This document shows, piece after piece, positions 1 through 64,000 of a stretch of DNA of 64,000 nt. Position 1 is the stretch's first letter. Each line of letters starts with the position of its first letter. This stretch comes from Flagellimonas sediminis. Its GTDB lineage: Bacteria > Bacteroidota > Bacteroidia > Flavobacteriales > Flavobacteriaceae. Both the position numbers and the translations under genes were made by a program. Under the pieces are notes generated by a model, which saw only the letters and a program-made list of their open reading frames with translations, did not search any database and had not been told where the DNA came from. Where the stretch lies: positions 186,001 through 250,000 of the forward strand of contig NZ_JAAAMI010000005.1 in the NCBI RefSeq assembly GCF_010500845.1, given 5' to 3'.

Positions 1-1295
1 AAGATGGGTTCTGGCAAAGCCTTTTTTGCCTTTGCCCCCATGGTACGCAACTTTTCAATGCTTGTGATGATATTGCCACGGCCATCGAACAATTTGTTCA
101 TGGCATTCTTGTATTCCCCCTTGGCATCGTCCATCTTTTTGCCCACTTGGGTCAAGTCGTTCATAAAACCGACGAACTTATCATAGAGTGCCCCGGCTTG
201 TCGAGCAATTTCCATAGCGTTCCGTTGTTGCTTTTCATTGCTCCACATAGAATCTATGGTACGCAAGGTGGCCAATAGGGTGGAAGGGGTGACAATGACG
301 ATATTCTGTTCAAATGCTTTGTTGTAAAGGGAATTGTCCTCGTTTATGGCGATGGCAAAAGCGGGTTCTATGGGAACAAACATCAATACAAAATCAGGAC
401 TTTCCATTTCGTAGAGGTCCTCGTATTTTTTAGCCGACAGTTGCTCCACATGCCTGCGCAGGGAATTGATGTGGTCCTTCAGGAATTTGGGTTTGTCCTC
501 ATCCGGGGCATTTACAAACCGCTCGTAATCGGTTAACGATACCTTGGAATCCACCACCATTTTCTTTCCATCGGGCAGGTGGATGATTACATCGGGCATG
601 ACCCTGCTACCATCTTCCCGTTTAAAGTTTTGTTGTATGCTATACTCCCTATCTTTTTCTAAACCAGACTTTTCCAAAACGCGTTCTAGGACCAATTCTC
701 CCCAGTTCCCCTGCATTTTGCTATCGCCTTTCAGCGCCTTGGTGAGGTTTTCCGCCTCTTGGGTGATTTTCAAATTCTGGCTTTGTAGGTTCAAGAGTTG
801 TTCCCTTAATGCTGAATGTATGCTAATGCTCTCCTTTTGGTTTTCTTCCACTTTCTTTTCAAAAAGCTGGATTTTTTCTTGGAGAGGGCTCAAGATGAGT
901 TTGATGTTCTTCTGGTTCTGTTCCGTGAACTTGGTACTTTTTTCATCCAGGATCTTATTGGCCAGATTCTCGAACTCCTTGGTGAACTTTTCCTGAAGTT
1001 TTTCCACTTCTTCTTTCTGTTCACCATTGATGCGTTGTAAGTATTCCATTTCGGCCTGAAACCGTACCAACTGGTTTCCCTGTTGTTCTTTTTCCCGCTG
1101 AAGTTCTTTTTTTTCCTCATCGGTGAGCAGTAATTTATCATTCAGGGATTTAATGGCGTTGTTGAGTTGGTGTTCCCTTTCGTTCCAAACACCTTCGGTG
1201 GATTTGGTCTTCAATTTTTGGATGTACATGCCTCCGAACAGTCCAAGGGTCAAAGTGATTATTCCGATGATGATGTATACTAATTCAACACTCAT
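1..1295 (-). CDS. rmuC: DNA recombination protein RmuC (3' end beyond window)
   Basis: The reading frame on the minus strand opens with ATG at 1295 and is still open at base 1, so only about 431 N-terminal residues are seen. It starts with a hydrophobic membrane anchor (VELVYIIIGIITLTLGLFGG), continues as a long Glu/Lys/Gln-rich coiled coil to about residue 190, then enters the conserved RmuC nuclease-like domain with GNWGELVLERVLE, MPDVIIHLPDGK, VVDSKVSLTDYERF and FVPIEPAF. RmuC proteins are known to limit DNA inversions and are linked to the PD-(D/E)XK nuclease fold; the biochemical role here is inferred from family. The upstream gene on the same strand is the reverse transcriptase, 42 bp away. 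Confidence 0.93.
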   Translation of the reverse strand, partial: MSVELVYIIIGIITLTLGLFGGMYIQKLKTKSTEGVWNEREHQLNNAIKSLNDKLLLTDEEKKELQREKEQQGNQLVRFQAEMEYLQRINGEQKEEVEKLQEKFTKEFENLANKILDEKSTKFTEQNQKNIKLILSPLQEKIQLFEKKVEENQKESISIHSALREQLLNLQSQNLKITQEAENLTKALKGDSKMQGNWGELVLERVLEKSGLEKDREYSIQQNFKREDGSRVMPDVIIHLPDGKKMVVDSKVSLTDYERFVNAPDEDKPKFLKDHINSLRRHVEQLSAKKYEDLYEMESPDFVLMFVPIEPAFAIAINEDNSLYNKAFEQNIVIVTPSTLLATLRTIDSMWSNEKQQRNAMEIARQAGALYDKFVGFMNDLTQVGKKMDDAKGEYKNAMNKLFDGRGNIITSIEKLRTMGAKAKKALPEPI

Positions 1296-1337
1296 TTTTC
1301 TAGAATCTATTATTAAGTAAAAGTAGAGAAAATCCTA

Positions 1338-2918
1338 TTACTGACTTTGTATCTTTCTAACGTTACTATAATCATATTCAGTTAGAGTATTTCTGAGAAT
1401 GACAGAATGACGGCGTAACTGTTTTTTGATTTCTGGGGCCTCCATTATATCGGAAGCCGAGTAAGCATATTTTATAAAGTTACCTCTGTATTTTCTTTTG
1501 AAACTTTTTGGGATTTGTGAGCCGTTCCTCAACTCTATTCTTTTAGTCGGAATTCTTCTGGATTGTGTTCCTTTATGGCTGTACAGCCGATATATTTTAG
1601 TTTTAAAAATTGGGGCTTCATCCAGTAAATATTTTTCTTTGATACTATTTACCCTTGCATCCTTCCTTTTAATAGCCATTTTCATTTCTCTATAGAAGGT
1701 TGCAAGATTTTTTGATTTTATTAAAGTTTGATAACCATAAAATTCAAACCCCAAATAACATAGCGGGTGGTTAAATTTTAGCTCATCTTCATCTAATCGA
1801 AAGGATTGTAGTCTACCTTGATATTCTTTAAAAATGGTCACTTCCTTTTTTTCAACAGAAATTTTAAGTTTGATTTTCCTAATCTCCTCACCAATTGTTT
1901 TGACCACCTGCTCTATTTCATCCAAATTACAAATCAGGACTATATCATCAGAATATCTACGGTAAAACATTCTCTTTCCTTTGACAAGACTTTCAATAAT
2001 ATTAAAATCAAAAGGAAGCATATAAATATTAGCTAACAAAGCACTTATTGGAAGCCCTTGAGGAATTCCAACAGTTGCTCCGTCTTTTTTCTTTTGATTT
2101 TTATGAATTACGATATCCGAGTTTACTAAATCCTTTATTGATTTAAAGTATGTATCCCTACCTTCCTTTCGTAACTGTGCAAGTTTTTTCTCGTCAAACC
2201 TTCTCTTACCAACTTTTAAATCACTTAATCTAACATAAGAATAGTTGGTTACAGCCTTGAACAAATTGTAGTGATCTTCGGGTAAAGACTTACAACCAAG
2301 GATTTTGCACCATATGGTCTTCAGCAATTTATGATTTAAACTTGGGAAAAAATTTTCAATATCAAAAGCCAATACCGCACAATTCCCTCTTTGCTTAATT
2401 TCATCGAATACATCTTTGGCAAAGTGTACGTTATTTTTGTGCGTTATACTATCTTTAGTTTTAACTCTTCTATATGCAGTTATTGCCAAATCTAAATCTA
2501 TATCCTTTTTTAAATGCTCTTCATATTTAGGACCAATTATTTTTTGAGTGTAATATGAATAAATATGACTATCAATATGAGTAGAGTACAAAATCTCACG
2601 GATTTTTGTTGTTGACTGAACTCTATTTTTTGATGTTTTTTTATGTGAACGCCGTAACTCGCCATTAAATTCAGAAAGTTTATACCTCCTTTGTTTGATT
2701 TCTTTAAAGATTAATGGGCTGAATGAATGAGTAGTTACCTTATTTTGGTTTTTAATATATTTCTCAACGCCTTTACGGATTCTATTAGGAGTTTTGTTGG
2801 TGAAATGAGGATAAGCTCTTTCCTTAAACCAGTCTTTCTGTTGTATCATGAAAAGTAAAAATGAAGTGGGAAGATAATTATTTCGCTGATTTTCATATGG
2901 ATAAAACCTGACATCCAT
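1338..2918 (-). CDS. Reverse transcriptase, Abi/unknown-group-like (candidate defence RT)
   Basis: 526 residues from ATG at 2918. Reverse transcriptase core motifs are visible: NNVHFAKDVF (about 162-171), motif A FDIENFF with the first catalytic Asp (185-191), motif B GIPQGLPIS (284-292) and motif C YSDD (322-325). About 180 residues precede motif A and about 200 basic residues follow motif C. No retron VTG motif, no group II maturase X/En region and no DGR template/variable repeat pair were recognised. The size, the long N-terminal region and the stand-alone context resemble the Abi and UG/DRT families of phage-defence RTs, but I cannot place it in a named class. It is AT-rich compared with neighbours and is preceded by 415 bp of hairpin-rich DNA on its own strand. 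RT activity is well supported; a defence role is inference. Confidence 0.88.
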   Translation of the reverse strand: MDVRFYPYENQRNNYLPTSFLLFMIQQKDWFKERAYPHFTNKTPNRIRKGVEKYIKNQNKVTTHSFSPLIFKEIKQRRYKLSEFNGELRRSHKKTSKNRVQSTTKIREILYSTHIDSHIYSYYTQKIIGPKYEEHLKKDIDLDLAITAYRRVKTKDSITHKNNVHFAKDVFDEIKQRGNCAVLAFDIENFFPSLNHKLLKTIWCKILGCKSLPEDHYNLFKAVTNYSYVRLSDLKVGKRRFDEKKLAQLRKEGRDTYFKSIKDLVNSDIVIHKNQKKKDGATVGIPQGLPISALLANIYMLPFDFNIIESLVKGKRMFYRRYSDDIVLICNLDEIEQVVKTIGEEIRKIKLKISVEKKEVTIFKEYQGRLQSFRLDEDELKFNHPLCYLGFEFYGYQTLIKSKNLATFYREMKMAIKRKDARVNSIKEKYLLDEAPIFKTKIYRLYSHKGTQSRRIPTKRIELRNGSQIPKSFKRKYRGNFIKYAYSASDIMEAPEIKKQLRRHSVILRNTLTEYDYSNVRKIQSQ

Positions 2919-3100
2919 TTCTGGAACGAACCGTTAGCCGAATTCTCGACTCCAGCTTTGTTCTTACATTGTTCTTACCCTTTGGGCAAGACGCTGAGTG
3001 TACTATTAATAACCTAAATAATATCCAAATGTTTGTAACATTTATCAAATTATCTCGTCTAATAAGTATAGCTTATAGGTCAACCCGAAGGTTCTCAATG

Positions 3101-3152
3101 CTGCTATTGTATGCAGGACTTATAACGTTATACGTGCTGAATACAACAGCAG
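3101..3152 (-). repeat. Long imperfect inverted repeat in RT upstream region
   Basis: Arms CTGCT-A-TTGTAT (3101-3112) and ATACAA-C-AGCAG (3141-3152) pair over 11 bp with one mismatch. The stem continues inward with CAG (3114-3116) against CTG (3137-3139) and is capped by the self-complementary TATAACGTTATA (3121-3132). It is the longest stem of the candidate RNA. Confidence 0.75.
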
Positions 3153-3203
3153 ATACACAATTCCTAATACACATATTTAGTTTAACCCCGAAGGTTTGAT
3201 TAG

Positions 3204-3235
3204 GTGGCTAAATCTTCAAATTGTAGATTTAGCAC
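3204..3235 (-). repeat. 11-bp hairpin in RT upstream region
   Basis: GTG-g-CTAAATCT (3204-3215) pairs with AGATTTAGCAC (3225-3235), leaving a 9-nt loop and one bulged base. No U-run follows on either side, so it does not look like a terminator for the divergent gene. Confidence 0.75.
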
Positions 3236-3333
3236 AATAGTTCAACAAAAGTCGTATCCGAAAATTTAACAAGTATCTATACCCACTTCATTGTAAATAT
3301 AAATATTTCTATTTTTAAGGAAAATACTTTCAA

Positions 3334-4038
3334 ATGGAAAAGCCAAAATTTAATGTAGGTGAACTAGTTGTATTAAAAACACACCCTTTACTTAAGAGTT
3401 ATAGGATTAAGGGAGATGGCAAATTAGTGCCTCCTATTTTACTAGTTAGGGAGGTTTTCATCGAGAGTAAAAAGAAGATAATTTGTGACGATGAGACAGG
3501 TAATGTCATAGCAGAACTAATCAAGTACACTTGTACTTATTTTAATGATGCCAAAAGTGAATTTTTAGAAGTTGTTTTGTATGAATCAATGCTTGATTCT
3601 TTTAGAAACCTTAAGATTGAAAAAATAACTCCGGATGGTATAGTTCAAAAAGATGAAAAAACTATAATTGAAGAAATAGATGGATATAAAACCCCAGAAT
3701 ATAAATACGGAGAAATTTTCCGATTAAAAACAAAGAAGATAGAAATTTATAAAAAACGCTCATCCAAAACATTTAAGGTTATTAAAAATGAAGAAGGGGA
3801 GGAAGTATTGAATCCGAAAGAGTCTGTGCAGTATGTCGTTAATTACACTTCGCCTGATTTTATAGTTTGCGGATTTAAAAAGAATGATGAGAAAAACTCA
3901 CATTATCCAGATGGCAGCTTGAAAAAGATTGTTGCAGAAAACTTATTTAAGATTAAATGGTTCAACCCGTTTCAGCAAAAATTTTCAGAACAATATGTTC
4001 CTGATAGCTTTTTAACAGATAAAATGAAGTTAGATTAA
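3334..4038 (+). CDS. Hypothetical protein with internal duplication
   Basis: 234 residues from ATG at 3334; no family recognised. No signal peptide or membrane helix is seen, so it is probably cytoplasmic. Two halves look like diverged copies of one beta-rich module of roughly 80-105 residues. Copy 1 (about 8-88) has VGELVVLKT, PPILLVREV, VIAE and CTYFNDAKSEFLE..LYESML. Copy 2 (about 125-229) has YGEIFRLKT, PDFIVCGF, IVAE and IKWFNPFQQKFSE..VPDSFL. It is AT-rich like the reverse transcriptase, is divergent from it, and shares its 415-bp upstream region, so it may belong to the same acquired cassette. It converges on btuD with a 2-bp gap. Function is unknown. Confidence 0.8.
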   Translation: MEKPKFNVGELVVLKTHPLLKSYRIKGDGKLVPPILLVREVFIESKKKIICDDETGNVIAELIKYTCTYFNDAKSEFLEVVLYESMLDSFRNLKIEKITPDGIVQKDEKTIIEEIDGYKTPEYKYGEIFRLKTKKIEIYKKRSSKTFKVIKNEEGEEVLNPKESVQYVVNYTSPDFIVCGFKKNDEKNSHYPDGSLKKIVAENLFKIKWFNPFQQKFSEQYVPDSFLTDKMKLD

Positions 4039-4040
4039 AC

Positions 4041-4820
4041 TTACTTAGTTATTTTAAACGAACCGGTCTTGGCATCAAATTGAACCATTTCCGAAGGAAA
4101 CAGCTTTTCAAAATGGTTTTGTTCAATCAGTTCACAAGGTGCACCGAAGGGGTTGTTGTTGCCATCCAAAATCAAGATTTTATCACACAATTGTATGGCC
4201 AGTTCTATCTCGTGGGTAGTGAAAAGGACGGTTTTTTGTTGGTCATGTGCCAATTGCTGTAACATTTTCAAAATCTGAACTTTGTGGTACAAATCTAGAT
4301 GGGTGGTCGGCTCATCCAGTAAAATAATGGGGGTATCCTGTGCCATAGCTCTGGCAATCAGTACACGTTGCAATTGACCGTCGCTCAACTCGTGGCACTT
4401 CCGATGTTTGAGGTCATTGAGCAAAAAGGCATCCAAAGAAATTTGGATATGTTTTTCGTCTTCGGGAGACAAGGTGCTCAACCAATTGGTATAGGGCTGT
4501 CTTCCCAAAGCGATGAGTTCGAGCACCGTCAAGTTTTTGGATGCAGGAGGCTCTGTTAACACCACACTGAGTTTTTTGGATAGGTCCAGAGGAGAATAAA
4601 GGTCCAATTCCTTATCATGTAGCTTGATGTTTCCCGATAATTTAAATTGGAACTTTCCCATGGTACGCAGCAATGTTGACTTGCCAATGCCATTGATTCC
4701 CACGATGGCGCAAAGGGTGCCTAGTTCCAAGTCAAAATTAATGTGTTCGCCCACCAGATTTTTCCCATAACCAATTGATAGGTTACATACCGAAAGACTT
4801 TTTTGAACCCTTTTTTCCAT
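4041..4820 (-). CDS. btuD: Cobalamin-type ABC transporter ATPase
   Basis: 259 residues. ABC ATPase of the FecE/BtuD class with Walker A GINGIGKS (41-48), signature LSDGQ (145-149; usual LSGGQ with the first Gly replaced by Asp), Walker B IILLDEP (165-171), D-loop HLD and switch His in FTTHE. It would power import through BtuC at the inner membrane. Its ATG overlaps the btuC stop by 1 nt (TGATG), so the two are translationally coupled. The nearby B12 riboswitch and btuB favour cobalamin as the substrate, but FecE-type siderophore ATPases look almost the same. Confidence 0.9.
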   Translation of the reverse strand: MEKRVQKSLSVCNLSIGYGKNLVGEHINFDLELGTLCAIVGINGIGKSTLLRTMGKFQFKLSGNIKLHDKELDLYSPLDLSKKLSVVLTEPPASKNLTVLELIALGRQPYTNWLSTLSPEDEKHIQISLDAFLLNDLKHRKCHELSDGQLQRVLIARAMAQDTPIILLDEPTTHLDLYHKVQILKMLQQLAHDQQKTVLFTTHEIELAIQLCDKILILDGNNNPFGAPCELIEQNHFEKLFPSEMVQFDAKTGSFKITK

Positions 4821-5851
4821 CAGAACAGCATTTTACGTTTTCGGACCAATAGCCAAATTACAACAGGAGCCCCGACCAAGGAGGTAATGGCATTAATGGG
4901 CAGCACACTGGCCGAATTGGGCCATTGTGCCAAGGTATCGCATAAGAGCATCAAAATAGCGCCATAAAGAAACACGGCCGGAATCAGCACTTTATGTTCC
5001 ATAGTGTCGAATATTTGCCTGGTAAGATGCGGAACCGCCAATCCCACAAATGCAATGGGGCCGGCAAAGGCAGTAATTCCGCCAGCCAAAATCCCTGTGG
5101 CAATAATGATGACCAATCTCGTTTTTTTTAGGGAAACCCCGAGACTCTGGGCATAATGTTCTCCCAATAGAAAAGCATTCAAGGGTTTCAGGGAAACGAT
5201 ACTGAGCAAAAGTCCAACAAATACAATACCCGTCAATAGAACAATTTGATGGGGGGTTAGGTTGCCCACGCTTCCGAAGGACCAAAAAATGAACCGTTGC
5301 AAGCTTTCGGCACTGGAGAAATAAGCTAGGACACTCACAATTGCCGAGGTGATGCTGCCGAACATCAGCCCAATGATCAAAAGCGCCATGGTATCCTTTA
5401 CCTTTTGTGCCACGATCATCACCACGGAAAGTACCAAAAAACTGCCCACACTAGCTGCCAAAGCCAAGGAAACATCTCCCAAGAACGAAAAGGATGCTAT
5501 TCCTGTAAACAAAGTCATGCCCATAAGTAGAAGAGCGGCTCCCAAACTTGCCCCGGAACTGATACCCAACACAAAAGGCCCGGCCAAAGGATTTCGGAAC
5601 AAGGTTTGCATCAACAGGCCACTTAATGACAGTCCACCGCCTACCAAAATTGCGGTAAAAGTTTTTGGCAATCGGTAGTTCCAAACAATGTAGCTCCATG
5701 CCTCTACTTTAGGGTTACCGCCAAAAAGGATAGAAAAGGTTTCTTCAAAGGGAATGTGAACCGATCCGGAACCGATGTTCAATATCCAAGAACACAACAA
5801 TGCCAGACCAATCAGGATAAAGGAAATATGATATGACCTTGGGTGCTGCAT
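4820..5851 (-). CDS. btuC: Cobalamin-type ABC transporter permease (FecCD family)
   Basis: 343 residues, the usual length for BtuC/FhuB-type permeases, with about ten hydrophobic segments. Family motifs include NYRLPKTFTAILVGGGLSLSG near residue 60, NPLAGPFVLGISSGASLGA near 90, and GPIAFVGLAVPHLTRQ near 265, the loop that contacts the ATPase. It forms the inner-membrane channel of the uptake system. It starts directly after the btuF stop and overlaps btuD by 1 nt, giving a btuF-btuC-btuD operon. Substrate is inferred from context. Confidence 0.92.
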   Translation of the reverse strand: MQHPRSYHISFILIGLALLCSWILNIGSGSVHIPFEETFSILFGGNPKVEAWSYIVWNYRLPKTFTAILVGGGLSLSGLLMQTLFRNPLAGPFVLGISSGASLGAALLLMGMTLFTGIASFSFLGDVSLALAASVGSFLVLSVVMIVAQKVKDTMALLIIGLMFGSITSAIVSVLAYFSSAESLQRFIFWSFGSVGNLTPHQIVLLTGIVFVGLLLSIVSLKPLNAFLLGEHYAQSLGVSLKKTRLVIIIATGILAGGITAFAGPIAFVGLAVPHLTRQIFDTMEHKVLIPAVFLYGAILMLLCDTLAQWPNSASVLPINAITSLVGAPVVIWLLVRKRKMLF

Positions 5852-7009
5852 TTACTCTAGGGGTTTGATAAAGCGGAGTTGGTGGTTCGGGAGCAATTCT
5901 GGGTGCAGAATGGCAATAAAGTCCTGAAGGACGATATCGGGCCGTTGGGGTGCTTGTTCATAAAAGAGCAGCCCTCCTTTAGCGCCTTTTTCAATAGCGT
6001 TGGAATAGATTTTTTTATTGGAAAAAGCTGCAAACTCTTTGTGGTGGGCATTCACGCTTTCCAATTCGGCGTAGGAAGTGTGAGATGAAGGATTGAACCA
6101 AAAATCCGCTTGCTGCCCTTTTTCCAGAACTGATTCCAAACTCAAACCAATGCTGCCCGTCTCTGGCCCCCCTGCCCACAAATAATCGGCATTGGCATCT
6201 TCAAGAAATTGGGCCATCCAACTTTTTCCGCCCGCCACGTACCACACATCCTTGTACAATCCGCCAGTAATTACCGTAGGTTTTTGGGTTGCTTTTTTTG
6301 CCAGGTCCTTCGCTTGAAGATAGGAAGATTCAATGCTTTTAAAAATACTGTCCGCTTTAGCCTCCTTTTGAAAGAATGGAGCGAAAAACTTGATCCACTC
6401 CGCCTTGCCCAACGGGGTCTGTTCTACCCAATCTCCGTTGTAGACCACAGGTATGCCAGCCCGTTTTATAACGTCGTAGGCATTATTGTCCTCGTTGATG
6501 CTGAACCCTATGATGAGTTCGGGGTTGAGTACCAACACCATTTCCGTATTGATGACCTCGTTCATGCCCAAATCCTTTATCTGGCCTTCATCCACTCGTT
6601 TTCTGCCGGCAGGGGAGGAAATATAATCGGTATCGGGAAAACCGACCAACGTTTTGAGTTCCCCCAATGCTTCAATAGCAGCAATGTGCGTGGTGGATGT
6701 AACCACAATTTTCTCTACTGGTGTGCCCACAATGGCATCATATTCCCCTTTTGGGAAGGTCATGGCAGCCAATTTTTCCTTTGGAACCAAGGCATACTTG
6801 TAATGGGTATTGGCGCCAACCCAAGGTTGGGTCACTTCCAAAACGGTATAGTCCTCCAACTTTTGAACAGTAAAGCCCTGAGCATAGGTGATGCTCGATT
6901 TTGATGCTTCAGGCTGGGAAATATCTGCGCTTTGATTCTCTTTGCATTCAACAAACAAGGTGCAAAAAAGGAACAAAACCCATGCTGTAATATGATGTTT
7001 GCGTACCAT
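5852..7009 (-). CDS. btuF: Cobalamin-type ABC transporter substrate-binding lipoprotein
   Basis: 385 residues with a type II signal peptide ending in LFVEC (Cys about 22). The body matches periplasmic-binding proteins of the BtuF/FecB class: VEKIVVTSTTHIAAIEALG, then NPELIIGFS, then AGIPVVYNGDW. It should capture the ligand delivered by the TonB receptor and pass it to BtuCD. First gene of the minus-strand operon. The 70-odd bases between its start and the riboswitch on the other strand hold no second aptamer, so this operon does not seem to be under riboswitch control within the window. The likely ligand is cobalamin; a ferric siderophore is the alternative. Confidence 0.88.
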   Translation of the reverse strand: MVRKHHITAWVLFLFCTLFVECKENQSADISQPEASKSSITYAQGFTVQKLEDYTVLEVTQPWVGANTHYKYALVPKEKLAAMTFPKGEYDAIVGTPVEKIVVTSTTHIAAIEALGELKTLVGFPDTDYISSPAGRKRVDEGQIKDLGMNEVINTEMVLVLNPELIIGFSINEDNNAYDVIKRAGIPVVYNGDWVEQTPLGKAEWIKFFAPFFQKEAKADSIFKSIESSYLQAKDLAKKATQKPTVITGGLYKDVWYVAGGKSWMAQFLEDANADYLWAGGPETGSIGLSLESVLEKGQQADFWFNPSSHTSYAELESVNAHHKEFAAFSNKKIYSNAIEKGAKGGLLFYEQAPQRPDIVLQDFIAILHPELLPNHQLRFIKPLE

Positions 7010-7082
7010 GGTCCCAAAAGTAAGATTATTTAACTTTTGCCAAAAAAGATTAAACAGATTGATTACTTTCGTGCCGAATTTA

Positions 7083-7272
7083 GGTTCATGCAGGGATTCA
7101 TTCTTGTATGATTAAAAGGGAATCCGGTGTAAATCCGGAGCTGTTCCCGCAACTGTAAGTCCATGCCAAATTTATTTGGCACCCCTTTGGGGATGTTGCT
7201 TTCTTCAAAACCACTGTTCGGTCATCGGATGGGAAGGTGAGGCAACATAAAACGAGCCAGGAGACCTGCCAA
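7083..7272 (+). promoter_or_regulatory. Cobalamin (AdoCbl) riboswitch aptamer
   Basis: Class hallmarks are present in order. The closing-stem strand GCAGG (7090-7094) pairs with CCTGC (7265-7269). The core lies at about 7118-7158 with GGGAATCCGGTG, AAATCCGGAGCTG and CCCGCAACTGTAAG. An extended hairpin follows (TGCCAAA/TTTGGCA and CCCC/GGGG), and the B12 box GAGCCAGGAGACCTGCC ends at 7270. Located 85 bp before btuB on the same strand; it should reduce BtuB synthesis when cobalamin is abundant. Confidence 0.96.
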
Positions 7273-7290
7273 ATTCAAACAAACAATGTT

Positions 7291-7353
7291 AAACTTTCGG
7301 GATAAAAGTTTACGTATGGAAGCCATACTATTCTCCCGTTTATTCACGTAAAC
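7291..7353 (+). promoter_or_regulatory. Likely riboswitch expression platform with alternative hairpins
   Basis: Between the aptamer and the btuB ATG lie two mutually exclusive structures. AAACTTT (7291-7297) pairs with AAAGTTT (7305-7311). GTTTACGT (7308-7315) can instead pair with ACGTAAAC (7346-7353), which ends 3 nt before the ATG. A third hairpin, GTATGG/CCATAC (7314-7328), competes with the second. No U-run follows, so control is more likely at translation start than by termination. The switching model is inference. Confidence 0.5.
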
Positions 7354-7356
7354 GAA

Positions 7357-9219
7357 ATGAAAAAAAATCATTTTTGGTTTGTGGCCGCTTTATTGGCGGG
7401 CAAGGGACTTTTTGCGCAAAATGTACTGCAAGACTCCCTAAAAGTGCACCAACTCAACGAAGTGGTGGTAAGCGATTCAAAATTTGAATTGAAAAGGGAA
7501 AACTCTGGGAAAACGGTGATCAAGATCACGGTCCAGGAGTTGGAACGTAACCAGGGCAAAACAATTGCCGAAATCATCAACACCAAAAGCGGTATCGAGA
7601 TTACCGGAAGTCGCGGACGCGATGGCGATGTCTTGGGCGTTTATGCCAGAGGTGGCCGAGGTAGACAGGTGTTGATCATTATTGATGGGGTCCGGGTGTC
7701 CGACCCATCGTCTTTTTCCCAAGAATATGACATGAGATTGCTTTCCCCCTCGAACATTGAATCCATTGAAATCATTAAAGGGGCAGCGAGCACACTCTAT
7801 GGAACCAATGCCGCTACGGCTGTGATCAACATCGCCACGAAGAAAAGCTCCAAGGAAAAGATGGCAGGGAACTTTCAAACCAGTATTGGTACCAATCAAA
7901 CCACTGACGATCAAAATTACAATTTGGGAAGCATCAGCAATGCCGTCAATGTGAACGGTACCTTGAACAAGTTCAAGTACGCCGTTGATTTTGCAAACCG
8001 ATATAAAAGTGGCTTGTCCGCAGCGGTCACCCCGCAAAATGAAGAGGACATCTTTTCCCATTACAGTACCAATGTGAGGTTAGGGTATGCATTTTCAAAA
8101 GATTTTGAAGTTTCGGTCTATGGAAACCAAACCAAGTTCAGTAATGAATACGATGCTTCATATGCCGATGCATCTAATATTGGAAAGAGTGAGCAGAAAC
8201 GGGCTGGCTTGTCATCTTCGTTCACTTATGGAAAAGGGTCGGTTCATTTGAATACCGCTTATACGGATTATGAAACCAACTCCAAAGACAGCTATGGTGA
8301 AAGCACCACCAAAGGAAAGAACTGGGTTTTGGATCTTTACAACAAATATACCCTCGGAAAACAGTGGCATACCATACTGGGGGTAAACTACATTAAAGAT
8401 GAAGCGGTATTTGCGGAAGATGCCCGGTTTACCATTGTGGACCCTTACGCCAATGTGGTCTATGTTTCCAATTTTGGCCTTAACCTGAACGTAGGTGGAC
8501 GATTGAACCACCATTCCGAATATGGGAATCATTTGGTGTACAATGTGAACCCGTCTTTCGTTTTTCCTACCCCAAAGGGATATGTAAAAGTGCTGGGTTC
8601 CTATGCTACATCCTACATCACGCCAAATCTGACCCAATTGTTCGGGGCTTTTGGTGGCAACCCGGATTTGAAACCCGAGGAAAACCGGACCTTGGAAGGT
8701 GGTCTGGAATTTAAGTTGAACACCAAACTGCGGTTCAGCACAGTATATTTTGACCGAAACGAGAAGAATACCATTGGTTACGACGTGAACTATACCAGTA
8801 TCAATCTGGCGGATGAAATCAATGCCAATGGGGTAGAGGTGGAAGCGGTTTGGTCGCCATTAGGTTCTTTGAGCGTTGATGCCAATTACACCTTCACTGA
8901 ACGAAAAGGGGACAATGCAATCCGGATCCCTAAACATAAGGCCAATGTTTCCGTGGGTTACCAGTTGGGGCAGGCCACCAATTTTTCCTTGACCTATGCG
9001 TATACCGGAGCACGTTTTGATACGGACTTCACGACCTATACGGATGTGGCCCTGGATTCTTTTTCCTTGGTGAATTTTTACGTGGGACATGAGCTGATTC
9101 CCAATAAACTGAATGTTTTCTTTAATGCAGAAAACCTATTGAATGAGAAGTTCACTGAAATTGTGGGGTACACCACAAGGGGAAGGAATTTCCGGATAGG
9201 TATGAACCTAAATTTTTAG
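7357..9219 (+). CDS. btuB: TonB-dependent vitamin B12 outer-membrane receptor
   Basis: 620 residues. Sec signal peptide to about residue 20 (LLAGKGLFAQ), then a TonB-box-like stretch (HQLNEVVVSDSKF), a plug domain with GVYARGGRGRQVLIIIDGVR and IKGAASTLYGTNAATAVINI, and a beta-barrel of about 450 residues ending in the aromatic terminus GRNFRIGMNLNF. The length is near that of E. coli BtuB (about 600). The cobalamin riboswitch directly upstream strongly supports the substrate. It imports B12 into the periplasm using TonB energy, for BtuFCD encoded divergently. A rho-independent terminator follows 6 bp after the stop codon. Confidence 0.95.
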   Translation: MKKNHFWFVAALLAGKGLFAQNVLQDSLKVHQLNEVVVSDSKFELKRENSGKTVIKITVQELERNQGKTIAEIINTKSGIEITGSRGRDGDVLGVYARGGRGRQVLIIIDGVRVSDPSSFSQEYDMRLLSPSNIESIEIIKGAASTLYGTNAATAVINIATKKSSKEKMAGNFQTSIGTNQTTDDQNYNLGSISNAVNVNGTLNKFKYAVDFANRYKSGLSAAVTPQNEEDIFSHYSTNVRLGYAFSKDFEVSVYGNQTKFSNEYDASYADASNIGKSEQKRAGLSSSFTYGKGSVHLNTAYTDYETNSKDSYGESTTKGKNWVLDLYNKYTLGKQWHTILGVNYIKDEAVFAEDARFTIVDPYANVVYVSNFGLNLNVGGRLNHHSEYGNHLVYNVNPSFVFPTPKGYVKVLGSYATSYITPNLTQLFGAFGGNPDLKPEENRTLEGGLEFKLNTKLRFSTVYFDRNEKNTIGYDVNYTSINLADEINANGVEVEAVWSPLGSLSVDANYTFTERKGDNAIRIPKHKANVSVGYQLGQATNFSLTYAYTGARFDTDFTTYTDVALDSFSLVNFYVGHELIPNKLNVFFNAENLLNEKFTEIVGYTTRGRNFRIGMNLNF

Positions 9220-9225
9220 AAAAGA

Positions 9226-9248
9226 AAAGCGGCCCTTGAGGCCGCTTT
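9226..9248. terminator. Bidirectional terminator between btuB and the S41 protease
   Basis: AAAGCGGCC (9226-9234), loop CTTGA, GGCCGCTTT (9240-9248): a GC-rich stem flanked by A-run and T-run. It serves the two convergent genes, and the protease stop codon lies at 9250-9252. Confidence 0.92.
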
Positions 9249-9249
9249 C

Positions 9250-10722
9250 TTATTGTATAGATAATGTTGTTGGCAAGGGTTTGTCCAGATACATATTATC
9301 CTTTAGCGGAGTTTGTAATCTTGAAGAGGTAAACGATTCGGCCTTCATTTGCACTGTGAAATCCTTTTTGGCACCAACACCTGAGATTTCTTGAAGTGCA
9401 CGTGCCAATAAGGGCTCGTTAACATCTCCTAGAACACCAAGGTTTGTTAAATCTTCCGGTAATTCAATGTCAGGTTCAAGGCCACTGGTATAGTCATAGA
9501 AACCATCGGCATTTTCATTGCGACCTACTAAGGGTTGTAAGCCCCAAAGGTTATCTGGGTTGATTTCATCTTCCCGATCACTGGAGTAGATGTAGGCGTT
9601 GTCCTCATCGTCTACCAAGGTAATCGAAAATTCATTTTTACCTCGTGTAGTCTCCCCAATGTGGATTACATCAATATAAGGAGCCAATCCATTCATGACC
9701 AATTCACTGGCAGAAGCAGAATCACCAGTTGCCAAAACAAAAACCCTGCTTAAATTAAGCGTATTAATGGCAGTGACACCTGTTGTATTAGCAAAATAAT
9801 CCGTCAGGTAGTCATCGCTTAATTGTGCTTGGATCTTATCGTTCCATCTTTGTCTGATGAAAACTTCGTTGGTATTGGTGCCATAGATCATGCTTGACAG
9901 CAACCTGGCCGTGTTCACGGAACCTCCTGGGTTGTAGCGCATATCCAAAATCAATTCAGTGGCACCATCTGCCTTAAATTTGGCAAAAGCGGCATTTAGG
10001 TCTTCATTAAAACTACTTAGGAAACGGTTATACATCAAATAGGCCACATTGGTTCCGTTAACTTCCAAAGTCTCGGCAATCAGAATGGGGTCTTCTGCTT
10101 GATTTTCAATTTTGGTAAGCGTAACTTCTTTAGCACTATCCGAAATGGTATTGTTGGACACCGTTGCCATTCCTAAGGTATAAGTGCTATTTTCTCCATA
10201 TAGCAAATTTCGATAATTACTAACGGTAAGTTGAACCCCATCAACCCGGGTGAAAAATTCACCTCTTTGAATATCCTTGGTGGCTGCATCGGAATTGGGT
10301 ACAATATATTGAACATACCCAAAAACATCTCCAGTATCTCCAATTAGACCTAATCCGAATTCCAAACCATTGCTTTGAGAAATTCCCGAAAGACTGTTGA
10401 CTAATACGGCGTAATCCTCGTCAGCGAAGCTGAAACGATCGTCACCATATAATAAGATGTCGTAATAAAAGCTTTCAGGATCATCATACGTTTGTAAAAA
10501 TTCGGTGTACGCGGCATCCGAAGCAAAACGGTCATCCGCAAGGTCATTCACGTCTGCCTGCCAAAAATACCACAGGTTCATGGCCTGCCACATAAAATTC
10601 TGCGCCGTTACATCATCTGCATTTGGGTCCGGGGTTTCCCCATTTTTAATGGAATTATCGTCTTTACTGCAAGAAATGAGCACAAAGGAGAATCCCACAA
10701 ACAATAAAAAGAATTTTTTCAT
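9250..10722 (-). CDS. S41 family C-terminal-processing peptidase, lipoprotein
   Basis: 490 residues. Lipoprotein signal MKKFFLLFVGFSFVLISC (Cys about 18), then a Glu/Asp-rich linker and a helical N-terminal domain. A PDZ-like region follows at about 120-200 with NGLEFGLGL and FFTRVDGVQL. The S41 catalytic domain follows: LILDMRYNPGG (257-267), then VLATGDSASASE (329-340) with the nucleophilic Ser, and TTRGKNEFS (358-366) with the likely general-base Lys. It is probably anchored in the envelope and cleaves proteins there. It is a single-gene unit, convergent with btuB. The substrate is unknown. Confidence 0.9.
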   Translation of the reverse strand: MKKFFLLFVGFSFVLISCSKDDNSIKNGETPDPNADDVTAQNFMWQAMNLWYFWQADVNDLADDRFASDAAYTEFLQTYDDPESFYYDILLYGDDRFSFADEDYAVLVNSLSGISQSNGLEFGLGLIGDTGDVFGYVQYIVPNSDAATKDIQRGEFFTRVDGVQLTVSNYRNLLYGENSTYTLGMATVSNNTISDSAKEVTLTKIENQAEDPILIAETLEVNGTNVAYLMYNRFLSSFNEDLNAAFAKFKADGATELILDMRYNPGGSVNTARLLSSMIYGTNTNEVFIRQRWNDKIQAQLSDDYLTDYFANTTGVTAINTLNLSRVFVLATGDSASASELVMNGLAPYIDVIHIGETTRGKNEFSITLVDDEDNAYIYSSDREDEINPDNLWGLQPLVGRNENADGFYDYTSGLEPDIELPEDLTNLGVLGDVNEPLLARALQEISGVGAKKDFTVQMKAESFTSSRLQTPLKDNMYLDKPLPTTLSIQ

Positions 10723-10860
10723 AGCCTATTTTTTAATTTAAATCCCGCAACTTTCGTTCCAATTCACGCTAGATGTATTGAAAGAAGTATCATGGAATCC
10801 CTGTATAACCGTATACATTTGCTATGCAAAATAGGTACATCTAAGGAGATTGCAAATTTT

Positions 10861-10887
10861 TTGTAACAATTTTCGATATGCGTCGTC
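10861..10887 (+). promoter_or_regulatory. Possible ECF-type promoter of the sigma operon
   Basis: TTGTAAC (10861-10867) followed after 16 bp by CGTC (10884-10887) resembles the GTAAC ... CGTC elements used by many ECF sigma factors, which often activate their own genes. It lies about 50 bp before the sigma start codon. A short AGGGC/GCCCT hairpin (10898-10917) sits in the leader. Motif resemblance only. Confidence 0.4.
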
Positions 10888-10936
10888 GTGATAATGTAGG
10901 GCAATTAAAAGAGCCCTGAACAACCAAGACAACCAA

Positions 10937-11446
10937 ATGAAACAAACGGAATTTTTAAACGTGGTGATGCCCTTTAAGGACAAACTTTACCGAATGGCCA
11001 AAAGGCTGTTGGTGTCCAGGGAGGAAGCGGAAGATGCCACACAGGAAATTTTGTTGAAGCTTTGGTCGAAAAATGAGTCGATGGGAGAGTACAAAAATGT
11101 AGAGGCCTTTGCCATGACCATGACCAAAAACTTTTGTTTGGACCGTTTAAAGTCCAAACAAGCAGGTAACTTGAAATTGGTGCACAGCAACTACACGGAC
11201 GAAACCGTATCGCTACAGAAGCAATTGGAAGCCGAAGATAGCATAGGTTGGATGGAACGCATTATGGAAGACCTGCCAGAACAACAAAAAATGGTGTTGC
11301 AACTGCGCGATGTGGAGCAATACGAATTTGAGGAGATCTGCGATCTGCTCGACATGAAACCAACGGCAGTGCGCGTGGCACTGTCCAGGGCAAGAAAAAC
11401 AGTTAGGGACGAATTAACAAAAAAACATAGCTATGGAATTGGGTAA
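10937..11446 (+). CDS. ECF-family RNA polymerase sigma factor
   Basis: 169 residues. Sigma region 2 covers about residues 10-75 (YRMAKRLLVSREEAEDATQEILLKLW and the -10-reading helix near AFAMTMTKNFCLDRLK). Region 4 covers about 110-160 with LPEQQKMVLQLRDVEQYEFEEI and a helix-turn-helix MKPTAVRVALSRARK. It should direct RNA polymerase to envelope-stress-type promoters. It overlaps the next gene by 14 nt, a common arrangement for a sigma factor and its partner. The exact ECF subgroup was not assigned. Confidence 0.95.
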   Translation: MKQTEFLNVVMPFKDKLYRMAKRLLVSREEAEDATQEILLKLWSKNESMGEYKNVEAFAMTMTKNFCLDRLKSKQAGNLKLVHSNYTDETVSLQKQLEAEDSIGWMERIMEDLPEQQKMVLQLRDVEQYEFEEICDLLDMKPTAVRVALSRARKTVRDELTKKHSYGIG

Positions 11447-11852
11447 CATAGAAAAAATATTGGAAAAGTATTTCGAGGCCACTACCACTGTAGCCGAGGA
11501 ACGGAAACTTAGGGAGTATTTCGCACAGGACAGCATAGCACCGCACCTGGAACAATATAGGCCCATGTTCAACTACTTTTCCATTGCCAAGGAAGAAAGG
11601 TACACCAAGCAGGTTCCATTAAAACCTAGAGTAAACTATTACAAGTGGCTATCCGTTGCAGCGGCAGTAGTTCTCACCTTTGGCATCTATTTTGGTAAAC
11701 AATACCAAGAAAGAAAAGATGCAGAGTATGCCTATCAGGAAACCAAAAAAGCGTTCGAGCTCTTAGCAGAGAATTTTGGCCGGGGAACAGAAAAAGTGGC
11801 CTATCTGAAAGAGTTTCAAGAAGCAAAAGAGAAAATTTACAACAACAATTAA
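11433..11852 (+). CDS. Single-pass membrane protein, possible anti-sigma partner
   Basis: 139 residues, overlapping the sigma gene by 14 nt. The N-terminal half (1-70) is soluble and helical, followed by one membrane helix (WLSVAAAVVLTFGIYFG, about 72-88) and a charged helical tail (about 90-139). Gene order and topology suit a membrane-anchored anti-sigma factor, but the zinc-binding HxxxCxxC motif of ZAS anti-sigma factors is absent. The role is therefore inferred from position only. Confidence 0.75.
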   Translation: MELGNIEKILEKYFEATTTVAEERKLREYFAQDSIAPHLEQYRPMFNYFSIAKEERYTKQVPLKPRVNYYKWLSVAAAVVLTFGIYFGKQYQERKDAEYAYQETKKAFELLAENFGRGTEKVAYLKEFQEAKEKIYNNN

Positions 11853-11864
11853 AAAACGAAAAAG

Positions 11865-12404
11865 ATGAAAAAGCATATTTTAATCCTATTGATGACCGTA
11901 CTACCGCTTGCCGGATTTTCACAATCCCTTTTTGACAAGTTCGAGGACATGGACGATGTGACCTCGGTGGTAGTGAACAAGAGCATGTTCAACCTATTGG
12001 CAAAGATCGATGTAGAAGTAGATGATCCAGAGGCCAGGGATTTTATGGACATTGCCAGCAGTCTGAAGAGTTTGAAGGTGTTCACCACTGACAACAAAAA
12101 CATCGGTGCCGATATGAAATCCGCCGTGAACAGTTACTTGGGTTCGGCCAAGATGGAAGAGTTGATGCGTGTGAAGGATAAGGACGCCAATGTAAAGTTC
12201 TACATTAAGCAAGGTAGGGACGATGATCACGTAAGCGAGCTGTTGATGTTCATAACTGGAATCAACAATGTTGAGGCCGATGGCCGTAAGTTCGAGACCG
12301 TGATTCTATCCCTTACCGGGGATATCGATTTGAACAAGATCAATTCGTTGACCAAAAAGATGAACCTTCCCGAAGAGTTGAACAAGGCAGGCAAGGATAA
12401 CTAA
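11865..12404 (+). CDS. DUF4252 domain protein, exported
   Basis: 179 residues with a Sec signal peptide (MKKHILILLMTVLPLAGFSQ). The mature part matches DUF4252 proteins of Bacteroidota: FDKFEDMDDVTSVVVNKSMFNLL, then LKVFTTDN near residue 70, and a C-terminal ELLMFITGINN and VILSLTGDIDLNKI. Third gene of the sigma operon, 12 bp after the membrane protein. It is a paralogue of the gene at 12517. DUF4252 function is unknown; the setting suggests an envelope protein controlled by the sigma factor. Confidence 0.85.
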   Translation: MKKHILILLMTVLPLAGFSQSLFDKFEDMDDVTSVVVNKSMFNLLAKIDVEVDDPEARDFMDIASSLKSLKVFTTDNKNIGADMKSAVNSYLGSAKMEELMRVKDKDANVKFYIKQGRDDDHVSELLMFITGINNVEADGRKFETVILSLTGDIDLNKINSLTKKMNLPEELNKAGKDN

Positions 12405-12415
12405 AAGCATTTTCG

Positions 12416-12478
12416 GTTGGCAGTAATTGGTTCAGGATTGTAACAAAAGGCAATCATCGGCAACTAATTACTGTCAGC
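12416..12478 (+). promoter_or_regulatory. 17-bp RNA stem-loop between the two DUF4252 genes
   Basis: Positions 12416-12432 pair along their whole length with 12462-12478, including G-U wobbles that form only in plus-strand RNA. A small GATTG/CAATC hairpin (12436-12454) sits in the loop. No U-run follows, so it may be an RNA-processing or stability element rather than a terminator. The loop also contains TTGTAACAA, like the putative ECF -35 element at 10861. Confidence 0.6.
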
Positions 12479-12516
12479 TGATTTTGTTGGCATTAGATCA
12501 ATCAAAAAACATAGCA

Positions 12517-13056
12517 ATGAAAAATTTTTTAAAAAGTATCGCAGTTCTAGTGGCCATACTGTTGGCTTCCTGCTCCTCGCAGCAAAGTTTGCAGGAATAT
12601 TATGTGGATAATTCCGAGAACCCCAATTTTTTGTCCATTGATGTTCCGGCCAGTATCCTAAAAATGGATGGTATTGATTTGACACCCACCCAAAGGGAAG
12701 CTGTGGAATCCTTGCGTAAGTTCAACTTGTTGGCGTTTAGAAAGAATGACAGTAACGAAGCGGAATACGAATTGGAGAAGAAAAAGGTGAAAGAAATCCT
12801 GAAAGGCGATGAATTTGTGGAACTTATGAAAATCAACTCCAAATATGGCAAAGGCGTAATCAAATATTTGGGAGAGGAAGATGCCATTGATGAAGTGATC
12901 ATTTATGGAGACAGTGGTGATAAGGGATTCGCCCTGGTAAGGGTTTTGGGCAAGGATATGAATCCCGCCCACATCATGCAATTGATGCAGGCCATCCAAA
13001 AATCCGAATTTAAAGGAGAAGGTTTGGGTGAGATCGGCGAATTTTTGAAAGGCTAA
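12517..13056 (+). CDS. DUF4252 domain lipoprotein
   Basis: 179 residues from ATG 12517. This start is chosen because it gives a clean lipoprotein signal (MKNFLKSIAVLVAILLASCS, Cys at about 19); the open frame extends further upstream, but only through the intergenic hairpin. The body has the DUF4252 pattern: LSIDVPASILKMDGIDLT, LRKFNLLAFRK, and a C-terminal DEVIIYGDSGDKGFALVRVLG. Paralogue of the preceding gene, with which it forms the end of the sigma operon. A terminator lies 24 bp downstream. The molecular role is unknown. Confidence 0.88.
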   Translation: MKNFLKSIAVLVAILLASCSSQQSLQEYYVDNSENPNFLSIDVPASILKMDGIDLTPTQREAVESLRKFNLLAFRKNDSNEAEYELEKKKVKEILKGDEFVELMKINSKYGKGVIKYLGEEDAIDEVIIYGDSGDKGFALVRVLGKDMNPAHIMQLMQAIQKSEFKGEGLGEIGEFLKG

Positions 13057-13080
13057 GACCAATCATCATAAATTTTGGTT

Positions 13081-13112
13081 AGGGCGACATTTGTCGCCCT
13101 TTTCCTTTTTAA
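13081..13112 (+). terminator. Terminator of the ECF sigma operon
   Basis: AGGGCGAC (13081-13088), loop ATTT, GTCGCCCT (13093-13100), then TTTCCTTTTT. Confidence 0.93.
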
Positions 13113-13168
13113 AGACGGAACAAAATGGAATTGTTCTTTATCCAGTTAAAACATATTTATCACCACCT

Positions 13169-13193
13169 GTCATTCTGAGCGTTGCGAAGAATC
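13169..13193. repeat. Dispersed intergenic repeat, family A copy 1
   Basis: GTCATTCTGAGCG followed by GCGAAGAATC. An inverted, almost identical copy lies at 38150-38173, and a diverged one at 36015-36048. All are intergenic. Confidence 0.75.
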
Positions 13194-13231
13194 CCACAAC
13201 CCATGGATTCGTACTTTTACACGAATGATAA

Positions 13232-13251
13232 AATTATACCCCGGTATAATT
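13232..13251 (-). terminator. Likely purB terminator overlapping its stop codon
   Basis: AATTATACC (13232-13240), CC, GGTATAATT (13243-13251): a perfect 9-bp inverted repeat spanning the last purB codons and stop, followed on minus by TTTTA. The U-run is short, so efficiency is uncertain. Confidence 0.55.
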
Positions 13252-14577
13252 CGCTGGGGTGATGTGCTTCAGTTCCGTTTTAATGGCATCCGAAACCTCC
13301 AGTGTCTCAATAAAATCCGCTATGGACTTTTGGGTGATTTTCTCGTTGGTGCGGGTCAATCCTTTCAAGGCCTCGTAAGGGTTGGGATAACCTTCCCTTC
13401 GCAAAATGGTCTGGATGGCCTCGGCCACCACGGCCCAGTTGTCTTCCAAATCTTTCTCGAACTTTTCCTTGTTGAGCACCAATTTGTTCAAGCCTTTCAG
13501 TGTGGATTGAAACCCGACCAAAGTATGGGCGAACGGTACACCTACGTTTCGCAAAACGGTGCTATCGGTTAGGTCGCGCTGCAATCGGGAAATCGGTAAT
13601 TTGGCGGACAAATGCTCAAAAATGGCGTTGGCCAAACCCAAATTACCCTCGGAGTTTTCAAAATCGATCGGGTTTACCTTATGCGGCATGGCCGATGACC
13701 CCACTTCACCCTTCTTGATCTTTTGTTTGAAGTAATCCATTGAGATATAGGTCCAAAAATCACGATCCAGATCGATCAAAATGGTATTGATGCGTTTCAG
13801 GCAATCGAACAAGGCGGCCATATGGTCGTAATGTTCAATTTGGGTGGTAGGGAAGGAATGGTGAAGACCCAGTTTTCCCTGCACGAACTGTTGCCCAAAA
13901 AATCGCCAGTCCTGATCGGGATAGGCCACTTTGTGCGCATTGTAATTCCCCGTCGCACCTCCAAATTTGGCCGCACTGGGAATATCATTCAACAAATTGA
14001 ACTGCTCCTTGAATCGTTCCAAAAACACCTCAATTTCCTTTCCCAAACGGGTAGGGGAGGCCGGTTGTCCATGTGTGCGGGCCAACATGGGGATGTTCTC
14101 CCATTCCTTGGCCAATTTCTTCAACTTTTCAAAAACCTCAAAATATGCCGGAACGTAGACTTCGTTCATGGCTTCTTTGATGGAAAGCGGTATAGCAGTG
14201 TTGTTGATGTCCTGGGAAGTCAATCCAAAATGGATGAACTCTTTGTATTTCTGCAAATTTAAAGCATCAAATTTTTGTTTGATGAAGTATTCCACGGCCT
14301 TCACATCGTGGTTGGTGGTCTTTTCAATATCTTTTATGGCCTGGGCGTCTTCCGCAGTGAAATCTTGATAGATTTTTTGCAGTTCCGGAAACAATGCCGT
14401 GTTGAAATCTGCCAATTGGGGCAACGGAATCTCACAAAGTGCGATAAAATATTCGATCTCAACTTGAACGCGGTACTTGATCAAGGCCTCCTCTGAAAAA
14501 TAGTTTTGAAGGGCCTCGGTTTTGTTTCGGTATCGCCCGTCAATGGGCGAAATGGCATTTAGTTGGGTCAACGACAT
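13234..14577 (-). CDS. purB: Adenylosuccinate lyase
   Basis: 447 residues, typical for PurB. It acts twice in purine synthesis: SAICAR to AICAR plus fumarate, and adenylosuccinate to AMP plus fumarate. Visible family features are the N-terminal AISPIDGRYR, TTNHDVKAVEYF, HFGLTSQDINNTA with a catalytic His region (about 120-135), ARTHGQPASPT, and the fumarase/aspartase signature SSAMPHKVNPIDFENSEGN with the catalytic Ser loop. The start at 14577 (MSLTQLNAISP) is preferred over the longer frame because it matches the family N-terminus and has a good -7 box (14601-14608) just upstream. Confidence 0.97.
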   Translation of the reverse strand: MSLTQLNAISPIDGRYRNKTEALQNYFSEEALIKYRVQVEIEYFIALCEIPLPQLADFNTALFPELQKIYQDFTAEDAQAIKDIEKTTNHDVKAVEYFIKQKFDALNLQKYKEFIHFGLTSQDINNTAIPLSIKEAMNEVYVPAYFEVFEKLKKLAKEWENIPMLARTHGQPASPTRLGKEIEVFLERFKEQFNLLNDIPSAAKFGGATGNYNAHKVAYPDQDWRFFGQQFVQGKLGLHHSFPTTQIEHYDHMAALFDCLKRINTILIDLDRDFWTYISMDYFKQKIKKGEVGSSAMPHKVNPIDFENSEGNLGLANAIFEHLSAKLPISRLQRDLTDSTVLRNVGVPFAHTLVGFQSTLKGLNKLVLNKEKFEKDLEDNWAVVAEAIQTILRREGYPNPYEALKGLTRTNEKITQKSIADFIETLEVSDAIKTELKHITPANYTGV

Positions 14578-14600
14578 GGTCCTATGGATTTTGAAAGCCA

Positions 14601-14608
14601 CAAAGATA
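14601..14608 (-). promoter_or_regulatory. purB promoter, -7 box
   Basis: TATCTTTG on minus is an exact match to the Bacteroidota TAnnTTTG element, 24 bp before the chosen purB start. A well-placed -33 TTG is not clear. Confidence 0.5.
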
Positions 14609-14623
14609 CTTAAACGCCACAGT

Positions 14624-15196
14624 TTAGCTACCCAATTTGGCCAACTTATCCAAGGTTTTTTTGGCCCTGTTCTGATAACCGGTACTGCCATTTGCGTAGG
14701 TATCCAACAAAACCTGTTTCAGTTCGGGATGCACCCATGGGAATTTCAGGCCCAAATAATAGAGACTTGTCATGGCAAACACCTTAGGAGCAATGTTCAA
14801 CGGACCGATGAGCCAATCAAAACAACAGGCCATCAGTTTCTCGAGTTGGTCGTCTGTGATGTTCTTTACAAAAGCTGGGTCCTTCTTTTTGAAATAGGCC
14901 TCACAGATCATCTCACAGACATGGGCCATGGGACGAATGCAGGAATCGGTTTTCAATTGTGACAACCCATTGGCAAAGACGTCAAAAATGGGCAGCAGGT
15001 ATTCCAATTTTTTGCGCATTAAATGGTCGAAGGTCCAACTGGCATAAAAATCACCGGTACCATCCTCCAAAAGCACCAATTGAAACAATTTTTTCATCAA
15101 CTCAGGTTGATGCACCAAAATACCGACCAAAGTATCTACCCGATCCTTCGAAATCCGTCCTGAAGTGAGGGCAATATGCAGTTCTTTTTCGGTCAC
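14624..15196 (-). CDS. Uncharacterised helical protein upstream of purB
   Basis: 190 residues from a GTG start at 15196. All-helical, without signal peptide or membrane helix. It has a repeated pattern of paired amphipathic helices (LVGILVHQPELMKKLFQLVL, HLMRKKLEYLLPIFDVFANGL, LEKLMACCFDWLIGP, NRAKKTLDKLAKLG) that resembles HEAT-type repeats. Flavobacterial homologues next to purB often carry the name adenylosuccinate lyase, but none of the lyase motifs is present, so that name would be wrong here. Only 46 bp separate it from purB, so it may share transcription. Function unknown. Confidence 0.8.
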   Translation of the reverse strand: MTEKELHIALTSGRISKDRVDTLVGILVHQPELMKKLFQLVLLEDGTGDFYASWTFDHLMRKKLEYLLPIFDVFANGLSQLKTDSCIRPMAHVCEMICEAYFKKKDPAFVKNITDDQLEKLMACCFDWLIGPLNIAPKVFAMTSLYYLGLKFPWVHPELKQVLLDTYANGSTGYQNRAKKTLDKLAKLGS

Positions 15197-15227
15197 AAAA
15201 GCGTATATTTACGAAAACCCTTATGTG

Positions 15228-15680
15228 ATGAAAATAGTAAAAAAAATAGCAATTGCCCTATTGGTCGTTTTGATCGGCATGCAGTTTTTCCGACCTGAAA
15301 AGAATCAGGCAGAAGGCGATTATGTGGCTGCTTTTGTTGCCGAGACACAACCGAGTCCCGAGGTTCAGGGCATTTTAAAATCAGCCTGTTATGATTGTCA
15401 CAGTGCCAACACCAATTATCCATGGTACAGCAATGTGGCGCCGATTTCCTATTGGTTGGCCGACCACATTGAAGAGGGCAAGGAGCATTTGAACTTTTCG
15501 GATTGGACCAACTATACCGACAAAAAGAAGGACCACAAATTGGAAGAATTGGTAGAGGAAGTCAAAGAAGGGGAAATGCCCCTAAACGAGTACACTTGGA
15601 CCCATGCCGATGCCCGTTTGACCCAGGAACAGATCACCGCTTTGTTGACTTGGGCCCAAGAAACTAGGAAAAAGTACTAA
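15228..15680 (+). CDS. Haem-binding domain protein
   Basis: 150 residues from ATG 15228, which gives a membrane anchor or signal (KIVKKIAIALLVVLIGMQFF). The mature part has a CxxCH haem-attachment site in SACYDCHSANTNYPWYSN (about residues 50-66), then PISYWLADHIEEGKEHLNFSDW and a C-terminal LTQEQITALLTWAQ, as in the Haem_bd family of Bacteroidota. It is probably a periplasmic, membrane-tethered c-type haem protein. Its 3' end overlaps the convergent sirtuin gene by 17 nt. Redox partner unknown. Confidence 0.88.
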   Translation: MKIVKKIAIALLVVLIGMQFFRPEKNQAEGDYVAAFVAETQPSPEVQGILKSACYDCHSANTNYPWYSNVAPISYWLADHIEEGKEHLNFSDWTNYTDKKKDHKLEELVEEVKEGEMPLNEYTWTHADARLTQEQITALLTWAQETRKKY

Positions 15681-16362
15681 AAAGTTGCTCCACCAAGGGT
15701 GGAACACCAGCTACGGCCGTTTTTGGAATAATGGTCAGGTTGCCAAAATCCGATGCCCGGACGGTGGGCCTTGGATCGATAAAATAAATGGGTGTATGGC
15801 GGTCCACATAATGGATCAGACTTGCCGCCGGATACACTTGCATGGAAGTACCGACAATGATCAAAATATCGGCTTGTTGTGTAATTTGGGCCGCGGTTTG
15901 CAACAAAGGCACCATTTCACCAAACCAAACAATATGTGGTCGCAATTGATGGCCGTGAGGATCGGTATCGCCTAAAACCAAGTCTTTTTTCCACTCCAAA
16001 ATATGGTTTTCATCCCTGCTACTGCGCACCTTGAACAGTTCCCCATGCAAATGTACCACATGGGTGCTTCCGGCCTGTTCATGAAGGTTATCGATATTTT
16101 GGGTCACAATGCTCACATCAAATTGGGCTTCGAGTTCGGCAAGGGCCAGATGTCCTTGGTTCGGGCTTACTTCCAATAACTGTCGTCGCCGTTGGTTATA
16201 AAACTCCAGTACCAATTCCGGATTGCGTGCAAAACCTTGGGGTGAGGCCACTTCCATCACGTCATGGCCCTCCCAAAGCCCATCGGCATCGCGAAAGGTT
16301 TTCAATCCGCTTTCGGCGCTCATTCCCGCTCCGGTTAAAACAACGATTTTTGGCTTGGGCAT
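15664..16362 (-). CDS. cobB: Sir2-family NAD-dependent protein deacylase
   Basis: 232 residues from ATG 16362 (a TTG lies 6 bp upstream). Sirtuin motifs in order: GAGMSAESGLKTFRD near residue 10 (NAD binding), FYNQRR near 55, TQNIDNLHEQAG near 95, catalytic HLHGEL near 115, WFGEMVP, and IIVGTSMQVYPAA near 185. The YxxR motif in FYNQRR is the feature that lets SIRT5/CobB-type sirtuins accept succinyl- or malonyl-lysine. The four zinc cysteines of many sirtuins are absent, as in several bacterial members. It overlaps the convergent haem-protein gene by 17 nt. Confidence 0.92.
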   Translation of the reverse strand: MPKPKIVVLTGAGMSAESGLKTFRDADGLWEGHDVMEVASPQGFARNPELVLEFYNQRRRQLLEVSPNQGHLALAELEAQFDVSIVTQNIDNLHEQAGSTHVVHLHGELFKVRSSRDENHILEWKKDLVLGDTDPHGHQLRPHIVWFGEMVPLLQTAAQITQQADILIIVGTSMQVYPAASLIHYVDRHTPIYFIDPRPTVRASDFGNLTIIPKTAVAGVPPLVEQLFSTFS

Positions 16363-16376
16363 GGTCAAAAAGCGAT

Positions 16377-17879
16377 TTAATTGGTCAAAAATGTCCTGAC
16401 ATCTGTGGCTAACTTGATCAAATCCGGTTCGTGAGTGTACATCATGTGGCCTGCCTCATAATAGAACATCTGTATCTTTTCACGTTCAATACCATTTCGG
16501 GAAAATGTATACTCGGCATCGAAGAAAGGACAGATCAGATCATAATATCCATTGGCCACCATCACTTTCATGCCGGTATTGCGCCTCATCGTTTCGCTTA
16601 ATTTGCGGGTCACGTTCACATAGGAAGGCTCCCAACCCTGGCCATCGGGTACCGGTTTCCAATTCCATTTGCCATAAATGGCCCCGTTACTGGTTAAATA
16701 GGGCCGATCCATTTTAATATTGAGGTCTGTGGCAAAGTAATGGTTCAGAGCGGCGGTGTAGGCCGAACTGATCTGATAGCTGGCCGGATCGCCCAAGTGG
16801 GGGCCATCGGAAAGTTTGTCCACTTCGTCACCCATAAAACGACCGTCCAACCGCCCAACGGCAAGTCCTTCATCGGCCAATAACTGTTTTTGGAACCGGG
16901 GCATCAATACCCTCAAATTTGATTTGAGAATGTAGGCCTTTTCCAGGCCCATAAAGTAACTGAGTTGTTCGGCAATGTTATCTTTTTCGGTAGCTGATAG
17001 CAACGATCCTTTGTACAAAGCAGGGGCATAGGTGTTGTAGGTGAAATTACGACATTCCTGCACAAAGGCATCCAAGGATTTGCCCTGTCCCGTTTTTTTG
17101 TGGTACCAAGCGGTGGCCGCCATACTGGGCAGATAGGTCAGGTAGGAGGTAATATTGTCGTGTTCCGATGTGGAGCCTGCATAATCCAATGCCTGCGAAA
17201 TCAAGATCAGGCCATTGAGTGCCATATTCTGGCCCCCACCTTCCAGGGCATTGGCCACTCCGGCCGCCCTTGTGGTACCAAAACTTTCCCCGATGATGTA
17301 TTTGGGCGACATCCAGCGGTTGTTCTCGGTTGCCCAGTGTCGCATAAACTGGGCCACGGAATTGGCGTCTTGGGTGAGTCCCCAAAAGTCTTCGACCTTG
17401 CCTTTCCCGATAACCTTGCTGTACCCGGTCCCCACGGGATCGATGAATACCAGATCGGTAAGATCGAGAATACCGTGTGTGTTTGTTACCATGGTATAGG
17501 GCGCGGCCCCGTCATCCTTGGTGGCATCGGAGTCCACTTTCACCAATTTGGGACCGAACATTCCCATTTGCAACCACATGGATGCCGAACCAGGCCCACC
17601 GTTGAACACAAAGGTCACCGGGCGTTTGGTGGTGTCCGTAGTTCCCGTTTGTACATACGCCACTGACCACAATGAAGCCACAGGTTCCCCTGATTTGTTC
17701 TTTAAATAGGTTTCCGAGGCAACGGCTTTGTATTTGATCAATTTGCCACCATTCATGATTTGGTGATTGGAGACAAAGACTTTCGGTTCTGGAATGCTAG
17801 TGGAATCGGTGATTTTATCCTGTGCTGTAACGAACAAAGAAAGCAGCAAGCATGAAACGAGGGTGGATAGTTTTCCCAT
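16377..17879 (-). CDS. S10-like serine carboxypeptidase family protein, exported
   Basis: 500 residues with a Sec signal peptide (MGKLSTLVSCLLLSLFVTAQ). Alpha/beta hydrolase of the peptidase S10 type: oxyanion motif VFNGGPGSASMWLQ near residue 100, LVFIDPVGTGYS, nucleophile elbow IGESFGTTRAAG near 190, catalytic Asp in ANGYYDLICPF near 440, and catalytic His in EAGHMMYTHE near 475. It probably trims C-terminal residues from peptides in the periplasm or outside the cell. Ends 14 bp upstream of the sirtuin start; both on minus. Confidence 0.9.
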   Translation of the reverse strand: MGKLSTLVSCLLLSLFVTAQDKITDSTSIPEPKVFVSNHQIMNGGKLIKYKAVASETYLKNKSGEPVASLWSVAYVQTGTTDTTKRPVTFVFNGGPGSASMWLQMGMFGPKLVKVDSDATKDDGAAPYTMVTNTHGILDLTDLVFIDPVGTGYSKVIGKGKVEDFWGLTQDANSVAQFMRHWATENNRWMSPKYIIGESFGTTRAAGVANALEGGGQNMALNGLILISQALDYAGSTSEHDNITSYLTYLPSMAATAWYHKKTGQGKSLDAFVQECRNFTYNTYAPALYKGSLLSATEKDNIAEQLSYFMGLEKAYILKSNLRVLMPRFQKQLLADEGLAVGRLDGRFMGDEVDKLSDGPHLGDPASYQISSAYTAALNHYFATDLNIKMDRPYLTSNGAIYGKWNWKPVPDGQGWEPSYVNVTRKLSETMRRNTGMKVMVANGYYDLICPFFDAEYTFSRNGIEREKIQMFYYEAGHMMYTHEPDLIKLATDVRTFLTN

Positions 17880-17981
17880 AGTGTGGTTTGTTTGCCTAAA
17901 TATAGAAAAAGCAATGGTCTCGAATCCATTTTGGTAGCTATCAAAATGAACCGTACAGTGGCATTTTATGTGAGGAGAAGT

Positions 17982-18368
17982 TTATTCGAGGTCCGAATCG
18001 GTTATGGTCAACCGATATTCAAATCGGTTCGTTTCCGGTTCGGTCAACACCCAGGCTGCATCATCGATGGGGTCTTGGGAATAGACCAGCACGTAATCGG
18101 TACCGGTCAATACGTACAATTTAATGGCACTGAAGAGCTCAGAGTCCGCAGGTGTAATGGGACTGGAAACTGGATTGAGACTACTTCCGATGGAAAACCG
18201 GGATTGGTTCTCCACGGCTATAAAGTTGTCGTTCTCGGACAAATAAAATAAGTCAGTGGTAGTGGCATTTTGAAGAAGGTAGTTGGTCTCAAAACCTGAG
18301 ATTTCTTCTTCGTCACATTGAAACGCCAACAGAAAGGGCACCAGGAGCAAAAGCAGTTTCTTTTTCAT
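17982..18368 (-). CDS. Small hypothetical lipoprotein
   Basis: 128 residues. The N-terminus MKKKLLLLLVPFLLAFQC is a lipoprotein-like signal (Cys about 18), although Gln before Cys is not typical. The mature part starts DEEEISGFETNYLLQNATT and seems to be one beta-rich domain. Alternative ATG 6 bp upstream. It lies alone between the S10 peptidase and the DUF6090 gene on the same strand. No family recognised. Confidence 0.72.
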   Translation of the reverse strand: MKKKLLLLLVPFLLAFQCDEEEISGFETNYLLQNATTTDLFYLSENDNFIAVENQSRFSIGSSLNPVSSPITPADSELFSAIKLYVLTGTDYVLVYSQDPIDDAAWVLTEPETNRFEYRLTITDSDLE

Positions 18369-18529
18369 AACCATTTAATTTACATAGCACAGGAAATATA
18401 CGCTATTATAGTTTTCGATTTACAATGGGTAAGTTTAAGAGATGGTTAATTATGCGCAGATGTCTGGGAGTTAGGTAGATGCATGTAACGCCATCAAACG
18501 ATTTGTTATGGCCATAAGTGTATTCCTCA

Positions 18530-19282
18530 TCATTCCTTACTTTGGATTTCATTTTCCAGATCAGCGATCAAACTCTGATATTCGGCCTCCAGACTTTCCC
18601 CTTTGGTGATCACCACGTTCATTTTGTTGAGCAGCAAAATGTACATATTCTTGAGTCGTTGCGAATCGAAGGTTTCACGATAAAGAGCGCTATCCTTTTG
18701 TTTTTCCGCTGGGGTTCGTTTTCGGATTTTGGCCAAGATGGAAGGGTCAATACTTAGATTTTCGATGAAATTTTTTTCCAAATGGTCTTTCGTGAATTCG
18801 GTTACCTCATCTTCAATTTCTTGGTAATCGGCCACTCTATCGTACAATTTGGAAATTCTATTGCGCAACGAATCGTTGGTGATGATCTCAATTTTACCGG
18901 AATTGATGATGGCATTGTAAATTCCGGTGGAGGGGTCGAACGTATAATTCTCCACATTGGTGGTGATCAAGGAATCCAGATATACCAGTTTCCGGTTGGA
19001 CACATCGGAGAAAAGCACTTCTTGCAGGCTTCGGTTTCTATGGACCTGCGCCTCTAAAATAAGGTCCAACTCGTCCAAATTGATTTTGATCGACTCATGC
19101 AGACTTTTTAAGGTTTGCAGCTCCGCCTTTCGCAATTGTTGGTTTTCGTTCCAGTTGTTGATGCGCAGAGCGATCAATATTCCAAGGACCACCAGGAGGA
19201 TTTCACCCAAGGCATAGATCACATACTTGCAAAGTTTGCTTTCCGCAATCAACCCTTGTCTTATTTTTCTAAAAAGTTTCAT
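18530..19282 (-). CDS. DUF6090 family membrane protein
   Basis: 250 residues. N-terminal block MKLFRKIRQGLIAESK, then one membrane helix (YVIYALGEILLVVLGILIALRINNWNE, about 20-45), as in the DUF6090 family common in Flavobacteriia. The rest is a charged, mostly helical extracytoplasmic domain with coiled-coil stretches and the conserved-looking SGKIEIITNDSLRNRISKLYD. Single gene; function unknown. Confidence 0.85.
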   Translation of the reverse strand: MKLFRKIRQGLIAESKLCKYVIYALGEILLVVLGILIALRINNWNENQQLRKAELQTLKSLHESIKINLDELDLILEAQVHRNRSLQEVLFSDVSNRKLVYLDSLITTNVENYTFDPSTGIYNAIINSGKIEIITNDSLRNRISKLYDRVADYQEIEDEVTEFTKDHLEKNFIENLSIDPSILAKIRKRTPAEKQKDSALYRETFDSQRLKNMYILLLNKMNVVITKGESLEAEYQSLIADLENEIQSKE

Positions 19283-19409
19283 TGACTATTTTTTTACATC
19301 CAATGGTGAACCACGTGTTTATATGAATATAAAGCACATCTATATGTACCCAAATTGGCACAAAATCTTCTAAAACCCAACTTTTACAAAAATTTCTATC
19401 TTGTGCACC

Positions 19410-20063
19410 ATGATGGATCTCGATCTTTTGGCCTATTTGGAAGGATACCTTACCGAGGAGCGCAAACAGCGGTTTTTGGAGGTGTTAAAGCTTCGTACAC
19501 GGCACATTACCGTTGCCATTGAAGATGTCTTCCAAATGCACAATACCAGTGCTATTATCCGCAGTTGTGATGTGTTCGGGGTGCAGGAAGTGCATGTAGT
19601 GGAGGACCGTTTCGCCAGAATGCTGGATAAGAACATTGCCATGGGCGCTGAAAAATGGGTAGATGTGTATAAATACCACAACTCTACTGCTTGCATGGCT
19701 GCCTTGAAAAAACAAGGATATCAAATTATTGCCACCACACCACATGACAACTCCACGCTGTTATCCGATTTTTTCCCGGACCAAAAGTCGGCCCTATTTT
19801 TTGGCACGGAAAAAGGGGGTTTAAGTGACGAGGTTATGCAACAGGCCGACGGATTCCTTAAAATTCCCATGGTCGGCTTTTCGGAAAGCTTGAACGTTTC
19901 CGTAGCGGCGGCTATCATCATCCAAGAGGTGGCACATAAAGTAAGGACCTCCCAACTGGATTGGTGCCTGACCGACGACGAAATCCTTGAAAAGCGATTG
20001 GACTGGACGAAAAAATCCATTCAACATGTAAAAGGCATCATCAAAAGGTATTATGCCGACTGA
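19410..20063 (+). CDS. trmH: tRNA/rRNA 2'-O-methyltransferase of the SpoU (TrmH) class
   Basis: 217 residues from ATG 19410 (a TTG lies 9 bp upstream in frame). SpoU-family knotted methyltransferase: motif 1 near residue 45 (HNTSAIIRSCDVFGVQEVHVVE), motif 2 near 130 (FFGTEKGGLSDEVMQQAD), motif 3 near 155 (KIPMVGFSESLNVSVAAAI). TrmH methylates G18 of tRNA. The short N-terminal extension (YLTEERKQRFLEVLKLRTRH) is like TrmH rather than RlmB. Monocistronic, followed by a SRPBCC gene 42 bp on. Confidence 0.9.
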   Translation: MMDLDLLAYLEGYLTEERKQRFLEVLKLRTRHITVAIEDVFQMHNTSAIIRSCDVFGVQEVHVVEDRFARMLDKNIAMGAEKWVDVYKYHNSTACMAALKKQGYQIIATTPHDNSTLLSDFFPDQKSALFFGTEKGGLSDEVMQQADGFLKIPMVGFSESLNVSVAAAIIIQEVAHKVRTSQLDWCLTDDEILEKRLDWTKKSIQHVKGIIKRYYAD

Positions 20064-20105
20064 GGATTTTTTGTATTTTTAGCTGTAAACCAATTCGTTA
20101 CCGTT

Positions 20106-20630
20106 ATGTTGTTCCTGTATATCCTCTTGGGGCTTGTAGTGCTCATCCTGATTTTGGCCGCCCTTGCGCCTAAAACGTATGATGTTTCGCGATCTGTTGA
20201 AATTGCCAAGCCTAAATCTGAAGTTTTTCAGCAATTAAAGTATTTAAAAAAGCAGGATGAATGGAGTCCGTGGGCCAGACGGGATCCCAACATGGAGCAA
20301 AAGTTTACGGGTACCGATGGCGAGGTAGGGGCGATCAGCTATTGGAACGGAAACAAGGAAGTTGGGGAAGGGGAGCAGGAAATTACCAAAATTGCGGACG
20401 GGGAACGGGTTGAGACCCAACTCCGATTTCTGAAACCTTGGAAATCTACATCGGATGCTTATTTGATCTCTGAGGCGTTGGATGACAACCATACCAAGGT
20501 GATTTGGGGATTTTCAGGCAAGAACAAGTTTCCCATGAGTATTATGATGTTGTTCATGAACATGGATAAAATAATCGGGAAAGACTTTGAGGAAGGCCTG
20601 TCCAATTTGAAAAATATTTTGGAAAAATAA
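20106..20630 (+). CDS. SRPBCC-fold protein (polyketide cyclase-like)
   Basis: 174 residues. One N-terminal membrane helix (LFLYILLGLVVLILILAALAP), then a START/SRPBCC-like domain: YDVSRSVEIAKPKSEVFQQL, WSPWARRDPNMEQKFTG, VGAISYWNGNKEVGEGEQEI and the long C-terminal helix DFEEGLSNLKNIL. Such domains bind hydrophobic small molecules; the ligand here is unknown. Convergent with the amylase gene, 7 bp apart. Confidence 0.85.
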   Translation: MLFLYILLGLVVLILILAALAPKTYDVSRSVEIAKPKSEVFQQLKYLKKQDEWSPWARRDPNMEQKFTGTDGEVGAISYWNGNKEVGEGEQEITKIADGERVETQLRFLKPWKSTSDAYLISEALDDNHTKVIWGFSGKNKFPMSIMMLFMNMDKIIGKDFEEGLSNLKNILEK

Positions 20631-20637
20631 CGGGAAT

Positions 20638-22326
20638 CTACTGCTCCAACAGTTCCAAAAGGGCGGTATCAAAGTCATTTTCCAATACCACTTTACCGTT
20701 GGTGACCATTACTTCGGTCTCGGAATAGGTGTCGAACAGCTTAGTGCCATCACCAAAGAATCCTTTTACGGAAAGCGACTTTTTGCCTTTGGGCAGGTCC
20801 AATCCCACCACCACTTTGTCCTTGTATTCGTCTTCCATATAGGTTCTGGAGAATACATAAGGAGCCTTGGTCAAGATTTTATGTTTGCCAGCTCCAATGG
20901 AGGGGTGATTTCTTCGGAATTGCCCCAATTTTTGCCAGTGTTTGTGTATTTTCTGGATTTCGGGAACCGTGTCCAAGTCCTTCCAGTTCATGAACGAACG
21001 GAGGTTGGCATCACCTTCGGCACCTTCCACGATCAATGGCCTTGAGGTTTCATCCCCATAATAAATTTGGGAGGCCCCAGGTGTCAACAATAGCACATTG
21101 GCTGCCCTATATGGTTTTTTACGTTCACGATCGAACGGTGCGCCATCATCATGGGAGGAAAGGTAGTTCAGGACACTCTTTCCTTTTAATTTGGTATTCA
21201 GGAGGTTACTGTATTTCGTAAAAATGGACTCATAGGTGTTGTTGGCATCACTCTTCAACTCAAAATTGATGAGGCTTTTGAAGCCATATCCGAAGAAATC
21301 CACCTTTCTGTCCCCAAAATCGTAATCACGTCCGCCAGAAATGCCATAATTGTATACCTCACCAACCATATAGAAAGGGTTTTCATCCAAAATCTTGTCT
21401 TGATGTTTCTTCTTCCACATGTCGAAGGCATAACAGGCTTCTTTGTAAAGGTCTCCCCAAGCATTTTCGTTCACGTGCTTTACGGTATCCACCCGAAAGC
21501 CGTCCACGCCATAATCGTTAATATAATCTGTCAACCATTTGATGATGTAATATCTTGGTGCCCTTGGGTAATTGGTACGTTCAAAAAACAAGTTTAGCTC
21601 GTCCAATTCCTTGCTTAACCTACCTTCATCTTTCCATTTGGCCAAAAGGGCATCGGGCAATTCCACAGGCTCATCGGATTCGGTCAGGATATCTGGCAGG
21701 TTGGCCACCAAGGTACATTCCGTGGTGTTTTCATACGTGGTGAATTCACAGGTAGGGCCAGTCCTTACCCAATCATCGGGCCAAACAGGGTCCTTATCGG
21801 TCACAGGTCCGGTATGGTTCAATACTACATCCAAAAGGATACGTATTCCTTTACCGTGGGCTACTTTGACCAAATTGGCCAAATCTTTTTTCGTTCCAAA
21901 ATTAGGGTCCATGGAAGTCCAGTCCTTGGTCCAATAACCATGATAACCGTAAGTATTGCCAGTGCCTTCGTTTGTGGCACCATGAATTTGTTCTACAATG
22001 GGTGTCAACCAAATGGCATTTACGCCCAAATCGGTAAAATATCCTTCTTCTATTTTTTGAATGATGCCTTGGATGTCGCCGCCTTCAAATCCGCGTAAGA
22101 CCCCAGTTTCTTCGGTACGGTCAAAATTTACATCGTTTTTGGGGTTGCCATTGTTGAAACGATCGGTCAACAAAAAATATACATTGGCCCCTTCCCAAAC
22201 AAAGGGAACCTCTTTTTTGGGTTCTTGTAGTTCTGCTACCTGCACTGTTGTCTCTTCTTGCTTTGGAACTTCCTTACATCCTGAAAATAGGGGTATCATG
22301 GACATGACGACAAGTAGTTTTTTCAT
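20638..22326 (-). CDS. Alpha-amylase family glycoside hydrolase (GH13), lipoprotein
   Basis: 562 residues with lipoprotein signal MKKLLVVMSMIPLFSGC (Cys about 17). The (beta/alpha)8 catalytic domain shows GH13 regions: I DVVLNHTG near residue 165, II GFRVDTVKHV with the nucleophile Asp near 275, III MVGEVYNYG with the acid/base Glu near 320, and IV YLSSHDDG near 390. The final ~80 residues form the usual beta-sandwich domain C. Probably surface- or periplasm-anchored and acts on alpha-glucans. No SusC/SusD pair is nearby, so it is not in a clear polysaccharide-utilisation locus here. Confidence 0.93.
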   Translation of the reverse strand: MKKLLVVMSMIPLFSGCKEVPKQEETTVQVAELQEPKKEVPFVWEGANVYFLLTDRFNNGNPKNDVNFDRTEETGVLRGFEGGDIQGIIQKIEEGYFTDLGVNAIWLTPIVEQIHGATNEGTGNTYGYHGYWTKDWTSMDPNFGTKKDLANLVKVAHGKGIRILLDVVLNHTGPVTDKDPVWPDDWVRTGPTCEFTTYENTTECTLVANLPDILTESDEPVELPDALLAKWKDEGRLSKELDELNLFFERTNYPRAPRYYIIKWLTDYINDYGVDGFRVDTVKHVNENAWGDLYKEACYAFDMWKKKHQDKILDENPFYMVGEVYNYGISGGRDYDFGDRKVDFFGYGFKSLINFELKSDANNTYESIFTKYSNLLNTKLKGKSVLNYLSSHDDGAPFDRERKKPYRAANVLLLTPGASQIYYGDETSRPLIVEGAEGDANLRSFMNWKDLDTVPEIQKIHKHWQKLGQFRRNHPSIGAGKHKILTKAPYVFSRTYMEDEYKDKVVVGLDLPKGKKSLSVKGFFGDGTKLFDTYSETEVMVTNGKVVLENDFDTALLELLEQ

Positions 22327-22419
22327 GAATTGGGATTTTGTCTAAAGCTATAAAATGAATATGGAATTCGAAAATTTATTTATAGCCGGGTCACGGAGAC
22401 CACTATGCCTTCAACCCTT

Positions 22420-23199
22420 TTACTGTTTTCTGTTCAGCACCTTGTATTCTTCATAACAGCTTGAGATGGCGTCCAAAATCTGGAGGTCGTTCGCTGTAGT
22501 GATGAAGGATTTGGAGTAGTTGCAATTGTTCAAAATGTCCTCAATATCCACTTTTTCCAACTGGAGAAGTTCCATCAAGGTTTCCCGGTCAAATTTGGAC
22601 GCCAAAAGGTCACGGATGTTATCATCTTCCTTAATTTGGCGAAGTTTCCGCATTTGCCTGGGCTTTTTCCCAAAAAGGTTCCGCAGCAGGTCCGCTGGAT
22701 TGAGAATGGCTCCCAAAACCTTGGTCACCGCGCTGGGATTTTTGCTTCCCGCCTCATAACTGGTAGGCAATCCTGAAATGCTATATTGTTGGGAATTGTT
22801 GATGGGCAGGTTCTTTACATCTATTTCGAGATAACCTGTAAGTTGATATGGTCTAACGATCACTTCTTCTAGGGCGTAAGCCAATTCTGTTAGGGCAATT
22901 TTGGTATCCCCAAACCTGAACATGTCATTTGTGACCCGTACTTTTTGTGTCTTGAAACCGAGGTAGGACAAGTAAAGGGTATCATTCACGGCCGCCGAAA
23001 TGGTAAACCTTCCATTTTGGTCCGTAATGGTTCCCTTTACCAGGTTCAGGTTGATGACGTGCACACTTTCCAAGGGAAAATCCGTTTGTGCATTGACAAC
23101 CGTGGCCGTAATATCCCTTATTTCCTGATTTTCTTCCTCAGTTTGGGCAAAGCCCATAAGGGAGACCAAGAAAAAAAATGTTAGTAGAATTCTTCTCAT
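22420..23199 (-). CDS. Carboxypeptidase-regulatory-like domain protein, exported
   Basis: 259 residues. Sec signal peptide (MRRILLTFFFLVSLMGFAQ), then a CarboxypepD_reg-like beta-sandwich at about 28-105 (ITATVVNAQTDFPLESVHV, GTITDQNGRFTIS, LYLSYLGFKTQKV), as found at the N-terminus of TonB receptors but here without plug or barrel. The C-terminal half is basic and helical (LRNLFGKKPRQMRKLRQIKED). Likely periplasmic. Single gene; function unknown. Confidence 0.82.
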   Translation of the reverse strand: MRRILLTFFFLVSLMGFAQTEEENQEIRDITATVVNAQTDFPLESVHVINLNLVKGTITDQNGRFTISAAVNDTLYLSYLGFKTQKVRVTNDMFRFGDTKIALTELAYALEEVIVRPYQLTGYLEIDVKNLPINNSQQYSISGLPTSYEAGSKNPSAVTKVLGAILNPADLLRNLFGKKPRQMRKLRQIKEDDNIRDLLASKFDRETLMELLQLEKVDIEDILNNCNYSKSFITTANDLQILDAISSCYEEYKVLNRKQ

Positions 23200-23274
23200 G
23201 CAATCTTTGTAGGTATAAATGTACTAAACAAAGAAAAATAAACAGGATCCCGCTATGATTTAATATAGAATTAA

Positions 23275-25056
23275 CTAATAAAAACCAGGTCTCTTTTTAC
23301 CTCCCTTTTTGGCAAAATTTCCTTTTTTGCCACTTTTGAAAGGCTTGTTGCCCCTGTCTTTGCGACCACCGCCTTGATAGCCTCCTCCTTTTCTACCGCT
23401 ACGTTTTTTGCCACCGCCTTTGCCGCCGCCGCCTCCTGGCTTGGTGGATACTTCAACGTTTATAAAGCGTCCGTCAACCTTAAATTCGGTAAAGGTTTGG
23501 ATGATAAGTTCGGTAAGCTGTGCATCAGTATTGAAGAAGGAAAAACTGTCCTTGGTATCCACATTGTAGATGTCTTCTTTTTCCAGATTTAAGGTATCGC
23601 GAAGAAAATCCTTTAAAGACATCCAATCGTAACCATCACGCTCTCCAATGTTGATGAAATAACGCACAGATCCCTCCGATGGAAGATCGTCCTTGGAGAA
23701 ATCTTCCCGGTCGCCTCTTTCTTTCCCGCCTTCGGAAGAATTCAGGTCTTTGGTCTTGCTGTAGTAGTTATAGAATTGGGTGAATTCCACGGAAACCATT
23801 TTTTTGATCAATTCGTCACGGTCAATGCCATCCAACACATCATAAATGGCGGGTAGGTAACTGTCTATTTCCTTATTGATCTTGGTGTCCTTTATCTTAT
23901 TGGCCAAATGGTACAACTGGATCTCACATATTTCAATTCCTGAGGGAATTTGTTTTTGTATGAATTCCTGCTTGATCTTACTTTCTATGGATCTTATCTT
24001 CCTTATTTCTGAACGTGTTACGATGACCATGGAAATACCTGATTTCCCGGCCCTACCGGTCCTGCCACTTCGGTGGGTGTAGGTTTCGATCTCATCAGGA
24101 AGCTGATAATTGATAACGTGGGTGATATCATCCACATCGATGCCACGTGCGGCCACATCGGTGGCAACAAGCATCTGTACCTGTTTCTTTCTAAAGGCGT
24201 TCATCACCAAATCCCTTTGGTTTTGGCTTAGATCCCCATGCAGTGCACCTGCATTGTAACCATCCTCGATCAACTTTTCGGCCACTTTTTGGGTATCGCG
24301 TTTGGTACGACAGAAAACCACTGAAAATATTCCGGGGTTGGCATCGGCCAAGCGTTTAAGGGCGGAGTAGCGATCTCTTCCTCCAACGGTATAATATTCG
24401 TGTTGTACGGTGGCGGCTCCTGCATTTTTGGTTCCCACGGTAATCTCAACGGGATTATCCATGAATTTTTTGGCAATGGAAGCCACTTCTTTGGGCATAG
24501 TGGCCGAGAAGAGCCAAGTTAATTTTTCTTCAGGGGTGTTGGACAAAATATCCTTGATGTCCTCATAAAAGCCCATGTTCAACATTTCATCGGCCTCATC
24601 GAGAACGCAATAATCAATTTTGGAAATATCGACCATTCCTCGGCCGATCATATCTTTCATACGACCTGGGGTGGCCACAACGATCTGCGCTCCTCTTTTG
24701 ATCTGGCTTGCCTGTTCGGTAATGCTCGCGCCACCATAAATGGCAACTACGTTCAATCCTTTAAGGTATTTGGAGTATAGTTTGATTTCATTTGTGATCT
24801 GCAAGCAGAGTTCACGGGTAGGGGAAAGGATCAATCCCTGCGTAGTTCTGCTCTCCACATTGATTTTTTGGATCATCGGGAAACCGAATGCTGCGGTCTT
24901 TCCTGTTCCGGTCTGCGCCAAGGCCACCAAATCGGTGTCTCGCTCCAATAAAATGGGGATTGCTTTTTCTTGTACTTCTGATGGAGTTTCAAATCCTAGG
25001 TCGGAAATAGCGTCCAATAAGGGTTGGTTCAACCCCAAGGTTTCAAATTTTGTCAT
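23275..25056 (-). CDS. DEAD-box ATP-dependent RNA helicase with RNA-binding tail
   Basis: 593 residues from ATG 25056 (MTKFETLGLNQPLL), chosen because the Q motif follows directly. Helicase motifs: Q near 5-30, I AQTGTGKTAAFG, Ia PTRELCLQ, II VLDEADEMLNMG, III FSATMPKE, V ATDVAARGIDVDD, VI HRSGRTGRAGKSG. It then has a dimerisation-like linker, a DbpA-type RNA-binding domain (about 465-545; FINIGERDGYDWMSLKDFLRD, GRFINVEVS) and a Gly/Lys/Arg-rich tail. The layout is that of CsdA/DeaD helicases, which act in ribosome assembly and RNA decay, often in cold. Exact assignment is uncertain. Confidence 0.93.
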   Translation of the reverse strand: MTKFETLGLNQPLLDAISDLGFETPSEVQEKAIPILLERDTDLVALAQTGTGKTAAFGFPMIQKINVESRTTQGLILSPTRELCLQITNEIKLYSKYLKGLNVVAIYGGASITEQASQIKRGAQIVVATPGRMKDMIGRGMVDISKIDYCVLDEADEMLNMGFYEDIKDILSNTPEEKLTWLFSATMPKEVASIAKKFMDNPVEITVGTKNAGAATVQHEYYTVGGRDRYSALKRLADANPGIFSVVFCRTKRDTQKVAEKLIEDGYNAGALHGDLSQNQRDLVMNAFRKKQVQMLVATDVAARGIDVDDITHVINYQLPDEIETYTHRSGRTGRAGKSGISMVIVTRSEIRKIRSIESKIKQEFIQKQIPSGIEICEIQLYHLANKIKDTKINKEIDSYLPAIYDVLDGIDRDELIKKMVSVEFTQFYNYYSKTKDLNSSEGGKERGDREDFSKDDLPSEGSVRYFINIGERDGYDWMSLKDFLRDTLNLEKEDIYNVDTKDSFSFFNTDAQLTELIIQTFTEFKVDGRFINVEVSTKPGGGGGKGGGKKRSGRKGGGYQGGGRKDRGNKPFKSGKKGNFAKKGGKKRPGFY

Positions 25057-25196
25057 AATGGTATATACCTTTGATCGCAAATATGTTGTGTTGCATAGAG
25101 CGGTTTTAGTATATCCCAGTAGCCCATCGCAACACCTTGCCCATACCGGCGGCGTTAATAAAGCGGCAAAGGTACGCTAAATATGATCAGTGGGAT

Positions 25197-25778
25197 CTAA
25201 GAAGGCGAGTTTTTTAAGAAAGCGACCAATTTTGCCACGGCTCTTCCCCTGTGACTTATCGCATTTTTGGTCCCGGGTGGGAGTTCGCCAAAGGTTTGGT
25301 CATAACCGAATGGCATGAAAATAGGGTCGTATCCGAAACCACCTTCCCCATGCTGACCATGTGTAATTTCGCCTTCTACAATACCTTCAAATAAATGTGG
25401 CAAACCGTTCCAATTTAAATGGATAACGGTTTTGAACTGGGCCCTTCGGTTTCTTTGTCCTTTCAGCTCATTCAGGACCTTGGCCATATTGTCCTGGGAA
25501 TTTTTGCCTTCACCTGCATATCGGGCCGAAAAAACACCAGGCCTACCGTCCAATGCATCGATCAATAGTCCGGTATCATCCGAAAAGCAGTTGAAACCAT
25601 AGGTTTGGGTCACAAAATCAGCCTTGATCTTCGCATTTTCTTCCAAAGTGGACCCTGTCTCCGGAATTTCATCAAAACAGTTGATGTCATTCAGGGACAA
25701 AAGTTCAATGGAATCGGGAAGGAGCTGCTTTACTTCCCGCAGTTTATGGTCGTTATGGGTGGCAAAAACAAGTTTCAA
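25197..25778 (-). CDS. rdgB: Non-canonical purine NTP pyrophosphatase (RdgB/HAM1)
   Basis: 193 residues, the normal length. It hydrolyses dITP, dXTP and ITP to the monophosphates and so keeps deaminated purines out of DNA and RNA. Family motifs: N-terminal FATHNDHKLREVKQLL (substrate phosphate binding), ETGSTLEENAKIKA, CFSDDTGLLIDALDGRPGVFSARYAG, GFGYDPIF and C-terminal KNAISHRGRA. Its start is about 60 bp from the divergent methyltransferase gene. Confidence 0.95.
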   Translation of the reverse strand: MKLVFATHNDHKLREVKQLLPDSIELLSLNDINCFDEIPETGSTLEENAKIKADFVTQTYGFNCFSDDTGLLIDALDGRPGVFSARYAGEGKNSQDNMAKVLNELKGQRNRRAQFKTVIHLNWNGLPHLFEGIVEGEITHGQHGEGGFGYDPIFMPFGYDQTFGELPPGTKNAISHRGRAVAKLVAFLKNSPS

Positions 25779-25837
25779 ATCGTATTGGCTTCAATTGAAA
25801 TTCAAAAGTACTAATTTCGCCCTACAACAATTTTAGA

Positions 25838-26290
25838 ATGAAATTTAAAGTACCTCCTGCTTTGGTCATGCTGGTTTTTGGTGGATTGATGTACCTCTTG
25901 GCCCAATTTCTCCCAATAGGGGAGTTCGATTTTTTTGGCAGGAAGGAACTTTCCTATGGACTGTTGGCACTTGGGCTTTTGGTGATCCTGATATCCATTG
26001 TGCAATTCCTGGCGAAAAAGACTACCACCGATCCTTTGGCCCCCCAAAAAACCACCACATTGGTCACCAATGGCATCTATACCTATACCCGCAACCCCAT
26101 GTATTTAGGGATGCTCCTGTTTTTACTCGCTTTAGGCCTTCAACTTGGAAACGCCTTTAATTCCCTTTTGGCGGCAGGTTTTGTATCCTATATGAACCAA
26201 TTTCAAATTAAAAGCGAAGAGCAACATTTGGAAGCCAAATTTGGAAAGGAGTACCGAATCTATAGCAAACTGACAAGGCGTTGGTTCTGA
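25838..26290 (+). CDS. Isoprenylcysteine carboxyl methyltransferase-like membrane protein
   Basis: 150 residues with four to five hydrophobic segments. The C-terminal signature TNGIYTYTRNPMYLGMLLFLLALGL and EEQHLEAKFGKEYRIYSKLTRRW is that of the ICMT/PEMT family, SAM-dependent membrane methyltransferases. The bacterial substrate is not known. Followed by 158 bp of AT-rich DNA before the serine-biosynthesis gene. Confidence 0.85.
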   Translation: MKFKVPPALVMLVFGGLMYLLAQFLPIGEFDFFGRKELSYGLLALGLLVILISIVQFLAKKTTTDPLAPQKTTTLVTNGIYTYTRNPMYLGMLLFLLALGLQLGNAFNSLLAAGFVSYMNQFQIKSEEQHLEAKFGKEYRIYSKLTRRWF

Positions 26291-26448
26291 ATTGCAAACT
26301 TGTAGAAATTCCGTTTTTGGGTGCTATTTAAAACAATTTGAAAGCGTTTTTTGATTTATCCACAATTCTGTAAGGTTTTTAAAAAGATGCGATTACAAGC
26401 AATGAATTAATATGTAATTTTACACTTTAATTTTTTTTGAAGCGATTC

Positions 26449-28341
26449 ATGGTGGAAGCTGGACGAAAATATGTTTTCGATTTTGATAGCACTCTTACCC
26501 GGGTAGAGGCATTGGATGTTTTGGCGGAAATGACCTTGCAGGGCAACCCGAAAAGGGATGAAATCGTGAAGGAAATCCAGAAAATCACCAATTTGGGGAT
26601 AGATGGGGATATTTCCTTTACTGAGTCGTTGGAGCGGAGGATACGATTATTGAATGCCAACAAAGCCGATCTTCAAAACCTTGTTGCCGAACTTCGTCAA
26701 AAAATATCCCGTTCCATAGCGGCCAATAAAGAATTCTTCCATGAATTTTCAGAAGACATCTATGTGATTTCCTGTGGGTTCAAGGAATTTATCGATCCTA
26801 TTGTTAAAGAGTACAACATCCCTTCCGATAGGGTATATGCCAATACTTTCAAATTTGATGAGGAAGGTAACATCATCGGTTTTGATGAGACCAACGTACT
26901 GGCGGCCCACAACGGAAAAATTGAATGTTTGAAAAGATTGGATCTGGACGGAGAGGTTCAGGTCATTGGCGATGGTTATAGCGATTATGTGATGCGCGAG
27001 GCCGGTATCGCCCATAAGTTTTTTGCCTACACTGAAAATGTGCACCGTGAAAAAGCGGCAAGTAATGCCGACCACGTGGCACCTAACCTAGATGAATTTT
27101 TATTTGTGAACGATTTACCAAGAAACCTGTCATATCCCAAAAATAGAATCAAGATCCTTTTGCTTGAAAATGTGCATCCCGCTGCTTTTCAAAACCTATC
27201 CGAGGAAGGTTTTTCCGTGGAATTGGTAAAGCATAGCTTGTCCGAGGATGAACTTATCGAGCGTTTAAAAGGCGTTCATGTTTTGGGTATCCGTTCCAAG
27301 ACCCAGGTGACCAAAAAAGTGTTGGACGCTGCCAACAAATTGATGGTAATCGGTGCTTTCTGTATAGGAACCACCCAAATTGACCTTGATTACAGCAGGA
27401 AAAAGGGAGTGGTGGTTTTCAATGCGCCGTACAGCAACACCCGTTCAGTGGTGGAGCTTGCCGTAGGGCATATCATCATGCTCATGCGGAACATTTTTAC
27501 CCGCAGTAGCGAAATCCACAATGGGGAGTGGAACAAAACCGCTTCCAATTCAAGGGAAGTCCGTGGTAAGAACTTGGGTATTGTCGGTTATGGTAATATC
27601 GGAAAACAAATGTCCGTTTTGGCCGAGGCAATCGGTATGCGGGTGTATTATTACGATGTGGCCGACCAATTGGCCTTGGGCAATGCCGTAAAATGCAACA
27701 GTTTGGAAGATTTGTTATCCGTATCTGATGTGGTGACCCTGCATGTGGATGACAACAAGGCAAACAAAAACTTTATCGGGGAACGTGAGATCAACCAGAT
27801 GAAGGATGGCGCCATGCTCATCAACCTATCCAGAGGTTTTGTAGTGGATATCGACGCTCTTGCCGCCGCATTGAAAAGTGGAAAATTGGGTGGTGCCGCA
27901 GTGGATGTTTTTCCAGTGGAGCCTGCAGGAAACGGAGCTTTTGAAACGCCGTTGCAAGGCCTGCCCAACGTAATCTTGACTCCTCATATTGGTGGTAGCA
28001 CAGAAGAAGCCCAACGTGATATTGCCGAGTTTGTACCCAATAAGATCATGGATTACATGAACTCGGGAACTACGGTAGATTCTGTAAACTTCCCAAATAT
28101 TAGGTTGCCAAAACAGAACAAGTCGCACCGCTTTTTGCATATCCATAAAAACGTACCGGGCATCATGGCAAAGATCAATGAAGTTTTGGCCAAATACGGC
28201 CTTAACATAACCGGACAATACCTTTCAACCGACCCAGAGGTGGGTTATGTGATCACGGACTTGGATCGTGAGTACGACAAAGAGGTGGTGAAGGAACTTA
28301 AGAATGTGGAAAACACCATCAAGTTTAGGGTACTTTATTAA
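26449..28341 (+). CDS. serA: Phosphoserine phosphatase - phosphoglycerate dehydrogenase fusion with ACT domain
   Basis: 630 residues from ATG 26449; a TTG four codons upstream is the alternative. Residues about 1-215 form a SerB-like HAD phosphatase with DFDSTLT (nucleophile motif), VISCGF and VIGDGYSD, all key residues kept. Residues about 235-545 form a D-3-phosphoglycerate dehydrogenase: GIRSKTQVT, NAPYSNTRSVVE, GIVGYGNIGKQ (NAD binding), LSRGFVVDIDAL and catalytic ILTPHIGGST. The last ~70 residues are an ACT domain (HKNVPGIMAKINEVLAKYGLN), the usual site of serine feedback. One chain thus carries steps 1 and 3 of serine synthesis; SerC (step 2) is not in the window. No genes share its transcript. 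Confidence 0.93.
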   Translation: MVEAGRKYVFDFDSTLTRVEALDVLAEMTLQGNPKRDEIVKEIQKITNLGIDGDISFTESLERRIRLLNANKADLQNLVAELRQKISRSIAANKEFFHEFSEDIYVISCGFKEFIDPIVKEYNIPSDRVYANTFKFDEEGNIIGFDETNVLAAHNGKIECLKRLDLDGEVQVIGDGYSDYVMREAGIAHKFFAYTENVHREKAASNADHVAPNLDEFLFVNDLPRNLSYPKNRIKILLLENVHPAAFQNLSEEGFSVELVKHSLSEDELIERLKGVHVLGIRSKTQVTKKVLDAANKLMVIGAFCIGTTQIDLDYSRKKGVVVFNAPYSNTRSVVELAVGHIIMLMRNIFTRSSEIHNGEWNKTASNSREVRGKNLGIVGYGNIGKQMSVLAEAIGMRVYYYDVADQLALGNAVKCNSLEDLLSVSDVVTLHVDDNKANKNFIGEREINQMKDGAMLINLSRGFVVDIDALAAALKSGKLGGAAVDVFPVEPAGNGAFETPLQGLPNVILTPHIGGSTEEAQRDIAEFVPNKIMDYMNSGTTVDSVNFPNIRLPKQNKSHRFLHIHKNVPGIMAKINEVLAKYGLNITGQYLSTDPEVGYVITDLDREYDKEVVKELKNVENTIKFRVLY

Positions 28342-28348
28342 AAGATAA

Positions 28349-28392
28349 AAGACCGCTTCGCTTTAGGTGCAAGAGCAAAGACTTGTCTCTTG
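28349..28392. repeat. Dispersed intergenic repeat, family B copy 1
   Basis: AAGACCGCTTCGCT (28349-28362) and TGTCTCTTG (28384-28392). Both occur inverted at 59514-59562 (AGCGAAGCGGTCTT and CAAGAGACA). The copies are 31 kb apart and lie in short intergenic gaps. Confidence 0.65.
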
Positions 28393-28410
28393 ATTCTTAA
28401 ATCTAAAAAA

Positions 28411-28884
28411 TCACTGGTGATGATATGGTTCGTTCCGTAAAATGGTGAACCCGCGGTAAATTTGTTCCACCAAGAACAGCCTTACCATTTGGTGCGAAAA
28501 GGTCATTTTGGACAAACTGATTTTTCCTGAACATTTGGCATACACTGCCTCGCTGAATCCATAAGGTCCGCCAATCGCCAAAACCAAGTTTTTGATACCG
28601 CTGTTCATTCTTTTCTGGAGGTAATCGGCAAATTCGACAGAAGTGTATTGCTTTCCTTTTTCATCCAAAAGAACAAGGGTGTCCGTAGGTTGCAACTGTG
28701 CCAAGATCAGTTCGCCTTCCTTCTCTTTTTGTTGCGCTTCGGAAAGATTTTTACTGTTTTTGATATCGGGGATAATTCGAAATTCAAACTTGATATAGTG
28801 CTGTAACCGCTTGGCATATATCGATATAAGTTCTTCCAACTCAGCCCTGTCCGTTTTTCCTATGGCTATCAAAGTTATCTGCAT
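28411..28884 (-). CDS. rlmH: 23S rRNA (pseudouridine1915-N3)-methyltransferase
   Basis: 157 residues from ATG 28884 (MQITLIAIGKT), the standard N-terminus; the longer upstream frame is ignored. Small SPOUT knotted methyltransferase with LVLLDEKGKQYTSVEFA, LAIGGPYGFSE (SAM site), and the C-terminal ISLSKMTFSHQMVRLFLVEQIYRGFTIL. It modifies helix 69 of the large ribosomal subunit on 70S ribosomes. Divergent from nadC. Confidence 0.97.
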   Translation of the reverse strand: MQITLIAIGKTDRAELEELISIYAKRLQHYIKFEFRIIPDIKNSKNLSEAQQKEKEGELILAQLQPTDTLVLLDEKGKQYTSVEFADYLQKRMNSGIKNLVLAIGGPYGFSEAVYAKCSGKISLSKMTFSHQMVRLFLVEQIYRGFTILRNEPYHHQ

Positions 28885-28977
28885 GCCCAAAAATAATGAT
28901 TCGGGCAAAACAATAAGCATTGAAATAGCATGGACAAGGAGCAATGTTTTTACTATTTTCGTTGAAACCCCAATGGA

Positions 28978-29835
28978 ATGATATCCGAAGAACAATTTAA
29001 GAAAGAACTTGATTTGATCATTGCCAACGCTGTCCGTGAAGATGTGGGCGATGGCGACCATAGCTCATTGGCCTGTATTCCGGCCACGGCGACCGGTAGG
29101 GCAAAACTTTTGGTGAAGGACGAAGGCATCATTGCCGGGGTAGATTTTGCCCGGATGGTGTTCCGATACATCGACCCCAATTTGAAAATGGAAGTGTTGG
29201 TCACAGATGGGAGTCCTGTAAAATATGGGGATGTGGTCTTTTACGTGGAAGGTAGTTCCCAAAGCATACTTAAGGCAGAGCGATTGGTGCTCAATGCCAT
29301 GCAACGGATGAGCGCCATTGCCACGAAGACCCAGGACTTTGTTTCCCTTTTGGATGGTACCGACACCAAGATTTTGGATACCCGAAAGACCACTCCCGGT
29401 ATCCGTGCTTTGGAAAAATGGGCGGTGAGGATAGGCGGTGGTGAAAACCATCGATTTGCCCTGTACGACATGATCATGCTCAAGGATAATCATATCGATT
29501 TTGCGGGGGGAATTACCAAGGCCATTCAAAAAACGCAACAGTACCTTAAAGAAAAGGGCAAAGATCTTAAGATCATAGTGGAGGCCAGGAACTTGGACGA
29601 AGTAGATGAAATCTTGAAATCTCAGGGAATACACCGGATACTTTTGGACAATTTTGATTATGAAGAGACCCGTGAAGCCGTCAAAAGAATTGGGGGTAAA
29701 TGCCAGACCGAATCTTCAGGCGGGATCAATGAAGAAACCATTAGGCGTTATGCCGAGTGTGGTGTCGATTATATCTCTTCCGGTGCCTTGACACATTCAG
29801 TATACAATATGGATCTAAGTTTAAAAGCGGTGTAA
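28978..29835 (+). CDS. nadC: Nicotinate-nucleotide pyrophosphorylase (carboxylating)
   Basis: 285 residues, typical. Makes nicotinate mononucleotide from quinolinate and PRPP in NAD synthesis. Motifs: REDVGDGDHSS near 20, NAMQRMSAIATKTQ near 105, LDTRKTTPGIRALEKWAVRIGGGENHR (substrate binding; about 130-156), MLKDNHI near 165, and the C-terminal SGGINEETIRRYAECGVDYIS. It ends directly against the following YihY gene (stop 29835, start 29836), so the two probably share an mRNA. Confidence 0.97.
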   Translation: MISEEQFKKELDLIIANAVREDVGDGDHSSLACIPATATGRAKLLVKDEGIIAGVDFARMVFRYIDPNLKMEVLVTDGSPVKYGDVVFYVEGSSQSILKAERLVLNAMQRMSAIATKTQDFVSLLDGTDTKILDTRKTTPGIRALEKWAVRIGGGENHRFALYDMIMLKDNHIDFAGGITKAIQKTQQYLKEKGKDLKIIVEARNLDEVDEILKSQGIHRILLDNFDYEETREAVKRIGGKCQTESSGGINEETIRRYAECGVDYISSGALTHSVYNMDLSLKAV

Positions 29836-30861
29836 ATGTCCGAAGCCATTGAAGCCCAATTGGAAAAAATACCCGTGGTCAATTGGATTGCGAGGCTATT
29901 GAAAAAAATAAAGCTCAAGGCTTTTGAGGGGATGTCCTTTTATGATCTTATCGAAATGTATTTGATGGGTATTGTGAGGGGGGCGGTTTCCACAAGAGCC
30001 AGTTCCATTGCCTTCAGTATCTTTTTGGCTTTGTTCCCACTTTTGATTTTTCTGGTGACACTGATTCCCTTCATCATTCCTTACGTGAGTGTGGGCAACG
30101 CCAATTTTGATCACCAGTTTCTGGATTTTCTGGAATCTTTTCTACCATCGGCGACCAGTGAATATTTCGGAGATATTTACCAACAGATCAAAGATCAAAA
30201 ACAAGGGGGGTTATTGTCCTCAGCCTTTATTTTGTCCATTTTTTTGGTGGCCAACGGGGTGAATGCCATTTTTGGAGGGTTCGAGAATTCCTACCACGTA
30301 GAGTTGACGCGCAATTTTTTCCGTCAGTATGCCTATGCTTTAATGGTGGGACTTATTCTGTCCATTCTCCTGATTATTGGTGCTGTGGCCTTCGTTTATT
30401 TCGAATTCTATATTGTGGAATACACCAGTGAGTATCTGGGAAAAAAATTAGGATATGATGTGGCAAAAGGTGATTCCGTCGGAATACAAGTAGCTAAAAT
30501 CTTGTTCTTCTTGTGTCTTTCCTACCTTACTACTGCCATTCTGTATTATTTCGGTACGGCAGAAGGGCGAAAAGCACGGTTTTTTTCTGCAGGTGCCCTG
30601 ATGACCACCTTACTTTTTTTGTTGACGTCCTATCTGTTCGGTATTTATGTGGAAAAATTTGCCCGATACAACGAGCTCTATGGTGCTTTGGGGGGTCTGT
30701 TGATTCTGATGGTTTATATCTGGCTGAATTCCAATATTTTACTATTGGGATTTGAATTGAATGCCACCTTGAATTCTTTAGGTAGGAGACATCGGAAAAA
30801 CCAAGAGGAGCGAGCCAAAAAACTGGAAGAACAACCACAACAAATCAGTGAGGACCAATAA
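29836..30861 (+). CDS. YihY/BrkB family inner-membrane protein
   Basis: 341 residues. After a soluble N-terminus of about 50 residues there are six hydrophobic segments: RGAVSTRASSIAFSIFLALFPLLIFLVTLIPFI, LLSSAFILSIFLVANGVNAIFGGFENSY, LMVGLILSILLIIGAVAF and others. The pattern ends in YGALGGLLILMVYIWLNSNILLLGFELNA, the family signature. The old name RNase BN for this family is not supported by modern work; the function is unknown. It abuts nadC and is 30 bp from priA. Confidence 0.9.
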   Translation: MSEAIEAQLEKIPVVNWIARLLKKIKLKAFEGMSFYDLIEMYLMGIVRGAVSTRASSIAFSIFLALFPLLIFLVTLIPFIIPYVSVGNANFDHQFLDFLESFLPSATSEYFGDIYQQIKDQKQGGLLSSAFILSIFLVANGVNAIFGGFENSYHVELTRNFFRQYAYALMVGLILSILLIIGAVAFVYFEFYIVEYTSEYLGKKLGYDVAKGDSVGIQVAKILFFLCLSYLTTAILYYFGTAEGRKARFFSAGALMTTLLFLLTSYLFGIYVEKFARYNELYGALGGLLILMVYIWLNSNILLLGFELNATLNSLGRRHRKNQEERAKKLEEQPQQISEDQ

Positions 30862-30891
30862 ATGATAAGGTTGGCAAAATTTAGATAGTGT

Positions 30892-33348
30892 ATGGACTTT
30901 TTTTTGGATGTAGTACTGCCCATTCCCTTGGAAAGACTTTTTACCTATAAAATCACATCGCAAGAAGCAGATTTTATTAAAAAGGGGATGAGGGTCGCAG
31001 TGCCTTTTGGTAAATCCAAGATCTATACCGCAATTGCTTATCGGGTACACCGTGAAGCCCCTAGTGCCTATGAACCCAAGGAAATCTATCAGATTTTGGA
31101 CGAAATCCCCTTGGTCAATGAATTTCAGCTAAAACATTGGGAATGGATCGCCGAATACTACATGTGTACCTTGGGAGAGGTAATCCGTAGTGCATTGCCC
31201 AGTGCCTTCATGCTGGAAAGCGAGACCTTGGTGTTGTTGAACAAAGAGGTCCAAGTGGATGAAATGGGACTTCAGGATGATGAGTTTTTGGTCTTTGAGG
31301 CCCTGCAGCACCAGACCCACCTCCAAATTGGCGAAATCAGTGATATTGTGGACAAGAAGAATGTACTGTCCCTCATCAACCGTTTGGTGCAGAAAGGGGT
31401 GGTACTTCAAAAGGAAGAGCTTTACGAACAGTACAAACCCAAAATGGTACGCTATGTGAAGCTTTCGGACACCTACAGTGGTGATGCGCAACTGGAGGAA
31501 TTGCTGAACGAGCTTTCCCGCGCACCGAAACAAAGTCAAGTGGTATTGACCCTTTTTCAGATACAGGCCAAGAATAAAAAGCCAATTCCCATTGATGACC
31601 TGGAAAGGGAAAGCGGCAGTTCCAAAGCGGTGATCAAAGCCTTGATCGATAAAGGTGTGCTGGAAGAATATTACATCAGAAAGGATCGGGTGGAGCATGG
31701 AGATGCCTCCGACGAGTCCAAGAATATTTCCTTGAATGAACACCAGACCAAGGCATTGACAGCTATACGTTCATCTTTTGAAGAAAAGAAACCGGTACTG
31801 TTGCATGGGGTAACTTCCTCTGGAAAAACCGAGGTATATGTAAAATTGATCCAAAAGTGCCTAGATGAAGGCAAACAGGCCCTTTACCTATTGCCGGAAA
31901 TCGCGTTGACTTCCCAATTGATCAATAGGTTGCAGCATTATTTTGGGAACAAAGTTTCGGTATACCATTCCAAATACAGTATTCATGAAAGGGTGGAGGT
32001 CTGGAACAATGTGCTGCACAACGCAGAAAAGGCCCAGATTGTTCTTGGTGCACGCTCCTCGTTGTTTTTGCCATTTTCTAATCTTGGTTTGGTTGTAGTG
32101 GACGAGGAACACGAGAGCTCCTATAAACAATTTGATCCTGCCCCAAGGTACCATGCAAGGGATGCGGCCATAGTTTTGGCTTCGCTCCATGGTTCGGATA
32201 CGGTTTTGGGGTCTGCTACCCCAAGTATAGAGAGTATGTACAATGCCAAGTTGGGCAAGTATGGCTATGCTGCCATTCCCTACCGATTCGGAAATGTTTT
32301 AATGCCCGAAATCAATTTAGTGGATATTAAGGAGGCCACCCGAAAGAAACGGATGAAAGGTCATTTTTCGGAAATCTTGATCAACGCCATTGCGGAGGCC
32401 TTGGAAGAAGGGGAGCAGGTGATTCTTTTCCAAAACCGAAGGGGATTTGCGCCCGTGGTGGAGTGTACCACTTGTGGGCATGTGGCCCAGTGCCCCAATT
32501 GCGATGTAAGCCTGACCTACCATCAACATAGAAATCAACTGCGCTGTCATTACTGCGGATACCACATGGCCTTGCAACAAGCGTGTTTGGCCTGCGGGAA
32601 TACCACTTTGGATAAAAAGGGTTTCGGTACGGAACAGATTCAGGAAGAATTGGGAGAGCTTTTCCCCAAAGCAACCGTCGGGCGGATGGATTTGGATACC
32701 ACACGGGGCAAATATGCCTATGAAAAAATCATTTCGGCTTTTGAAAACCAAGAAATAGACATTTTGGTGGGTACCCAAATGGTGACCAAAGGTCTCGACT
32801 TCAGGAATGTAAGTTTGGTAGGCATCATGAATGCGGATACCATGCTCAATTTCCCGGATTATCGTGCCCATGAGCGTAGTTTTCAAATGCTTACCCAAGT
32901 GGCGGGTAGGGCAGGACGCACCCAAAAACGCGGGAAGGTGTTGATTCAGAGCTACAATCCGTACCACCAGATTTTGCAGCAGGTGACCACCAATGATTAT
33001 GACAAAATGTTCGCTGAGCAGTTGTACGAAAGGGAACAGTTCAAATACCCACCTTTGGTGAGGATCATCAAGATCACTTTAAAGGACAGGGATTTCAATA
33101 AATTGAACGAGGCTTCGGACTGGTTGGCCAGTTCATTGTGCAATGTACTCAAGACACCTGTTCTGGGCCCGGAATATCCTCCTGTGGCCCGCATCCGAAG
33201 GGATTATTTAAAGAATGTACTGGTTAAGATCCCGCGGGATTACCCGTTGTTACAAACAAAAAATAGCATTAAAAGAATCGAAAGATCTTTTAATGCTATT
33301 TCCAAGTATAAAAGTGTACGATTGGTCTACAATGTAGACCACATATAA
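30892..33348 (+). CDS. priA: Primosomal protein N' (replication restart helicase PriA)
   Basis: 818 residues. It recognises stalled forks and reloads the replisome. N-terminal 3'-DNA-binding domain (VVLPIPLERLFTYKI, GMRVAVPFGKSK), winged helix, then helicase core with Walker A GVTSSGKTEVYVK near 305, VVDEEHESSYKQ (DEEH) near 405, and GSATPSIES. The zinc-binding segment has paired cysteines CTTCGHVAQCPNC, CHYCGYH and CLACG (about 525-570). Motif VI lies near 680 (QVAGRAGRTQKRGKV). The last codon abuts the stop of the convergent response-regulator gene with no spacer. Confidence 0.97.
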   Translation: MDFFLDVVLPIPLERLFTYKITSQEADFIKKGMRVAVPFGKSKIYTAIAYRVHREAPSAYEPKEIYQILDEIPLVNEFQLKHWEWIAEYYMCTLGEVIRSALPSAFMLESETLVLLNKEVQVDEMGLQDDEFLVFEALQHQTHLQIGEISDIVDKKNVLSLINRLVQKGVVLQKEELYEQYKPKMVRYVKLSDTYSGDAQLEELLNELSRAPKQSQVVLTLFQIQAKNKKPIPIDDLERESGSSKAVIKALIDKGVLEEYYIRKDRVEHGDASDESKNISLNEHQTKALTAIRSSFEEKKPVLLHGVTSSGKTEVYVKLIQKCLDEGKQALYLLPEIALTSQLINRLQHYFGNKVSVYHSKYSIHERVEVWNNVLHNAEKAQIVLGARSSLFLPFSNLGLVVVDEEHESSYKQFDPAPRYHARDAAIVLASLHGSDTVLGSATPSIESMYNAKLGKYGYAAIPYRFGNVLMPEINLVDIKEATRKKRMKGHFSEILINAIAEALEEGEQVILFQNRRGFAPVVECTTCGHVAQCPNCDVSLTYHQHRNQLRCHYCGYHMALQQACLACGNTTLDKKGFGTEQIQEELGELFPKATVGRMDLDTTRGKYAYEKIISAFENQEIDILVGTQMVTKGLDFRNVSLVGIMNADTMLNFPDYRAHERSFQMLTQVAGRAGRTQKRGKVLIQSYNPYHQILQQVTTNDYDKMFAEQLYEREQFKYPPLVRIIKITLKDRDFNKLNEASDWLASSLCNVLKTPVLGPEYPPVARIRRDYLKNVLVKIPRDYPLLQTKNSIKRIERSFNAISKYKSVRLVYNVDHI

Positions 33349-34041
33349 TTATACGTTGGCAAGTGCTTCAGCCAGCTCGGTTTTCTTGTTTCGGCTCAAT
33401 GGAATCTGTCTCCCCCCAACTTCAACATTTTTGCTGTTGAATTTTTCTATCTTCTCCAGATTCACAATATAAGATTTATGGATGCGAAGGAATTTTTCGG
33501 TAGGCAATTGCTTTTCGAAAGACTTCATAGTGGAAAGGATTACGATATTGGCCTCATCGGTGACCAATTTGATGTAATCTCCCAACGCTTCTACCCATTT
33601 AATGTCGTTTAGGATAACCTTACGTTTTTTAAGGTTGCTCTTTACAAAGATGTGCTCCTCGTCCTCATCTACCCTGTTCATTTGCTCGAATTTGGCAACG
33701 GCTCTTTTCACGGAGGCTTCAAAACGGGCCAAGGTAATAGGTTTGTGAAGGTAATCGGTTACATCGTAGTCAAAAGCTTTAAGTGCATAATCAGGTTTTC
33801 CGGTGATCAGGATTACCTGTGGTGGGTTCTCTAGGGCCTCTAAAAGGTCAAAACCACTGATGATAGGCATCTCTACATCAAGAAAAATAAGGTCGATGTC
33901 GTGGTTTTTCAGGCCATTTTTGGCTTCAATGGCGTTACTGTATTCAGCAACCAAAGCAAGATGTGGATGATTGTTGACCAATTTGGCAACGGCCATCCGC
34001 TGCATGGAAGAATCGTCTACAATTATACTTTTTAATTTCAT
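33349..34041 (-). CDS. LytTR-family response regulator
   Basis: 230 residues. Receiver domain at 1-120 with acidic pocket IVDDSSMQRM, phosphoacceptor Asp in DLIFLDVEMP (about residue 56), T in LITGKPDYA and K in YLHKPI. LytTR DNA-binding domain at about 130-228 (HIFVKSNLKKRKVILNDIKWVEALGDYIKL, FLRIHKSYIVNLEKIEKF). It should be activated by a membrane histidine kinase, which is not in the window. The gene is preceded by a free 236-bp region shared with the rpsF promoter. Confidence 0.95.
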   Translation of the reverse strand: MKLKSIIVDDSSMQRMAVAKLVNNHPHLALVAEYSNAIEAKNGLKNHDIDLIFLDVEMPIISGFDLLEALENPPQVILITGKPDYALKAFDYDVTDYLHKPITLARFEASVKRAVAKFEQMNRVDEDEEHIFVKSNLKKRKVILNDIKWVEALGDYIKLVTDEANIVILSTMKSFEKQLPTEKFLRIHKSYIVNLEKIEKFNSKNVEVGGRQIPLSRNKKTELAEALANV

Positions 34042-34224
34042 AGAATGGGGTGATTTGTAGGGTTTTAAATCATCGGCAAATTACACAAAAATGACGGTTA
34101 GGAACAACAAAAGATGTAAACATGGTATATTTTGTTGTGTATATTGCCATATACGTTATTTAGGTTTATTGGGTTTGTTATTGTTGATAACTCTTGTACT
34201 TTAAACGAAGTTTTTTTGCTTTTC

Positions 34225-34255
34225 TTGCAAGGTGATGGAAATATTACTATTTTTG
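34225..34255 (+). promoter_or_regulatory. Promoter of the rpsF-rpsR-rplI operon
   Basis: TTG (34225-34227), 20-bp spacer, TATTTTTG (34248-34255), an exact TAnnTTTG box. The start codon of rpsF is 22 bp downstream. Confidence 0.7.
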
Positions 34256-34277
34256 CGCTCCTTTTAAATATAATATA

Positions 34278-34616
34278 ATGAACCATTACGAAACTGTTTT
34301 CATTTTGAATCCCGTTCTGTCTGAAACACAGATAGAGGAAACAGTCAAAAAATTCGAGGATTTTTTGATTAACAATGGTGCCAAAATGGTCTCCAAGGAA
34401 GATTGGGGACTTAAAAAATTGGCCTATCCCATTCAGCACAAGAAAAGTGGTTTTTACCACTTGTTCGAATTCACCGCCCCTGGTGAGGCCATCGGTCCTT
34501 ACGAGGTGGAATTCAGGAGAGATGAGCGCGTTATGCGTTTTTTGACCGTTAAGCTGGACAAGCATGCTATTGCTTGGGCAGAAAAACGTAGAACCAAATT
34601 AAAAGCAAAGGCATAG
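34278..34616 (+). CDS. rpsF: 30S ribosomal protein S6
   Basis: 112 residues with the S6 ferredoxin-like fold: NHYETVFILNPVLSE at the N-terminus, WGLKKLAYPIQHKKSGFYHLFEF near 45-65, and ERVMRFLTVKLDKHA near 85. Binds S18 in the 30S platform, and rpsR follows 3 bp later. First gene of a three-gene ribosomal operon. Confidence 0.98.
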   Translation: MNHYETVFILNPVLSETQIEETVKKFEDFLINNGAKMVSKEDWGLKKLAYPIQHKKSGFYHLFEFTAPGEAIGPYEVEFRRDERVMRFLTVKLDKHAIAWAEKRRTKLKAKA

Positions 34617-34619
34617 GTT

Positions 34620-34916
34620 ATGGCATCTATTGAACAACAAGCAAAAGCAAAAAAAGACGGGGAAATTAGATATTTGACCCCTCTGAACATTGAGACCAAC
34701 AAGCAAAAGAAGTATTGTAGATTCAAAAAATCAGGTATTAAGTACATTGATTACAAAGATCCTGATTTCTTGATGAAATTGGTGAACGAGCAAGGAAAAT
34801 TGCTTCCTCGCAGACTTACCGGTACTTCCTTGAAATATCAGAGAAAAGTGGCCCAGGCCGTTAAGCGCGCCCGTCACATTGCGTTAATGCCGTACGTAGG
34901 CGATATGTTGAAATAA
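34620..34916 (+). CDS. rpsR: 30S ribosomal protein S18
   Basis: 98 residues. Conserved core [21 protein letters not shown], then [34 protein letters not shown]. The single Cys in the zinc-free form of the N-terminal motif is seen (YCRF). Located between rpsF and rplI, as in most bacteria. Confidence 0.98.
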
Positions 34917-34929
34917 AAAATACCGAAGA

Positions 34930-35382
34930 ATGGAACTTATTCTAAGAGAAGATGTACAAGATTTGGGATTTAAGGATGATATCGTTTCCGTAAAGAACGG
35001 TTACGGAAGAAACTACCTTATCCCACAAGGTTTGGCCACATTGGCTACTCCATCTGCCAAAAAAGTTTTGGCCGAGAACCTTAAGCAAAGAGCCCACAAA
35101 GAGAAGAAAATTGTTGATGAGGCCACTAAAGTTGCCGAAGCCCTAAAACAATTACAGATCCGCATCGCTGCCAAAGCTGGTGCAGGTGACAAATTGTTCG
35201 GGTCTGTCACCAATATTGATTTGGCAGAGGCTTTGGACAAAGAAGGACACCAAATCGAGCGAAAGTTCATCAATATCAAAGGTGGAGCGATCAAGCGAGT
35301 GGGGCCTTACGAAGCAGTCATCAGACTTCACAGGGAAGTTGTTGTGGAATTTCCTTTTGAGGTTATCGCTGAAACGAAGTAA
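34930..35382 (+). CDS. rplI: 50S ribosomal protein L9
   Basis: 150 residues. N-terminal rRNA-binding domain MELILREDVQDLGFKDDIVSVKNGYGRNYLIPQG, a long connecting helix (40-75), and a C-terminal domain with DKLFGSVTNIDLAEAL and GPYEAVIRLHREV. Last gene of the operon; a terminator begins 30 bp after the stop. Confidence 0.98.
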   Translation: MELILREDVQDLGFKDDIVSVKNGYGRNYLIPQGLATLATPSAKKVLAENLKQRAHKEKKIVDEATKVAEALKQLQIRIAAKAGAGDKLFGSVTNIDLAEALDKEGHQIERKFINIKGGAIKRVGPYEAVIRLHREVVVEFPFEVIAETK

Positions 35383-35411
35383 CATACTGTAATAAGTATT
35401 TGGAAATAAAG

Positions 35412-35438
35412 GAGCCGTGTTCGCATGGCTCTTTTTTT
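35412..35438 (+). terminator. Terminator of the rpsF operon
   Basis: GAGCCGTG (35412-35419), TTCG loop, CATGGCTC (35424-35431) with one G-U pair, then TTTTTTT. Confidence 0.93.
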
Positions 35439-35450
35439 ATTTTGATTTTT

Positions 35451-35479
35451 TTGGGACAAACCCAGACCGATTATTTTTG
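35451..35479 (+). promoter_or_regulatory. Promoter of the DUF6495 gene, predicted leaderless start
   Basis: TTG (35451-35453), 18-bp spacer, TATTTTTG (35472-35479). The ATG is only 5 bp after the -7 box, which is about where transcription should start, so the mRNA may have almost no leader. Confidence 0.65.
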
Positions 35480-35483
35480 CAGC

Positions 35484-35954
35484 ATGAAATACAAAAGACT
35501 TTCAAAAGAACAGTTGGAGGAGTTACATCCTGAGTTCATCAACTTTTTGGCCACACAGTCCATTACGGCCAAAGAGTGGAAAACCATTAAGGCCGAGAAG
35601 CCAGAGGTGGCCGAGGAGGAAATCGATGTGTTCAGTGACCTGATCTGGGAAGGAGTACTCTCCAAAGTGGAATATCTGGAAAATATTTCGGAACGGCACA
35701 TGCATTTGTTCCACTTGACCGACAAAGAGATGAAACTCCTTTCCGTAAAGGTGATGAATCCTGAAATAGACCTACGGACCAAAGTCGGTTTCGATTGGTT
35801 CAAACGTAACTTTCAGTCCGATTTTGTGGAATACCTGACCGCTTCCAAAGCCTATGGGGAAGATAAAAACGTGGACAAGTTTGAAATCATTAAACAAGGG
35901 GCTGTAATCACCAAAGGGGAACTCTACCAGTGGTTCGAGCAAATTATGGAATGA
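35484..35954 (+). CDS. DUF6495 family protein
   Basis: 156 residues from ATG 35484. The longer frame would run back through the terminator and promoter, so it is rejected. Cytoplasmic and acidic: KYKRLSKEQLEELHPEFINFLATQSITAKEW, RHMHLFHLTDKEMKLLSVKV, IIKQGAVITKGELYQWFEQ. This matches a family conserved in Flavobacteriia that has no known function. Monocistronic. Confidence 0.88.
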   Translation: MKYKRLSKEQLEELHPEFINFLATQSITAKEWKTIKAEKPEVAEEEIDVFSDLIWEGVLSKVEYLENISERHMHLFHLTDKEMKLLSVKVMNPEIDLRTKVGFDWFKRNFQSDFVEYLTASKAYGEDKNVDKFEIIKQGAVITKGELYQWFEQIME

Positions 35955-36014
35955 TTCAGGGGTTTAGGGTAAATGGTTTTTGGGAAAGGATGCTATTCAT
36001 TAGCATATAAAAAT

Positions 36015-36048
36015 GTCATTCCAATGTAGCGAAGCGACTGAAGAATCC
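36015..36048. repeat. Dispersed intergenic repeat, family A copy 2
   Basis: GTCATTCCAATGTAGCGAAGCGACTGAAGAATC resembles the copies at 13169-13193 and 38105-38173. It ends about 25 bp before the hisS promoter. Confidence 0.65.
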
Positions 36049-36071
36049 CTTAACCTTTCATCCCCATGCCC

Positions 36072-36100
36072 TTGATCCTTTACCCAAAACCGTATATTTG
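36072..36100 (+). promoter_or_regulatory. hisS promoter
   Basis: TTG (36072-36074), 18-bp spacer, TATATTTG (36093-36100). Start codon 19 bp downstream. An exact Bacteroidota sigma-A type promoter. Confidence 0.72.
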
Positions 36101-36119
36101 CACGAGAATTTGAAATTAC

Positions 36120-37508
36120 ATGGCACAAAAACCATCCATACCCAAGGGAACCCGCGATTTTTCACCTGCAGAGGTCGCAAAGCGTAATTATATCATCCAA
36201 AGCATCAAAAAACATTTTGAAACCTTTGGTTTCATGCCGATAGAGACCCCGTCTTTTGAAAATTCAGAGACCTTGATGGGCAAGTATGGGGATGAAGGAG
36301 ATCGCCTGATTTTTAAGATCTTGAATTCCGGCGATTTTATATCCAAGGTGGACGATGTGACCTACAGTTCCAAAAATTCAACTTCGCTTACCCCCAAAAT
36401 CTCTGAAAAGGCTCTTCGTTATGATCTTACGGTGCCTTTTGCGCGTTATGTGGTCATGCACCAAAATGAAATTGATTTTCCCTTTAAACGCTATCAAATT
36501 CAACCGGTTTGGCGTGCCGATAGGCCCCAAAAAGGACGTTTCCGTGAGTTTTATCAATGCGATGCCGATGTAGTAGGAGCCGATTCGTTGTTGCAAGAAG
36601 TGGAATTTGTGCAGTTGTACGATGCCGTTTTTACCGATTTGGGATTGAAGGGCTGTACCATAAAGATCAATAACCGAAAAATTCTTTTGGGCATTGCTGA
36701 AGTGATCGGCGCCAAACATTTATTGATCGATTTTACCGTGGCCCTGGATAAATTGGATAAGATAGGAGAGGAGAAGGTGAAGGAAGAAATGATGGAAAAA
36801 GGCATTTCTGAGAACGCCATAGCCAAGGCCCAGCCTTTGTTTGAAATGAAAGGAAACGCTTCAGAGCAATTGGAGCAATTGAAAACCTTACTTGCCAACT
36901 CAGAAGTAGGTATGCGTGGGCTTTCCGAATTGGAGGAAATTATTTCCACAGTAAACATGATTGGTTTACAATCCGCTCATTTACAATTGGACGTGACCTT
37001 GGCCAGAGGACTCAACTACTATACCGGTGCCATCTTTGAAGTAGCCGCTCCCGAAGGGGTGAGCATGGGTTCCATAGGTGGTGGTGGCCGTTATGACGAC
37101 CTAACCGGCATTTTTGGCCTTCCAAATGTAAGTGGCGTGGGGATTTCCTTCGGATTGGATCGTATTTACCTTGTGTTGGAAGAATTAAACCTGTTCCCCG
37201 ATAGTTTGGATACTTCTTTGGATGTGCTTTGCCTCAATTTCGGTAAGGGTGAGGGATTGGCTTCCTTGAAGTTGGTGTCAACCTTAAGAAAATCTGGCCT
37301 TCGTGCTGATTTATACCCGTCTGATGCCAAAGTGCAAAAACAGTTCAAATATGCCGATAAAAGAAATGTCCCCTATGTGATTCTATTGGGAGAACAGGAA
37401 CTTGCTGAAGGAAAATTTGTGGTCAAGAACATGAAAACGGGTGACCAAAAATCGTACGACTTCGATGCTGTCCAACAATTTGCCGAAACCATCAAATCCG
37501 ACTTTTAA
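36120..37508 (+). CDS. hisS: Histidyl-tRNA synthetase
   Basis: 462 residues. Class II synthetase charging tRNA-His. N-terminal PKGTRDFSPAEVAKRNY, motif 1 near 40 (MPIETPSFENSE), motif 2 near 130 (QPVWRADRPQKGRFREFYQCDADV), HisA motif LARGLNYYTGAIFEV near 300 and motif 3 near 345 (SGVGISFGLDRIY). The C-terminal anticodon-binding domain has ASLKLVSTLRKSGLRADLY. Its last 17 nt overlap the convergent Nudix gene. Confidence 0.97.
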   Translation: MAQKPSIPKGTRDFSPAEVAKRNYIIQSIKKHFETFGFMPIETPSFENSETLMGKYGDEGDRLIFKILNSGDFISKVDDVTYSSKNSTSLTPKISEKALRYDLTVPFARYVVMHQNEIDFPFKRYQIQPVWRADRPQKGRFREFYQCDADVVGADSLLQEVEFVQLYDAVFTDLGLKGCTIKINNRKILLGIAEVIGAKHLLIDFTVALDKLDKIGEEKVKEEMMEKGISENAIAKAQPLFEMKGNASEQLEQLKTLLANSEVGMRGLSELEEIISTVNMIGLQSAHLQLDVTLARGLNYYTGAIFEVAAPEGVSMGSIGGGGRYDDLTGIFGLPNVSGVGISFGLDRIYLVLEELNLFPDSLDTSLDVLCLNFGKGEGLASLKLVSTLRKSGLRADLYPSDAKVQKQFKYADKRNVPYVILLGEQELAEGKFVVKNMKTGDQKSYDFDAVQQFAETIKSDF

Positions 37509-38040
37509 TTTCCTTTACGATGGTTTTGTAATAAGTGGGACCGTGGGGCACATACTTGGCAACATTGGCCAGCCCCCAGGTTTCCTCGGCAAATTTGAAC
37601 AGGGGAATCAACGCCAGATCATCCACTTCACTGTCCTGCTTGGTCAATGCGGTCAGAGGAACCTTTAATTTACAAAGATAGATATGGTGGAACTCGGCAT
37701 CGATAAAGTCTTCAGAGATTTTATGCACGGCTTTGAAGGTGCCGATAGGTTCCAAATCCTTTTCGGAAACGGTAAGACCAACTTCTTCCTGTACTTCGCG
37801 TACGGCAGCTACGGAAATTTCCTCGCCCGAAGACACGTGTCCCGCAACGGAAACATCCCAAAGTAGGGGATGGGTATCCTTGTGTTTGCCCCGTTGTTGG
37901 ATCAACACCCGACCATCTTGGGTGTACAGCCACACATGGATGGTGGGATGTAGTAAACCTTTCCGATGCGCTTCGGATTTTAAACAGGACTGCCCCTTTG
38001 GGTTACCTTGCTCATCCAAAATGTCCACATATTCATCCAT
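37492..38040 (-). CDS. Nudix hydrolase of the isopentenyl-diphosphate-isomerase-like group
   Basis: 182 residues from ATG 38040 (a second ATG lies 6 bp upstream). MDEYVDILDEQGNPKGQSCLKSEAHRKGLLHPTIHVW is the N-terminus typical of the YfcD/IDI-like Nudix subgroup. The Nudix box is GHVSSGEEISVAAVREVQEEVGL (about 67-89) with the REVQEE metal-binding core. The substrate is unknown. It overlaps hisS at the 3' ends by 17 nt. Confidence 0.9.
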   Translation of the reverse strand: MDEYVDILDEQGNPKGQSCLKSEAHRKGLLHPTIHVWLYTQDGRVLIQQRGKHKDTHPLLWDVSVAGHVSSGEEISVAAVREVQEEVGLTVSEKDLEPIGTFKAVHKISEDFIDAEFHHIYLCKLKVPLTALTKQDSEVDDLALIPLFKFAEETWGLANVAKYVPHGPTYYKTIVKEIKSRI

Positions 38041-38060
38041 ACCCATAAAGATAAGAAATT

Positions 38061-38174
38061 GTCACTTCGAGCGTAGTCGAGTGGACACTTAGTTCTCAAC
38101 GGTGGTTCTGAAGGAGCTTTGCGACTGAAGAATATAATACTTTATACAGATTCTTCGCTGCGCTCAGAATGACC
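38061..38174. repeat. Composite intergenic repeat, family A (two parts)
   Basis: 38061-38083 holds CACTTCGA-GCGTAG-TCGAGTG, an imperfect inverted repeat. 38105-38174 holds GACTGAAGAAT ... ATTCTTCGCTGCGCTCAGAATGAC, whose second half is the inverse of the 13169-13193 copy. GAAGAAT/ATTCTTC can form a hairpin. Confidence 0.7.
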
Positions 38175-38179
38175 TTTAG

Positions 38180-39268
38180 TTAGTCAAAATAACTGAACGT
38201 TTCCCCCTCTTTTATGGTCAATAGGGTTTCATAGATCAATCGAATCACATTTTCCACGTCTTCCTTGTGCACGGTTTCCACCGTGGTGTGCATGTAGCGC
38301 AGTGGAAGGGAGATCAAGGCCGAGGCCACACCGCCATTGCTATAGGCAAAGGCGTCAGTATCCGTGCCAGTATAGCGAGATGCGGCTAGGCGTTGGAAAG
38401 GAATCTTTTTTCCTTCGGCCGTTTCAATGATGCGTTCCCTTAATTTGTTCTGCACCGCAGGAGCATAAGAAACCACAGGTCCTGAACCGATTAAGATTTC
38501 CCCTTCTTTTTTCTTGTCGATCATCGGGGTGGTGGTGTCGTGGCAAACATCCGTTACGATGGCTACGTTAGGTTTAATGGTCTGTGTGATCATCTCGGCA
38601 CCACGAAGACCAATTTCCTCTTGTACAGAATTGGTCACATACAATCCAAAAGGTAGTTTCTTCTTGTTCTCATGAAGCAATCGGGCCACCTCTGCAATCA
38701 TAAATCCACCTACACGGTTATCCAGGGCGCGACAAACAAATTTGTCCTTGTTCAAAATTTGGAACTGGTCGGGGTAAGTGATTACACAACCTACGTGCAC
38801 GCCCATTTTTTCCACTTCGGCCTTGTCTTTGGCACCGATGTCAATGAAGATGTTTTCCAATTTTGGGGATTCTTCCTTGGCTCGGTCACGGGTATGGATG
38901 GCCGGCCATCCAAAAACACCTTTCACCACACCATTTTTGGTATGGATGTCCACCCATTTGGATGGGGCTATCTGATGGTCACTGCCTCCGTTTCTGATAA
39001 CATAAAGCAGCCCATTATCGGTAATATAGTTGACATACCAGGAAATTTCATCGGAATGGCCCTCTATGACCACCTTGTATTTTGCCTTTGGGTTGATGAC
39101 GGCCACCGCGGTACCATAGGTATCCGTTATAAAGTCATCTACATAGGGTTTTAGGTAGTCCATCCAAATTTTCTGACCTTCCCATTCGTAGCCCGTGGGC
39201 GATGGGTTGTTCAGATATTTTTCTAGAAATTCAAGGGATTTTTTGTTGATGATCTTAGCTGATGCCAT
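38180..39268 (-). CDS. M42 family zinc aminopeptidase
   Basis: 362 residues. Cytoplasmic metallopeptidase of the tetrahedral TET/glutamyl-aminopeptidase class. Candidate metal ligands: VIEGHSDEISW (His), CRALDNRVGG (bridging Asp), SVQEEIGLRGAEM (catalytic Glu pair), VTDVCHDT (Asp) and RYMHTTVETVH (His). A -7 box CAAACATA (39286-39293; TATGTTTG on minus) lies 17 bp before the start. Substrates are likely short peptides with N-terminal acidic or neutral residues, but this is not shown by sequence. Confidence 0.92.
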   Translation of the reverse strand: MASAKIINKKSLEFLEKYLNNPSPTGYEWEGQKIWMDYLKPYVDDFITDTYGTAVAVINPKAKYKVVIEGHSDEISWYVNYITDNGLLYVIRNGGSDHQIAPSKWVDIHTKNGVVKGVFGWPAIHTRDRAKEESPKLENIFIDIGAKDKAEVEKMGVHVGCVITYPDQFQILNKDKFVCRALDNRVGGFMIAEVARLLHENKKKLPFGLYVTNSVQEEIGLRGAEMITQTIKPNVAIVTDVCHDTTTPMIDKKKEGEILIGSGPVVSYAPAVQNKLRERIIETAEGKKIPFQRLAASRYTGTDTDAFAYSNGGVASALISLPLRYMHTTVETVHKEDVENVIRLIYETLLTIKEGETFSYFD

Positions 39269-39361
39269 ACGTCTGATTTAGTACACAAACATAAGAATAT
39301 TCACTTTTATTTAATAGCCAAATCATACCTTTATATGTAATTTTGGCTGGACTTTTGACAA

Positions 39362-40075
39362 ATGAACCGCATGTTTCGTAGTGCTATTTTAGGTGTCTTC
39401 CTCATGATTTGGTTCCTTGGGTTTTCCCAGGAGACCGAAAAGGATTCTATTTTGTTTCCGAAGGATACCGTGGAGGATTACTACGTCCGGTTTGAGGGAG
39501 ATTCCATATTATTGAGTTCCATTGAGCTCGATGAAGTCTACATTTTTGGAAAGTTGGAGTTTGCGGACAAGAACGAACGGCTCCGCTATTTGATCCTACG
39601 CAGAAAGACCTTAAAGGTATACCCATATGCAAAATTGGCCGCTGAACGTTTGGTGGAGTTGAACGATAGTCTACAACACATTACGAAGAAGCGCCATCAG
39701 AAAAAATACACCAAAAAAGTCCAGAAATATATAGAGGAAGAATTTTCAGGGGAATTGAAAAAATTGACCCGTACCGAAGGGCAGATTTTGGTCAAATTGA
39801 TACACAGACAGACTGGGGAAACGGCTTTTGATTTGGTAAAGGAATTACGGAGCGGGTGGAGGGCCTTTTGGTACAACACTACAGCCAGTATGTTCAAAAT
39901 CAGTTTAAAAGAGGAGTTTTTGCCTGAGCAAGTCCTTGAGGATTATTTGATTGAGGATATCTTGCAACGTGCCTTTTCGGCGAATCAATTGGTCCGTCAA
40001 AAATCGGTTTTGGACTACGATTATGCCCAGTTGACCAACAAGTGGAAAAGTAAATCTCCTACCTCTAAAAATTAA
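39362..40075 (+). CDS. DUF4294 domain protein, exported
   Basis: 237 residues with a Sec signal peptide (MNRMFRSAILGVFLMIWFLGFSQ). Conserved stretch: LRYLILRRKTLKVYPYAKLAAERLVELNDSL, then KKYIEEEFSGELKKLTRTEGQILVKLIHRQTG and ELRSGWRAFWYNTTASMF, the DUF4294 region (about 80-200). Found widely in Flavobacteriia; function unknown. Its 3' end overlaps the convergent DUF6095 gene by 4 nt. A TAATTTTG box (39338-39345) lies 16 bp before the start. Confidence 0.87.
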   Translation: MNRMFRSAILGVFLMIWFLGFSQETEKDSILFPKDTVEDYYVRFEGDSILLSSIELDEVYIFGKLEFADKNERLRYLILRRKTLKVYPYAKLAAERLVELNDSLQHITKKRHQKKYTKKVQKYIEEEFSGELKKLTRTEGQILVKLIHRQTGETAFDLVKELRSGWRAFWYNTTASMFKISLKEEFLPEQVLEDYLIEDILQRAFSANQLVRQKSVLDYDYAQLTNKWKSKSPTSKN

Positions 40076-40308
40076 TTCTTGGTCTTTTTTCCAAAAAGGG
40101 CATCCATCACAATACTTACCGAACGGAATCCCAGATAAATGGCCAATCCAGCGAACAAAAGACCCAAGATCAATACGGGGATATAAAGAAAATGGTCTTC
40201 GTTCTTAAAGGCCTCGTAGATCAAAAAAGGCCCCATGAACATTGCCAATACGGTAAATCCGAATGATTTTATGCCTTTGACCAAAAGTTCCTTGTCGGTT
40301 CGCCTCAT
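40072..40308 (-). CDS. DUF6095 family small membrane protein
   Basis: 78 residues with two membrane helices (FGFTVLAMFMGPFLIYEAF and FLYIPVLILGLLFAGLAIYLGF) joined by a short acidic loop, N-terminal RRTDKELLVKGIK. The pattern matches DUF6095, a small inner-membrane protein of Flavobacteriia with no known role. Overlaps DUF4294 by 4 nt, tail to tail. Confidence 0.85.
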   Translation of the reverse strand: MRRTDKELLVKGIKSFGFTVLAMFMGPFLIYEAFKNEDHFLYIPVLILGLLFAGLAIYLGFRSVSIVMDALFGKKTKN

Positions 40309-40364
40309 AGGACCAAAGTAGGAATATTAACTTATATTTAGAGGGTAATGCACAAAAATTGACC

Positions 40365-41687
40365 ATGGAAATACTAGTTCTTGCGGTGGTTGTCCTCTTT
40401 ATCATTTTGGCCACTGTAAAGTTTAAGATGCACCCTATCTTCTCGCTCACTCTTGCGGCCGTGGCATCTGGTTTTTTGTTAGGGCTTTCACCCCAGGATA
40501 TCATGGCCACCATCGGGGATGGTTTTGGAAAGACACTTTCAGGAATCGGTTTGGTAATTGCCTTTGGAACCGTTATCGGGATTTATCTCGAGAAAACGGG
40601 TAGTACACAGGTATTGGCCAACAGTATTTTAAAATGGATAGGGTTAAAACGATCACCACTGGCCATTAACCTTGCCGGATATGTCATTTCCATCCCGGTT
40701 TTCTGCGACTCGGGGTTCATCATCCTTTCCTCATTGAACAAGGCCATTAGTAAAAAAACGGGGATACCTGCCTTGGTTTTTGCCATTGCTTTGGCCACAG
40801 GGCTGTATTCTGCACATGTTTTTGTGCCGCCAACCCCTGGTCCTTTGGCGGCGGCGGCTATTTTGGAAGCCGATTTGGGACTGGTGCTGCTCTTGGGGCT
40901 ATTGGTGTCGATTCCCGTTTCCTTGACCGGTTATTTTTGGGCGACGTATATCGGTAAATCCTTAAAAGAAGATGAGGAAGTGGCAGCAGTTAAAGAAAAA
41001 GCTGAAGAAACCGGTTATGACATCAAACCCATTCAGGCCTTTATGCCTTTGTTGGCGCCAATCATATTGATTGCCTTAAAATCTGTTGTCAATTACCCTA
41101 CTTACCCTTTGGGTAATGGTTGGGTATTCAAAATTTTGGACTTTTTGGGGAGCCCCGTGATTGCCTTGTTGATCGGAGTGTTTTTCGCTTTTTCACTGGG
41201 AAAAAAAGTACCTTCCAAAGAAAAAGAAGGTTGGGTGGCAGAAGCGTTCAAACAAGCGGGGTCCATTGTATTGATCACAGGGGCAGGGGGCGCTTTTGGT
41301 GCCATATTGCGGACCATTGATATCGCATCACTCATCAACTTGGAGTCCAGTACAGGTATGGGCGGGCTTTTGATCGCTTTTGTCATTGCTGCTATCCTGA
41401 AAACGGCCCAAGGATCTTCTACCGTGGCCATCATCACTACATCTGCCATTATTGCTCCTTTGCTGGAAACCTTTGGTTTGCTTGGTATTTCGGATAAGGC
41501 ATTGGCCGTTTTGGCCGTTGGGGCCGGGGCCATGACGGTGTCCCATATCAACGATAGCTATTTTTGGGTGGTTTCCCAATTTTCGAACATGAATGTAAAG
41601 ACCGCACTCCGAGGACATACCATGGGTACCTTGCTACAGGGAACCGTAGGTATTGTTATGGTCTTACTTCTTTATATGATTTTATAG
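40365..41687 (+). CDS. GntP family permease
   Basis: 440 residues from ATG 40365 (a TTG lies 6 bp upstream). About 12 hydrophobic segments. Family motifs: GKTLSGIGLVIAFGTVIGIYLEKTGS, SIPVFCDSGFIIL, HVFVPPTPGPLAAA, AQGSSTVAIITTSAI and GAGAMTVSHINDSYFWVV. These proteins carry gluconate or related sugar acids with protons. The substrate cannot be assigned; no sugar-acid kinase or dehydratase is adjacent. Convergent with the DUF4249 gene, 2 bp apart, with no terminator between. Confidence 0.92.
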   Translation: MEILVLAVVVLFIILATVKFKMHPIFSLTLAAVASGFLLGLSPQDIMATIGDGFGKTLSGIGLVIAFGTVIGIYLEKTGSTQVLANSILKWIGLKRSPLAINLAGYVISIPVFCDSGFIILSSLNKAISKKTGIPALVFAIALATGLYSAHVFVPPTPGPLAAAAILEADLGLVLLLGLLVSIPVSLTGYFWATYIGKSLKEDEEVAAVKEKAEETGYDIKPIQAFMPLLAPIILIALKSVVNYPTYPLGNGWVFKILDFLGSPVIALLIGVFFAFSLGKKVPSKEKEGWVAEAFKQAGSIVLITGAGGAFGAILRTIDIASLINLESSTGMGGLLIAFVIAAILKTAQGSSTVAIITTSAIIAPLLETFGLLGISDKALAVLAVGAGAMTVSHINDSYFWVVSQFSNMNVKTALRGHTMGTLLQGTVGIVMVLLLYMIL

Positions 41688-41689
41688 AC

Positions 41690-42583
41690 CTATTGTATGG
41701 TAACGGTCCGGGAATATTCCTGTACCACCGCAAAATAGCCCAGGGCGTAATCGTTGGGGCGCTCTACATTGTCATAAATATTGATGTTGTCCAAACCGGT
41801 AACATCAAATACATTGCCCCGTACCGTTGCAATAGGGGTTTGGAAGACCCCTCCGGTGTTCGTGGTCTGTTCCAGAATTAGGTCCATATAGTTGTAAAAT
41901 TCCTCTGTAGCCCCCAGTATGCTTACGGTAACTTCCTGACCTGGATCTAGGCTATCATCATAGAAATACGAAAACGAGAACTGCTGTCCTTGAAAAAATT
42001 GGTCCTCGACGGTCAAAAATTCCCCAAAATCAAAATCGAACACATAAAAATTGTTCGCTTCGGAATCATCCGTGAAGGTTACGATCATTTCGGTCTCATC
42101 GTCTTCAAAAAGGGTACCGTCCCCCTGTTCCAGATTATCCAGCGGAACGGTAGGGGCATATTCGGTCTGCGCATAATAGTATTTTCCTTGATAGGTAATT
42201 TCCAAAATAAAGACGATACCCGGTTCTGCTGCCGATGTCCTGATGCGCTGATCAGAGGAGTAATTGGGGTCTGGAATATAGATACCTGTTCCCGGTTCCT
42301 TTTCGGCCAAAGAGGAGAAGGCCAAGGTCTCAAAAAGCCCATCGTTCAGAGGTCTACCGTAAGTGATCACAGCGCTTTCCACCTGTACAGGTTGGTTTTC
42401 ATCAAAATAATTGCTGGTTTCCTTCATTTTAATCTCCACATTAATGAACTCTTCGCTTTTGTCCACCCGTAAAAGTCCTTCAACAATCAGTTTGGGTTCT
42501 GTTTCCGGCAGGTCAACATCGATGACATCCTCACAAGAAAAGCATAAGGTAAAGGCCAATAGGTAGATGATTTCTTTTTTCAT
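41690..42583 (-). CDS. DUF4249 domain lipoprotein
   Basis: 297 residues. Lipoprotein signal MKKEIIYLLAFTLCFSC (Cys about 17), then EDVIDVDLPETEPKLIVEGLL, the N-terminal hallmark of DUF4249, and a beta-rich body with an acidic middle (DNLEQGDGTLFEDDETEMIV). DUF4249 genes usually follow a TonB receptor, as here (4 bp gap, same strand). It is probably a surface lipoprotein that helps the receptor bind its ligand, but the ligand is not known. Confidence 0.92.
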   Translation of the reverse strand: MKKEIIYLLAFTLCFSCEDVIDVDLPETEPKLIVEGLLRVDKSEEFINVEIKMKETSNYFDENQPVQVESAVITYGRPLNDGLFETLAFSSLAEKEPGTGIYIPDPNYSSDQRIRTSAAEPGIVFILEITYQGKYYYAQTEYAPTVPLDNLEQGDGTLFEDDETEMIVTFTDDSEANNFYVFDFDFGEFLTVEDQFFQGQQFSFSYFYDDSLDPGQEVTVSILGATEEFYNYMDLILEQTTNTGGVFQTPIATVRGNVFDVTGLDNINIYDNVERPNDYALGYFAVVQEYSRTVTIQ

Positions 42584-42587
42584 AACG

Positions 42588-44987
42588 CTAAAATTTAAAG
42601 TTGTAGGTTATGGATGGGATAATGCCAAAAATGGAGGTGCGAAGCGCCTCGTTCCTGCCCGTATCCTCATTTTCCCTAAAATTGATGGAAGCTGCATTCT
42701 TTCTGTTATAAACATTATAGATGCTGAAAACCCATTGTGACTGTATTTTTTTCCATTTATTCCGTTTTGGTGTCAATATGGCAGAAATGTCCAATCTGTG
42801 ATAATTGGGCAATCGTTCCTTGTTTCTTTCCCCATAGTAGGGCACGGTAACGCCTTCAAACTCAAACTGGCCTATGGGATAATTGGTGGGTTGCCCCGTT
42901 TGAAAGATAAAATTGGCATTGAAATTCCATTTTTCGTTCAAGTCATAACTGCCATAAAGGGCAAGGTCATGGGTCTTGTCATAAGGCGTACTGTACCATT
43001 CTCCCAAATTGATGCCCGTCTCCAGATTTGATCTTCCATTGTCAAAATCGAGGTCCCTTCCGGGAGTTCTTTGCTCGGAACGGGAGAGGGTGTAGGCCAA
43101 CCAGCCCTTCAGCTTTCCTGTGTTCTTCCTGATCAAGAATTCAAGGCCATAGGCCCGCGCTTCACCATTTAGGATGACTTGTTCAATGGCGTTGTTGGCA
43201 ATCAGGTTGGCCCCGTCAATATAATCGATCCTGTTTTGGATTTCTTTGTAAAAAGCTTCCGTTTCAAAGGTATAGTCCCCATTTTTTATGTTCCTGAAAT
43301 ACCCCAAGGCATATTGGTCGAGCAACTGGGGTTTCACAAAAGGACCGCTAGGTGTCCAAACATCCAAAGGGGTAGGGGAACTGGTGTTGGACAATAGATG
43401 CAGGTATTGTGCCAACCGCGTGTAGCTTGCCTTTACCGAAGCTTTGTTGTTGAAGCTAAACGAAACGGCCACCCGGGGCTCCAAGTTCAAAAACTTTTTG
43501 AGGGTTCCTCTCTTACCGGGATGTAGGGTATCTATAGGCTCCGCTTCGCGATACACCAAGGTAAAGGGATCAAAATTAACGGGATTGTCATTTTTATAGA
43601 CATAGAATTCATCCTGCCCCAATCGGTTGAATTGACTAACCCTGAGGCCATATTCAATGCTTAGGCCCTCGGAGATGGTTTGCTCCACATCAATGTAAAC
43701 CGCATTTTCATTGGCGTACTTTTTTGTGAGTTGTTCCTCAACAATGCCCGAGTCAGGGCTGTTGGGCTTGATCTTCCCCGGATTGAAGACGTAATAGGTG
43801 TTGTTGATGCCGTAATTGAGTTGTAGCTTATCACTGAGATAATGCTTCAAGTCGTACTTCAAGTTAAAGTTTTGGATGCCAGAATCCCATTCAAATCCCA
43901 CAAAATCAAGTTCTAAGCCATAATAATAATCCGAGTATATCAAGGAAAGGTTGGAAAAAAGTTTATCGGAGAACAAATGGTTCCATCTAAAGTTGCCCAC
44001 GGCATTTCCGTAAGTGTTCACAAATTTCTCATTGATGCTGAAAAGGTCCCGTCCAAAATACCCCGAAAGAAAGATGCTGTTGTTTTCATTGATCTTATGG
44101 TTGATCTTGGTGTTCAGGTCGTAGAAATAAGCCTTGTTGTTCACATCGAAAAGAGGAAGGAAAAGATGGGCGTAAGAGGCCCGGCCGCCAATCAAAAAAG
44201 CGGTCCTATCTTTCTGTATTGGGCCTTCCAAAAGCAATCGACTTGCCACGGCGCCAATACCTCCACTCACATTAAAGTCCTTGCTATTCCCTTCTTTTTG
44301 GAATATTTCCAACACTGAGGATACCCGTCCGCCATACCGCGCCGGAATACCTCCCTTGAACAGTTTTACATCTTTGATGGCATCTGGGTTGAAAACGGAA
44401 AAGAATCCAAATAAATGGGAAGAGTTGAACACGGTGGCCTCGTCCAACAGAATCAAATTTTGGTCTGCAGCGCCTCCTCTTACATTAAATCCTGAAGAAG
44501 CTTCGCCTGCATTGGAGACCCCGGGGAGCAGTAACAGTGATTTGATCACATCTGCCTCGCCAAGCACCACGGGAATCTGCTTAATCGTCTGGGCAGCAAG
44601 GGTGTTCACGCTCATTTGGGGTTTTCGAATGTCGAGTCGTTCCACATCATCGGTTACCACAACCTCCTCCAATTCCTCGGCTTTCTCAACAAGGCTGAAA
44701 TCCTTTTTAAGGTCACGGTTTAAACTGATGGTTTCAGAAACCTCCTGAAACCCAAGATAGCTTATGGTGATGCGATATTCTCCTTCGGGGAGCGTTATGG
44801 AGTAAAATCCATATTCATTGGTCGTTGTGCCGGTTTTAGGCTCTTGTACGGCGATGGTGACACCAATAAGGGTCTCGTTGCTTACAGCTTCGGAAACGGT
44901 TCCACTCAAGGTGTATTTCTGTTGGGCCTTAAGGACAAAAAAATGCCCAAACAGGGCCAGCAAAAATGCAAGACGGTATCTGGGCAT
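42588..44987 (-). CDS. TonB-dependent receptor with carboxypeptidase-like N-domain
   Basis: 799 residues. Signal peptide ending HFFVLKAQ. CarboxypepD_reg-like domain at about 25-110 (YTLSGTVSEAVSNETLIGVTIAV, FYSITLPEGEYRITISYLGFQ). Plug domain at about 125-230 (GVSNAGEASSGFNVRGGAADQNLILLDEATVF, LFKGGIPARYGGRVSSVLEI). The rest is a 22-strand-type barrel ending in aromatic TYNFKF. It works with the DUF4249 lipoprotein encoded 4 bp downstream as an outer-membrane uptake pair. Substrate unknown; not a SusC/SusD pair. Confidence 0.94.
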   Translation of the reverse strand: MPRYRLAFLLALFGHFFVLKAQQKYTLSGTVSEAVSNETLIGVTIAVQEPKTGTTTNEYGFYSITLPEGEYRITISYLGFQEVSETISLNRDLKKDFSLVEKAEELEEVVVTDDVERLDIRKPQMSVNTLAAQTIKQIPVVLGEADVIKSLLLLPGVSNAGEASSGFNVRGGAADQNLILLDEATVFNSSHLFGFFSVFNPDAIKDVKLFKGGIPARYGGRVSSVLEIFQKEGNSKDFNVSGGIGAVASRLLLEGPIQKDRTAFLIGGRASYAHLFLPLFDVNNKAYFYDLNTKINHKINENNSIFLSGYFGRDLFSINEKFVNTYGNAVGNFRWNHLFSDKLFSNLSLIYSDYYYGLELDFVGFEWDSGIQNFNLKYDLKHYLSDKLQLNYGINNTYYVFNPGKIKPNSPDSGIVEEQLTKKYANENAVYIDVEQTISEGLSIEYGLRVSQFNRLGQDEFYVYKNDNPVNFDPFTLVYREAEPIDTLHPGKRGTLKKFLNLEPRVAVSFSFNNKASVKASYTRLAQYLHLLSNTSSPTPLDVWTPSGPFVKPQLLDQYALGYFRNIKNGDYTFETEAFYKEIQNRIDYIDGANLIANNAIEQVILNGEARAYGLEFLIRKNTGKLKGWLAYTLSRSEQRTPGRDLDFDNGRSNLETGINLGEWYSTPYDKTHDLALYGSYDLNEKWNFNANFIFQTGQPTNYPIGQFEFEGVTVPYYGERNKERLPNYHRLDISAILTPKRNKWKKIQSQWVFSIYNVYNRKNAASINFRENEDTGRNEALRTSIFGIIPSITYNFKF

Positions 44988-45075
44988 TTGATTGGTTTTT
45001 CTAAAAATACAAATTAGATGGGTCAGTGAAAAATCGATAGGGTCCGTTCAAGCGATTTTAACAAAATTACCCACT

Positions 45076-45118
45076 AAAAAAAATGGGTGCAGTCCTATAA
45101 AAGGAACCTGTACCCATT
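45076..45118 (-). terminator. icd terminator
   Basis: AATGGGT-CAG (45082-45092) pairs with CTG-ACCCATT (45108-45118) with one internal mismatch; an 8-T run follows on minus (the A-run at 45076-45083). Confidence 0.85.
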
Positions 45119-45144
45119 CATCAGTAGTAAAATTGTTCGGCCAG

Positions 45145-47367
<2,223 letters not shown>

Positions 47368-47392
47368 TTAAATGTGTTATGTTTGAGCGGTG

Positions 47393-47400
47393 CAAATATA
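47393..47400 (-). promoter_or_regulatory. icd promoter, -7 box
   Basis: TATATTTG on minus, exact TAnnTTTG, 26 bp before the icd start codon. No clear -33 TTG at usual spacing. Confidence 0.55.
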
Positions 47401-47473
47401 CAATTTATGAATGGTGCACTCGCTATGGAATGGCTAAATATAGGCCATGCGGCGGTATTATCACAAAAAAACA

Positions 47474-47509
47474 AAAGCCATATCTTTGTTTTCACATAGA
47501 TATGGCTTT
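47474..47509 (-). terminator. Strong minus-strand terminator between rplS and icd
   Basis: AAAGCCATATCT (47474-47485) and AGATATGGCTTT (47498-47509) form a perfect 12-bp stem with a 12-nt loop. On minus the stem is followed by TGTTTTTTTG. No large gene lies upstream on minus, so it points to a small transcription unit (see 47492-47686). Confidence 0.85.
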
Positions 47510-47686
47510 CAGAATGGGATCGCAAGAGTTGTTCTGTGTTGCTACAGCACCGCAATCTAATGATCGCCTCTTTCGCCCCTTCGACGTTTTCTTTGCCCGG
47601 TTTACCCATCTTTCGATCGGGCCCCGTGTTACAAAGCGTTCCGATTCTTTCCTAAACTTTATCAAAATGGGAAATTTCCCTCCCAT
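47492..47686 (-). CDS. Possible small basic protein, or a structured RNA
   Basis: A 64-residue frame (MGGKFPILIKFRKESERFVT...) ends inside the loop of a strong minus-strand terminator. It is very basic in the middle (VNRAKKTSKGRKRRS). Codon use is unlike the neighbours, with several CGA, CGG, AGG and ATA codons. The same DNA can also fold on minus as CCC-AUC-GAAA-GAU-GGG (a GNRA-capped hairpin) inside GCCCG/CGGGC, at about 47599-47626. The terminator supports a short transcript, but whether it is coding is open. No family recognised. Confidence 0.3.
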   Translation of the reverse strand: MGGKFPILIKFRKESERFVTRGPIERWVNRAKKTSKGRKRRSLDCGAVATQNNSCDPILKAISM

Positions 47687-47692
47687 TCGCAC

Positions 47693-47951
47693 ATAAAATT
47701 TACTATTTCTCCTAAAAACCGACCATAAGCCAGTTTCAATTTGAAATTCCTTTTGTGATCAGTAGTGTTACCAATTAAAAGGGAAATCTCGGTTTTTTTA
47801 AAGAACGTCAACTTTAAAAGTTGAAATACGCCTGTGATGGTATCACCTTCATATTTCTTTTACTAATGTAGGGTAAAGAAGGAGAAAAACAAATTTTGTA
47901 ACGGATTTAAAATCAACAATATATGAACCGGAGTTATTAACAATTGTTCAT
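47693..47951. other. AT-rich intergenic DNA upstream of the small unit
   Basis: No ORF of interest. It contains a perfect palindrome CAACTTT-A-AAAGTTG (47809-47823) that could be a protein-binding site. The rest is AT-rich, and no promoter box with good spacing was seen. Confidence 0.5.
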
Positions 47952-47981
47952 AAAAAAAAGCACCCGAAGTGGATGCTTTTT
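47952..47981 (-). terminator. rplS terminator
   Basis: On minus: AAAAAGCATC, loop CACTTCG, GGTGC followed by TTTTTTTT. The 5-bp GC-containing stem, extended by A-U pairs, ends about 20 bp after the rplS stop. Confidence 0.82.
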
Positions 47982-48001
47982 CAGATGCGGTGCTAATTGG
48001 A

Positions 48002-48352
48002 TTAGCCCCTAACTTCTTTGATACGGGCCTTTTTACCGGTAAGACCTCTAAAGTAGAAGATTCTAGATCTGCGTACTTTGCCTTTTTTGTTTACCTCGAT
48101 TCGTTGCAAAGCAGGCATGTTGATAGGGAAAATCCTTTCTACCCCAACGGTACCTGACATTTTACGAATAGTGAAGGTTTCGGTTGCACCACTTCCTCTT
48201 CTTTGGATCACAACTCCTTTAAAGAACTGGGTACGTGTTTTTTCACCTTCCTTGATTTCATAATAAACAGTGATGGTATCACCGGATGAAAATTCTGGGA
48301 AGTCTTTTTTTGGAACAAATTCGTCTTCAACAAATTTTACTAACGATTCCAT
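48002..48352 (-). CDS. rplS: 50S ribosomal protein L19
   Basis: 116 residues. Conserved FSSGDTITVYYEIKEGEKTRTQFFKGVVIQRRGSGATETFTIRK, VGVERIFPINMPALQRIEV and RSRIFYFRGLTGKKARIKE. It sits at the 30S/50S interface. trmD lies upstream on the same strand, the usual pairing, with a 127-bp gap that may hold its own promoter. Confidence 0.98.
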   Translation of the reverse strand: MESLVKFVEDEFVPKKDFPEFSSGDTITVYYEIKEGEKTRTQFFKGVVIQRRGSGATETFTIRKMSGTVGVERIFPINMPALQRIEVNKKGKVRRSRIFYFRGLTGKKARIKEVRG

Positions 48353-48479
48353 TGTTTGTTTTTTTAGTGTTTACCAGAACCAACTTTCACGTATCTCGTC
48401 AGAGGTTGATTTTGAGACTGCAAAAGTAATGCAATATTTAGAATTGGCAAGGTGTTTTTTGATTTTTAGTGGAAGGCTC

Positions 48480-49154
48480 TTATTTTAATAGGTCGGGCCT
48501 TCTTTCTTGGGTGCGCTCCAAGGATTGCTGTTCCCTCCATTTTTCGATCTCGGGCAAATTCCCGCTCAATAATATTTTAGGGACCTCCCTTCCTTTGTAT
48601 TCTGCCGGTCTCGTATATACGGGAGGTGCCAAAAGGTTGTCTTGGAAGGTGTCGGTAAGGGCAGAGGTTTCATCGTTCAAAACCCCTGGGAGTAGCCGTA
48701 TAATGGCATCACATAGGATGGCGGCTGCCAATTCGCCCCCGGAGAGCACATAATCCCCGATGGAAATTTCCCGGGTTACGAACATATCCCTGACCCGTTG
48801 ATCCACTCCTTTGTAGTGTCCACATAAAATGATCAGGTTTCCCTTTAGGGAAAGTTCGTTGGCCATTCGTTGGTTCAGAGTGGCCCCATCTGGGGTCATG
48901 TAGATGATTTCATCATATTCCCGTTCGGCTTTTAATTGGGAAATACATTTATCAATGGGTTCCACCATCATCACCATTCCAGCACCGCCCCCAAACTGGT
49001 AATCATCAATCTGCCTATACTTTCCCGTGGCGTAATCCCTTAAATTGTGCAAATGGATTTTCACCAAATCCTTTTCAATGGCCCTCTTTAAAATAGATGC
49101 TTCAAAAGGACTATTTAAAAGCTCCGGGAGTACGGTAATGATATCGATCCGCAT
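48480..49154 (-). CDS. trmD: tRNA (guanine37-N1)-methyltransferase
   Basis: 224 residues from ATG 49154 ([11 protein letters not shown]), the usual flavobacterial start; another ATG is 6 bp upstream. SPOUT methyltransferase that makes m1G37 and prevents frameshifts. Motifs: [31 protein letters not shown] (about 38-68), [27 protein letters not shown] and [16 protein letters not shown] (trefoil knot; about 130-145), and the C-terminal [26 protein letters not shown] -7 box is seen at 49184-49191. Confidence 0.97.
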
Positions 49155-49183
49155 GGACATGGTTGCTGAATTTTAGTTCGCCC

Positions 49184-49191
49184 CAAAAGTA
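49184..49191 (-). promoter_or_regulatory. trmD promoter, -7 box
   Basis: TACTTTTG on minus matches TAnnTTTG exactly, 30 bp before the chosen start. Confidence 0.5.
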
Positions 49192-49223
49192 AGGAAAGCT
49201 GAAACAATGTTCGGATATAAAAA

Positions 49224-49243
49224 AGGCTTCCGGAAGGAAGCCT
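49224..49243 (-). terminator. Terminator of the coiled-coil membrane protein gene
   Basis: AGGCTTCC, GGAA, GGAAGCCT: perfect 8-bp stem, followed on minus by TTTTTT. Located 7 bp after the stop of the 49251 gene. Confidence 0.92.
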
Positions 49244-49250
49244 GATCATA

Positions 49251-49859
49251 TTATTTTTTCTGTTTGTTCAATTCGTCCTGTAACTGGCGGCTAATTTTTT
49301 GCTCGCGCTCCAAGGCCCGGCGTCTATGGGTCTCATATTCTTCTTCCAATTCCGCAAGTGCCGATTTGGCCTGTTGCGTTAAAAAATTACTGTTTCTAAA
49401 GCGGTAAATGAAGAAAAGCAACAACAACAAGAGTCCAAAAATGATGGACCACAAAATCAAATTATAGGCCCCTTTGCTGATCAAGGCCCCAAAGAAGGAA
49501 ATACTATCCTTTTCTTCGGTCACGTTGTTCAAATTATTGGTGGTCTCCTGTAGCTTGTTGTTCAGGTCCTCGATTACTGCATTATTTGCATTTATGGTCC
49601 CGGTCAGGTCCTTGATAGTTTTATTGGCCGTACTGATGGTATCAAAAATATTTCTTTTGATATCGTTGAGGCTCGATAATTTAATGACCTCGTAGGCCAC
49701 TCCATTGGTAGACTTGTAATTTGTGGATACCCGTTCCAAGTCTTCAAACTGCCCTTTAAGGGTAGTGTCCGTGGACTCGGATGTTTCGTCTTCCTGCGCT
49801 TGTACCCTAAAAATGGGGATGAGTAATGCTAGTACTAAAAGTGTTCGTAAATGCTTCAT
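49251..49859 (-). CDS. Exported single-pass membrane protein with coiled coils
   Basis: 202 residues from ATG 49859, preferred because it gives a clear Sec signal (MKHLRTLLVLALLIPIFRVQAQ). An Asn/Asp/Leu-rich coiled coil lies at about 70-110 (NANNAVIEDLNNKLQETTNNLNNV), one membrane helix at about 125-145 (LILWSIIFGLLLLLLFFIYRF), and a basic coiled-coil tail at 150-202. Homologues beside trmD are sometimes named tRNA methyltransferase, but no such domain is present. Role unknown. Confidence 0.82.
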   Translation of the reverse strand: MKHLRTLLVLALLIPIFRVQAQEDETSESTDTTLKGQFEDLERVSTNYKSTNGVAYEVIKLSSLNDIKRNIFDTISTANKTIKDLTGTINANNAVIEDLNNKLQETTNNLNNVTEEKDSISFFGALISKGAYNLILWSIIFGLLLLLLFFIYRFRNSNFLTQQAKSALAELEEEYETHRRRALEREQKISRQLQDELNKQKK

Positions 49860-49862
49860 GGT

Positions 49863-49870
49863 CAAATATA
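49863..49870 (-). promoter_or_regulatory. -7 box directly before the 49859 start
   Basis: TATATTTG on minus, 3 bp before the ATG. Transcription would begin at or within the start codon, so the message may be leaderless. Confidence 0.5.
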
Positions 49871-49973
49871 TTCTCGTAAAATTTAGATTAAGGGTAAAAC
49901 GAAAGTACACCATTAAACCAAAAATCAAAAGAAAAACCTGATTCCTGGAGAGGTTAATCCGGGTTACCCGATC

Positions 49974-51422
49974 TTAATAGTACGTATAACGCCTAACCTT
50001 GGCTATATATTTCGCCAAGCGCACAACTTGGTGTGAATATCCGTATTCGTTATCATACCATATGTAGAGCACAACACTTTTACCGTCCGCGGAGACCAGG
50101 GTTGCCTTACTGTCATAAATAGATGGGGCAGAGGTGCCTACAATGTCCGAAGAAACCAATTCATTGCTTAAGGAATACTTGATCTGTTCCACAAGATCAC
50201 CTTCCAATGCATATTTTTTTAATATGGTGTTGATGCCTTCTTTGGAGGTCTTGTTTTTTACCTCCAAATGTAAAATGGCCAAAGAACCATTGGGTACCGG
50301 AACCCGAATGGCGTTGGAGGTCAGTTTCCCTTTTAATGAAGGAAGAGCTTTGGCAACCGCCTCTCCCGCGCCTGTTTCGGTTATTACCATGTTTAGTGCC
50401 GCAGCACGACCCCGTCTGTATTTGCTGTGCATGTTGTCTACCAAGTTCTGGTCATTGGTATAGGCGTGAATGGTTTCCAAATGGCCTTTTTTGATACCCA
50501 AGGAATCCTCGATAACCTTTAACACAGGGGTAATGGCGTTGGTGGTGCAAGATGCTGCGGAAAAAATCTTGACCTTGTCTGGGTCAAAATTTTTATGGTT
50601 TACCCCATGGACCACATTGGGCACTTCCTTGCCCGGCGCAGTGAGCAACACTTTCCCGGCACCGTTGGCGTCCAAGTGACGGGATAGGGCCTTTTGGTCC
50701 CTGAAAACTCCTGTATTGTCTATGATCAGCGCATTGTAGATACCGTATTTGGTATAGTCGATATCTTCTGGTTTACTGGCCTGGATGAGCTTTACTGTGG
50801 TACCGTTGATGATCAAGGCTTCATTTTTTGCATCCACATCCACGGTACCTGTAAATTGCCCGTGAACGGAATCCGTTTTGAGCAAAGCGGCTCTTTTTTC
50901 CAGCATTTCCAGGGTCAATTCGTCACGGACCACAATGGCCCTGAGCCGGAGTTGGCTCCCTCGTCCCGTTTTGGCCATCAGTTCCCTGGCCACAAGTCTT
51001 CCGATCCTGCCAAATCCATAAAGGACCACATCTTTTGGTTTGATGGCCTTGGAGGTCTGTGCGTCTTTCAATTTATCGATGACAAAAGCCTTCACATTCA
51101 GGTCATTGTTTTCATCGGAATGGAATTCGTAGGTTAATTTACCGATATCCAATTTGGCGGGAGGCAGGTTGATATCATTGATGGCCCTCAATATTTCTAC
51201 TGAATCGAAAATGGAAATGGGTTTCTGTACAAATTCCCCTGCATATTCGTGCAGGTTGATGATATCACTGACGTTTTTGTCTATGATCTGGTTTTTGAAC
51301 AAAACCACCTCAATGGCCTTGTCATACCAAAGGTCGCTAATGATTTTGATGAATTCCGTAGTTGCCTTTCTTCTATCTGCTTGAAAAGCAAGCTCTTTTT
51401 CATAATTTTTAATATCACTCAT
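49974..51422 (-). CDS. Glyceraldehyde-3-phosphate dehydrogenase, long form
   Basis: 482 residues against about 335 for ordinary GAPDH. The catalytic part starts near residue 130: LYGFGRIGRLVARELM (NAD(P) site), AASCTTNAITPVLKVIEDSLGIKKG (active-site Cys), TIHAYTNDQN, and C-terminal WYDNEYGYSHQVVRL. The first ~130 residues are an extra helical domain (ELAFQADRRKATTEFIKIISDLWYDKAIEVVLFKNQ). It is not a signal peptide and resembles the extension of a known long GAPDH subgroup in Bacteroidota. It could favour gluconeogenesis or give regulation, but this is inference. A terminator is not evident at its 3' end. Confidence 0.94.
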   Translation of the reverse strand: MSDIKNYEKELAFQADRRKATTEFIKIISDLWYDKAIEVVLFKNQIIDKNVSDIINLHEYAGEFVQKPISIFDSVEILRAINDINLPPAKLDIGKLTYEFHSDENNDLNVKAFVIDKLKDAQTSKAIKPKDVVLYGFGRIGRLVARELMAKTGRGSQLRLRAIVVRDELTLEMLEKRAALLKTDSVHGQFTGTVDVDAKNEALIINGTTVKLIQASKPEDIDYTKYGIYNALIIDNTGVFRDQKALSRHLDANGAGKVLLTAPGKEVPNVVHGVNHKNFDPDKVKIFSAASCTTNAITPVLKVIEDSLGIKKGHLETIHAYTNDQNLVDNMHSKYRRGRAAALNMVITETGAGEAVAKALPSLKGKLTSNAIRVPVPNGSLAILHLEVKNKTSKEGINTILKKYALEGDLVEQIKYSLSNELVSSDIVGTSAPSIYDSKATLVSADGKSVVLYIWYDNEYGYSHQVVRLAKYIAKVRRYTYY

Positions 51423-51506
51423 GAATCAAATCTGTACTGATTGGGTTGAAAATTTCGGCTAAATTAGATATTTCAATCGTTTTCGTAAAAGAAATTGAAC
51501 ATAAAA

Positions 51507-51532
51507 AAAGACACCCTTTTACAGGTGTCTTT
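51507..51532 (-). terminator. Terminator of the HtrA gene
   Basis: AAAGACACC (51507-51515) and GGTGTCTTT (51524-51532), 8-nt loop, then TTTT on minus. About 20 bp after the stop codon. Confidence 0.93.
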
Positions 51533-51554
51533 ACGTTTTTTTTCCTCACTTTTT

Positions 51555-52952
51555 CTATTGTAGGATCATATGTTCTTTTTCACCATTTTCGTTGATCATG
51601 GTAAAACTGGTCCTTCCATATCTTGAGATTTCACCAAAATACCTTTTGGCGTCATCAATATTGTTCACTTCATTGCCATCTACCTCAACGATAATTTTGT
51701 TTTTGAGGCCATATCGGCCATAGGCTTCAGGTACATCTGTAATCTTCACACCCTTGGATACCCCAAATTTCTTTTTATCCTCTTTGGAAAGATTCTTTAC
51801 GGTAAAACCTGTTGCAGGCAGTAGAATGCTGGTTTGTTTGGTAAGGGTTACATCCTTGGTAATGTTCTTGCCGTTCCTTTCTACCATTACCTTGATCACA
51901 TCCCCTGGGCGTTTGGAGGAAAGATAGCCAGTAAGTTCCGAAAATTTATGAACGGATAGATTATCCACTTGTTTAATGATGTCCCCTTTCAAGAGTCCTG
52001 CATTAGCGGCACCGGATTCTTCCGTCACTTCGGAAATGTAAACACCTTCAAGGTCATCAATACCCAATTCGGTAGCGGCTTCAGGGTTAAGGTCGCCCCC
52101 TTTTATGCCTAAAAGTCCTTTTTGCACATTCCCGAACTCCATGATGTCTTCCACTACTTTTTTGGCAATATTACTGGGAACGGCAAAGGCATATCCTACG
52201 TAAGAACCGGTCTGGGAGGTGATAGCGGTATTGATGCCGATCAGGTCCCCATTGGTATTTACAAGGGCTCCGCCACTGTTTCCAGGGTTCACGGCAGCAT
52301 CAGTCTGAATAAAGGATTGTGGTTTTTGAGGTGATAACGATCTTGCTTTAGCACTCACGATCCCTGCGGTTACTGTAGATGTTAGGTTGAAGGGGTTTCC
52401 AACGGCCAAAACCCATTCCCCGATCCTTGCATTGTCGGAATCACCAAAAGCCAAATAGGGGAGGGATTCCTCGGAATCAATTTTTAGAAGGGCAATGTCG
52501 TAATCTTCATCGGCTCCAATGACTTTGGCATCATATATTCTATTGTTGTTCAGGGTAACCTGCAATTGACTTGAATTGGCGATCACATGGTTATTGGTCA
52601 CGATATAACCATCTGGGGAAATGATCACCCCGGAACCCGTTCCAACCTGCGGAACTTGCTGACGTTCAAATCCATAAAAAAAATCTGATAGGCTTGCAGG
52701 CCCTTTACTAATGGTCAGGTTTTTTACGTGTACCACAGAATTCACGGTTTTTTCAGCAGCCAGGGTAAAATCTACCTCATTGATTCCGGCCCCTTTTGCC
52801 GAGGTCGGCAGGTTGCTTGTATTGATTATGGGGTTTTCTTGGGCGGTGGTCACCCATTTGTAATTTTCTTTTTCGAAAAACATTTTGTACGCCCCTAAGG
52901 TAATCGCCCCAGCAAAAAGGGAGACTAGGAACAAACTGGCTATTCTCTTCAT
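51555..52952 (-). CDS. HtrA/Deg family periplasmic serine protease
   Basis: 465 residues from ATG 52952 (MKRIASLFLVSLFAGAITLGAYKMF), a signal anchor. Trypsin-like domain: VTNNHVI (His), DYDIALLKI (Asp), NPGNSGGALV (Ser; about residue 225). Two PDZ domains follow: GLLGIKGGDLNPEAATELG ... and a more diverged second with VEVDGNEVNNIDDAKRYFG. It degrades or refolds misfolded envelope proteins. A -7 box is at 52984-52991 and a terminator follows. Divergent from dapF. Confidence 0.95.
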   Translation of the reverse strand: MKRIASLFLVSLFAGAITLGAYKMFFEKENYKWVTTAQENPIINTSNLPTSAKGAGINEVDFTLAAEKTVNSVVHVKNLTISKGPASLSDFFYGFERQQVPQVGTGSGVIISPDGYIVTNNHVIANSSQLQVTLNNNRIYDAKVIGADEDYDIALLKIDSEESLPYLAFGDSDNARIGEWVLAVGNPFNLTSTVTAGIVSAKARSLSPQKPQSFIQTDAAVNPGNSGGALVNTNGDLIGINTAITSQTGSYVGYAFAVPSNIAKKVVEDIMEFGNVQKGLLGIKGGDLNPEAATELGIDDLEGVYISEVTEESGAANAGLLKGDIIKQVDNLSVHKFSELTGYLSSKRPGDVIKVMVERNGKNITKDVTLTKQTSILLPATGFTVKNLSKEDKKKFGVSKGVKITDVPEAYGRYGLKNKIIVEVDGNEVNNIDDAKRYFGEISRYGRTSFTMINENGEKEHMILQ

Positions 52953-52983
52953 AATTCGATAATTATTTAACATTTAGCTCCAA

Positions 52984-52991
52984 CAAAATTA
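52984..52991 (-). promoter_or_regulatory. HtrA gene promoter, -7 box
   Basis: TAATTTTG on minus, exact TAnnTTTG, 32 bp before the start codon. Confidence 0.5.
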
Positions 52992-53061
52992 AAGGAAATC
53001 AAATTTTTCATTTGTTTGTTTAACGCTGTTTTAACTCCAAAAAAATCCTTAAAAAATACCC

Positions 53062-53069
53062 TAAATTTG
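53062..53069 (+). promoter_or_regulatory. dapF operon promoter, -7 box
   Basis: TAAATTTG, exact TAnnTTTG, 14 bp before the dapF ATG. No clear -33 TTG at usual distance. Confidence 0.5.
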
Positions 53070-53083
53070 TTCCTTTGTAGCAA

Positions 53084-53863
53084 ATGATGAAACTACAGTT
53101 TTTTAAATATCAAGGTACGGGCAATGATTTCGTGATTTTGGACAATCGTGAGGGCAGTTTTCCCAAATCCGACACCCAATTGGTGGCTAAGCTCTGTGAT
53201 CGCCGTTTTGGGATTGGAGCTGACGGCCTCATCTTGTTGGAAAATGACGAAACAACCGACTTTAAAATGGTGTATTACAATGCAGACGGTGAGGAGGGTA
53301 GCATGTGTGGAAACGGTGGAAGGTGTTTGGTGGCCTTTGCACATTATTTAGGGATTGTGGACAAAGAGACCACCTTTAATGCGGTGGACGGTTTGCATTA
53401 TGCAGAGGTTGAAGGCGACATGGTGAACTTGAAAATGGTGGATGTGGACCAAGTCCATGAAAAACCTGCCTATAGTTTTTTGGATACAGGCTCGCCCCAT
53501 CATGTACAATTAGTGAAGGACCTAGGTCATTTTGATGTACAGAAGGAAGGAAAAAAACTGCGTTACGGTCTTTACGGAAAAACAGGAAGCAATATCAATT
53601 TTGTGGAGCAGGAAGATGAGGAGACCTTTCAAGTAAGAACCTATGAAAGAGGTGTGGAGGATGAGACCTTTTCATGCGGTACAGGGGTTACAGCTGTGGC
53701 CCTTGCCATGCATACCGCTGGAAAAACGAAAGCAAACCAGGTCCACATCCATACCTTGGGTGGCGATTTGGCCATCAGTTTTGAACAACGCGCTGGGGGC
53801 TATACCAATATTTTTTTGAAGGGTCCCGCCATACAGGTCTATAAAGGAGAGATTGAATGTTGA
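53084..53863 (+). CDS. dapF: Diaminopimelate epimerase
   Basis: 259 residues (two adjacent ATGs). Converts LL- to meso-diaminopimelate for lysine and peptidoglycan. The two catalytic cysteines sit in the standard motifs MCGNGGRCL (about residue 72) and FSCGTGVTAVA (about 198). The N-terminal YQGTGNDFVILD is also conserved. First gene of a tight cluster: the GNAT gene starts 7 nt before its stop, and mltG overlaps that in turn, so dapF-GNAT-mltG are probably co-transcribed and linked to cell-wall synthesis. Confidence 0.97.
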   Translation: MMKLQFFKYQGTGNDFVILDNREGSFPKSDTQLVAKLCDRRFGIGADGLILLENDETTDFKMVYYNADGEEGSMCGNGGRCLVAFAHYLGIVDKETTFNAVDGLHYAEVEGDMVNLKMVDVDQVHEKPAYSFLDTGSPHHVQLVKDLGHFDVQKEGKKLRYGLYGKTGSNINFVEQEDEETFQVRTYERGVEDETFSCGTGVTAVALAMHTAGKTKANQVHIHTLGGDLAISFEQRAGGYTNIFLKGPAIQVYKGEIEC

Positions 53864-54390
53864 AGCTAAGAGGGGATAAGGTTGTATTGCGGGCTTTGGA
53901 ACCGTCCGATCTGGATTTTCTTTACCAGTTGGAAAATGACACTTCCATTTGGGAAATAAGCGGTACCCTAAAGCCATACTCCAAAAAAGTGTTACAGCTT
54001 TATCTGGAAAATGCCCATCGGGATATCTATGAAGTAAAGCAGCTTCGTTTGTGCGTTTGCGATCTGGAAGGGGAATGTATAGGTTTGATTGACCTTTTCG
54101 ATTTTGACCCCAAAAACCAAAGGGCGGGTATAGGTATTGTGATCGCCCATCCAGAAGATCGTAACAAGGGTGTAGGGGCCGAGGCCCTGTCATTGCTTTG
54201 CAAGTATGCTTTTTCGGTTTTGGACCTACATCAGCTTTTTGTCAATATATTAGAGAACAACCAATCCAGTATTCATCTATTCGAAAAAATGGGTTTTGAA
54301 AGGATCGGAGTCAAAAAAGAATGGATCAGGACCAGTTCAGGGTTCAAAAATGAAATCATGTTTCAAAAGATAAATTCGAATGAATCTTAA
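53857..54390 (+). CDS. GNAT-family N-acetyltransferase (RimJ/RimL-like)
   Basis: 177 residues, overlapping dapF by 7 nt and mltG by 11 nt. RimJ/RimL type fold: LRGDKVVLRALEPSDLDFLYQLENDTSIWEIS at the N-terminus, and the acetyl-CoA loop near 95-110 (AGIGIVIAHPEDRNKGVGAEAL), then LFVNILENNQSSIHLFEKMGFERIG. The acceptor is unknown. Its place between dapF and mltG may be for expression only. Confidence 0.9.
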   Translation: MLKLRGDKVVLRALEPSDLDFLYQLENDTSIWEISGTLKPYSKKVLQLYLENAHRDIYEVKQLRLCVCDLEGECIGLIDLFDFDPKNQRAGIGIVIAHPEDRNKGVGAEALSLLCKYAFSVLDLHQLFVNILENNQSSIHLFEKMGFERIGVKKEWIRTSSGFKNEIMFQKINSNES

Positions 54391-55423
54391 ACGCGTACTT
54401 TGGGCCACGGCCATTTTGGGATTATTGATCTGCGGGTTCATCGCGTATCAAATTTACAGTGCCATTTTTAGCCCCAATACCCAGTTCAACAATGAGGAAG
54501 CGTTTGTTTATATCCATTCCGATGCCTCTTTTGCCGACGTTAAAGAATCCTTAGAACCTTTATTGAAGGATATTTCTTCGTTTGAAGCTGTAGCAAAACG
54601 CAAAGGGTATGTTGCCAACATTAAACCAGGTAAGTATGCTCTAAAAAAGGGGATGAACAACAATGAGATCATCAACACTTTACGAAGTGCCAACTTACCC
54701 GTTAGGGTTTCCTTTAACAATCAAGAATCATTGCAGGATTTGGCCGGAAGGATTGCGGAACAGATTGAGGCTGATAGCGTTTCTCTGCTCCAAGCCTTCA
54801 ATGATCCTGGTTTTTTGAATACATCCCATTTTGATGAAGATTCCAAATTGGGGATGTACCTGCCCAATACATATGAATTTTTTTGGAATACCAACGCCAA
54901 AAGTTTCAGGGACCGCATGTTCAAGGAATATGAGCGTTTCTGGAACGAGGAGCGACGTGCCAAAGCCAAAAATTTGGGGCTCACCCCAAATCAGGTTATA
55001 GCCTTGGCGGCCGTTGTTCAAAAAGAGACCGTTAAATCGGATGAGCGTCCACGGGTTGCCGGGGTCTATCTGAACCGGGTTAAAAAAGGAATGTTGCTTC
55101 AGGCCGATCCAACGGTTATCTATGCCATTAAAAAGGAAACGGGTAATTATGATACCATTATCAAACGTGTGTTGTATCGAGACCTTGAAATGGATTCCCC
55201 TTACAATACCTATAAATATGTGGGAATTCCCCCTGGCCCGATTACAATGCCGGACATCTCTTCCATTGATGCCGTTTTGAATCCCGAAAAACACGATTAT
55301 CTCTATTTTGTGGCAGACGTTTCCAACTTCGGATACCATATGTTTGCCAAAACCTTGGAGCAACACAACCGGAATAAAGTGCAATACACCCGATGGTTGA
55401 ATGAGCAAAAAGTGCTCAGATAA
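54380..55423 (+). CDS. mltG: Endolytic transglycosylase MltG
   Basis: 347 residues. One N-terminal membrane helix (VLWATAILGLLICGFIAYQIY), a LysM-like middle region (about 50-120; IKPGKYALKKGMNNNEIINTLRSA), and the YceG catalytic domain with LAAVVQKETVKSDERPRVAGVYLNR near 215 (catalytic Glu in QKET), LQADPTVIYAI and GLPPGPI-like GIPPGPITMPDISSIDA. It cleaves nascent glycan strands and sets their length. Overlaps the preceding GNAT gene by 11 nt. Confidence 0.95.
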   Translation: MNLKRVLWATAILGLLICGFIAYQIYSAIFSPNTQFNNEEAFVYIHSDASFADVKESLEPLLKDISSFEAVAKRKGYVANIKPGKYALKKGMNNNEIINTLRSANLPVRVSFNNQESLQDLAGRIAEQIEADSVSLLQAFNDPGFLNTSHFDEDSKLGMYLPNTYEFFWNTNAKSFRDRMFKEYERFWNEERRAKAKNLGLTPNQVIALAAVVQKETVKSDERPRVAGVYLNRVKKGMLLQADPTVIYAIKKETGNYDTIIKRVLYRDLEMDSPYNTYKYVGIPPGPITMPDISSIDAVLNPEKHDYLYFVADVSNFGYHMFAKTLEQHNRNKVQYTRWLNEQKVLR

Positions 55424-55519
55424 TCCTCCTTGACGTTAATTTTCAGCCTTTTAACGGATTTTAAGCCTCATTTAAGAAAATCTTATGAGCTTTATAACTG
55501 TTAAAAAAATGTCTCCCCC

Positions 55520-55527
55520 TATATTTG
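55520..55527 (+). promoter_or_regulatory. Promoter -7 box of the lysozyme-like gene
   Basis: TATATTTG, exact TAnnTTTG, 53 bp before ATG 55581. It lies inside the longer open frame, which supports the downstream start. Confidence 0.5.
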
Positions 55528-55580
55528 CCGGCCGAAATTTTTTTCTGGACCCAGGTCTGGAAATCTTAAATAGGAACTAT

Positions 55581-56225
55581 ATGAAAAGATGGATTAGAAT
55601 TGCTCTACATCTTGCCATGATCGTAGTTTTGACCAGTTTTGGTACGTACACCATAATGAAAAAAGGGGATTTTACGGTTCCTGATTCATTGAAGGTAGAG
55701 AACGGGTCTGAAATCTTTGCACCATTGGATTCCATTACGGGTCTTGATGTTGATGAAGTAACCCCTCCTTTTTTGGGTAAAGCCTACAATGGCTTCAAAG
55801 AGGCACTGGCCTTTAAGGAATCCCAAGGAAGATACCACGTAGTAAATACATTGGGATATTTAGGAAAGTATCAATTTGGAAGTAGCACCCTTAATTTGAT
55901 GGGCATCTATGACATGGAGACTTTTTTGGATAGCCCCGAACTTCAAGAGAAGGCTTTTGCAACCAATATTGCCCGTAACAAATGGATATTGCGTAGGGAT
56001 ATCAAACGTTTTATGGGTAAGAGGATAGGTGGTGTGGAGGTTACCGAATCAGGTATTTTGGCTGCGGCCCATTTGGCCGGAGCCGGAAACGTGAAGAAAT
56101 ATTTACGTTCTTATGGACAAGAAGATGTGACGGATGCATACGGAAGTAGTATTTCGTATTACTTGAAAAAGTTTGCGGGTTATGATATTTCCAAAATAGA
56201 GCAGAAAAAAAACGCCAAAGTGTAG
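55581..56225 (+). CDS. Lysozyme-like/transglycosylase-fold protein, membrane-anchored
   Basis: 214 residues from ATG 55581, which gives a signal anchor (MKRWIRIALHLAMIVVLTSFGTYTIM). The middle (about 85-195) looks like a lysozyme-superfamily domain: FKEALAFKESQGRYHVVN with a candidate catalytic Glu, GYLGKYQFGSSTLNLMGI, and ESGILAAAHLAGAGNVKKYL near the end. It lies downstream of mltG but has its own -7 box. A role in peptidoglycan cleavage is inferred from fold-like motifs and context. Confidence 0.8.
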   Translation: MKRWIRIALHLAMIVVLTSFGTYTIMKKGDFTVPDSLKVENGSEIFAPLDSITGLDVDEVTPPFLGKAYNGFKEALAFKESQGRYHVVNTLGYLGKYQFGSSTLNLMGIYDMETFLDSPELQEKAFATNIARNKWILRRDIKRFMGKRIGGVEVTESGILAAAHLAGAGNVKKYLRSYGQEDVTDAYGSSISYYLKKFAGYDISKIEQKKNAKV

Positions 56226-56245
56226 TACACGCATCCTAAAAGATG

Positions 56246-56272
56246 AAAACCCGGAACAAAGTTCCGGGTTTT
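56246..56272. terminator. Terminator after the lysozyme-like gene
   Basis: AAAACCCGGAAC, AAA, GTTCCGGGTTTT: perfect 12-bp stem then more T. The A-run on the other side lets it serve the convergent methyltransferase gene too. Confidence 0.95.
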
Positions 56273-56273
56273 T

Positions 56274-57002
56274 TTATGCATGTAAAATATAGATGGTAGG
56301 TCTTTTGTCCAGATCCAGTTCAATCTCGCCCCATTCATGAACGCTCTTCGTTTTAATGAATTCTGTGGGCAGGGTAATATCGCACGCTATGCACAATCGC
56401 GTAGACTTATGTAATATTTTTAGGAGATCTTTTAAAAGTTTATTGTTGCGGTAAGGGGTTTCCATAAAAATTTGGGACTGCCCCTTTTCCAGGGACGTAC
56501 GTTCCAATTGTTTTACCATATTTTTCCTTTCTGCAAGGTCTAAGGGCAGGTAGCCGTTAAAGGCAAAATTCTGCCCATTCATACCACTTGCCATCATGGC
56601 CATGAGTATAGAAGAAGGACCCACCAAGGGAACCACCTGTATCCTTTTCTCGTGGGCCACCCGGACCACATCTGAACCTGGGTCGGCAATGCCCGGACAG
56701 CCTGCTTCGGACAATACCCCGATATCAAATCCATGTATGCAGGGATCTAAATAGGAAGGGATCACCGCCGGGTTGGTATATTTATTCAGGGGTTGCAGCT
56801 TCAGGTTGGGTTGTGGTTTGCTGGGACTGATTCTTTTGATGAAACGCCTTGCGGTTTTCTCATTTTCAACAATATAATGATCGATCCGTTCAATGGTTCC
56901 CTTTATGGAAATAGGCATTACCTCCAAAGGGGCATTGTCTCCCAATGTTGTAGGAATCAAATATACTTTACCGACCACTAAACCTGGCTTAGGCTCTTGC
57001 AT
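56274..57002 (-). CDS. RsmI-like SAM-dependent methyltransferase
   Basis: 242 residues. Tetrapyrrole-methylase-fold protein of the RsmI group: GKVYLIPTTLGDN at the N-terminus (RsmI has ATPIGN here), SEAGCPGIADPGSDVVRVAH near 100, PLVGPSSILMAMMASGMNGQNFAFNGYLP near 125-150, and FMETPYRNNKLL near 180. The changed first motif suggests a diverged paralogue of the 16S C1402 methyltransferase, so the target is uncertain. It lies 4 bp downstream of the phosphatase gene. Confidence 0.87.
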   Translation of the reverse strand: MQEPKPGLVVGKVYLIPTTLGDNAPLEVMPISIKGTIERIDHYIVENEKTARRFIKRISPSKPQPNLKLQPLNKYTNPAVIPSYLDPCIHGFDIGVLSEAGCPGIADPGSDVVRVAHEKRIQVVPLVGPSSILMAMMASGMNGQNFAFNGYLPLDLAERKNMVKQLERTSLEKGQSQIFMETPYRNNKLLKDLLKILHKSTRLCIACDITLPTEFIKTKSVHEWGEIELDLDKRPTIYILHA

Positions 57003-57006
57003 AGGT

Positions 57007-57459
57007 TCAATTTAGCTTTTTTGCAATGGCCTCACAAGCCTTATCGATCATTTGGTAGACTTTTTCAAATCCATCCTCACCTCCATAATACGGATCTGGT
57101 ACTTCGTCAATACCCAAATCCACTTCCTCCAATAGCAATTTTATTTTACTGGCACCCATTGCATTGGCCGCTAAACTGGCCACCGTGGAATAGTTGCTTC
57201 GGTCCATTACATAAATGTGATCGAATTCCAAAAAATCTATAGCTGAAAAGCGTCGACATTTTTGACGACTAATATCCAACCCATATTTTCTGGCTACGGC
57301 AATGGATCGGGAATCTGGGGGATTGCCCACATGATATCCCGCGGTACCGGCAGAGTCCACAAAAACTTTATCAGGATCTACTTTGGATTGTAAAATGCCT
57401 TCGGCCAAGGGTGATCTGCAAATATTACCCAAGCAGACCATCAAGACTTTGGTTTTCAT
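57007..57459 (-). CDS. Low-molecular-weight protein tyrosine phosphatase
   Basis: 150 residues. P-loop VCLGNICRSPLAEGI at the N-terminus (Cys-X5-Arg-Ser, nucleophile Cys about 10), and the general-acid Asp in VPDPYYGGEDGF near 118. These enzymes remove phosphate from tyrosine on proteins, often capsule-related kinases, or act on small molecules. Lies between dnaA (17 bp) and the RsmI-like gene (4 bp) on the same strand. Confidence 0.94.
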   Translation of the reverse strand: MKTKVLMVCLGNICRSPLAEGILQSKVDPDKVFVDSAGTAGYHVGNPPDSRSIAVARKYGLDISRQKCRRFSAIDFLEFDHIYVMDRSNYSTVASLAANAMGASKIKLLLEEVDLGIDEVPDPYYGGEDGFEKVYQMIDKACEAIAKKLN

Positions 57460-57476
57460 AAAAAAGGGATTAGTTC

Positions 57477-58901
57477 CTAACTGAACTTTTTGTTCAGGTC
57501 GTCGATGTATTTGCGGAACTGTTTATCGGTCTCGGCCAAGTTGTCCACAGTTTTACAAGCGTGCAAAACAGTGGCATGGTCACGTTTTCCGATTTGGGAA
57601 CCGATACTGGCCAAGGAGGCCTTTGTGAATTTTTTGGCAAAGAACATGGCCAATTGCCTAGCCTGTACAATATGCCTTTTCCTCGTTTTAGATTGCAGGG
57701 TGGCCACATCCATTTCAAAGTAATCGGACACTACTTTTTGGATATAATCTATGGAAACCTCACGCTTGGTATTCTTGACGAACTTCTCGACCACTTGTTG
57801 AGCGAGTTCCAAGGTCACCTCCCTTTTGTTGAAAGAGGATTGGGCGATCAAAGAAATGATGGCACCTTCTAACTCACGGATATTGGTCTTGATGTTCCTT
57901 GCAACATGATCGATGATGTCATCAGGCATTTCAACACCGTCCCTGTATAATTTATTCTTAAGGATAGATACACGTGTCTCATAATCAGGACTTTGTAATT
58001 CTGCTGAAAGCCCCCATTTGAAACGCGACAAAAGGCGTTGCTCAATATCCTGCATGTCCACAGGTGCCTTGTCCGACGTTAAGATTACCTGCTTGCCATT
58101 TTGGTGCAAATGGTTGAAGATATGGAAGAACACATCCTGGGTTCCTGATTTACCGGATAGGAATTGTACATCATCAATAATGAGCACATCTATCAATTGG
58201 TAAAAGTGGATAAAATCGTTACGGGTGTTCTTCTTTACAGATTCAATATATTGTTGGGTGAATTTCTCCGCGGAAATATAGAGTACCGTTTTCTCGGGAT
58301 ACTTGTCCTTGATCTCAACCCCAATGGCGTGGGCCAAGTGGGTCTTTCCCAAACCAACACCACCAAATACCAAAAGTGGGTTGAAAGAGGTACCTCCCGG
58401 TTTGTTGGCAACGGCCATGCCTGCCGATCTGGCCAAACGGTTGGAATCCCCTTCAAGGAAATTGTCGAAATTGTAGTTTGGATTGAGCTGGGACTCTATT
58501 TTGATGTTTCGTATCCCAGGAATCACAAAAGGGTTTTTCAGTTCGGGGCTTTTGGAGGTGATCGGAACATCCAATTCCTGTGGTCCAACAGAGGTTCTGT
58601 TAGAACTTGGGATCTGTTCCGTAAAGGGTTCCTTGTTCCCATATTTGTTCTCCATCTTGATGATGTAGATGAGCTTGGCATTGGCTCCCAGTTCACGGGT
58701 CAGGGCAACCTTCAAAAGCTTCACATAATGCTCCTCCAACCACTCGTAAAAAAACTTGCTTGGCACTTGAATACTAAGTGCCTTATCGGTCAACTTCATG
58801 GGCTTGATCGGTTCAAACCATGTTTTGAATGCCTGCGGTTGGATATTATCCTGGATAAAAGCCAAACAGTTGTTCCATACGGAATTAGCAGTCACACTCA
58901 T
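57477..58901 (-). CDS. dnaA: Chromosomal replication initiator DnaA
   Basis: 474 residues. Domain I at 1-90 (WNNCLAFIQDNIQPQAFKTWFEPIKP), variable linker, AAA+ domain with Walker A FGGVGLGKTHLAHAIG near 175, Walker B LIIDDVQFL near 240, sensor RLLSRFKWGLSAEL, and domain IV helix-turn-helix with the DnaA signature GKRDHATVLHACKTV near 445. Binds oriC and opens it. No cluster of DnaA boxes was found in the 201 bp upstream, so the origin may be elsewhere. The phosphatase and RsmI-like genes follow closely. Confidence 0.98.
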   Translation of the reverse strand: MSVTANSVWNNCLAFIQDNIQPQAFKTWFEPIKPMKLTDKALSIQVPSKFFYEWLEEHYVKLLKVALTRELGANAKLIYIIKMENKYGNKEPFTEQIPSSNRTSVGPQELDVPITSKSPELKNPFVIPGIRNIKIESQLNPNYNFDNFLEGDSNRLARSAGMAVANKPGGTSFNPLLVFGGVGLGKTHLAHAIGVEIKDKYPEKTVLYISAEKFTQQYIESVKKNTRNDFIHFYQLIDVLIIDDVQFLSGKSGTQDVFFHIFNHLHQNGKQVILTSDKAPVDMQDIEQRLLSRFKWGLSAELQSPDYETRVSILKNKLYRDGVEMPDDIIDHVARNIKTNIRELEGAIISLIAQSSFNKREVTLELAQQVVEKFVKNTKREVSIDYIQKVVSDYFEMDVATLQSKTRKRHIVQARQLAMFFAKKFTKASLASIGSQIGKRDHATVLHACKTVDNLAETDKQFRKYIDDLNKKFS

Positions 58902-59102
58902 GAAGTTTTTCCTTGTTTTAATGGTTAGCTTTAATACTTAAGATTAAACATCTAAAGGGTAGCAAGATGCTTATTGGATGCGACAAATATGTGAACAATT
59001 CTTTTAAAAAAAAAATCAATTTGTCATTGAATCTCTTGTTTTTTTTTCGCATGTTACCCCCGCAAAAAGCAAGCCTCTAAATATATAATTTTTCATTTAC
59101 AA

Positions 59103-59501
59103 ATGGGCGTTAATTCACATTCTTTTCGAGTAAGATACGCAGAAACAGACCAAATGGGAGTGGTTTATCACGGCAATTATGCCCAATACCTTGAAATGGG
59201 TAGGGTAGAGTGGTTACGAGCTCTTGGGGTCACCTATAAAGGCATGGAGGAAAGTGGTATTATGTTGCCTGTAATTTCCTTACATATTGATTATAAAAAA
59301 TCTGCCCTCTACGACGATCTTCTTACAGTGGAGACCCGGTTGAAAGCCAGACCATTGGTTAAGATCGAGTTCGATTATAAAGTGTTCAACGAGGCCGGAG
59401 ATTTGTTGGCTACCGCGCATACCGTCTTAGCATTTATGGACAAAAAAACAGGAAAGCCAATCAAATGTCCTGATTACATTTTAGAGCGATTGGAAGATTA
59501 A
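59103..59501 (+). CDS. Acyl-CoA thioesterase, YbgC/4-HBT hotdog family
   Basis: 132 residues, single hotdog domain. FRVRYAETDQMGVVYHGNYAQYLEMGRVEWLRALG holds the catalytic Asp of the 4-hydroxybenzoyl-CoA thioesterase group (DQMG). YKVFNEAGDLLATAHTVLAFMDKKTGKPIK is the C-terminal half. It hydrolyses acyl-CoA; the substrate is not clear. No Tol-Pal genes are nearby. Divergent from dnaA. Confidence 0.93.
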   Translation: MGVNSHSFRVRYAETDQMGVVYHGNYAQYLEMGRVEWLRALGVTYKGMEESGIMLPVISLHIDYKKSALYDDLLTVETRLKARPLVKIEFDYKVFNEAGDLLATAHTVLAFMDKKTGKPIKCPDYILERLED

Positions 59502-59510
59502 TTTTTTTAG

Positions 59511-59571
59511 AGACAAGAGACAAGAGACAGATGAATCTTATTTCTGGTAGCGAAGCGGTCTTGATTCTTTA
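59511..59571. repeat. Dispersed intergenic repeat, family B copy 2
   Basis: Three tandem units related to AGACAAG (59511-59530), then AGCGAAGCGGTCTT (59549-59562), the exact inverse of 28349-28362, followed by GATTCTT. Confidence 0.65.
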
Positions 59572-59619
59572 ATAACCTAAGATGAAAAAGTTAACTGGGA
59601 TTTTCCCCCAAAGGTCAAT

Positions 59620-60231
59620 TCAGTCAATAATCGCAATCTCCACGGGGTGCATTTCATCGAAAAGTCGGAAAGTTCCATCGGATTCACCCATCCGAACGGA
59701 TAAAATCAACTCACAATCCATATCCATTTTTTGGGAAACGATGCTCAGGTTTTTTTGTTTGACAATACGCATGACCTTATCCATTTCCGCATACCCGAAC
59801 TGAATTCTGAACCGTGTTTCCACAATCTTTTCAACAATTTTTGCACCATCCAATGCCATTTGCGCGGCCGTACGGTAAGCTTGTATCAATCCGCCGACAC
59901 CCAATTTGGTGCCTCCAAATATACGGGTAACCGTAATCAATACATTGGTAAGGTCGTAGGCTTGAATCTGACCATAAATGGGCATTCCCGCCGAATTGTT
60001 GGGCTCCCCATCGTCATTGGCACGATAAGATGGGTTTTCTACCCCTAATTGCCAAGCATAACACACATGGTTGGCGGTATGGTATTTTTTTTTGAGTTCC
60101 TCCACAATCGGTTTTACTTCTTCCTCTGATGTTATGGGATGTACGGCTGCGTAGAACTTACTCTTTTTGTCCTTGTGCAGGATTTCTGGGGAAGTTTCGG
60201 CAACGGTTCTATATACATCTGTTTTCTCCAT
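59620..60231 (-). CDS. YigZ/IMPACT family protein
   Basis: 203 residues from ATG 60231 (MEKTDVYRTVAETS), which overlaps the stop of the upstream transporter by 1 nt; the longer frame only shadows that gene. UPF0029 domain with KSKFYAAVHPITSEEE, ANHVCYAWQLG, NDDGEPNNSAGMPI and VTRIFGGTKLGVGGLIQAYRTAAQMAL. A C-terminal ferredoxin-like domain follows. Homologues bind nucleic acid or regulate translation; the bacterial role is unclear. Last gene of the ribD-HAD-EamA-yigZ minus-strand cluster. Confidence 0.92.
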   Translation of the reverse strand: MEKTDVYRTVAETSPEILHKDKKSKFYAAVHPITSEEEVKPIVEELKKKYHTANHVCYAWQLGVENPSYRANDDGEPNNSAGMPIYGQIQAYDLTNVLITVTRIFGGTKLGVGGLIQAYRTAAQMALDGAKIVEKIVETRFRIQFGYAEMDKVMRIVKQKNLSIVSQKMDMDCELILSVRMGESDGTFRLFDEMHPVEIAIID

Positions 60232-61094
60232 CAAAACAAAGCTACCAATACAATACTGATGACGGCCAAAGCCACTCCGCCCCAATTCTTGATACTCAAC
60301 CGCTCCTTGAACAACAAAATGCCCAAAAGGGTGGAGAGCATTACTATGGCCACATTGTTCAAGGTAAAAACCGCTGCACTGCTCCAATTGTTGCTTCGCA
60401 AGGCCCGTATGAGAAAATAGATTGAAAAATAATTTGGAATTCCTAGTGCTACTCCGCCGATTATGTTCTTGATATTCAATTTCAGGCTTTGTTTTTTGGA
60501 ACCCAAGCCTACATATATAAGACCCGATAAAGCGGCACAACCGAATACCATGGATGAGAAAATGGGAATTTCCTGATCGGTCAAATGTTTTTCTTCAAAA
60601 TATTTGATGCTTGCATCAATGGCCCCAGATCCCAAAAACACCAGTATGGGCAAGATTAGATCCTTTCGGTTGATGGTGATGCCGTTTTCCTTCAAGGATG
60701 CAAAATAGACGGCGGCCAATGCCAATAATATGCCTATTATTTGGAAGAAACTAAGATGCTCTCCATAAAAGATAAGCCCAATGACTACAGGAATCACCAA
60801 CGACATTTTGGTAGCTACAGAAGCAACTGATACCCCCAAAGTTTGGGCCGTTTTGGCCATCAAGTTGAAGATGGTGATGAATAGAACCCCCATGGCCAAA
60901 GGTCCCCAAGCCCATGAGGTGTCCATAATTTCGGATATTCCAATAGGTCCATCATACAATAGAAAACCTACTGTGCAGGCCGTGATATAGTTGATGATAA
61001 TCGCGACCAATGTCTGGACCTTATAGATGTCATATAATTTGAAAACCACAAAAATCCATGTGGAACTCAGTACACTCAATGCAAGGGCCAACAT
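60231..61094 (-). CDS. EamA (DMT superfamily) transporter
   Basis: 287 residues with about ten hydrophobic helices in two homologous halves: first AIIINYITACTVGFLLYDGPIGI ..., FITIFNLMAKTAQTLGVSVASVATKMSLVIPVVIGLIFYGEHLSFFQIIGILLALAAVYFASL; second with SSAAVFTLNNVAIVMLSTLLGILLFKERLSIKNWGGVALAVISIVLV. Probably exports a metabolite; the substrate is unknown. Abuts the HAD gene and overlaps yigZ by 1 nt. Confidence 0.92.
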   Translation of the reverse strand: MLALALSVLSSTWIFVVFKLYDIYKVQTLVAIIINYITACTVGFLLYDGPIGISEIMDTSWAWGPLAMGVLFITIFNLMAKTAQTLGVSVASVATKMSLVIPVVIGLIFYGEHLSFFQIIGILLALAAVYFASLKENGITINRKDLILPILVFLGSGAIDASIKYFEEKHLTDQEIPIFSSMVFGCAALSGLIYVGLGSKKQSLKLNIKNIIGGVALGIPNYFSIYFLIRALRSNNWSSAAVFTLNNVAIVMLSTLLGILLFKERLSIKNWGGVALAVISIVLVALF

Positions 61095-61697
61095 TTACAG
61101 ACGGGATTTTAATTGGGTGATATCCTCTTGTCCCACCCGCAGATTCCATACTTTGATGCCCAAACCTGCCGCGGCCACGGTGTTTTCCTGTACATCGTCC
61201 ACAAAAAAAGTTTCTTCGGCAATCAGTCCGTTTTCGTCCAAAACAAATTGAAAGATTTCCTCGTCAGGTTTTCGCATCCCTATTTCATAAGACAGATAGA
61301 AAACATCAAATACGTTCTTAAAACGGTTATAGCGTTCCATACCTATTTGTTGTCTCACACTTTCCATATGTAGGTCGTTGGTATTGCTTAGGAGGAACAA
61401 TCTGAATTCCTTTTCGTTCGCCAATCCTTCCAGGAATTGTAAACGTTCTTCGGGAAAATCCAAAAGAATGGCGTTCCAAGATTGGATCAAATATTCTCGG
61501 TTTGCATCTGGAAAATGGGAAGAAACCTCATCCAAAAACTCGGAAGAACCCATCAATCCCTTCTCGTAGTCTTTGAACAATTGATCAAGGCTTGGGGTTA
61601 TCCCTGAAAAACCAAAGGGCAACATGGCTCGGGCCGTTGCAGGTTTATCAAGGTTGATGAGCACATCGCCAAAATCAAAAATGATGTTCTTAATCAT
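61095..61697 (-). CDS. HAD-family phosphatase
   Basis: 200 residues. HAD motifs: I IIFDFGDVLINLD (nucleophile Asp is in DFGDV; the second Asp of the usual DxD is kept), II LFLLSNTND, III GMRKPDEEIF (Lys), IV TFFVDDVQENTVAA. The helical cap between motifs I and II resembles that of small sugar-phosphate phosphatases. Overlaps ribD by 8 nt. As flavin synthesis needs a phosphatase after RibD, a role there is possible but is only a guess from position. Confidence 0.92.
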   Translation of the reverse strand: MIKNIIFDFGDVLINLDKPATARAMLPFGFSGITPSLDQLFKDYEKGLMGSSEFLDEVSSHFPDANREYLIQSWNAILLDFPEERLQFLEGLANEKEFRLFLLSNTNDLHMESVRQQIGMERYNRFKNVFDVFYLSYEIGMRKPDEEIFQFVLDENGLIAEETFFVDDVQENTVAAAGLGIKVWNLRVGQEDITQLKSRL

Positions 61698-62742
61698 GGG
61701 TATAAATGGATAAGGTGTCCGATACTATATTTTGGGTACTTTTTAATTTTCCAGCAAATTTTGGGGCAGGTATGCCATTTTTGAATCGTGTAGGACCCAC
61801 AAAAACCCTTACTTCATCCCAAAGACCTTCGTTTAAAAATGATTGAAGGGTATTGGCACCACCCTCAACCAATACACTTGTAATGGAATGTTTATGAAGG
61901 ATTTCCGAAATTTGTTGTGCCAATGGTTGCGAAAAATCAATGGTTTCGTAATCGATTCCATCCAAATATTTCGATGAATCTTTTTCATGGGTAATTACAA
62001 TGGTCTTTACGGATTTGTCCAAAACATGAAAATCGTTACCGATTTTTAAGTCTTTGTCTAAAACCACCCGGATGGGATTTTTACCGGCCCAATCCCTGGT
62101 GTTCAGTTTGGGATTATCTTCTAAAACCGTATTCGTTCCAACTAAGATAGCTTGTTCCTCACTTCGCCATTGATGCACCAACTGTCTGGAATACGGATTG
62201 GTGATCCAATAAGGTTCTGGGTTGGAATTTCTTTGTGTTTTGTCAGGGGCCATAAAGCCATCTTGGGTCTCGGCCCATTTTAAAATGATGTAGGGTCTTT
62301 TCTTTTCTTGATAGGTTAAAAACCTTTTGTGGTGTTCCCTGCACTCCTGTTCCAACACTCCAACGGTGACCTTACAACCTGTTTCTTCCAGTTTTTGGAT
62401 GCCTTTACCAGCAACTTTATCATGGGGGTCCTTTAGCCCAATGTAGGCTTCAGGAATTTTATAGTGTGCAATCAAATCGGCACAAGGGGGTGTTTTACCA
62501 TAATGCGAACATGGTTCCAATGTCACATATAAGATAGATGTCCCAAGTAAAGTTTTGTCCTCCACGGAATTAATGGCGTTCACTTCCGCATGCGGTCCGC
62601 CGTATGGACTGGTGAATCCTTCGCCGATGATTTTTCCATCATGAACAATGACACAACCCACCATAGGATTTGGAGCCGTGGTGCCCAGTCCCTTTTTGGC
62701 CAGTTCTATACAGCGGAGGATATATTTTTGGTGTATATTCAC
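61690..62742 (-). CDS. ribD: Bifunctional diaminohydroxyphosphoribosylaminopyrimidine deaminase / uracil reductase
   Basis: 350 residues. Deaminase domain at 1-145 with zinc motifs GPHAEVNAI and PCSHYGKTPPCADLI, then a dihydrofolate-reductase-like domain at 145-350 with IILKWAETQDGFMA, VGTNTVLEDNPKLNTRD and VEGGANTLQSFL. Carries out steps 2 and 3 of riboflavin synthesis. The start is ATG 62742. First gene of the minus-strand cluster, divergent from the GNAT gene at 62772 by only 29 bp. Confidence 0.96.
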   Translation of the reverse strand: MNIHQKYILRCIELAKKGLGTTAPNPMVGCVIVHDGKIIGEGFTSPYGGPHAEVNAINSVEDKTLLGTSILYVTLEPCSHYGKTPPCADLIAHYKIPEAYIGLKDPHDKVAGKGIQKLEETGCKVTVGVLEQECREHHKRFLTYQEKKRPYIILKWAETQDGFMAPDKTQRNSNPEPYWITNPYSRQLVHQWRSEEQAILVGTNTVLEDNPKLNTRDWAGKNPIRVVLDKDLKIGNDFHVLDKSVKTIVITHEKDSSKYLDGIDYETIDFSQPLAQQISEILHKHSITSVLVEGGANTLQSFLNEGLWDEVRVFVGPTRFKNGIPAPKFAGKLKSTQNIVSDTLSIYTHD

Positions 62743-62771
62743 CCAGCAAAAATAGCATATTAAACGGCATT

Positions 62772-63257
62772 ATGGGAAATGCAACGATTCGGGAAATTAA
62801 GCCCGAAGACAACGAACAAGTGGCCAAAGTAATACGCAAGGTTTTTGAGGATATGGGGGTGCCTAAAGTGGGTACCGCTTATGAGGACAAGGCCTTGGAA
62901 GATATGTATTCCACTTACAATGTGCCGCGTGCGGCCTATTTTGTAGTGGAGCATGAAGGCAAGATTATTGGATGTGCGGGAGTGGCCCAACTTCAAAACT
63001 ATGACGGCAATGTGTGTGAGCTCCAAAAGATGTATTTTTTGGAAGAAGCCAGAGGCAAGGGGATAGGTGCAATGATGATCTCCATTTGTTTGGAGAAAGC
63101 CAAGGAATTTGGCTTTGAGCAATGTTATTTGGAAACCATGCCCTACATGGAAGCGGCCCAAAAACTCTACAAGAAGAACGGTTTCGATTATATCGATGCC
63201 CCTTTGGGCAATACAGGGCATTATTCATGTCCTGTCTGGATGCTTAAACAATTGTAA
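62772..63257 (+). CDS. GNAT-family N-acetyltransferase
   Basis: 161 residues from ATG 62772 (MGNATIREIKPEDNEQVAKVI); the longer frame would run into ribD's coding DNA. GNAT core: YFVVEHEGKIIGCAGVAQL, MYFLEEARGKGIGAMMISICLEKAKEFGFEQCYLETMPYM with the acetyl-CoA loop EARGKGIG, and AAQKLYKKNGFDYI. Acceptor unknown. Its stop overlaps the prmC start (TAATG), so both are probably translated from one message. Confidence 0.92.
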   Translation: MGNATIREIKPEDNEQVAKVIRKVFEDMGVPKVGTAYEDKALEDMYSTYNVPRAAYFVVEHEGKIIGCAGVAQLQNYDGNVCELQKMYFLEEARGKGIGAMMISICLEKAKEFGFEQCYLETMPYMEAAQKLYKKNGFDYIDAPLGNTGHYSCPVWMLKQL

Positions 63258-64000
63258 TGTTGCTTCGGGATATCAAAAACATATTCCATAATGACTTGGG
63301 AAAGATCTATCCGAAGGAAGAAATCGATTCCTTTTTTTATAGCTGTATCGAAAATTACCTTAAAATGGAACGGTTCATTCTGGCCATTAAACCCAACATC
63401 GTTTTGACCAAAGAAGAGGAGCAACCGCTGTTTGATGCCCTGGCCCAATTAAAACAAGAAAAACCGCTGCAGTACATTTTAGGGATAGCCCATTTCATGG
63501 AGTTGGAACTCAAGGTGAACGAGCATGTATTGATCCCAAGACCCGAAACCGAGGAACTGGTACAATGGATTTTGGAGGATGCGAATAATCAGAGGTCAGA
63601 AATCAGAGAACTGATATCAGATGTCAGAGATGGGAAATTAAGTGAAGAAAAAGGAGAGAACCCAAACCTTCGCCCTTCACCCTTAACCATCTTGGATATC
63701 GGAACCGGAAGCGGCTGTATTGCCATTGCCTTGGCCAAACAACTTCCCAATGCCAAAGTGTATGCTTTGGATATTTCGGAAGAAGCCTTAAAAGTGGCCC
63801 AAGAAAATGCAAAAACCAATCAGGTTGATGTTGAATTCATCCATAAGAATATTTTAGACCCTGAATTGGATCTTGAACTTCAGTTTGACATCATCGTTTC
63901 CAACCCGCCCTATGTCAGGAATTTGGAAAAGTCGGAAATGAATAAAAACGTAAAGGAATACGAACCAAATTTGGCACTTTTCGTCCCAGATGATGACGCG
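63257..64000 (+). CDS. prmC: Release factor glutamine methyltransferase (3' end beyond window)
   Basis: 248 residues seen before the window ends. It methylates the GGQ Gln of release factors. N-terminal helical domain (1-80), HVLIPRPETEELVQWIL near 90 and SAM-binding LDIGTGSGCIAIALAK near 150, then the NPPY catalytic motif IIVSNPPYVRNLE near 215. Between VQWILEDA and LTILDIGTGSG there are about 35 extra residues (63588-63690) made of low-complexity repeat-like sequence (NNQRSEIRELISDVRDGKL ...) that PrmC normally lacks. The frame stays open. Start codon overlaps the GNAT stop by 1 nt. Confidence 0.93.
   Translation, partial: MLLRDIKNIFHNDLGKIYPKEEIDSFFYSCIENYLKMERFILAIKPNIVLTKEEEQPLFDALAQLKQEKPLQYILGIAHFMELELKVNEHVLIPRPETEELVQWILEDANNQRSEIRELISDVRDGKLSEEKGENPNLRPSPLTILDIGTGSGCIAIALAKQLPNAKVYALDISEEALKVAQENAKTNQVDVEFIHKNILDPELDLELQFDIIVSNPPYVRNLEKSEMNKNVKEYEPNLALFVPDDDA
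63588..63690 (+). repeat. Repeat-derived in-frame insertion within prmC
   Basis: A run of TCAGA/CAGAG units (ATCAGAGGTCAGAAATCAGA, then ATCAGATGTCAGAG), followed by a purine-rich stretch and CCTTCGCCCTTCACCCTTAAC. It looks like intergenic repeat DNA, but it sits between two conserved coding blocks without breaking the frame. Confidence 0.6.

What the first reader, a model, noticed from the sequence alone, without database searches (positions are those of the whole stretch)
1338..3333. Stand-alone reverse transcriptase with hairpin-rich upstream region: candidate new defence RT system
Seen: a 526-residue RT with intact FDIENFF, GIPQGLPIS and YSDD, and 415 bp of hairpin-rich non-coding DNA on its own strand upstream. 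Known: several phage-defence RT systems (DRT2, DRT9, retrons) consist of an RT and a co-encoded structured RNA. Retron hallmarks, DGR repeats and intron features were not recognised. Inferred: this is an Abi/UG-like RT that reverse-transcribes or is controlled by the adjacent RNA. I could not place it in a named class.
Basis: partly seen in the sequence, partly recalled or inferred. Interest (0 to 1): 0.82.

Follow-up and report, generated by a model that had tools for sequence, protein, structure and literature searches.

The report
DRT2 cassette with hidden repeat gene
A bacterial anti-virus reverse transcriptase of the known DRT2 family sits beside a structured RNA that appears to hide a scrambled gene with no stop codon, readable only after the RNA is copied over and over into DNA; a third, unstudied protein accompanies this branch of the family.

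Summary
The RT is real but not of a new class: it is a divergent DRT2 (UG2). It most likely starts at 2849, not 2918, and is not stand-alone. It belongs to a three-part cassette (about 1278-4038, absent from two same-genus genomes): a tandem-YodC protein, a ~440-nt structured RNA and the RT. The RNA fold is supported by strong covariation in 24 loci. Between matched anchors (UGUA in the window, GUA in most relatives) lies a 189-nt template whose antisense, read as a head-to-tail concatemer, has no stop codon: 63 codons per repeat, the DRT2 "neo" design. It holds in 25 of 28 loci (window included) and 10 of 13 unrelated template families; 0.19 loci are expected by chance. Differences from Klebsiella DRT2: anchor GUA instead of ACA, 57-64 codons instead of 40, a constant partner protein, and templates that look exchanged as cassettes. 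The promoter expected at the repeat junction is clear in 8 of 25 loci but not in the window. cDNA synthesis, Neo toxicity and defence are inferred, not shown. Verdict: a new variant of a known kind.

The parts
1338..2849 (-). DRT2 (UG2) reverse transcriptase, 503 aa from the likely start ATG at 2849 (listed ORF 1338-2918)
   Evidence: PADLOC Drt2 438.4 bits, E 1e-131; NCBIfam Drt2 354.5 bits, below its 390 cut-off; nearest solved chains are DRT2 entries such as 9lje and 9c0i
2850..3293 (-). Structured non-coding RNA (template plus scaffold); ends approximate
   Evidence: z -5.92; 95.8% of cells paired, 22 of 35 pairs with changes on both sides over 24 loci
3293..3301 (-). Possible -7 box of the RNA's promoter, TATATTTAC (TAnnTTTR type; consensus recalled)
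   Evidence: Best match 6 of 6 upstream of the closing stem in 20 of 24 loci; no shuffle control was run
3274..3292 (-). 5' arm of the RNA's closing stem (11 + 5 pairs in the window's own fold)
   Evidence: homologues pair at the equivalent place, helix 1
2860..2876 (-). 3' arm of the closing stem, just before the RT start codon
   Evidence: helix 1
2928..2933 (-). 3' arm of the helix that encloses the template; its 5' arm is GAACUA at 3238-3243
   Evidence: Helix 2, 95.8% of cells paired
2968..3156 (-). Template unit of 189 nt; read antisense (window + strand) and concatenated it gives a stop-less repeat of 63 codons (proposed neo)
3154..3157 (-). 5' anchor UGUA (GUA in most relatives)
2965..2968 (-). 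3' anchor UGUA
3121..3132 (.). Perfect palindrome TATAACGTTATA at the tip of the template hairpin, loop ACGU
3029..3031 (+). Likely Neo start codon (ATG, residue 21 of the unit)
   Evidence: Met at this place in 6 of 6 units of the window's template family
2936..2951 (-). Scaffold hairpin AGUCGAGAAUUCGGCU, 3' of the template
   Evidence: Helix 5, 98.6% of cells paired
3334..4038 (+). Partner protein, 234 aa: two YodC-like (SH3-like barrel) domains in tandem
   Evidence: PADLOC RTasYodC 299.4 bits; N half against C half probability 96.9, E 1.3e-10; model pLDDT 82.6
1278..4038 (.). Whole cassette; ends approximate, from the empty site in two same-genus genomes

Best explanation
A DRT2-type (UG2) abortive-infection cassette. 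The RT binds the structured RNA encoded just upstream (RNA fold shown by covariation; binding inferred). After phage infection it would copy the 189-nt template bounded by the two UGUA anchors and, when the cDNA end reaches the 5' anchor, re-anneal it to the identical 3' anchor and go round again, making tandem-repeat cDNA (inferred from DRT2). Second-strand synthesis and transcription would then yield a repeated, stop-less frame of 63 codons per repeat, translated into a hydrophobic, probably helical Neo protein that arrests the infected cell (frame shown; expression and toxicity inferred). The YodC-type partner probably tunes or licenses the system, at the level of the RNA, the cDNA or its transcription, and is less likely an antitoxin matched to Neo (inferred).
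For: RT family. Tree: all 41 partner-bearing rows lie on one side of a branch with SH-aLRT 99. RNA fold. Neo test at homologous anchor positions: 25 of 28 distinct loci have unit length divisible by 3 and a stop-less antisense concatemer; 0.19 expected from dinucleotide shuffles; 3 of 28 open on the sense strand. Scan of alignment column pairs that was not given the anchors: the GUA pair is best of 51 (18 of 19 anchored loci pass; next best 9 of 16). 13 unrelated template families, 10 pass. Frame class relative to the anchors differs between families, with at least 9 changes on the RT tree among 23 rows, while length stays a multiple of 3, which a linear antisense ORF would not require. Check on viral DRT2 loci: ACA to ACA, 117 nt, antisense open in 4 of 5. 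Neo residues ILVFMW 47.6% against 36.6% in the other frames.
Against: No cDNA, RNA or phenotype data. The window's own junction has no clear promoter (5 of 9, p 0.51). Anchor identity is not absolute: 18 of the 25 passing loci share all 3 nt. Three divergent loci (L008-L010) fail at the fixed positions. Purifying selection on the repeat is weak, dN/dS 0.33-1.29 over all pairs tested. The NCBIfam Drt2 score is below its cut-off. In the viral check a 105-nt ACA pair also passes and the sense strand is open too.
Confidence: 0.8

Rival explanations
1. DRT2-like repeat cDNA is made, but the active product is the DNA or RNA itself (DRT9 makes toxic homopolymer DNA and DRT10 tandem-repeat cDNA, PMC12632851, passages seen), and the open antisense frame is incidental.
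For: The window's junction promoter is weak; dN/dS is often near 1.
Against: Stop-less frames in 10 of 13 unrelated template families at about 0.4-4% shuffle probability each among the passing loci, before the length condition; hydrophobic bias; 8 of 25 loci have a good junction promoter.
Confidence: 0.12
2. The antisense frame is an ordinary linear small ORF, for example a toxin, overlapping the RNA.
For: The frame runs past the unit on both sides in the linear DNA: window 19 codons before and 13 after.
Against: Unit length stays a multiple of 3 although the frame relative to the anchors differs between template families; openness extends upstream of the likely start codon to the junction; the variable stretch begins within 10 nt of the 5' anchor and ends at the 3' anchor.
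Confidence: 0.05
3. The partner is the effector or a Neo antitoxin, so the mechanism differs from two-part DRT2.
For: Present in 41 of 41 clade rows and not found in 32 of 32 other rows of the tree.
Against: Partner similarity does not follow template type in the five loci compared: L013-L017, 73% with unrelated templates; L015-L017, 43% with the same template family. No catalytic family or fold recognised: (weak barrel matches only).
Confidence: 0.2
4. Group II intron or retron reverse transcriptase.
For: Shared RT core.
Against: group_II_RT_mat 64.9 bits against a 300 cut-off, retron St85 59.5 against 235; no Rfam match reached its gathering score in 1200-4200.
Confidence: 0.01

Closest known systems
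Klebsiella pneumoniae DRT2 (PMC11100668: outline with abstract, sections 7, 8, 10, 11 and found passages read; PMC12039810: outline with abstract, section 4 parts 1-2 of 3, and section 10 read; PMC12596737: outline with abstract and section 17 read)
   Same: UG2 RT, upstream structured RNA, template between matched short anchors, unit a multiple of 3, stop-less antisense concatemer, hydrophobic repeat
   Different: Anchor GUA/UGUA instead of ACA; 63 codons (57-64 in relatives) instead of 40; RT of 503 aa instead of 425; constant YodC partner; templates apparently exchanged between loci
PADLOC RTasYodC and RTasWYL-YodC (RT-associated protein models)
   Same: The partner matches RTasYodC at 299 bits; 3 of 3 sister-clade partners scanned match RTasWYL-YodC at 342-357 bits
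   Different: The models carry no mechanism; the searches listed no paper holding YodC together with a DRT (both show only the best 15 of their hits)
DRT2 on viral contigs (L035-L038)
   Same: Same hidden-gene design by the same test
   Different: ACA anchors, 117-nt unit, no YodC partner found, longest palindrome in the template 4-6 nt

Membership tests
DRT2 | RT of the UG2/Drt2 family | tested here: met
   PADLOC: two Drt2 models 438 and 316 bits, next other family 83; tree with viral DRT2 as outgroup
DRT2 | NCBIfam Drt2 equivalog cut-off (390 bits) | tested here: not met
   354.5 bits: a divergent member, so this model would not name it automatically
DRT2 | Intact catalytic motif (Y-x-D-D) | tested here: met
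   YSDD invariant in 10 of 10 aligned RTs
DRT2 | Conserved structured RNA upstream on the RT strand | tested here: met
DRT2 | Template flanked by identical short anchors | tested here: met
   UGUA at both ends in the window; 3-nt identity in 19 of 28 loci at the fixed positions
DRT2 | Anchor sequence ACA | tested here: not met
   GUA in this clade; AUUUA proposed in the sister clade
DRT2 | Unit length divisible by 3 and stop-less antisense concatemer | tested here: met
   189 nt, frame open
DRT2 | Promoter reconstituted across the repeat junction | tested here: inconclusive
   Window 5 of 9, p 0.51; 8 or 9 of 9 in 8 of 25 loci; combined Fisher p 1e-8 treats related loci as independent and sets p of 0 to 0.005
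DRT2 | Phage-triggered concatemeric cDNA, Neo toxicity, defence | not testable with these tools
   Needs experiments
Group II intron RT | Maturase RT profile over its cut-off | tested here: not met
   64.9 bits against 300
Retron | RT over a retron cut-off | tested here: not met
   St85 model 59.5 bits against 235; other retron classes only through PADLOC scores far below Drt2
Diversity-generating retroelement | Template and variable repeat pair | not tested
   No DGR repeat search was run; a DGR reading was set aside on the RT family alone

The most novel reading that the evidence does not exclude
DRT2 in this clade is a gene-writing platform with interchangeable hidden toxins: RT and RNA scaffold stay while the anchor-bounded template is replaced as a cassette, giving unrelated Neo proteins, and each DRT2 clade has its own matched anchor (ACA, GUA, AUUUA). 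A third, constant YodC protein and a self-complementary template loop (possible RNA kissing dimer or cDNA fold-back) add control layers not described for two-part DRT2 in the papers read.
Probability: 0.4. Interest if true: 0.8.

Novelty: new variant of a known kind. Interest (0 to 1): 0.6.

Why it matters
The discovery preprint says that Neo annotation was more challenging in more divergent DRT2 clades, suggesting alternative mechanisms there (PMC11100668, section 10). Whether this clade is among them was not seen: its supplement was not available. Here a divergent Bacteroidota clade appears to keep the hidden-gene design with another anchor and a longer repeat, and to exchange template cassettes. 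That gives a direct way to look for neo genes in other clades and testable predictions: exact junctions, frame and peptide. It also points to a third component kept throughout the clade.

Tried and rejected
Rfam scan of 1200-4200: no match near a gathering score. Pfam on the partner: DUF2158 (YodC) only weakly, in 5 of 10 members, best E 0.014; profile search of the PDB: one hit, E 0.076; fold search: no Foldseek match at E <= 0.001, and barrel-type matches at Z <= 4.5 by VIA-align, which may mean only a common fold. First anchor regex found nothing; later versions missed loci or picked wrong 5' positions before the one used. So the fixed positions were set after seeing data; the scan is the check. 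Clade B also gives candidate anchors (10 of 11 anchored loci pass in a set of 27, sense open in 5) but was not pursued. dN/dS as proof of coding: too weak. A matched antitoxin role for the partner: not supported. Close relatives on phage or plasmid records: 3 phage and 28 plasmid records match, all below 60% identity. One schema error on handing in this report.

Rows dropped: L059, L061, L024 (duplicates of L004, L006, L007) and L001, L012 (the window itself) from the A1 counts; L008, L009, L010 (divergent) and L063 (broken RT) from the RNA alignment A3; L001, L012, L011, L040, L062, L063, L059, L061, L024 from the tree. In the sister clade 7 of 15 loci were given a unit; the other 8 were not assigned.

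Full report
What is there. The window comes from a genome of 4.22 Mb in 30 contigs with a single RVT_1 match; the named relatives are Flavobacteriaceae and other Bacteroidota. The RT frame at 1338-2918 minus carries FDIENFF, GIPQGLPIS and YSDD. PADLOC names it Drt2 (438 and 316 bits with two models, the next other family 83), NCBIfam Drt2 scores 354.5 (cut-off 390), and the nearest solved structures are 9lje, 9c0i and 9lv7, described as DRT2 or RNA-dependent DNA polymerase. The ORFs of 6 of 9 aligned homologues begin at or a few residues before MIQQKDWF, so the ATG at 2849 is the likely start; two tblastn matches reach further upstream. Matches at E <= 1e-40 occur in 22 of 397, 10 of 395, 13 of 395 and 40 of 398 genomes drawn from its family, class, order and one relative's genus.

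The cassette. Across the intergenic stretch lies a 234-aa protein, PADLOC RTasYodC (299 bits). In the RT tree (73 rows) 41 of 41 rows of the window's clade carry this partner, and it was not found in any of the 32 other rows within the flank held (for L031 and L039 less than 650 nt of upstream sequence was held). In a sister clade (15 rows) the partner is longer; the 3 fetched in full match RTasWYL-YodC at 342-357 bits. The partner is a tandem duplication (N half against C half, probability 96.9, E 1.3e-10) with a barrel-like model (pLDDT 82.6; weak barrel matches). In the RT direction it is co-directional in 6 of 28 distinct A1 loci and divergent in 22. Two same-genus genomes without an RT match lack the stretch between rmuC and an ABC transporter: in G384, window 1-1277 and 4039-5479 are 77 nt apart; in G229, 1-1232 and 4043-5398 are 180 nt apart.

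The RNA. 24 upstream regions (of 28 distinct A1 loci; L008-L010 and L063 left out) were aligned. Five helices hold: 95.8% of cells paired against 84.1% in shuffles, 22 of 35 pairs with changes on both sides, covariation score 0.433 against 0.214, 0 of 500 shuffles as high on any of the five measures; sliding the partner strand by 1-3 columns drops pairing to 27-52%. The structure was predicted on the same alignment, which favours it somewhat. A closing stem joins the RNA's 5' end to the stretch just before the RT start codon; in the window its own fold gives 11 + 5 pairs there. A second helix encloses the template. A TAnnTTTR box precedes the closing stem in 20 of 24 loci, without a shuffle control.

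The hidden gene. In DRT2 the template is copied repeatedly by jumping between identical trinucleotides (ACA), and the antisense of the repeat has no stop (PMC11100668 sections 7 and 8 read; PMC12039810 section 4 parts 1-2 read). Testing this here, at positions 12 or 13 nt after one conserved motif and 17 nt before another, 25 of 28 distinct loci have a unit length divisible by 3 (171-192 nt) and a stop-less antisense concatemer; shuffles predict 0.19 loci; the sense strand is open in 3 of 28. The three misses are divergent loci (L008-L010); for L008 nearby end points do give open units. 19 of 28 loci share 3 nt at both ends (17 GUA, one GUU at both ends in L018, one UUA in L010, which fails the frame test); of the 25 passing loci 18 do. 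A scan over alignment column pairs that was not given the anchors put the GUA pair first of 51 (18 of 19 against 9 of 16). On five viral DRT2 loci the same search gave ACA to ACA, 117 nt, antisense open in L035-L038 and no such pair in L039; in those four a 105-nt ACA pair passed too and the sense strand was also open. 117 nt is the commonest length in PMC12039810. In the sister clade an AUUUA anchor gives units of 144-162 nt, antisense frame 2 open in 7 of 15 loci, sense open in some of them too; the other 8 were not assigned.

Circular, not linear. Relative to the anchors the open frame is class 0, 1 or 2 in different template families and constant within a family, with at least 9 changes on the RT tree among 23 rows, yet length stays a multiple of 3. 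A linear antisense ORF has no reason to keep that. At the level of unrelated template families, 10 of 13 pass; chance for length alone 0.0016, for length and openness about 5e-20 if each family is open by chance at 2%. The frame does also run on beyond the unit in the linear DNA, so openness alone does not settle this point.

The window's own repeat. 63 residues, LFLPFGQDAECTINNLNNIQMFVTFIKLSRLISIAYRSTRRFSMLLLYAGLITLYVLNTTADT. Its template family includes L004, L013, L014, L022 and L048, all with Met at the same place. One linear unit is predicted as a long helix, pLDDT 74, pTM 0.38, from six sequences. Neo frames hold 47.6% ILVFMW against 36.6% in the other frames. dN/dS runs from 0.33 to 1.29 over all pairs tested. 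A promoter of the type TTG, 18-22 nt, TAnnTTTG (consensus recalled) spans the junction with 8 or 9 of 9 matches in 8 of 25 loci, but the window scores 5 of 9, no better than chance.

Template exchange. L013-L017 have RTs 78-83% identical. Ungapped RNA identity is 0.88-1.0 at 30 to 11 nt before the 5' anchor, 0.61 in the last 10 nt before it, 0.27-0.34 inside the template, 0.60 in its last 10 nt, and 0.86-0.96 over 40 nt from the 3' anchor on; further out it falls again, where loop lengths differ. L013 and L014 carry the window's template type while L015/L017 and L016 carry unrelated ones. Partner identity (38-73%) does not follow template type in these five loci, which speaks against a matched antitoxin.

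Palindrome. 19 of 25 units have a perfect palindrome of 10 nt or more in their first 75 nt (11% of mononucleotide shuffles; 3 of 25 in the rest of the unit), mostly centred about 30 nt from the anchor with a self-complementary loop; four viral DRT2 units have 4-6 nt. Its role is open: RNA kissing dimer, cDNA fold-back, or a by-product of hairpin design.

Not shown. RNA and cDNA synthesis, jumping, Neo expression, toxicity, phage defence and the partner's role are all inferences from the DRT2 papers and the anatomy. Paper searches listed nothing on YodC with DRTs; they show capped lists, and supplements and most subscription papers could not be searched.

Noticed in passing
window 12-1338 and 13 related loci (L002, L003, L013-L019, L022, L056, L057, L063): The RT lies directly upstream of rmuC on the same strand (extrapolated gap 51-164 nt in 12 loci, 353 in L003) in the window and in 13 of 27 other distinct A1 loci, across genera: a conserved site or possibly a functional link.
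   Followed up: partly
window 3121-3132 and the template units of A1 loci: Self-complementary tetraloops (UCGA, ACGU, AUAU, UUAA) in template hairpins of otherwise unrelated sequence; in several relatives the palindrome sits just 5' of the junction promoter's TTG.
   Followed up: partly
L063 (G1356): A clade member whose RT frame is broken by several stops while its template unit is still open antisense.
   Followed up: no
clade B loci (for example L072, L074, L042, L027): DRT2 relatives without a YodC partner also show candidate anchors (AUA/UAC) with open antisense units of roughly 140-160 nt.
   Followed up: no
window 4041-9219: Next to the cassette: ABC transporter ATPase, FecCD permease, periplasmic binding protein and a TonB-type receptor, an uptake cluster.
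   Followed up: no
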